DNA of 28,251 bases, taken from positions 1 through 28,251 of the IMG/VR virus record IMGVR_UViG_3300008963_000023. One strand, given 5' to 3'. The DNA is from a virus. The notes beneath the pieces are model-generated. The model was not told where the DNA came from. It saw only the letters and a list, made by a program, of their open reading frames with translations, and did no database searches. Positions 1 through 28,251 of this stretch are shown here, one piece after another (within the stretch, counting starts at the first letter, position 1; the number at the start of each line of letters is the position of its first letter). Position numbers and translations under genes: made by a program.

Positions 1-192
1 ACCTTTATCACCTTTATCACCCTTTTCACCTGTAATACCAGTTGCACCAGTTGGGCCTGTTTCACCTTTTTGGCCCTTTATACCTACTGGCCCGCCACCG
101 TTTGTTAAAATCTGATCAAAGTTGTAGTTAATTTTATCTACTTTAATCAGATCACTATCATTTAACAGTATATCTTTAATATTAATTGGCAT
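1..192 (-). CDS. Collagen-like tail fibre protein, N-terminal part (cut by window edge)
   Basis: I translated this from the ATG at 192; 64 codons run in frame to base 1 with no stop, so the C-terminus lies outside the window. Residues 1-31 form a non-repetitive head containing ILLNDS and INYNFDQIL. From about residue 32 there is a glycine-rich hinge, and from about residue 39 an unbroken run of Gly-X-Y triplets (for example GEKGDKGDKG). Such runs in phages usually form collagen-like triple helices in fibres or fibre adaptors. The start lies one base after the TGA of the 1661-aa gene, which implies co-transcription with it. There is no Shine-Dalgarno sequence. The head shares a spaced motif with the 187-aa protein at 10949-11512, which suggests a common virion docking segment. 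The receptor-binding end, if there is one, is not visible. Confidence 0.8.
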   Translation of the reverse strand, partial: MPINIKDILLNDSDLIKVDKINYNFDQILTNGGGPVGIKGQKGETGPTGATGITGEKGDKGDKG

Positions 193-193
193 C

Positions 194-3100
194 TCAAGAC
201 TGTATTTTTATCATAGGCTTAATATTAAAAGAATAGCCTAATCTTTTGTTATATATCAACCTAAAGTTTAACGGCGTATCACCATGTAAACTATATGTAA
301 ATGATTGATCACGTGAAAAACCACCATCTTCTATTGAACCAACATCTGGTGAGCTTATTATATTAGATACGCCGCCTTTAAACTTAGTAACAAAAAGATT
401 TATTTCTTTAACTGTAAATGCTGGAGTTAAGTTTTGATCTACATAACTGCGCATATCATCATCTAAAGAAGTTTTATCACCGATTGATAAATTAGGATCA
501 ATAAATTTAGTAAGTGTTTTTAAGGCACCATCTGAACTTAATTTAAGGTATATTACATCATTTAAATAAAAGTCGGCTATTATATTCTCATTATCTTCAA
601 ATAAAACAACGTTAGCTTCATTGTTATTATTTCTTAAAATACTATCTAATTCTTCTTGGCTTTCAACTCTTTGTGTTGAAAATTGAGTTAAAACATATGT
701 GTTCTTAATATTCATTACAGTAGAACCTAGATATGATTTCTCTTCTGCAGTATCAAATGTACCCGGGATTGAAATACTTTCACCGCCTGATAATGACCTA
801 GTGTAGTAATCAGATTCCCAAGAAGATCTAAAAACATTAATATCTTTCTTATCAATTGCAACTTCGTTAATTAGAGGATATAGTGGTAAAAACTCACCGC
901 TTTCGCTTAGCTTAATTACACCATTAGGATTTATTTCATTTACTTTATGGTAATAATGGTTTTTAATTAAAGACCATTCACGATCATGTTTACCACTAAC
1001 TGGTAAATCATTAGAAGATAGAGTATTAGCATCTTTAATAAAACCTACATTAAAAGCAACACCACATCGATTAAATTTATTATAGTATGATTTAGCTATA
1101 TCACGCTCTTTATTGTCAGAAAGAGGGTGTTTGTACAATTCTTCTTTAAATGGATTTGGTGTTGTTTCATATTCTCTATTAACCTTATATTGAGTATAAA
1201 TATCCGTAAATGTTACGACAGGCTCAAGGTCAATGGTATAATTACCGGAGTGTCTAACCATAAACTCAAAATATTCAGAAGTTGGGACAATATTATATCC
1301 AATTACTTTTTTATTATTATCATAATTATCAATAAAATCACCAGTTAACTTAGACACTGTACTTGTATCTAAAAGTGTATAATTTTTAGGCTTATCATCA
1401 TCTTCTTTAATTGTAAGATCTACCTTCTTAATAATTTCTTTACCGTCATCAAAATTAATCACAAACCTTTTGTCTAAAATATCACCATTATGATTTACTG
1501 TAGTGTATTTAACTTGATCATCATTATTAGAAAGTATTTTGGCAATATTTCCAGCACTAAGCTCATTTAAAATATTTTCGTGAATATTAAAACCCCCTTC
1601 TTCACATTTATAATCAGCAGATCTTAAGTCAGATGTATTTAATCCTATTGTATCTAATTTAATATCTGGGTTATTTATATTAGTAGGTTTACCGGCAATG
1701 AATATTTCATTAGATGATTCTACTGAAATGACTTCAATTTTATACTTACCTAGAGTACCTAGATCTATTATTACATTACTAAAATTACCCTCTCTTTTTG
1801 CTATTTCTATTTTGAAATTAGGCTTACTACCATCGGCTGCAGTAATACCATTAACTCTGTATGGACCCCTTTTATTAAAATCAACTGAATTTAAGTCTAA
1901 TGCACCTGATAAAGAAACATCAGAGTATTGATATTCTCCAGAGTCGCCATTGTAATCTAGCCTATGTTTAAGCTCGTAGAATAGTTTTCTATTTAAAGTT
2001 TCAGTCCAAGGTTCTGTTATATTAAGCGTAATAAAGAATATTACGAATTTAAACTTTTTATTGTGTATTACTTCATAGTCAATATTATTATTACCTGCAT
2101 CTGTATTAACCTTGACTATGGTACTAAATCTATGACCATTGAATTTTGTACTCTTAACAAACTCGGACGCTACAGTATTAGAAAACTCACTTCTCTCTTT
2201 GAAAATAACTTTTAAACCTTTAAATATAGTATACGGAAAAGACTCTACTGAACCATTATCAATTAGAGTGTATTTCTTTTTTATGTTAGACTTAATAAAG
2301 GTATTACTATCAAATAGATTTTTATCGTTAGAAAGTGGCTCTTCTGAATAATATTCAATTTCATGTCCATCACTGATCATAAACATGTCAAAATAATCTA
2401 AATCCACTCTTTTAAAATCAGATTTATTTATATCATAGCCTTTAATAAAGTTAATATAGTTAAAGCTATCATTAATCTGCCAGTGTCTTAAGTAATCTGG
2501 TAATTCTTCAATATAAAACCACTCATGTGTAAAAGCCAGTTTACTTCTATCATTTACTTCTAAATCTGGTGCAAAGTTAGTCCTACCAAATACACTATTA
2601 GCATTTAAATGGTATGGTTCGTCACGAACTGTATTACCATCCTTTAAAACCCATTTATTAATATTAGGAACTACCCTAGAACCAATAGCAAACTCTTTTA
2701 CTTCATTCTCTTTTAAGCGATCATATTCACTTTTGATAAACTCAATATCCCTGTCCTTAACTGTTTCATTTTTTAAAATAGGTTGTAAATTGGTAAAATA
2801 TTTTTTAGGTGTTTTTTCATATTCTTCTGAAAAAATATCAGTTGGCTTAATACCATCATATCCTGGATTGCTTTCTAAGATATCTTTTGTATCATTAAAG
2901 GGTTCATAGTTAATAGAATCTACTGTTTCATACTCTAACTCTTTTAAATCAGAGTTACTAGTATCATAGAAGTCAAAATCCATATCGTATAGGTCATATG
3001 CTGAGAATAAGCCCATTTCTAAGAATGACTCAGTAAATAGTCTTATATCGCCCGAATCCAGGTTATTTTCTTCTTTCAATATTATCTTTAAAAAATCACC

Positions 3101-5179
3101 TTCTATATCATCTATGTTTTCTACAATGTCAACTATCTCATTATATCTATTTTTATAAACTGTAGGTAAATAATCACCTATTTCAACAACAGGGGCCGTT
3201 TCTTTATTTACAAAAATACTTTTATTACTTAAATGACCACCCTTAAATAAATAAGCATCCCAATTACCTGAACTACCAGTAACACTACTACTTAAACCAA
3301 GTGCGTTTTCTTGATCTAAGTTACCTTCTTCAAATTCTATAAAATCAATATTGTTATCTCTAAAATTAAGTAGAGCATGTTGTAATATTTTATAGCCTGG
3401 TATTTTTATATTAATGTATATCTCGTTTTCAATATTAGTAGCATTGAATAAATCACTCGAATTAATTAGTTTAGTTAGAGCGATTGCAATATCAGTTGTA
3501 TTTCCAGCAGCAGAAAACATATTATCTTTAAAGGTTCCTTTGGGTAAATAGTTAACATCGGATTCATTGGTACTTGCTGCATAATACCTACTATTATTTA
3601 AATCAACACTAGAATAAATTTCATTAGAATGTATAACACAGCCGTTAGACTGTGCTATAACTGGTGCTAGCTTCTTTAAGCTAGTGTTTTTTTCTGTAAA
3701 AATAAAACTTTTAGCATCGATATCAGTCTCAAGGTTATAGACGTCTTTTATAGTATTACTATTAAACTTATTTTTAAGATCTGACAGTGCATTGCTAATA
3801 TTAGAACCAGTATTAAAAGTAATTGAATTACTTTCAGAGTCTGTTATTGTAACATCTGCATTCTCTACAAATTTAATAAAATTAAACTTATGTGATTCTT
3901 TTTTTATTTTAATTAAGGCAATATTATCGTTTAAGCCAGGTGTTTTTTTAATTTTAATGTTAATAAAATCAAAACCCACATTTTCATTTCTTTTTACATC
4001 TATTGAATTGCCCTTATATGAAAATTTATCCTGGTTTCCCTGCTTTTTAACTTCATTTTTTGAGTCAACAATATTTAACTCATATTTTGAATTGTCATAA
4101 CTTTTTGATTTGTCTATTTGATAATAATTATTGTCGGTTTTACCATATGCTAATACTGGCATTTTTTCAAGCATACTATATGGCGGTATAGCAGCAAAAT
4201 CATGGTTAGAATCCATAAATGAATTTACACTTTTAAATCTAACTATACCTGAATTTGCCGAAAAAATCTTACCAGTACCCGTTGGAATATCATCAACATA
4301 AAGACCTATATATCTATTTACAGAATAAATATTACTTTTAGGATCATCAAATAGGAACTCCATGTTAATTATATTAGCTGCCGCTAGTGCATTTCTTTTA
4401 AAACCACCTGTGATAAAATGATTAGCAGAAATCATAGGTTTATCCTTTAAAACAAAGTCATTGTATAAGTATTCACCTTTACTAGTAAAACCACCTTTAA
4501 TTAAATCAATTCCATTAAAACTTGATCTTTCGTTTTCTTCGAAAGAAAATGTTATTGGTACTTTAGGAAAAGCTTGATCCTGTATATGATTACTTAAATA
4601 TTTACCAATGCTACTTTCTTTAGTTAAGTCAAAGACTTTAACAATCTCTGAATTTCTTAACATATTTTGAGTTCTTGTAAAATTATCCAGTGCTGTATTT
4701 TTATAATCATCAATATACTTTGGATCATTTATCCTGTAGATAACAAACTTTTTAGGCATGTTTAAATCAACCTGGATAGGAGCAAATATTCTAAAATACT
4801 CTCTATGTAATTTAGAATAGTTTAAAGTGGTACCATATTGATAATCTTCCTCTATTTGTTTTTCATATTCTGAAAAAACTGAAAGGTCAGAATATTTTCT
4901 CTTAGTAGCAAATGCTATCTCAAGTGGCGTATCATTCTCTCTATAAAAATTAGATAGATCATATGCATATGAACCATTTGGATTAACGGCAAACTTCTTA
5001 TACTTAGATGAAGCTAAACTATCTGTTGCATTTATTGATTCAAGGTAGATCTCGTCTTTAGAATTAACTACTAGTTTAACATTTGTTGTTAACTTAGGAT
5101 TTGTTCTTAAGAGAGGTTTAGCGATATTATCTAACTTAACATTAGATTCTACATTAAAATTAGGTCCCAATTCTGTCAT
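194..5179 (-). CDS. Giant virion protein of unknown function (1661 aa)
   Basis: This is a single uninterrupted frame of 1661 codons, the longest gene in the window, ending in TGA. I do not recognise a named family. It has no signal peptide and no transmembrane segment. The composition is rich in Asp, Asn, Lys, Ser, Tyr and Phe and is mostly of beta-strand character, as in large phage baseplate or fibre-network proteins. Visible landmarks are a charged N-terminus with RTNPKLTTNVKL near residue 25, an aromatic stretch (MGLFSAYDLYDMDFDFYD) near residue 725, and a Trp/His-rich patch (FTHEWFYIEELPDYLRHW) near residue 885. It follows the 1245-aa gene after a 76-base gap holding a putative promoter octamer, and is followed directly by the collagen-like gene. 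A structural role in the peripheral baseplate or fibre attachment is inferred from position and size only. Confidence 0.85.
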   Translation of the reverse strand: MTELGPNFNVESNVKLDNIAKPLLRTNPKLTTNVKLVVNSKDEIYLESINATDSLASSKYKKFAVNPNGSYAYDLSNFYRENDTPLEIAFATKRKYSDLSVFSEYEKQIEEDYQYGTTLNYSKLHREYFRIFAPIQVDLNMPKKFVIYRINDPKYIDDYKNTALDNFTRTQNMLRNSEIVKVFDLTKESSIGKYLSNHIQDQAFPKVPITFSFEENERSSFNGIDLIKGGFTSKGEYLYNDFVLKDKPMISANHFITGGFKRNALAAANIINMEFLFDDPKSNIYSVNRYIGLYVDDIPTGTGKIFSANSGIVRFKSVNSFMDSNHDFAAIPPYSMLEKMPVLAYGKTDNNYYQIDKSKSYDNSKYELNIVDSKNEVKKQGNQDKFSYKGNSIDVKRNENVGFDFINIKIKKTPGLNDNIALIKIKKESHKFNFIKFVENADVTITDSESNSITFNTGSNISNALSDLKNKFNSNTIKDVYNLETDIDAKSFIFTEKNTSLKKLAPVIAQSNGCVIHSNEIYSSVDLNNSRYYAASTNESDVNYLPKGTFKDNMFSAAGNTTDIAIALTKLINSSDLFNATNIENEIYINIKIPGYKILQHALLNFRDNNIDFIEFEEGNLDQENALGLSSSVTGSSGNWDAYLFKGGHLSNKSIFVNKETAPVVEIGDYLPTVYKNRYNEIVDIVENIDDIEGDFLKIILKEENNLDSGDIRLFTESFLEMGLFSAYDLYDMDFDFYDTSNSDLKELEYETVDSINYEPFNDTKDILESNPGYDGIKPTDIFSEEYEKTPKKYFTNLQPILKNETVKDRDIEFIKSEYDRLKENEVKEFAIGSRVVPNINKWVLKDGNTVRDEPYHLNANSVFGRTNFAPDLEVNDRSKLAFTHEWFYIEELPDYLRHWQINDSFNYINFIKGYDINKSDFKRVDLDYFDMFMISDGHEIEYYSEEPLSNDKNLFDSNTFIKSNIKKKYTLIDNGSVESFPYTIFKGLKVIFKERSEFSNTVASEFVKSTKFNGHRFSTIVKVNTDAGNNNIDYEVIHNKKFKFVIFFITLNITEPWTETLNRKLFYELKHRLDYNGDSGEYQYSDVSLSGALDLNSVDFNKRGPYRVNGITAADGSKPNFKIEIAKREGNFSNVIIDLGTLGKYKIEVISVESSNEIFIAGKPTNINNPDIKLDTIGLNTSDLRSADYKCEEGGFNIHENILNELSAGNIAKILSNNDDQVKYTTVNHNGDILDKRFVINFDDGKEIIKKVDLTIKEDDDKPKNYTLLDTSTVSKLTGDFIDNYDNNKKVIGYNIVPTSEYFEFMVRHSGNYTIDLEPVVTFTDIYTQYKVNREYETTPNPFKEELYKHPLSDNKERDIAKSYYNKFNRCGVAFNVGFIKDANTLSSNDLPVSGKHDREWSLIKNHYYHKVNEINPNGVIKLSESGEFLPLYPLINEVAIDKKDINVFRSSWESDYYTRSLSGGESISIPGTFDTAEEKSYLGSTVMNIKNTYVLTQFSTQRVESQEELDSILRNNNNEANVVLFEDNENIIADFYLNDVIYLKLSSDGALKTLTKFIDPNLSIGDKTSLDDDMRSYVDQNLTPAFTVKEINLFVTKFKGGVSNIISSPDVGSIEDGGFSRDQSFTYSLHGDTPLNFRLIYNKRLGYSFNIKPMIKIQS

Positions 5180-5213
5180 TTAAAAATCTTCTTTTTATAG
5201 AATATCTATATGC

Positions 5214-5221
5214 TATATATC
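5214..5221 (-). promoter_or_regulatory. Putative late promoter octamer GATATATA before the 1661-aa gene
   Basis: On the minus strand the 76-base gap, the longest in the window, reads GATATATA 34 bases before the ATG at 5179. The same octamer occurs in the other three gaps longer than 40 bases. The spacing would suit a -10-type element recognised by a phage late sigma factor, leaving a short 5' leader. No clear -35 element is seen. The assignment is inferred from recurrence and position. Confidence 0.45.
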
Positions 5222-5255
5222 AGATTCACTAGAGTAATGACATTATCGGTTATGA

Positions 5256-8200
5256 TTAAAAACCAATAGGTGAAATAGAGCCATTGACAGATGATCCACT
5301 GTTACCAACATTAGTATTAGCTGTTAACTGTGCTGCTTTAATCGAATTAATATTACTACCTTTTGGTGTATATCTAGAGAATATTTCTAAATCAAATGAA
5401 AATTGATTATCATATTTATCAAATATATCTAAGCCTATCTTTTTTGAATAAGTTAAGCTATTACTTGTTGTGCCCTTTAAGCCACCAATATTACCAATAT
5501 CGGTTTCAGGATCGTTACCAGCATAATCGGTCATTCTATATTGAAATATTACATCAATTGATATAGAATTATTGTCACCTATATTTATTTTTTTACTTGA
5601 TAAATCATTATCGCCATCAATTGATATGCTGCTTAAATTAATAGGTGATAAGAAAAGAAAAGATCCACATGAATTGCCACCTAATAAATACTGATCATTA
5701 GTGTCAAATGACATTTTAAAAGTTCTTTGATCAGCACTTATCATATTATTGGTATTTCTAAATGCAAGTTGTTTAGTGGCAAAGTTATTTAAACCAGTAC
5801 TAATGGTACTAGCTCCATTGTCTAACGTGGCAGTAATTGGCATTGTGTATATACCGCTATCTACTATAGCTTGTAATGCCAATTCTTGATCTTCATCTTC
5901 TACATCGTTAGGATCGTCTGCACTTTGTGGATATGTTGTATTAAAGAATGTCTCAATATCTGGATGGTCTTTATGTAAGAATATACCATCGTTGTAATCT
6001 TCTGTTGTTATATTATTGATTGATGTACAGTCAATAGCATCTGGATTAAAACCACCAAACGATTGAAAATCAATAGCAGCTCCATTATTTTCAGAAGAAA
6101 TAAATCTTCCAAAAGAACCTGCCCAAACAAAATTAGATGAATTAGCATCCCCGTCTGCATCTTTTAATGTAGCATTATTTTGCTCAAAATCACCATAAGA
6201 TAAGACGTGTTCATAACTAGTAATATCAGTATTAGACACATTTTGATTTGAAATAGCACTAGTTGCGTACAGTGCATCTACGTTAGCAACATCCATATAC
6301 CTGCTATAAATAAATTGGCTTCTTCTTTGAGCAGATTGATATGGAGCCGGCTGAACGCTATCGTATTCTAACAGATCATTTGCTGATAGGTTTTGATATT
6401 GTATTGGTACTAAATCATATTTACCTTTTGTAGTATAATAATTATCTGATATAATTTTAGAATCAACGTCATTAGTACCTTGATCATTTATTATTGTACC
6501 AAATCCGTTATTGGATATATCTGAGCCATTAACACTAGATCTATATGCTGGTAAATCTCTATTACCAGAAATTCTAGATATTAACTCAAGTTCAGTCGCT
6601 TTAGTATTTTCAAGAAGCAGCTTAAATGTTTTAGTTACAATATGGCCTTTTTTAATTGAAAGCTCTGCCACTTCGTCTGTATAATATCCAGCAAATACTT
6701 TATTTGTGGTATTATTATTAATTACAGTTACGGTTCCATCTTCTGCAACGAGTTTTACAAACAGTTCACCCTTGGCATTTTCTATATCTTGTTGTAAACT
6801 TTCTATTTTTCTTTCTAACTCTACTATCTTATCAAAAACAGAGATTGGCTTTTGTTCAGCAGATAAGAAACCAGAAGCAATACTATCGGCCTTATGTGCA
6901 TAATAGTTTTCATTAGACGTAAAAGACTCGTTTACGTGTGTAAATACACCTGCTGAGTTTAGCTCTTCATTTAAACCTACTCTAGCAAGTTCGGTTATAT
7001 TTTCCTCAATAATATTCTGTAAATCTGTGGTATCAACTTCAGCATCAGGAAATTCGATTCTAATAGGCTCTGAAAAATCAGACATGATAGGATTTGCTGG
7101 ATAACCTGCCTCAGAAACTGATTTAATTCTAAACTCTAATACTTCACCCTGTTGTATTGGAATATCAAGCTGATTAAAATTAACTCTTTGACCATCTTCA
7201 ATAACAGAATCTTGCCATACAAATTTACCAGTTACAGGGTCTTTAGCCCTTTCTCTAGCTGGTGTTTTATATTCATTCCAGTTTGAAAAGACTGCTGTTT
7301 TCTCTCGTTCGTCTTCTCTAAATGAAATCTGAGAGACCTCGGGTGATTTACCAGTTGTAGAAAGATATCTATATTGTACTATAAATTGTATAACATCTTG
7401 ATTCTCAGTAGATGCAACTTGCTTAGGCTCGGGTACTTTCCAGAAACCTCTTACACGATACTTCGGTGTAATATTACCCACATTAGTATCTGTTGAAAGA
7501 TTTTGAATCTGGTTTACAATAGAGCCATAGAGTTTAGTTTCTGCTGCTCTCTCCTCAATTAAAGAACTTAGTTGATTTTTATCTTTATCAAATTCAACAG
7601 TAGATGTATACTTTTTAGTAGCAATTTCAGCCCTCTTATTAACAATGGTATCATCTAGCTTTTTAATAGCCTCTTCTACTGAAACCTTATCATTATTAAG
7701 TTCTTTAATTTTATTGGCGGCATCATTATCGGTTAAGTGTCTATTGACCTGTATAACTTTAAAATTATTAGCATCTAAAGTAGGCGCATCTGGTGTTATT
7801 CCTTCAGTTGCTGGTGGTATTGAATCTTCCTTTAAGGCTTTAATAAATTTACCAAAATCAGCAACCTGCTCTCTATAATAGTCTGATAGTGTAACATTAG
7901 AGCCATCCTCGTTAGTTCTAATTAGGTCGTTGCTAAAGAATCCAACACCAGGAGACCATTCTTCAGCCAACATCTTCGAGTCTGGGTCAATAGCTTTAAA
8001 GAAGACTAATAGCCTTTCGTTAAAACCTAAGTTAATATCAACTTTAAGATTAGTATTTGTATTTTTGTATATCTTTATCGCATCCGCGCCAATTCTAATA
8101 GCTTCAAAGCCTTCTACGAGCTTTGCCTCAATTTCTTTGGTTGAGCCGTCTACTCTAGTAATAATATATCTCGTGCTATTATTACCAGTGTTTATTACAA

Positions 8201-8993
8201 ATTCATCACCTTCATTTAAAACTTCAGTGTCGTTAATATCTTTATTAGCATCACTGTATGTGAGTTTATCTAGTCTATATCTTTTAACTGACTTTCTCTT
8301 AGTTTGCCCATTAACTGTAACCTCTTTTTTAGAATCATTAATTGATAAAACGTCAAATGTTCCGAAATACTGCATATTCTGATATGGTATTTCTCTATCA
8401 TCTTCATCGATTTGATGTGATATATTATTGTTATTAATACCTTGTATCGCAGTTGTATAGTCAATATCTTCTTGGTCTAAGAAATTATCCACAAAGTAAT
8501 CAACAGATGTTTGATTAGTATTATCAAAGATAATTCTTTTTACTAATACCCTTTCAGTACCTTTTGGTATTTGATTAGTTAGATCGAAAGACGCCGTTAG
8601 TAGAGGATTCATAAAGTCCTCAAAGAAATAGTTAGACTTGATATTAAACTCCGATGGCTTGATAATAGATTTTATTCTATCAGCCGGACTCTTAAGTTTA
8701 GAAGTTATCACATTTTGAAAAGAACCATCTGAAAGTCTAATTCTAGTAGTACCTTCACCAACACCGCTTAATGCCTTAAGATTTTTATCTAAACGTTCAA
8801 GTTCACGCTTCATATAACCAAAAGAAGGTACATATACGGTCGTTGTTTCGCCATCATCGTTTAAGATCTCAAGAGGTACATTTTCTTCTTCTGTTGTAAT
8901 TGCTTGGTTTATACGTTCAAATGTCTTCAACGAGTTTGTATTTATCTCGAGAAGCTTTTTAACTGTACTTGAAATTGAGTTATTTGTGTTCAT
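5256..8993 (-). CDS. Large baseplate/fibre structural protein with coiled coils and an FN3-like domain (1245 aa)
   Basis: Unnamed virion protein. The N-terminal 110 residues are helical and charged. Residues about 421-498 are predicted coiled coil (KELNNDKVSVEEAIKKLDDT and following heptads). Residues about 505-650 resemble a fibronectin-III/Ig-like domain: it begins at YRVRGFWKVP, contains FIVQYRYLS and FRIKSVSEAGYPANP, and ends at FSEPIRIEF. This is the usual strand pattern of phage FN3 decorations. A second short coiled coil lies at about 719-746. The C-terminal third is beta-rich and Asn/Ser-rich. The ATG at 8993 lies one base after the TAA of the 643-aa gene, so the two are probably translationally coupled. 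Its position downstream of the wedge genes suggests an outer baseplate or fibre-anchoring role, loosely comparable to T4 gp10/gp11/gp12 by location only; I see no sequence identity to those. Confidence 0.8.
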   Translation of the reverse strand: MNTNNSISSTVKKLLEINTNSLKTFERINQAITTEEENVPLEILNDDGETTTVYVPSFGYMKRELERLDKNLKALSGVGEGTTRIRLSDGSFQNVITSKLKSPADRIKSIIKPSEFNIKSNYFFEDFMNPLLTASFDLTNQIPKGTERVLVKRIIFDNTNQTSVDYFVDNFLDQEDIDYTTAIQGINNNNISHQIDEDDREIPYQNMQYFGTFDVLSINDSKKEVTVNGQTKRKSVKRYRLDKLTYSDANKDINDTEVLNEGDEFVINTGNNSTRYIITRVDGSTKEIEAKLVEGFEAIRIGADAIKIYKNTNTNLKVDINLGFNERLLVFFKAIDPDSKMLAEEWSPGVGFFSNDLIRTNEDGSNVTLSDYYREQVADFGKFIKALKEDSIPPATEGITPDAPTLDANNFKVIQVNRHLTDNDAANKIKELNNDKVSVEEAIKKLDDTIVNKRAEIATKKYTSTVEFDKDKNQLSSLIEERAAETKLYGSIVNQIQNLSTDTNVGNITPKYRVRGFWKVPEPKQVASTENQDVIQFIVQYRYLSTTGKSPEVSQISFREDEREKTAVFSNWNEYKTPARERAKDPVTGKFVWQDSVIEDGQRVNFNQLDIPIQQGEVLEFRIKSVSEAGYPANPIMSDFSEPIRIEFPDAEVDTTDLQNIIEENITELARVGLNEELNSAGVFTHVNESFTSNENYYAHKADSIASGFLSAEQKPISVFDKIVELERKIESLQQDIENAKGELFVKLVAEDGTVTVINNNTTNKVFAGYYTDEVAELSIKKGHIVTKTFKLLLENTKATELELISRISGNRDLPAYRSSVNGSDISNNGFGTIINDQGTNDVDSKIISDNYYTTKGKYDLVPIQYQNLSANDLLEYDSVQPAPYQSAQRRSQFIYSRYMDVANVDALYATSAISNQNVSNTDITSYEHVLSYGDFEQNNATLKDADGDANSSNFVWAGSFGRFISSENNGAAIDFQSFGGFNPDAIDCTSINNITTEDYNDGIFLHKDHPDIETFFNTTYPQSADDPNDVEDEDQELALQAIVDSGIYTMPITATLDNGASTISTGLNNFATKQLAFRNTNNMISADQRTFKMSFDTNDQYLLGGNSCGSFLFLSPINLSSISIDGDNDLSSKKINIGDNNSISIDVIFQYRMTDYAGNDPETDIGNIGGLKGTTSNSLTYSKKIGLDIFDKYDNQFSFDLEIFSRYTPKGSNINSIKAAQLTANTNVGNSGSSVNGSISPIGF

Positions 8994-8994
8994 C

Positions 8995-10926
8995 TTATCT
9001 TAATATATCTACTTCAAAAACATAGTTTATAGGGTCTATGCAAACTATCTCAATATATGGTCTTTTACTTATTAAATTAATTGGTTCTATTTTAGCTATA
9101 CTTTTTCTAAATTCAGATGACTTATCTGTCCATATAACAATTGGATGCACATCCATATCAATTTCACTAAATGATATTTTAAGAACTTGACCGGCCTTCC
9201 ATCCAATTGAACCATCATCAATATATATCTCTAATTTATCATTAGCATTACCAACAACAGTATTTTGTAGACTAATTCTATTAGTGTAGTTTAGTAATTT
9301 AGCATATATGCCAAAACCCTGAGCACCCTGGCCGCCGGCACCAATATTAAATGGACTAGCGCTATCAATTTCAATTAGAGCTGAAGACTCGTCCCATTTA
9401 AAAGCTTTTGAATTAGAATAACCCTGAACTGCATTAGCTACTTTAATTCTATCTGGATTACTTTTATCTATATTTATACCAGGTCCTGAAAATATAACGT
9501 CAGTATTATATTGTACTTCAGTTGGAATAGTACCATCAATTATTGAGTTAATACGGTCATTAGCTTTTGTGATAAGCTTTAATAAAGAATCGGATTCTGA
9601 TAATTGAGTAGATGTTGCTTGAAACTGTTTTTCTAAATCATCGACTCTAGCTTCTAATTCTTCACTATCAACATCACCAATGGCAATATTTTCTATATTA
9701 TTAAGCCTATCTGCTAATTGAGTATATCTTTTATTAGCATCAATCAATACTTCAGTTGCATTCTCTAATGCTGTTGTAGTATCCATAAAAAGATCCATTG
9801 AGAATGTTGTAAAATCATTCACAGATGTCTCTACACCAACATTATCTAAAGATGAGTTAAACTTGAGATTGAGTTTTAAAGAATACGCATTACCGTTAAG
9901 ACCTGTAACTTCATTTGGTTTAAACTTAAATTGCTCGTTAATTTTAGAGCCAGCTCCACCCGTAGATTTAATCTCATCTAAAATTAGTATTCCGTAAAGG
10001 TTAGTTGCCCTATTAGAAGGTACAGAATCGCTTGCAAGATCATAATAGACTAGAACGGCGTTAAATGTAAACTGGCTTCCTGTTTTTGAAAAATCTAAAA
10101 TATTGTCTATAGCCGGATCATTAGCAATCTGCGCGTAAATACTATCGTCAAATACAATTTGGAGACTATCGCTATTATTGGGATCAATATTATAATAACC
10201 ACCAGACGTATTATCATGCTCGTCTACAACAGAGAATGTATTAAGATTAGGATCTGGGTGATTTTGACCTGATCTACCTTCTATAGTATTATCAGCAAAT
10301 AGCTTAGTTGATGTTGTATTATATTCTTTAGGCTGAAAGAGAACTGTTGGTGTAGTGCCAACTGAAGTAGGTACATTTACATAGACCTCATGGTATGTAT
10401 TACCTTCGTATGAAATATCATTTTCAGCATCAATAGTACCAATGTATTTAACTACACGTTCATAAACTGAGCCCGATTGTATCGAGTTATTTTCTTCTGT
10501 AAGAGCACCAATTGTAGCTTCATTTGAGTCTGCAGATCTAAATCTAACAGCACCCAGTGCACTTAACCATTTAAAGAATATCTTTTCAGCATCAGACTGC
10601 AGTATAATAGGATCATAGTCATCGTCTTTAAGTAGTAACTCTTCAGCATTTAATGCATAATTCTGAAAGGTTTGAGCAAAGTCAATATTTGGTTGGCCAG
10701 CTTGATACTGACTACCGGACTCATTAATTAGACTACTTTCAAAGTCAATCGTGTTTGAGCCGTTTGTTGAATCCGTAAAATCAGGTAGATCCAACAGAGC
10801 ATATCGACTAAACTCAAAATTCAAGTCAGGATTATTAAAAGCCCTAGTCATGTCTCTAGCTGCAGATGCAAAAGCGTACATCGTTCCACCTCTTGGCTGT
10901 GGTATTCTAACTAATGGAGTTGCCAT
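8995..10926 (-). CDS. Baseplate-associated structural protein with central coiled coil (643 aa)
   Basis: No named family recognised. Residues 1-120 contain MATPLVRIPQPRGGTMYAFA and a segment ending in IFFKWLSALGAVRFR, followed by a beta-rich domain to about 385. Residues about 387-464 are strongly helical with heptad-like spacing (ANKRYTQLADRLNNIEN, ELEARVDDLEKQFQ), consistent with trimerisation. The C-terminal 160 residues are beta-rich and contain FSGPGINI, a turn seen in trimeric fibre stems. The gene sits between the 187-aa adaptor-like gene (22-base gap upstream) and the 1245-aa gene (one-base gap downstream). The upstream sequence is A-rich with no Shine-Dalgarno. A trimeric peripheral baseplate or short-fibre-connector protein is the most natural reading, but it is inferred from architecture and context. 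Confidence 0.75.
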   Translation of the reverse strand: MATPLVRIPQPRGGTMYAFASAARDMTRAFNNPDLNFEFSRYALLDLPDFTDSTNGSNTIDFESSLINESGSQYQAGQPNIDFAQTFQNYALNAEELLLKDDDYDPIILQSDAEKIFFKWLSALGAVRFRSADSNEATIGALTEENNSIQSGSVYERVVKYIGTIDAENDISYEGNTYHEVYVNVPTSVGTTPTVLFQPKEYNTTSTKLFADNTIEGRSGQNHPDPNLNTFSVVDEHDNTSGGYYNIDPNNSDSLQIVFDDSIYAQIANDPAIDNILDFSKTGSQFTFNAVLVYYDLASDSVPSNRATNLYGILILDEIKSTGGAGSKINEQFKFKPNEVTGLNGNAYSLKLNLKFNSSLDNVGVETSVNDFTTFSMDLFMDTTTALENATEVLIDANKRYTQLADRLNNIENIAIGDVDSEELEARVDDLEKQFQATSTQLSESDSLLKLITKANDRINSIIDGTIPTEVQYNTDVIFSGPGINIDKSNPDRIKVANAVQGYSNSKAFKWDESSALIEIDSASPFNIGAGGQGAQGFGIYAKLLNYTNRISLQNTVVGNANDKLEIYIDDGSIGWKAGQVLKISFSEIDMDVHPIVIWTDKSSEFRKSIAKIEPINLISKRPYIEIVCIDPINYVFEVDILR

Positions 10927-10948
10927 TTAATTTGTTTTATTTTATTAA

Positions 10949-11512
10949 TTAAGATATTGTTGCAGCATAAGAACTGATCACATACCAGTTTGAGCCAATA
11001 TATCTTAATGTAACGGTTGAATTTTTATTATCTAAAAATAGAGAATTAACGCTTAGGTATGTACTAACCACTTCTACACTACTACTACCTACATTTATAA
11101 AAGTAACCTCTTGGCCATCTGAATTACCTTCTGGTAGAGTAAAATCAGTATCAATTAGATAAGTACTCTCTGTTAAGTTGGCTGAAGTAACACCAGATGC
11201 TCCAGATGGATTAGTATCAGAACCATCTATACCTGATTTGACTAGTTGACCTGCAATTGTCGTTTTTGCAGTCATCTCAACGTCTTGTTCCATCGTAATA
11301 CCATTACTTGTAAATGATGCAATAGTATTATTAGCTAAAATAGTTAAAGACTGAAATGTAGCTGAGTTTACATTTTGGATAGTTGAATTTACAGGGTCTA
11401 CTAGAGCCTGAATATCAGCAATATCATCATTCAAGAGCTGGAAGTTACTATTGATAACAGGTCTTGATGAAGATAATGAATCTGTTCCTAAAATTTCTGT
11501 AATGTTTGCCAT
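10949..11512 (-). CDS. Small fibre/adaptor-like structural protein (187 aa)
   Basis: The N-terminus (MANITEILGTDSLSSSRPVI, then NSNFQLLNDDI) is a helical, Asn-rich head of the type seen at the attachment end of phage fibre-like proteins. Residues about 40-100 are Thr/Ser/Asn-rich and beta-prone, and the last 50 residues form a compact beta domain ending in LRYIGSNWYVIS. That ending, together with EGNSDGQEVTFINVGSSS, resembles small beta-sandwich tips found at the ends of phage fibres, where N-W-Y is common. The spacing of ILxxDS and INxNF is identical to that in the collagen-like protein at 1-192. It follows the gp7/I-like gene after a 12-base A/T-only gap. Function as a small trimeric baseplate spikelet or adaptor is inferred. 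Confidence 0.65.
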   Translation of the reverse strand: MANITEILGTDSLSSSRPVINSNFQLLNDDIADIQALVDPVNSTIQNVNSATFQSLTILANNTIASFTSNGITMEQDVEMTAKTTIAGQLVKSGIDGSDTNPSGASGVTSANLTESTYLIDTDFTLPEGNSDGQEVTFINVGSSSVEVVSTYLSVNSLFLDNKNSTVTLRYIGSNWYVISSYAATIS

Positions 11513-11524
11513 TTTATTTATTTT

Positions 11525-14308
11525 TTATTTTACAATTATCATATTGCGTTTAACTTTATTCTGGTTACCATTAGTATCCTTAACCTCTAGTTCAACTTCA
11601 TATGTACCAGGGTCTTGGAATATATATGTTAACCACATACTATCATAGTATATATCATTTATTTCAGGGTTACTTATATTCTTTATATACCAGATTGGTT
11701 TATCTATAGCTGGCATTTTTGTAATATCAGCTGAAATAGTTACATGTGTAGATCTTTCTACTTCAGCATAAGACTTAAATATTTTAGTATCATCGAATCC
11801 TGGGTTATAATGAGTTACATGTGTAGCACTCTCAGGCTCATAACTAATAGCACTACCACTAGCGGGTAAAACATTAACACTTTCAAAATCATAGTTTTTA
11901 GAATACTCCTTACCAACAGCTAGCATATATACTAAATCATCTGCTGTACCATCTGTTGTGTCATCACTAAATACAGCATTCCAATTAAATTTTTGGAAAA
12001 TAGGATCGGCTGAGTTAATTAATTCGTCTCTGATGGCTAGCCATTCACTTTTTCTAGCTGTAGTATTAACCGGTGAACTTGGTGTTGGACTAGTAATTAA
12101 ATGGCTTCCTGTAGTTATAATACCTGTTATTGGATCTTTAAATGTTATTTGAATCTCGTCACCGTTACTTATATCATAGATTTTAAATGATGATGTTAAG
12201 TCACTGCCAACTCGAGTAGCATCCCACCAATTATGTTTACCGTCTATCCATCTAAACATACATTCATCCCATCTATATGGGCCTGTTGTCTCAGAAAAAC
12301 CAGACGGGCTAAATAGATCTGAAAATCTACGTACTGTAGAGAATCTAACACCTTGTGTTGTATCATGTGGGTAATTAGCCCTATCTAGAGTTCGATATAA
12401 AGTTGCAATCGATTCATCTATTGTTGTATCATTATCTTGTGCTTTATTCCAGTATCCACCAGTTTTATTCCAAGATAGTTCTTTATCGTTCCACTTAGCA
12501 TTATTTAACCATCTATATAAGCCGTATAGTTCTACCTCTTTTAAGTTTACTTCAAAAAAGTCATTTTCTCTATAATGTGAACGATGTCCAAAAAGATCAT
12601 AAGTTCTCATCTCGATATTATATGTACCTGCATATGGTACATGGATTGGTATCTTTAAATGAGTATCAATGTTACCTCTAATCTCTAATTTAAAATCATT
12701 TGGGCCAGTTATAATCCATTCAATCTCATAAACCCATTTCTTCCACCAGTTTTCCCATGTAATTAGTAAATTTTGATTTGGATCAATTAAATCATTCCAA
12801 TTAAAATTAGCACCATCCCATGTGTCGTTAAATGATTCGTTACCATCTAGTATAACCGGGCATCCAACTGGAATATCTATATTAAATGTATCTAATTCTC
12901 TATCATTATAAGATTCGTAAAAATCAGTATAAATATCTAATAGTTCTTTAATTTCAGCTTCTGTTAAATTCTTAAATGCATTTGGGTCTTTTGCTAGATA
13001 ATTAATGTAATCAGGGTCATTATTATCAAATTTGGTCTCTAACACTAGGCCTAAATCTTCAATAAAAAGAGTTCTATCTTCTGGTAAAACTTTAAACTTA
13101 ATGTCATGGCCTTCATTAAAAAAACCAATTCCATTTTGAATATTCCAAAAGCTAATATTTTTTTGAGTAAAGAAGTCACCTTCTGCTGTAATATCAACTA
13201 TTTTAGCATCAAGTGGTAAATATTCACGTTGTAACTTTTCTTTTAAGCCGTATAGTTTAATGATAACTTCATCTGGTGTGAAATCAAAGACCTCATCTAC
13301 TGTTGGTATATCAAACTGGTCAAAGCCGCCGTCTGGTTCATTTAACCTGTACACTAGGCTAAATCGACTTGTTTTCTTCATTGTACTAGAAGGTATCTGT
13401 ACCTTTTGCTTTTTACGTAAAGCTTCACCTCTTTTAGATGACTGTGGCACTGGAATTGCAAAAAGTTTACCAAAACTAGATTTATTTTTATCAATATTTA
13501 CCCAGTATTCTTTTAACGTGATATTATTGTAACCAAAAAAGTCAATAGCATTTAAAAGTGCTTTATATGTACCAACGAATGGTTTAATATTACTTAACTC
13601 TAAAAGAAGTTCTTTACGCTTTCTATTTAAAAGCCTATAGTCAACGCCCTGTTCGGATATATCATGTTCTTTAAATAAGAGGAAGTCACCTTCGTTTAAT
13701 GTTGCTCCGAAGTTTTGTAGTAATACTTTAAGCCTTTCATCCTCTTCGACAACTTCACCGTAGAAAGCAATCTGAGCAATCTGGGTTTCATTACCATTAG
13801 ATATATCATAGATACCTAAAACTCGTCGATGTGGGCCACCCCTCTCTGAGCTGATTGCAACGTTAAGCTGTAGTGCTTCATTACTTAACTTAGTAAATTC
13901 TTCTTTAGTAAAATTTTTAACGCCATTGATTATATCGAATTCTGCAGTAGACCTTGGCTCAGGATTAAGCTCTAGAGTATTATACTGGACCACGTGTGGT
14001 TGCCCTGATTTCATCTCAGCATCATAAATGATAATATCATCAGATGTGGCTACGTCATCAATCCAGCGGCAAACTAGAGTTGATCCAGTAGAATCCTGGA
14101 TTGGTTTAACTAGGGCTGGTTGTTTTACTAAAGATGTTTGACCTATATGATGATAGTTTATCTCTTCAAGTATGAATATATTAACTGTCTCGTAAAGACC
14201 AGTAGAGACTTCATCTAAATAGATGTTGCCTTCCCATATACCATTGCTGTTTTTGACCATATTAAGATCATAGTCAAAACCATTAAAGAATCTTAGCTTA
14301 TCGTACAT
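11525..14308 (-). CDS. Baseplate wedge protein, gp7 / tail protein I-like, with PKD-like domains (927 aa)
   Basis: The best functional clue is residues about 225-272 (RLLNRKRKELLLELSNIKPF, then VGTYKALLNAIDFFGY and LKEYWVN). This is the pattern of the phage tail protein I/gp7 wedge core: a helix, K/V-G-T, a helix, a short turn ending in G-Y, then an E-W/Y-W strand. Two PKD/Ig-like domains follow. One lies around residues 520-590 (WVYEIEWIITG ... YAGTYNIEMRTYDLFG), the other at the extreme C-terminus (PGTYEVELEVKDTNGN). Residues 500-700 are unusually Trp-rich. A 12-residue segment recurs (IYDISNGNETQI at 166 and IYDISNGDEIQI at 710). The gene lies immediately after the gp6/J-like gene and a 90-aa protein, as expected for the gp6-gp7 wedge pair. 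Its start overlaps the 90-aa gene by 11 bases. Length is close to that of T4 gp7 (about 1030 aa). Confidence 0.65.
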   Translation of the reverse strand: MYDKLRFFNGFDYDLNMVKNSNGIWEGNIYLDEVSTGLYETVNIFILEEINYHHIGQTSLVKQPALVKPIQDSTGSTLVCRWIDDVATSDDIIIYDAEMKSGQPHVVQYNTLELNPEPRSTAEFDIINGVKNFTKEEFTKLSNEALQLNVAISSERGGPHRRVLGIYDISNGNETQIAQIAFYGEVVEEDERLKVLLQNFGATLNEGDFLLFKEHDISEQGVDYRLLNRKRKELLLELSNIKPFVGTYKALLNAIDFFGYNNITLKEYWVNIDKNKSSFGKLFAIPVPQSSKRGEALRKKQKVQIPSSTMKKTSRFSLVYRLNEPDGGFDQFDIPTVDEVFDFTPDEVIIKLYGLKEKLQREYLPLDAKIVDITAEGDFFTQKNISFWNIQNGIGFFNEGHDIKFKVLPEDRTLFIEDLGLVLETKFDNNDPDYINYLAKDPNAFKNLTEAEIKELLDIYTDFYESYNDRELDTFNIDIPVGCPVILDGNESFNDTWDGANFNWNDLIDPNQNLLITWENWWKKWVYEIEWIITGPNDFKLEIRGNIDTHLKIPIHVPYAGTYNIEMRTYDLFGHRSHYRENDFFEVNLKEVELYGLYRWLNNAKWNDKELSWNKTGGYWNKAQDNDTTIDESIATLYRTLDRANYPHDTTQGVRFSTVRRFSDLFSPSGFSETTGPYRWDECMFRWIDGKHNWWDATRVGSDLTSSFKIYDISNGDEIQITFKDPITGIITTGSHLITSPTPSSPVNTTARKSEWLAIRDELINSADPIFQKFNWNAVFSDDTTDGTADDLVYMLAVGKEYSKNYDFESVNVLPASGSAISYEPESATHVTHYNPGFDDTKIFKSYAEVERSTHVTISADITKMPAIDKPIWYIKNISNPEINDIYYDSMWLTYIFQDPGTYEVELEVKDTNGNQNKVKRNMIIVK

Positions 14309-14570
14309 TTGTATCGTCTTTTTCTATCGTATAGTTTTTAAATGCGTTTAAATACTTAACACTTTTAATAATATTATAAAAATAGTCATTAACAAAAAGT
14401 ATAAACTCACGAATAGTTTGGTTTCTTTGAATATGTTTTGATACCATCTTATTAACAAGATTGTCTTTATAGTCATATCCAATATTTAGTCTACTGTCTT
14501 TACGGTGTTTTGCAACATCGTAAATCTTTTTGCGTTTATATACTAATAAGTCCTTAAATGGTACTATCAT
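14298..14570 (-). CDS. Small basic protein between the gp6-like and gp7-like wedge genes (90 aa)
   Basis: I do not recognise this protein. It is basic and aromatic (KRKKIYDVAKHRKDSR near residue 12; FVNDYFYNIIKSVKYLNAFKNY near residue 58) and predicted mostly helical, with no signal peptide or membrane helix. Its ATG shares a base with the TAA of the gp6-like gene (TAATG), so translation is probably coupled, and its end overlaps the start of the gp7-like gene by 11 bases. The two overlaps make it a genuine gene rather than a chance frame. The position suggests a minor wedge component or a helper for assembling the gp6/gp7 heterotrimer. That role is inferred from location only. Confidence 0.7.
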   Translation of the reverse strand: MIVPFKDLLVYKRKKIYDVAKHRKDSRLNIGYDYKDNLVNKMVSKHIQRNQTIREFILFVNDYFYNIIKSVKYLNAFKNYTIEKDDTNVR

Positions 14571-16396
14571 TACAATGCTCTTCTATTTCCAGCCTGTACT
14601 CTAGTATAAATAGTTCTAGGTACAGGAGCATCATCAAAATTAATACTTAATGCTGCTTCTTCATTTATTTTTACACCATCCGCTATAGTATCGCCATCTC
14701 TATCTAGCCAGTTACCTTTAAAAAGAGCAACCTCCTCTCTATCAAGTATAATATCACCAAAACGATCCAGGCCTCTTATTTTATCTGGAATTGAATCGCC
14801 AGGTTTTATATTAACCCTCTTTGTATTTTCTACTTTTTGGAAAAAAACGTACTTTTGTTTACCGTTACCAATATCTTCAAGGACTACAGGTTCTTGTGGT
14901 TTAACTGTAGTAGTTATACTTTCATAAAAACCTAGTCTTAAAGCATCTTCCTCTTCTTTGCTAATAAATCTAACGTTAACAGAATCTATACCTTCAATCT
15001 CTTCAAGGATATAGACAATATCTGACTTAGGTAGTTTATCTCTTCTAGTAATATTCAATAAATAGTTAGAAATAGCCGAACGTACATCGTTTGCAATTTC
15101 CTGCTTTGTAAAGCCCTCGAAGTATCTAATTGAAACATCAATGCTATATTTTTTGACTTTTGGTTTAACAAATTCAATCTCTGTAGTAACCATGACCTGA
15201 CCTGAATCTTGTAACACCTTATACATAGCATCGTATTCATCTTGCGTAAAGAACATTTCTCTTTCGGGCAGTGAAAAGTAATCTTTATCGGCTTCTACTT
15301 TTCTCTTAAAGTCCGGTATAGCAAATATGTAAATTATATTATCATCGTCTAAGTATTCATCATCGGTTCTATTATAAACATCAATATATGAAAACTGATT
15401 GTATTTAGATAGAAAGTACTCATAGTTATCTGGAGTGGCCAGTACGTATGATTTACTTGCAAGTGGTGTTAAGATCTTTGTAAACTCAGTTGATTCACGT
15501 TCAGCTCCCATTTTAGGCGCTGAAGTTACAGTAACATCAAAAAATTCGTTTAAATCGTGTAACTCACCAAGTGAATCTTCGCCTTCAGTTTCCCATTTTA
15601 CAGTCAGATCTGAACCTTCAGCTAAATTACCTTTAGCACCATCATGTTTAATATACTCAACTTCAATTGTAGCTCCTTCTGCAGGTGGAATACCAAAAGA
15701 ACCATTACCGAAATAAATATCTAAACCTCCGCCAATACCAGTCTTTACCAGACAAGCTTTTTCGTTGGCATTCATATCGTAGAGTGAGACGTGTTTAGTC
15801 CATACTTCACCGTTAACATAAACAGTAACTTTATTATGATCCGTTAAACCACGCGTTGTTATATTGAAAGACTGTAAGTTTTCACCGGTACCTGTTAATG
15901 TTTGCGTTTCATATTCGCCCTGGCAAATTTCAGCTTTAAATATATTTTTATTACTCTTTTCAACTCTAAATCTATCCCTTGATGTTTGTAGCGTATACTT
16001 TAAACCATTTGAGTCAAATTTAAGTATGGCTCTACCATCAAATGTTAGACCAGTACCTGCAATTTTACTAAAGTCAGCGCCCGGCTTCCATCTAAATTGA
16101 ACTTCGCCAAACGCAGCGTAGCCCCTAGTAGGGTCGTGGCCAGTTAGCCTAGACATGCCGTAGATAGATTCAGACTGTTGTGCCGTATAAATATTCTGCT
16201 CTACTAGAGCATCTTCTACATAGAATAAAATAAGCTCACCTATTTCACTCATTACACCTAATAGTTGGGCAAATGGTGATGCTTCCGTAAATAGAGTATT
16301 TGCACGTTTGTAAACGCGAGAAATATAAGTCCTTGCATCCTGTTTAATCTGCTCTCCAGTTACTCTAAGTCTATCTAAAAATTTAAGATTTGCCAT
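14570..16396 (-). CDS. Baseplate wedge protein, gp6 / baseplate J-like (608 aa)
   Basis: This is the main wedge protein that forms the inner ring joining baseplate sectors. Diagnostic features are: a helical N-terminus with ISRVYKRANTLFTEASPFAQ and LILFYVEDALVEQNIYTAQQ (residues 25-73); a beta-rich middle with the family hallmark YFGNGSFGIPPAEGATIEVE (about 228-247), followed by Y and then GAKGN; and the C-terminal J-like domain (about 415-478), which includes SIDVSIRYFEG, EIANDVRSAISNYL, LPKSDIVYILEEIEGIDSVN. The length matches T4 gp6 (660 aa). It lies directly after the gp25-like gene (12-base gap), which is the conserved order in contractile tails. The start is the first ATG, preceded by an A-rich stretch without Shine-Dalgarno. 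The C-terminal 100 residues carry an added charged domain (GLDRFGDIILDRE). Confidence 0.88.
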   Translation of the reverse strand: MANLKFLDRLRVTGEQIKQDARTYISRVYKRANTLFTEASPFAQLLGVMSEIGELILFYVEDALVEQNIYTAQQSESIYGMSRLTGHDPTRGYAAFGEVQFRWKPGADFSKIAGTGLTFDGRAILKFDSNGLKYTLQTSRDRFRVEKSNKNIFKAEICQGEYETQTLTGTGENLQSFNITTRGLTDHNKVTVYVNGEVWTKHVSLYDMNANEKACLVKTGIGGGLDIYFGNGSFGIPPAEGATIEVEYIKHDGAKGNLAEGSDLTVKWETEGEDSLGELHDLNEFFDVTVTSAPKMGAERESTEFTKILTPLASKSYVLATPDNYEYFLSKYNQFSYIDVYNRTDDEYLDDDNIIYIFAIPDFKRKVEADKDYFSLPEREMFFTQDEYDAMYKVLQDSGQVMVTTEIEFVKPKVKKYSIDVSIRYFEGFTKQEIANDVRSAISNYLLNITRRDKLPKSDIVYILEEIEGIDSVNVRFISKEEEDALRLGFYESITTTVKPQEPVVLEDIGNGKQKYVFFQKVENTKRVNIKPGDSIPDKIRGLDRFGDIILDREEVALFKGNWLDRDGDTIADGVKINEEAALSINFDDAPVPRTIYTRVQAGNRRAL

Positions 16397-16408
16397 CTTT
16401 TTTCTTGT

Positions 16409-16765
16409 TTAATTTACATAAATTTGCACTAAATACTTGCTATCAATGGTTATGTCAACGTAGGCAATGTCCCGAACAGTGCCCCTAAAGAAACTAATTT
16501 TAGGGCTAATATTATATTTTTTTGCCAATGGACAGTAAGTATTTATCTGACCTTCTATGGTAGTTTTAATTTGTTGTTCGTTTAGGCCTAAAGAATAAAT
16601 CATATCCTCTAGGTTACAGCCAAATTCTGGGCTACCAAGAACTTCAGATTTATTTGTAAAGAGAGTAGTTTCAATTTGGGTTATAAGTTGTTGTATTTCA
16701 TTCTCTACATGAACCTGATTAGGATCGTAATTAGGGTCACCAACATGTTTAATGTACAATTCCAT
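16409..16765 (-). CDS. Baseplate wedge protein, gp25-like (118 aa)
   Basis: Short protein of the gp25/GPW family, which nucleates sheath assembly on the baseplate inner ring. The family pattern is visible at residues 41-60: EVLGSPEFGCNLEDMIYSL corresponds to the conserved G-E-R-x-x-x-P-(E/D)-F-G-x-x-L. This is followed by a helix (EQQIKTTIEGQI) and a C-terminal strand pair (AYVDITIDSKYLVQIYV). The Arg that usually follows the Glu in family members appears here as Val42. An N-terminal helix (VENEIQQLITQIETTLFT) precedes the core. Length fits the family (about 110-150 aa). It sits immediately upstream of the gp6-like gene, the classical neighbour, which makes the call secure. The start ATG lies 17 bases after the preceding stop; the leader contains AAAAGAGA but no true Shine-Dalgarno. 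Confidence 0.85.
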   Translation of the reverse strand: MELYIKHVGDPNYDPNQVHVENEIQQLITQIETTLFTNKSEVLGSPEFGCNLEDMIYSLGLNEQQIKTTIEGQINTYCPLAKKYNISPKISFFRGTVRDIAYVDITIDSKYLVQIYVN

Positions 16766-16782
16766 ATTTATATGTATCTCTT

Positions 16783-17625
16783 TTAACTGTGGAACATAAA
16801 ATCTACGCCTTCATCGCCTTTAATTTCTTCTTCAATGGCATTAAGCTCTCCATCTCCCATTGATTTAATTGCATCATAGTCAAATTCAACATTACCGGGT
16901 AGGGCAAATTTAAAAATACCTAGTTTAGCACCAAGAGACTGTTTAACTTTAGCACTAATATATCTAAAGAAAATTTCATCATCATAAAGTGCACAGTCTG
17001 GTATAGTTTCGTAAACCTCTAATATTACATCACCCTTTGGTGTATCGCCCATGAACTTTAAATCACCAGTTAGCCTAGAATAGTCAAATGAGAGTGGATT
17101 CTCTAAAATTTGCCTCGACATATCTGCTAATGATGCATTAAGTACATAGTATTGTAACTCTTCGGCGGACTCTGCTGGACCTGCGCCGTCATACATTCTT
17201 CTAAATAACATCTTTTCAATTGCAAAATCAGCACCCGACTGAAACCTTAAATCTAGGCCACCGCCCATGTTGTTCCAACCACTAGAAAGATCATAAACAC
17301 CGTAAACCGAGTAGACTCTACCCGAACCGTCTTCCCCAGCATTAGGCATTGTCAAAGTTCTATGGCTCTTAAAATATTCAGTCTTAAAAACTTCCTTTGG
17401 GACATGGTAATAATTCTCGCGTAAAGAATCTTCGTATTTCTTATAGAACCATTTTTTAGCCCTATTGATAATATTAATAATTTCTTTTTTAGGCAAATTA
17501 ACAGGCACCATACATGCACCTGTTATTTCATTGCCAATTTCATCTAGGAATTCATTTAGGCAGTTTTCATCAAAGCTTCTTGGGCTTGTTAAATCATTTT
17601 CACTACCGCTTCTAATTTTACTCAT
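16783..17625 (-). CDS. Structural protein, possibly neck/connector (280 aa)
   Basis: I cannot assign this with certainty. The N-terminal part has a helix typical of virion connector proteins (LPKKEIINIINRAKKWFYKK, residues 45-64). The C-terminal part has a helix-turn-helix stretch at about 200-270 (VILEVYETIPD, FFRYISAKVKQSLGAKLGIF, then LPGNVEFDYDAIKSMGDGEL) that resembles the connector or neck proteins of large myoviruses. In the middle is a Gly-rich loop (SSGWNNMGGGLDLRFQSGAD, 114-133). There are no membrane segments. It starts three bases after the amidoligase stop and is followed by the gp25-like gene, so it shares a transcript with both. Alternatives are a baseplate wedge accessory or a substrate of the neighbouring amidoligase. 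The reading frame is clearly real; the function is a low-confidence guess. Confidence 0.7.
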   Translation of the reverse strand: MSKIRSGSENDLTSPRSFDENCLNEFLDEIGNEITGACMVPVNLPKKEIINIINRAKKWFYKKYEDSLRENYYHVPKEVFKTEYFKSHRTLTMPNAGEDGSGRVYSVYGVYDLSSGWNNMGGGLDLRFQSGADFAIEKMLFRRMYDGAGPAESAEELQYYVLNASLADMSRQILENPLSFDYSRLTGDLKFMGDTPKGDVILEVYETIPDCALYDDEIFFRYISAKVKQSLGAKLGIFKFALPGNVEFDYDAIKSMGDGELNAIEEEIKGDEGVDFMFHS

Positions 17626-17628
17626 TTT

Positions 17629-18939
17629 TTATGAATTTATTTTTTTACTTACTACTATTTCAGTATCATCAAATCTAGCATAAGGGCCTATATTACCCTC
17701 TCTAAATATGCCACCTTTCATTTTGCCTTTAAAAATACTATCAGTACCAAATATATAACTATTGATAACTTCACAGCTACCATGCACAAAGCTTGATTTT
17801 ATTTTAGATTCTCTAGTTTTAGTTGCTTGATAAAAGTTAGAAAATTCAATATTAGAGTTTTCAATATTACAGTTATAAAAATCACATTTATTAAAATTAC
17901 CTCTAAGTTCAGAAGTTATAAACTCAAAGCCTTCTGCTAAGAAACAGACTGGCATCTTTCCATCTTTAACTTGAATGGAGCTAAAGTCAGAGTCATAGTT
18001 AATTATACCCTCCACTAACCCACCGTCAGTAATTAGTTTCATTACACTGTTCTTAATTTTATCCCAATATACTTTAATAATTCGATCGCTTTCTTGTAAA
18101 TCAACCATTAAATTAATTTTAGGCCAGTATTCATTTAATTTTTTATGGTCTTTTAGGGCTTCTATTACATGTAAATTTTTATTTAAAATATGCTTAAGCT
18201 CAATCTTGTCCTCGGCAGTAAACTCCGGTTGAATACATGCCTTAAAGAGTTGTAGAATAAATCTTTGAGCAAGATATAGTATATCATCTAATCTATCCTC
18301 ATAATCTTTACCGCCAATATACCTAAACTCTAAGTAATTATTATTTTTCTTTAAAAAGTTAACTCCATAATACTTTGTATCTGGAAATGTAAAATTTGTA
18401 TGAGTAATATACTCAGGTTTAAAATAAAAAGACTCATGCTTTGGCAATACATATTTGATTGATTTGGCATAAACTGAATTCTCTCTTTCTGGAAAGAATT
18501 TATAAACCTGTTTTTCGTTAAAAATCAAGATGAACTTAAGCGTGTTCATTCTTGATACCATACCAGGATCCTCTAGCTTATTTTTGTCAAATGAAATGTT
18601 TAAATGAATTGAAGTTCTATCGGTTGTATAGCCGTTTTCTTTAATCCAGTTCAATACTTTTATTATTAAAATTCTGGCATTACGGTAATGTAATGGTCCA
18701 GTTACAAGCTCTATCAAGCCCGAGCCACCTGACATATCAGGCTCCATCTTAAAATGTTTATCTGTTGGTTGAAATTCAGAGTGTGCTTTATCCTCTAAAT
18801 TAATAGGTAAACCTAGAAGATCCTCAATTTCTCTATGAGTTTCTTCTAGGCTTTTATTTGAATAGAACTCAAACTCAACTCCAATTAACGAAGAATTAAG
18901 TATTGATTCTTTTGTAGAATTTCTATTTATTTTATCCAT
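17629..18939 (-). CDS. Amidoligase (GS-like COOH-NH2 ligase) with C-terminal pentapeptide repeats (436 aa)
   Basis: Residues about 17-210 match the amidoligase_2 family, ATP-dependent enzymes with a glutamine-synthetase-like fold that join a carboxylate to an amine. Recognisable motifs in the right order are IGVEFEF (19-25), MEPDMS (65-70, the 'D-x-S' strand), GLIELVTGPL (74-83), TSIHLNIS (109-116, the family's H-x-(H/N) strand) and NYLEFRYIGG (201-210, the closing E-F-R). The usual acidic and basic active-site candidates (E22, E24, E77, H112, E204, R206) are present, so the enzyme looks intact. Residues about 346-395 form pentapeptide-type repeats (NFNKC DFYNC NIENS NIEFS), giving a predicted right-handed beta-helix. 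The substrate is unknown; a virion protein or host envelope peptide is possible. It is flanked by the S1-like gene and a neck-like gene, inside a baseplate cluster. A putative promoter octamer lies 20 bases before the ATG. Confidence 0.72.
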   Translation of the reverse strand: MDKINRNSTKESILNSSLIGVEFEFYSNKSLEETHREIEDLLGLPINLEDKAHSEFQPTDKHFKMEPDMSGGSGLIELVTGPLHYRNARILIIKVLNWIKENGYTTDRTSIHLNISFDKNKLEDPGMVSRMNTLKFILIFNEKQVYKFFPERENSVYAKSIKYVLPKHESFYFKPEYITHTNFTFPDTKYYGVNFLKKNNNYLEFRYIGGKDYEDRLDDILYLAQRFILQLFKACIQPEFTAEDKIELKHILNKNLHVIEALKDHKKLNEYWPKINLMVDLQESDRIIKVYWDKIKNSVMKLITDGGLVEGIINYDSDFSSIQVKDGKMPVCFLAEGFEFITSELRGNFNKCDFYNCNIENSNIEFSNFYQATKTRESKIKSSFVHGSCEVINSYIFGTDSIFKGKMKGGIFREGNIGPYARFDDTEIVVSKKINS

Positions 18940-18975
18940 TGAGCCATATATTCTTTAGATATATATCTAGCTCAA
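18939..18975. repeat. Nested inverted repeats in the gap before the amidoligase gene
   Basis: Bases 18956-18969 read TAGATATATATCTA, a perfect 14-base palindrome. It is enclosed by an outer inverted pair, TTGAGC at 18939-18944 and GCTCAA at 18970-18975. The octamer GATATATA occurs on both strands within the palindrome. It could be an operator or two-way promoter core. It is not a convincing terminator, since the stem is AT-only and no T-tract follows on the minus strand. Confidence 0.4.
18960..18967 (-). promoter_or_regulatory. Putative late promoter octamer GATATATA before the amidoligase gene
   Basis: The octamer lies 20 bases upstream of the ATG at 18939 on the minus strand, in a 44-base gap. 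It is embedded in a 14-base palindrome, so it is also readable on the plus strand. It matches the octamers in the other three long gaps. The short distance predicts a leader of only about 10-15 bases. Confidence 0.45.
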
Positions 18976-18983
18976 ATTATGGA

Positions 18984-20267
18984 CTATGGTAGTTTAAGGT
19001 ATACCCGTTGGCTTTCTTCTTCTATCCTAATGATTTTTACAGTAATATTATCACCGGTATTAAAAGCTTTTATAATATCCTCGCCAATTTCACTAACATG
19101 TAATAATCCGACAACACCATCTTCAATTTTAATAAAAAGACCATAATCCTTTTTAGACTTTACTTCGGCATTAACTATAGATGGTATTTTATAACGTGAT
19201 TTAATATCATACCATGGGTCGATTTCACTTTTAGACTTCTGTGTTAGCGTAATCTTTTTATGGGAAATTATCTCTTTAACCTTGAACGTAATTTCACTTC
19301 CTGGTTTAATTTTATTATTTACAAAGAGTTTATATGTCTCTTCATTTATATCGTTTTTATGAATCATGCCTGTTAAACAACCGTAAAACTCAACAAAAAT
19401 ACCGTATTTAGCAGTTCCAGTTACGTTTCCAGTGATTTCATCATCCATGTTATCTTTGATCTTATCAATCTCATTAGGAATTAATGCTTGTAGATATTTT
19501 CTATGTGAAACTACAATAGTACCACGTTCCATTGAAAAAGAGACTGGAACCACATATAATTCTTTACCAACTATTGATTCAAAGTTTACTAACTTATTAA
19601 TACCTGCAAGAGATCCTGGCATAAAGCACTCAATACCATGTATATTAACGATATAGCCACCATTTTCAATCATATGGCTAACTTTACCAACCCATGCAGT
19701 ATCACCAGATTCAACGCCTGCGCGCAGGTCCATAAATATTTTTTGTTTAATACCACCCGAAATACTACCAGAAACGTAAGAGTTATCGGTATTTGTGATT
19801 AATACAGCAACCTCTTCACCGACTTCGATATCGCGGTATTCGTTGGGTTCTTTATTAGACTGAACATAGACAAGCTCGCGATAGCCGATGTCGATTGAAA
19901 TAGTTTCTGGTGTTGTAGCATAAACAATACCATCATATATTTGGCCAACGTCAATTTTAGTCTTAATTTTTTGATCAATCTCAAACTCATTTAGAATACC
20001 ATAAAAGCTTTGAGCATATGACTCTTTAGAATAGACTCTTTCGCCGGCTTTAGTCTTAATGTGTGGGTTAATTTTACGGGCACTAGAAATACATGTTGCT
20101 TCATAAGCATCCCACATAAAGTTACCATCATCATCTAGATATTCTTTATCCGGGCTTTCTAGCAAATAGTTTTTACTATTTCTTTTTGTCTCACTGTTTG
20201 GCTTTTTTTCTAATGATTTTTTATCGGTTGCCAGTCCGATTTTTTTACGCTTGTTTCTGTCTTTCAT
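18984..20267 (-). CDS. S1-domain RNA-binding protein, ribosomal protein S1-like (427 aa)
   Basis: Four S1-type OB folds can be read: about 106-170 (IYDGIVYATTPETISIDIGY), 189-258 (AWVGKVSHMIENGGYIVNI ... VVSHRKYL), 277-344 (GNVTGTAKYGIFVEFYGCLT ... GMIHKND ... ITLTQKS) and 362-427 (KKDYGLFIKIEDGVVGLLHV ... VKIIRIE). Domains 3 and 4 carry the classic G-(I/L)-F-(V/I) and G-(M/L)-(I/L)-H motifs and are best conserved; domain 1 is degenerate. The first 30 residues are highly basic (KDRNKRKKIG), and residues 31-105 are an unassigned region. Bacterial bS1 (about 560 aa, six domains) recruits and unfolds mRNA on the 30S subunit, and a truncated relative could redirect host ribosomes to phage late mRNA. 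Alternatives are a regulator or RNA-protecting protein. The stop is TAG. It has its own putative promoter and sits between baseplate genes. Confidence 0.85.
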   Translation of the reverse strand: MKDRNKRKKIGLATDKKSLEKKPNSETKRNSKNYLLESPDKEYLDDDGNFMWDAYEATCISSARKINPHIKTKAGERVYSKESYAQSFYGILNEFEIDQKIKTKIDVGQIYDGIVYATTPETISIDIGYRELVYVQSNKEPNEYRDIEVGEEVAVLITNTDNSYVSGSISGGIKQKIFMDLRAGVESGDTAWVGKVSHMIENGGYIVNIHGIECFMPGSLAGINKLVNFESIVGKELYVVPVSFSMERGTIVVSHRKYLQALIPNEIDKIKDNMDDEITGNVTGTAKYGIFVEFYGCLTGMIHKNDINEETYKLFVNNKIKPGSEITFKVKEIISHKKITLTQKSKSEIDPWYDIKSRYKIPSIVNAEVKSKKDYGLFIKIEDGVVGLLHVSEIGEDIIKAFNTGDNITVKIIRIEEESQRVYLKLP

Positions 20268-20294
20268 TTTTTTTAGATTAAAAGTGTAACATAT

Positions 20295-20302
20295 TATATA
20301 TC
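20295..20302 (-). promoter_or_regulatory. Putative late promoter octamer GATATATA before the S1-like gene
   Basis: Minus-strand GATATATA lies 27 bases before the ATG at 20267, in a 47-base gap. It is followed by ATATG and then a very A/T-rich leader ending in seven A residues before the start codon. The same octamer occupies the three other gaps longer than 40 bases. Confidence 0.45.
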
Positions 20303-20314
20303 TTTTTAACTTTC

Positions 20315-22045
20315 TTAAAAAACCAGGGGCACAAAACCCGGCATGGGTACTGGTCCAGTTGGCGTGGGTATACCTCCAAGGTAAATAAGCTTAAATTCTA
20401 AAAGGTGTAGTGCATATGTTGTTGCAAGTGCAGATGCAACTGCTAGTGCAGGAGGCTGTGTTGCTGGTAGTTGGCTAAAAGTTTTGCCCATGTTTAAAGC
20501 CCTTCTTAAATTGTTAGCCAATCTTTGAGTACTACCATAATAAACAGGTATGTAGATACCACCAAGCGGTGCCGAAATAAGAGCTGGTAATGCCGAAGGT
20601 GTTGGTTTAAAGGGCTGTACAATAGTGCTAACCCAATAACTAATTGTTGCTTCTGCAAGTAGAATCCATGGGTCTTTGCCATCTTCATAACAACTATAAT
20701 CAAAAGGTACTTCTGGTTGTACATCTTTAGCTTCACATTCAGCAGCTATCCTCTCTTCTCTAAGTCCTTGCCACTTTGAAAATTCAAAAAGAGTGCCACC
20801 ATTTAATGGTTTAATGGCACTAAAATCCTGGATACCATTTAAATCTGGTGTAAATATCCAATGGCCTTTATACTCTTGATCAACGTATGTTTGCTCTACA
20901 TATGCTGGTGGCTTCTGCCATTTGCTTAAAACGCGTGTAGTACCATCTGCTAAAGTTTCTTTAAATTGATTTGGCAGGTAAGCTCTTACATCAGGTCGCC
21001 ATGAAAAAAAAGCAATAACCATATCGGTTAATATTTCAGGTCTTTTACTATCATCTTCTCTATTATAAGAAACTTGAATACGTTTTGTACTTAAAGTCTT
21101 TTCTGGTCGGTCTGTACCAAAGGGCCATGGCCTTTGAATTGGATTAATAGCATTGCGCTTTATTGCTTGTTCTATATTATCATTTGAGTTAGTTGATGAT
21201 GAATTAACTGGATGTGCACTGTCAATTACAGTCTTAACTTTTTTTGAAACATTATCAACCATCTTTCGCCAGTCATAGCCAGCGTTCTCAATATCATTTT
21301 TAACAAGCTGATGTACATTTATGTAAGGTGATATAAAGCCATCTCCTAGATCAACTGTACTTAAATTAAAATTTTGGTATTCTGATTTACCTAGAGCTGA
21401 AACCCATTCATAGAAGCTCCAACGTTCATTTGGATCTTCTATCTTCTCAAATTGTTGTAGGAGCCTGTTCACAAACATATCTTCAACTTGAGCTTGTGTG
21501 TCGTTAGGCTCAATACAGTGAAACTCGAAGTAGCTAAATGAGTATAAATTATCACACTCCTCTTCTATAAACTGACAGAACTTTTTCTCGCGCTGAGCTG
21601 CAAGTTCTTCTTCGGTCGGCGGCTCTGGTATATCCTCGCATAGATCAGCATAAGCATCTAATGACTCTTTACCTTTTTCAATAACATTACCGTCCATGTC
21701 TTTCTGATCTGTTAAAAAAGGTTCACCATTTCTAAAGATCTGCTCAAAGATTTCACCGTATGCCTTAATGAAGATTTGTGCAGCTGGTGATTTTTGATGT
21801 GTTGCACCAAATGGTGTCTGTGCTGATGCAATTGCGTCTATATAGAATTCAGCCAAGGCTTCACCAAAACTTCTACGACCACTTGGCGTTACAAGTGGTG
21901 CATAGTCTTTAGCATTGAAGTTTGGATTGTTATCCGTAGCCAACCTATTGTCTTGGTCTAAAACACCAGGTCCACCGGCATTTGCATCGCCGTTTGCAAT
22001 GTAATTACTAACATCTGCTATGAATTTAGGCCATAACGCCGGCAT
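20315..22045 (-). CDS. Baseplate/tail-tip structural protein with hydrophobic C-terminus (576 aa)
   Basis: I do not recognise a named family. The N-terminal domain (MPALWPKFIADVSNYI; then EALAEFYIDAIASAQTPFGA at about 62-81) is helical and soluble. The middle is mixed, with six Cys in the whole protein (about 136, 157, 164, 177, 437, 452). The last 120 residues are strikingly apolar: ILLAEATISYWVSTIVQPF (461-479), PSALPALISAPLGGIYIPVY (483-502) and PPALAVASALATTYALHLL (531-549), ending in a Pro/Gly-rich tail (PTPTGPVPMPGFVPLVF). The gene overlaps the spike gene by one base of its stop (TAATG), so it is translationally coupled to the spike. The only SD-like element in the window (AAAGG) is found here. 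A role at the spike/tail tip with possible membrane contact is inferred; a baseplate hub accessory is the alternative. Confidence 0.7.
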   Translation of the reverse strand: MPALWPKFIADVSNYIANGDANAGGPGVLDQDNRLATDNNPNFNAKDYAPLVTPSGRRSFGEALAEFYIDAIASAQTPFGATHQKSPAAQIFIKAYGEIFEQIFRNGEPFLTDQKDMDGNVIEKGKESLDAYADLCEDIPEPPTEEELAAQREKKFCQFIEEECDNLYSFSYFEFHCIEPNDTQAQVEDMFVNRLLQQFEKIEDPNERWSFYEWVSALGKSEYQNFNLSTVDLGDGFISPYINVHQLVKNDIENAGYDWRKMVDNVSKKVKTVIDSAHPVNSSSTNSNDNIEQAIKRNAINPIQRPWPFGTDRPEKTLSTKRIQVSYNREDDSKRPEILTDMVIAFFSWRPDVRAYLPNQFKETLADGTTRVLSKWQKPPAYVEQTYVDQEYKGHWIFTPDLNGIQDFSAIKPLNGGTLFEFSKWQGLREERIAAECEAKDVQPEVPFDYSCYEDGKDPWILLAEATISYWVSTIVQPFKPTPSALPALISAPLGGIYIPVYYGSTQRLANNLRRALNMGKTFSQLPATQPPALAVASALATTYALHLLEFKLIYLGGIPTPTGPVPMPGFVPLVF

Positions 22046-22773
22046 TATTTACCTTTTTGTTGATAGTTAATATGAGTAGCTGAAAGTTCTCCAATGGTAA
22101 CTGGTGTGGGTGGCATTGGTGGGCCACTGGGACCAACTCCAGTTGGATGAATATGTGTATTATAGTCGTCTAATAGTTTTTGTAGCCAGTCTTGTAGGGA
22201 TTGGCCACGGACTGCCGGCTCAGTCTCGTCTGCGCCACCTTCACCAGTGTTTGAGACGAATATATCACCTGAGTCTAAGAACATTTTAGCGTCAGTAGAG
22301 ATCTTAATAAAGCCTTCTTCGTCAATTTGTAACATTGGCCTCTCTTTGGCTCCAGCGCCGCGCGTAATCACAAGGCCATCTTCTGGTGAGTGATATATCC
22401 TTAAATTTCTTTCAGCGTCATAGACTAGGCTTATGACATCATGTGGCGCGTCTGAGGCCTCGAGAATATCTGCTTTAAGGTCATCGTTTTGATTTACTTG
22501 AAACCAGTATTCTGGGTGATAGATATTACCATTGTCAAAACGAACTGCGACAATATCACCAACTCTAGGTACGTGATGTGAACCTACGGCGTCTCTGTTC
22601 ATTGGAGTTGCCCATGGAATAACTTCATCTGTCAATAGATCAAACTTACCGAATACTCTAATACGACATCTACCTTTTAGAAGTGGGTCTTCATTGTCTA
22701 TAACTTCACCAAGCCAATGCGTATCTCTAAGATTATCCTCGTATAGCTCACTATTATTCATATACATTTTCAT
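22045..22773 (-). CDS. Central spike protein, gp5/gpV-like OB-fold, without lysozyme (242 aa)
   Basis: The membrane-piercing spike at the tip of the tail tube. Residues about 17-95 are the gp5/VgrG-type OB fold: HWLGEVIDNEDPLLKGRCRI, followed by RVFG, then IPWATPMNRDAVGSHHVPRV, followed by GDIVAVRFDNGN and YHPEYW. Residues about 110-180 are short beta strands consistent with a small spike prism (LQIDEEGFIKIST). The C-terminus has an apex-like NTHIHPTGVGPSGPPMPP with an H-x-H pair at 207/209, like the iron-binding tips of P2 gpV-type spikes. Unlike T4 gp5 (575 aa) there is no lysozyme domain. The start could be ATG at 22773, 22767 or 22761; all overlap the preceding gene (stop at 22754), so the exact choice is open. 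It follows the hub and a tube-like gene, as expected. Confidence 0.85.
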   Translation of the reverse strand: MKMYMNNSELYEDNLRDTHWLGEVIDNEDPLLKGRCRIRVFGKFDLLTDEVIPWATPMNRDAVGSHHVPRVGDIVAVRFDNGNIYHPEYWFQVNQNDDLKADILEASDAPHDVISLVYDAERNLRIYHSPEDGLVITRGAGAKERPMLQIDEEGFIKISTDAKMFLDSGDIFVSNTGEGGADETEPAVRGQSLQDWLQKLLDDYNTHIHPTGVGPSGPPMPPTPVTIGELSATHINYQQKGK

Positions 22774-23977
22774 TTATATTCTTACCCGGACCTTCTATAT
22801 CTCTAGTAGAATCCTGGTCAAATAGTTGATTTGCTGCGTTAGCCACACCATTTAAACTACCAGCATTAATGGCATCTTGTACAGTCGATGCTGCGTTAAT
22901 ACCATGTACGTTACCGAGTAGAAGTCTACCAGTTACAGACTCTCCGATAGAACGTGCAGTCTGCCCTGCTAATCCGGTTAATAATTGGCCATGTACATTA
23001 CCCAATTCATCTGGTATAGTAAAATCGTCTTTAATATTATTTAATCTATCTTGGAAACCTTCTCTAATACCATCTTTTATTTCTTCTATCCTCTTATCCC
23101 GAGCGTCTTTGTCCGTTGGATCAAATGGGCTATATTCATTAAATTCAGGTATTCTAGAATCAGGACCTTTAGGATCTTTCTGAAATACCAAATTATCACC
23201 TTCATTCGCTTTTAAGTTTTGACCGTATACTTGATTAACTTGTTCAGTAGTATGCCAAAATATACCAATCTTACTTGTCGCCATCTCAGGACTTTTGTTT
23301 AAATCAGCAAAAAGATCACTAGTAGATTCAATGTCAAACTCACAATGGCCTAGTTTTGTCACAACTACAGGTTTAGCGTCAATCGACATGCTCGTGTTGG
23401 TGCTGTTTGTGGTTTTGCCTTCTGCGGTTTTAATATCAGTATTGGAAGTATCCTTATTCTTTGAATTTAAAAGACCTGCTTTACTTGTTTGTTGAAAAGT
23501 TCTAACCTCAGTCACAAATACCGTTAGTTCAAAATGACACAGATTCTTAGGTATAACTTTGACCCATCTATTAAAATCATAGGCAGCTCTTTTATAAAGA
23601 TCAATTAGGGCATAAGATGTAAGCTCTACATTTTCTAAACATTCAATTTCTAATTTTGGGCTTTCAGCGCCCCGCCAAGGATCTTCTAAATTACCGTACT
23701 GTCTAGTAGCCTCTAGGCCTGAAATACTTTGCCAGAACCAAGGTAATTCTCTATTTATCTTTTGTAATAGTTTTACAAATCTATCTAAACGATCGGCTCT
23801 ATCCTCCTCTCCCACTACGTTTCTAAGATAGTCAGATGCTGCACCGGATAGTAGAGGTGAATGCTCTCTATCATTAAAGTTAAATAAAAAGAAAAAGCTC
23901 AAGTAAGTAGGATCCTCATTGATCTTTCTTAATTGAGTTGTCTTTCTAAATTCATTTATTGTGCTAAAGTCTGCCAT
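22754..23977 (-). CDS. Tube-like baseplate protein, possible gp48/gp54 analogue (407 aa)
   Basis: The call rests on pattern and position. Residues about 107-160 (KLEIECLENVELTSYALIDL, then YKRAAYDFNRWVKVIPKNL and FELTVFVTEVRTF) have the strand-helix-strand spacing of tail-tube-fold proteins in large myoviruses. A second half (about 206-245, TKLGHCEFDIESTSDLFADL ... KIGIFW) fits the closing strands of the same fold. Residues 161-203 are a Thr/Asn/Lys-rich linker. The C-terminal 110 residues are helical, with LGNVHG occurring twice (325 and 354). It lies between the hub and spike genes, where tube-initiator proteins are often found. Its last 20 bases overlap the spike gene. T4 gp48/gp54 identity is not shown; a hub accessory is an alternative. 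Confidence 0.55.
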   Translation of the reverse strand: MADFSTINEFRKTTQLRKINEDPTYLSFFFLFNFNDREHSPLLSGAASDYLRNVVGEEDRADRLDRFVKLLQKINRELPWFWQSISGLEATRQYGNLEDPWRGAESPKLEIECLENVELTSYALIDLYKRAAYDFNRWVKVIPKNLCHFELTVFVTEVRTFQQTSKAGLLNSKNKDTSNTDIKTAEGKTTNSTNTSMSIDAKPVVVTKLGHCEFDIESTSDLFADLNKSPEMATSKIGIFWHTTEQVNQVYGQNLKANEGDNLVFQKDPKGPDSRIPEFNEYSPFDPTDKDARDKRIEEIKDGIREGFQDRLNNIKDDFTIPDELGNVHGQLLTGLAGQTARSIGESVTGRLLLGNVHGINAASTVQDAINAGSLNGVANAANQLFDQDSTRDIEGPGKNINENVYE

Positions 23978-23990
23978 ATACTATATATTC

Positions 23991-25502
23991 TTATTGTGGG
24001 TAGTTAGTTAAACCACCTGGCCATTCTCTTCTAATTAGAGTAACCTCTTGCAAAACATAGCCTATATCTACACTATATTTATAATCAATATTTTCAATTA
24101 CATAATACCCACTTAAAAAACGATTAAGTACCTGGTTAGGTCTATCGGTTTTATCATCTGTATCTTTAGCTGCATCAATACCTAGAACCTTATCAGTAAA
24201 ACCCTGATCTGCTAAAAATTTATTGTACTTTAAAGTTGCATCCACGCGATTCTTGTCGTACTCATAAATTAAAACTGGTATTTTTTGGTATTTATAGATT
24301 GATGGATTAAAAGATGCTAGTGTAACTTTTAGTTTAAGTTTATTGATTTCAGCTAGATTCTGAACCTGATGTATTTTAGCAAAATTAGAGTTAGGATGTA
24401 CGTTTCCTAAGCCATCTTCACCAACGTTTTGTCTACCAATGTATTTATGTTTTTTATGTGTTTCTGCTCGGTCCTCGTTTCTACGGCCTTTAAGAGGCTC
24501 TTCATAATCTAAAAGATCTTCAGATGTCAAGGCTTCTATTGTGAATTCTTGCTTTCTTTCTTCATCTTCTGAATTATTATCGTAGATTACAATGTCTCTT
24601 GAATAGCCATTTAAAGTACTAATCTCACTTGAATTATTAATTAATCGATAATCATTAATAAAATGATTAAAACCTTTTGCCTGTAAATAGTTAGTCAATG
24701 CTAAAGGCGACTCAATATCATCATTAGATTCATCTTCAAAACCACCGCGCTCGGCAAATGTATTAGTAGCTGAGATCATTGCAGTTTGTAGATCTTCTAA
24801 CGATTCATTTGGTGAGTTAAAAACTTTATTTACATCAATGTATGTCAAATAATAATACTGATCAATATAAAATCGTTGGAATGAATCATCTGTAATATAG
24901 GACGTATTCACCGTTTCTTTAATAAAATCAAGAGTTGTATTATAAGCCTGTATTCTGACTTGATTATCATTCGCAGACTCTATATTTGTTGCTAGCCCAA
25001 GTTCTAAGTCCCTGGCTACTTCTTCAAGGTGGTCTAATGAACTTGCGACATCAAAACTTCTGCATTCTTCAGTATAAAGCCTTGGTATCTTTGCAATCCC
25101 ACTTATTGAAACCTCATTAAAAGCTCCTGCAACAGCCTTTCTAGAAGATATATTTGTAATATCAAAGTCCATATGGATACTCTTAAATGTAGAAGCATTT
25201 CTACTATTAAGTAGAATTGTAACTACGTCACCATCTCTTGGAAAAGAGTCTATACCAAATGTATTTTTACGGTCTATTAGTTTAATTGATACCCTAGGAA
25301 CTAATCCCGAGTTATCTAAAAGAAAACGTTGTACGTCGTCCTGGCTAAATTGATAATTATTTAAGAGTATAAAAGGTACTTCAACGCCAACCGTCTTTGT
25401 TTGGCGATCACCTGAACCATCTTCTCCAAAGTTAAATATTTTAATTTCAGTGGGTAAGATAGCCGGTTCAACGACTGCAAATATATTATTATCAATGTTC
25501 AT
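23991..25502 (-). CDS. Baseplate hub protein, gp27/gpD-like (503 aa)
   Basis: Forms the hub on which the spike docks. The N-terminal barrel (about 40-140) has FPRDGDVVTILLNSRN, followed by DFDITNISSRK and FNEVSISGIAKIPRLY. Residues 151-173 (DVASSLDHLEEVARDLELGL, then ATN) match the helix of late-control D/gp27 proteins ('L-x-x-I-A-x-x-L-G-L-x-x-A-T-N'). Another family-like stretch is FYIDQYYYLTYIDVNKVFN near 211. Residues about 240-390 are a polar, charged insertion (SEDEERKQEF) that is longer than usual. The C-terminal barrel has LSGYYVIENIDYKYS near 463 and VLQEVTLIRREWPGG near 483. The length is above that of T4 gp27 (391 aa). It is 9 bases after the LysM-like gene and two genes upstream of the spike. 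Genetic order supports the call. Confidence 0.68.
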   Translation of the reverse strand: MNIDNNIFAVVEPAILPTEIKIFNFGEDGSGDRQTKTVGVEVPFILLNNYQFSQDDVQRFLLDNSGLVPRVSIKLIDRKNTFGIDSFPRDGDVVTILLNSRNASTFKSIHMDFDITNISSRKAVAGAFNEVSISGIAKIPRLYTEECRSFDVASSLDHLEEVARDLELGLATNIESANDNQVRIQAYNTTLDFIKETVNTSYITDDSFQRFYIDQYYYLTYIDVNKVFNSPNESLEDLQTAMISATNTFAERGGFEDESNDDIESPLALTNYLQAKGFNHFINDYRLINNSSEISTLNGYSRDIVIYDNNSEDEERKQEFTIEALTSEDLLDYEEPLKGRRNEDRAETHKKHKYIGRQNVGEDGLGNVHPNSNFAKIHQVQNLAEINKLKLKVTLASFNPSIYKYQKIPVLIYEYDKNRVDATLKYNKFLADQGFTDKVLGIDAAKDTDDKTDRPNQVLNRFLSGYYVIENIDYKYSVDIGYVLQEVTLIRREWPGGLTNYPQ

Positions 25503-25511
25503 ATCTTACAA

Positions 25512-26450
25512 TTAATCGCAAGGTGAAGAGCCCGAAGCATTATCATCCTGGCTAGTGTTATTGGTATTACCACCGGACGGTGTTGGATTACCACCATCGG
25601 TTTGATTATCTCCAACGTTATCCGCGGTACTAACAGCATCAGAGGCTGAAGTTTCTGATTCATCTTCGTTACCCGGACTTGGAAGCTGATCAAAGTAGAG
25701 TTGGCCTTCAAAAGAACCTTCTATTTTACCATTAGGGTCGCCATGTTCACCTGAAAGAGAGCCTGCAACCTGCTGCGCAACTTTAGGGTTGACGGGTAAC
25801 CAGCTACTGCCTAACCATGACCAAACTCCGCCAGGTATCTTTTTAAATTCATTACCTAAGTTTTCACCGCCTATTTTTAAAGTATTGTCTACATCTTCAT
25901 TCGTTACTTCAGTGCCACTATCGTTTAAACTGTTATTAATACTTTCTACTACAGCATCATTTTGCGCCTGTGCACCCATGACAATATTATCACCGTCGAA
26001 CTTGTAATTCTTTTTACCTACAGGGATTACATTAGGCGGCAGTAAATCATCTTTGCCATACCTTTTCTTTAAGGCATCTAGCCTGCGCTGATCCTTTTTA
26101 CTTAAACGTTTACCATCAACAAATTGTTGTTTAACAGGGTCATCATCAAAATTATTAGGTCTTTCTAATTTATAAAAAGGTAGAGTTGCCACGGGTATTT
26201 CTAGCTCATCGCCATCATTTATTGAAAAAGGATCGCTAATACCGTTCCACTTTAAGATAATATCAGTCTTACTCTGGTTACCATAATATTGAAGTGCTAT
26301 TAGATCTGGTCTAGCAACCTCATCTTCTTTGACGTAGTATTCTTTTTCAACTAACTCAACTTGCTCTCTATTTCTAAAAAGCATGGTTGGCTGTGTCATG
26401 ATTAGCTTAACTGCGCCTCCTGTTTTATGTAAAATTGTCTTTAAATTCAT
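25512..26450 (-). CDS. LysM/gp53-like baseplate protein with acidic disordered tail (312 aa)
   Basis: Residues about 36-87 fit a LysM-like fold of the gp53/gpX type used in contractile baseplates: KEYYVKEDEVARPDLIALQY, then YGNQSKTDIILKWNGISDPF and INDGDELEIPVA. The order (Y-x-V, helix, L-x-x-x-N-x-I, then a loop and L-x-I-P) is characteristic. In T4, gp53 clamps the wedge. A basic helix follows (LSKKDQRRLDALKKRYGKDD, 116-135). The last 55 residues (258-312) are almost purely Ser, Asn, Gly, Asp, Thr and Pro (GDNQTDGGNPTPSGGNTN), so they are predicted disordered and acidic. It lies 5 bases after the tube-like gene and 9 before the hub gene. The alternative is a peptidoglycan-binding LysM; the baseplate context favours gp53-like. 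The tail is much longer than in typical relatives. Confidence 0.62.
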   Translation of the reverse strand: MNLKTILHKTGGAVKLIMTQPTMLFRNREQVELVEKEYYVKEDEVARPDLIALQYYGNQSKTDIILKWNGISDPFSINDGDELEIPVATLPFYKLERPNNFDDDPVKQQFVDGKRLSKKDQRRLDALKKRYGKDDLLPPNVIPVGKKNYKFDGDNIVMGAQAQNDAVVESINNSLNDSGTEVTNEDVDNTLKIGGENLGNEFKKIPGGVWSWLGSSWLPVNPKVAQQVAGSLSGEHGDPNGKIEGSFEGQLYFDQLPSPGNEDESETSASDAVSTADNVGDNQTDGGNPTPSGGNTNNTSQDDNASGSSPCD

Positions 26451-26455
26451 ATCTA

Positions 26456-28162
26456 TTAACCAGCTGACATATCAGATATTTTTGTTACTCGGTCAGGATT
26501 GTTAGCAAGATCTTTATTTCCATACGCTGATACATTTACAACTTCAGGCACTTCTTGGCCATCAACTTTTGGTTGTAAATACATTCTACCTTTACCAGCG
26601 TTAAACATACTCTCAATCTCACCTTTATCTCGCATTCTAGCAGGCTTAAGTGTAACTTCAATCTTCATTTTAGAAGGAAAGTCTTCAAAGCCTAAAGGCC
26701 CTTCAAATGAAACGTTGGAGTCTGTGCATGCTAAATTACCAATCATCATCATTGGATTCATTGGGTTACCGATAGTTAAGTGCCATTGACCAGTCGGGTC
26801 TCCGGTTAGAAGAGCGTTAACAACTTGGCCGCCCTGTGGTCCATTCATTAACTTCATTAGACCCCCACCAATCACATTGTCTAAGATCTTAGAATCACCA
26901 AAATTACCACTCTCTATTTCTGACTTAATATTGCTTACAGTATCTGAAAACTGTGAAGCAAGACCGCCTAAAAAACCGCCATAATCACCTGCTTTAAGTT
27001 TATCATAGTCACCAAAGGGTTTACCGACAGTACCGCTACTAGTATATCTAGTGGCGCCGCCCCAGAATGGAGCATTATTATATGTTAAAGCTAATATATT
27101 AGATAGAGTGTCCATAAATGCAACCTTTGGGCTTGTATTACCGTATGCTCTTAAATCATAATGGAACGTAAGTTTAAACTCTTGTTCAAATGTAAGGCCC
27201 TGTTCTCTAGTCATTATGTTTTTAATCACATTTAGTGGCCCATAAACAGTATTCGGGTAAGTTTCCTTTAATGGATCAAAACCTTCACCTTTATCACGTC
27301 GAATTATAGCCTCTTCTGCACTATAGCCGTTAAGACCTGACTCGATTGCAGAAAGAACAGGGTCGCCATCTATCATGCCACCTAATGTACCACGTTGATC
27401 TTTGCTCTGATTAACCTCCTGGACTTTTGATTCAACCTCCTTCCAGTTTAATTTGTGATTAAAGCTAAGAATTTCTTTTAAATCATTACCTAGAGCAGGA
27501 CTCATCCATGTAATAGCACGCGCAAGGTCCGGTTTTCCAATATCAACCACTTCACCCTTTGGACCAACTTGTTTAGGGTTAAAAATATCATCTGGTACTG
27601 GATATGGGAAACGCCTTAACGTGACCATGTAACTATTAGAAATCTGGCCGTAATGTTCACATTGAATAAAGTCAGATAGACTATATTTAAACCCTAATGA
27701 TTCCGAACTTTTTGAATATTGAACTATATTTTTAGCGGTAGGCTCCTTTGCACTGGGAGCTGTATTAATTGCCTTGTTATACTTATTATATACAGTGTCG
27801 CCGCTCGAATCTGGGCTTAAATCATGTGTACCTTTGTAAGACATTAAAGACCAGTTATTAAATAGAGACCTTACATGTTCACCACCACCTAATGTACGTG
27901 AATCACTATTACCACCACTGGTATCAGACACATCATATTCTCTAGCCTGTATTGGTTTTTTACCATAATCACTGGTAAAACCAACCGGTTCTTCTTCAAC
28001 CGTAGTGTTACCTTGTTGTGATGTGCCCTCTTGTTTTGCAGGTGGATTTCCAACTGCATCTTCTTCAGGTTCATTTTTAACTACACTATTACCAGTTTCA
28101 GTGTCGGTATATATTAATTTTGGTGGTGTACCTGGTACAACATTTTGTAAAACTAACGCCAT
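26456..28162 (-). CDS. Tube-like baseplate/tail-tube junction protein (568 aa)
   Basis: The N-terminal 95 residues are disordered and acidic, rich in Glu, Asn, Ser, Thr and Gly. A tube-like fold starts near residue 155: LGFKYSLSDFIQCEHYGQIS, then YMVTLRRFPYPVPDDIF. It continues near 320 (LTFEQEFKLTFHYDLRAYG) and closes with TGQWHLTIGNPMNPMMMIGN (457-476), then FEDFPSKMKIEVTLKPARMR (492-511), IESMFNAGKGRMYL (516-529). This set of strands, with 'W-H-L-T-I-G-N-P-x-N-P' and 'R-D-K-G-x-I-x-S-M-F-N-x-G-x-G-R-x-Y', I associate with baseplate tube-junction proteins of large myoviruses, but I cannot verify the family name. Between the fold elements is a Gly-rich helical insertion (about 380-445). The first gene of its block, with a promoter-like octamer 21 bases upstream. 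Confidence 0.6.
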   Translation of the reverse strand: MALVLQNVVPGTPPKLIYTDTETGNSVVKNEPEEDAVGNPPAKQEGTSQQGNTTVEEEPVGFTSDYGKKPIQAREYDVSDTSGGNSDSRTLGGGEHVRSLFNNWSLMSYKGTHDLSPDSSGDTVYNKYNKAINTAPSAKEPTAKNIVQYSKSSESLGFKYSLSDFIQCEHYGQISNSYMVTLRRFPYPVPDDIFNPKQVGPKGEVVDIGKPDLARAITWMSPALGNDLKEILSFNHKLNWKEVESKVQEVNQSKDQRGTLGGMIDGDPVLSAIESGLNGYSAEEAIIRRDKGEGFDPLKETYPNTVYGPLNVIKNIMTREQGLTFEQEFKLTFHYDLRAYGNTSPKVAFMDTLSNILALTYNNAPFWGGATRYTSSGTVGKPFGDYDKLKAGDYGGFLGGLASQFSDTVSNIKSEIESGNFGDSKILDNVIGGGLMKLMNGPQGGQVVNALLTGDPTGQWHLTIGNPMNPMMMIGNLACTDSNVSFEGPLGFEDFPSKMKIEVTLKPARMRDKGEIESMFNAGKGRMYLQPKVDGQEVPEVVNVSAYGNKDLANNPDRVTKISDMSAG

Positions 28163-28183
28163 TAAAGTTGCTATTTCTTTTCA

Positions 28184-28191
28184 TATATATC
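28184..28191 (-). promoter_or_regulatory. Putative late promoter octamer GATATATA before the 568-aa gene
   Basis: The minus-strand octamer lies 21 bases before the ATG at 28162, in a gap of 51 bases after the putative stop at 28214. A second A/T-rich block (TATATATAAAG) lies just upstream and resembles the T4 late -10 box TATAAATA. Either block, or both, could be the promoter core of the downstream baseplate transcript. Confidence 0.45.
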
Positions 28192-28213
28192 TGACTTTAT
28201 ATATAATTTTAAA

Positions 28214-28251
28214 TCACAACCATTCAATATCGTCCATTTCGGAAGCATTAG
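28214..28251 (-). CDS. C-terminal end of an upstream gene (partial)
   Basis: Reading the minus strand from the window edge in one frame gives NASEMDDIEWL followed by TGA at 28216-28214. An acidic, Trp-containing tail like this is plausible for the end of a phage protein. The stop leaves a 51-base gap before the 568-aa gene, like other gaps in the window that carry the promoter octamer. Only 11 codons are visible, and another frame is also open until 28171 (stop TAG), so this is a tentative call. No function can be given. Confidence 0.4.
   Translation of the reverse strand, partial: NASEMDDIEWL

Follow-up and report, generated by a model that had tools for sequence, protein, structure and literature searches.

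An amidoligase fused to a pentapeptide-like β-helix in a phage morphogenesis operon

What would an enzyme that forms amide bonds be doing among the structural genes of a phage? The window, meaning the whole stretch of viral DNA analysed here, is 28,251 nucleotides long, and the first-pass annotation described within it an amidoligase fused to pentapeptide repeats in a cluster of virion genes. This description was confirmed, with the correction that the gene is on the minus strand (Table 1). In the literature found, the amidoligases of other phages are described as putative members of early cassettes for metabolism or the cell surface. Here the amidoligase is fused to a β-helix and kept in the morphogenesis operon of phages that are related to some of the largest on record. 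The catalytic-domain family is already known, and UniProt names the relative in Agrobacterium phage Atu_ph07 an amidoligase. Neither the fusion nor its constant position in a huge-phage morphogenesis operon appears to be described in the literature searched, where the one paper found to mention both pentapeptide repeats and amidoligases concerns another superfamily.

Table 1. Features of the window discussed in the text, with the evidence for each.
Feature	Position	Strand	Evidence
Amidoligase (glutamine-synthetase-like) with C-terminal β-helix, 436 aa	17629..18939	-	ORF, Pfam PF12224, AlphaFold, Foldseek
Glutamine-synthetase-fold catalytic domain, residues ~17-236	18232..18891	-	model, Foldseek, invariant residues
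ExE motif (E22, E24), predicted metal ligands, in first barrel strand (17-27 in model)	18868..18876	-	invariant in 29 homologues
Motif D68-x-S70	18730..18738	-	invariant in 29 homologues
Motif E77-L-V-T80-G81	18697..18711	-	E77, T80, G81 invariant in 29 homologues
Motif H112-L-N114	18598..18606	-	H112, N114 invariant in 29 homologues
Motif E204-F-R206 (LEFRYIGG)	18322..18330	-	invariant in 29 homologues
Pentapeptide-like β-helix and conserved cap, residues ~321-430	17650..17979	-	model, periodicity test, A0A6J5PQ40 match
gp53/LysM-like baseplate wedge protein	25512..26450	-	phrog_1269 E 4e-7
gp5/gpV-like baseplate OB-domain protein, no lysozyme domain match	22045..22773	-	PF04717 E 4e-7
Ribosomal-protein-S1-like protein, several S1/OB domains, directly upstream of amidoligase	18984..20267	-	Pfam S1 E 3e-24
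T4 gp13-like neck protein, begins 3 nt past amidoligase stop	16783..17625	-	phrog_211, Foldseek, 75/75 adjacency
Acidic C-terminal tail of gp13-like protein, last 15 residues (EEIKGDEGVDFMFHS), candidate substrate	16786..16830	-	near-invariant in 22 homologues
gp25-like baseplate wedge protein	16409..16765	-	GPW_gp25 E 0.003, phrog_43 E 0.009; weak by sequence, position supports
gp6-like (Baseplate_J) baseplate wedge protein	14570..16396	-	PF04865 E 3e-5, phrog_219 E 5e-30

The catalytic domain

The protein matches Amidoligase_2 (PF12224) over residues 19-168 (E 5.7e-5), with a score of 23.5 bits that is only marginally above the Pfam cut-off of 22, and its huge-phage orthologues fall under the cut-off. 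This match is thin on its own, and a family of homologues was therefore assembled. The amidoligase motifs follow one another in the order GVEFEF (E22, E24), EPDxSGG (D68), ELVTG (E77), IHLN (H112) and LEFRYIGG (E204, R206), and are intact, as had been claimed. In an alignment of 29 diverse homologues, E22, E24, D68, S70, E77, T80, G81, H112, N114, E204 and R206 are invariant; the catalytic residues are also invariant in an alignment of 16 homologues, and are kept down to about 31-40% identity. Residues 17-236 contain 45 invariant positions, compared to two or three in each other part of the protein. These include the positions expected in ligases of the glutamine synthetase (GS) fold, namely ExE, D, E, H and ExR, whose metal- and ATP-binding roles are assigned by analogy with such ligases.

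The structure predicted by AlphaFold using the family alignment (pLDDT 91.5, pTM 0.84) is a GS fold followed by a β-helix, which supports the amidoligase assignment of the first-pass annotation. Foldseek searches of the PDB gave glutamine synthetases as the best matches (E 1.3e-4, probability 1.0), although with TM scores of just 0.26-0.30. In a viral library an uncultured-phage protein, A0A6J5PQ40, matched across the full 436 columns with a TM score of 0.82, and was followed by named phage amidoligases, including that of Atu_ph07; E values for phage amidoligases went down to 4e-12. When experimentally determined relatives with a GS fold were sought by sequence, the PDB gave only pentapeptide and other β-helix proteins, and no sequence similarity to E. 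coli GshA was detectable. The predicted catalytic class, an ATP-dependent carboxylate-amine ligase, is well supported.

In its fold, motif order and catalytic residues the protein is like the Amidoligase_2 GS-like ligases, but it is a divergent member, just over the Pfam cut-off, with a C-terminal β-helix and a position in a structural operon. Homologous catalytic domains are found in the Atu_ph07 amidoligase (AUZ94978.1 / A0A2L0UZM1) and in gp124 and gp125 of Salicola phage SCTP-2 (phrog_33777). These proteins are longer, with extra sequence ahead of the matched part, and unlike the window protein with its pentapeptide-like helix, the Atu_ph07 amidoligase and SCTP-2 gp125 have no pentapeptide Pfam match. 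In SCTP-2 the amidoligase genes form a tandem pair, gp125 (L007:13924-15744) overlapping gp124 (15741-17684), and both products are annotated as hypothetical. In Atu_ph07 the gene is two positions away from that for the portal, and is gp196 by the annotated gene order (portal gp198 = AUZ94980.1). It falls inside the CDS 170-215 block, which is reported to be rich in virion proteins (PMC6102473); the main text of that paper does not mention gp196.

The C-terminal β-helix

Pentapeptide-type repeats had been claimed for residues 346-395. The repeats are there, but over a wider span: the AlphaFold model has successive short strands forming a confidently modelled β-helix at about 321-430, which ends in a conserved GIFREG-like cap seen in the alignment. 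The periodicity of five residues was significant in a shuffle test (P = 0.002 for the window protein, at most 0.002 for L002-L005 and L008, and <0.03 for all nine sequences tested), and weaker Foldseek matches were to the pentapeptide-repeat proteins 6fls and 2xt2 (E ~0.03). The formal family assignment did not hold, as Pentapeptide (PF00805) scores 13.6 bits on the window protein, below the cut-off of 20.2, and Pentapeptide_4 scores 26.8 bits on its relative L002, where the cut-off is 38. From its periodicity and its model, the C-terminal repeat is best described as pentapeptide-like, and not as a formal Pfam member.

A right-handed β-helix with five-residue periodicity is shared with the pentapeptide-repeat proteins (AlbG/McbG-like proteins, QnrB and the C-terminal part of HalA). 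Compared to these, the helix here is short and degenerate, is fused to an enzyme, has its own conserved C-terminal GIFREG cap, and is under the Pfam cut-off. Residues ~337-388 of the L002 homologue weakly resemble HalA, the effector of the Hailong anti-phage system, scoring 18 bits where the cut-off is 250; this probably reflects just the common pentapeptide-like helix.

Operon, gene order and selection

The 28 kb contig is filled by 17 consecutive minus-strand genes, with intergenic gaps of -20 to 76 nt. In order of transcription these code for a 568-aa protein, a gp53/LysM-like protein, a 503-aa putative hub, a 407-aa protein, a gp5/gpV-like OB protein, a 576-aa protein, the S1-domain protein, the amidoligase, a gp13-like neck protein, a gp25-like protein, a gp6/Baseplate_J-like protein, and then additional products that presumably belong to the distal tail or fibres. 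The enzyme had been placed among baseplate genes, and this is correct: the gp53/LysM-, gp5 OB-, gp25- and gp6-like genes and the gp13-like neck gene are all on the same strand. The gp13-like neighbour resembles T4 gp13 by its modelled fold, matching the T4 neck structures 9mkb and 9lu6 in Foldseek (E ~5e-8) from a model with a pLDDT of just 64; against the T4 gp13 sequence profile it reaches only E 0.6. The S1-like protein matches NCBIfam rpsA with E ~1e-42, under the equivalog cut-off. Between the gp5-like and S1 genes (window 20315-22045) the content varies: many relatives have other gene pairs or insertions there, some on the opposite strand. The Shine-Dalgarno signal of the 17 genes is not above random (3.06 vs 3.11). 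In huge phages the presence of S1 correlates with missing Shine-Dalgarno sequences (PMC7162821), and the combination of such genes with an S1-like gene in a structural operon fits this reported correlation.

Full-length homologues were found in about 100 environmental phage contigs, most with 46-75% identity to the window amidoligase: a scan of viral contigs gave 32 loci (51-75% identity), to which a profile and additional scans added about 65. A search of bacterial and archaeal genomes gave only two small contigs of metagenome-assembled genomes, which are probably phage. The fusion is also kept at full length in the genomes of huge phages of 462-735 kb (LR756500-LR756504 and LR745206) with 31-40% identity; in tblastn these six records gave 33-40% identity and 93-98% coverage. 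Most carriers are uncultured phages. The dN/dS ratio of the amidoligase is 0.055, and those of the neighbouring genes are 0.037 (gp13-like), 0.053 (gp6-like), 0.048 (gp5-like) and 0.114 (S1); the purifying selection on the amidoligase matches that on the baseplate genes.

In about 90 contigs the order S1, amidoligase, gp13-like, gp25-like, gp6-like is fixed, except that one has a different frame at the gp25 position. The gap between S1 and amidoligase is mostly 48-59 nt, and that between amidoligase and gp13 mostly 1-7 nt. A survey of gene neighbourhoods anchored on gp13 gave the same structural setting: the amidoligase is directly before gp13 in all 75 contigs that have enough upstream sequence, and thus in every testable gp13-bearing contig of the clade. 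These contigs are close relatives (73-87% in gp13) and many are shared with the previous set, so that the count of 75/75 is a completeness check and not independent sampling.

Further out in the family the local order is lost, yet baseplate or neck genes can be found within a few kilobases of the amidoligase in LR756502, LR745206, LR756504 and L098-L099; in L003, L004, L005, L098 and L099 the order is reshuffled but the amidoligase is near other baseplate or neck genes. The exception is LR756501, where no baseplate or neck genes are near the amidoligase within the stretch examined. S1 can be ruled out as a constant neighbour, since it is tens to hundreds of kilobases from the amidoligase in LR756501, LR756502, LR756504 and LR745206. 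Many small neighbour proteins in L001-L005 and L097-L101 begin with an MK-x-x-x-[FY]-x-x-F-x-NE-like sequence (23 of 275 ORFs, where 4.2 are expected, and 0 of 178 in the window clade), which resembles the T4 capsid-targeting sequence.

Candidate substrates

The interpretation that we favour, tentatively and at somewhat less than an even chance, is that the gene codes for a catalytically active carboxylate-amine ligase of the Amidoligase_2 type, dependent on ATP and metal. It would be expressed late, from the tail/neck operon, and would make an amide bond on a protein that is part of the virion or takes part in its assembly, either adding an amino acid or amine or forming a cross-link. There is a precedent in PafA, a GS-fold enzyme with whole proteins as its substrates. 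The leading candidates for the substrate would be proteins of the neck or baseplate, above all the gp13-like neck protein encoded alongside. The β-helix may serve as a docking or oligomerization module, recruiting the enzyme to the neck or baseplate during assembly, and the enzyme may stay in the virion. The fixed operon position might, however, mirror late expression alone. Modification of a virion protein, if it takes place, would add a new type of enzymatic maturation to phage assembly, and the enzyme might be of use as a new ligase tool.

The first-pass annotation had also proposed editing of a host envelope peptide. The enzyme would then modify an envelope or peptidoglycan peptide late in infection, for superinfection exclusion or lysis control, as has been proposed for the amidoligase cassettes of phiEco32, LUZ24 and PSA-HP1 (PMC5498523, PMC10580990). 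The amidoligases of these cassettes are phage-encoded and belong to a common superfamily with the window enzyme, but their partners within the multi-enzyme cassette include a GATase and an ATP-grasp enzyme (PMC3890496, PMC5498523), and are among the early genes where their location is described (PMC3890496). The GATase partner was not found in relatives of the window enzyme: GATase_6 gave no match in any of the seven huge or jumbo genomes with a relative, while 14 of 14 control genomes were positive (the window itself is just a 28 kb fragment). COOH-NH2 ligase (PF14395) was found in 0/7 of the relatives' genomes, but in none of the control genomes either. Because the GATase partner is missing in these seven genomes, and late structural genes adjoin the amidoligase in 75/75 contigs, envelope editing is disfavoured, and we regard it as unlikely.

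Next among the unlikely readings comes the synthesis of a small molecule, such as a γ-glutamyl compound or a polyamine or folate conjugate, used in or bound by the particle. Amino acids are the substrates of many GS-fold ligases (GshA type), and there are older claims of folate polyglutamates in T4 baseplates, on which a literature search gave nothing relevant. Against this reading, metabolic neighbours are absent, the β-helix fusion points to a protein as target or partner, and the enzyme has no sequence similarity to E. coli GshA that could be detected.

A role in translation is doubtful, and comes after small-molecule synthesis in our ranking. RimK adds glutamates to ribosomal protein S6, and by analogy the enzyme might modify the translation apparatus or the adjacent S1-like protein, favouring late phage translation. 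The S1-like gene is directly adjacent throughout the window clade and near in LR756500, S1 is present in 6/6 huge-phage records with the full-length enzyme, and the window genes without Shine-Dalgarno sequences match the S1 correlation noted above (PMC7162821). However, S1 is far from the enzyme in the four huge-phage genomes named above, it evolves faster than the amidoligase (dN/dS 0.114 vs 0.055), and Lak phages have S1 but gave no amidoligase match. The weakest of these alternatives is that the protein has a structural role in the virion or in assembly, and has retained the fold without being catalytic in vivo. This would suit the stable operon position, the fused domains and the large oligomers that GS-fold proteins form, but is very improbable given that the catalytic residues are all invariant over deep divergence while the β-helix and the remaining protein vary.

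Returning to the favoured reading of a ligase acting on a virion or assembly protein, gp13 was considered as the partner in particular. In T4, the C-terminal segments of gp13 enter the portal clip, and host Hfq is a transient second gate in the neck (PMC12270204). Together with the acidic gp13 tail, these facts make the adjoining ligase and S1-like protein attractive as a dedicated neck-assembly module, in which, by analogy, the ligase would amidate the gp13 tail and the S1-like protein would act as a gate or chaperone in the manner of Hfq. If true, a post-translational amide modification would control head-tail joining in megaphages. An acidic D/E-E-G-x-D tail is present where amidoligase and gp13 adjoin, but in four other huge phages checked, which have the enzyme without the adjacent arrangement, the gp13 tail is unrelated and ends in F-rich and basic residues. 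This rules out one conserved tail that accompanies the enzyme everywhere, and means that tail and enzyme are confounded with phylogeny. As the tail differs where the arrangement is broken, the neck module is just a lead, and a long shot. The gp13 gene is distant from the amidoligase in LR756501, LR756502 and LR745206, so gp13 is not proven as the partner. In phage Lak-A2, homologues of gp13 and S1 are present but an amidoligase could not be detected, implying that the enzyme is dispensable for some gp13-type necks. In moraphages, gp13, gp25 and gp6 are core genes, and a 'glutamine synthetase' is annotated in nine genomes (PMC12619734).
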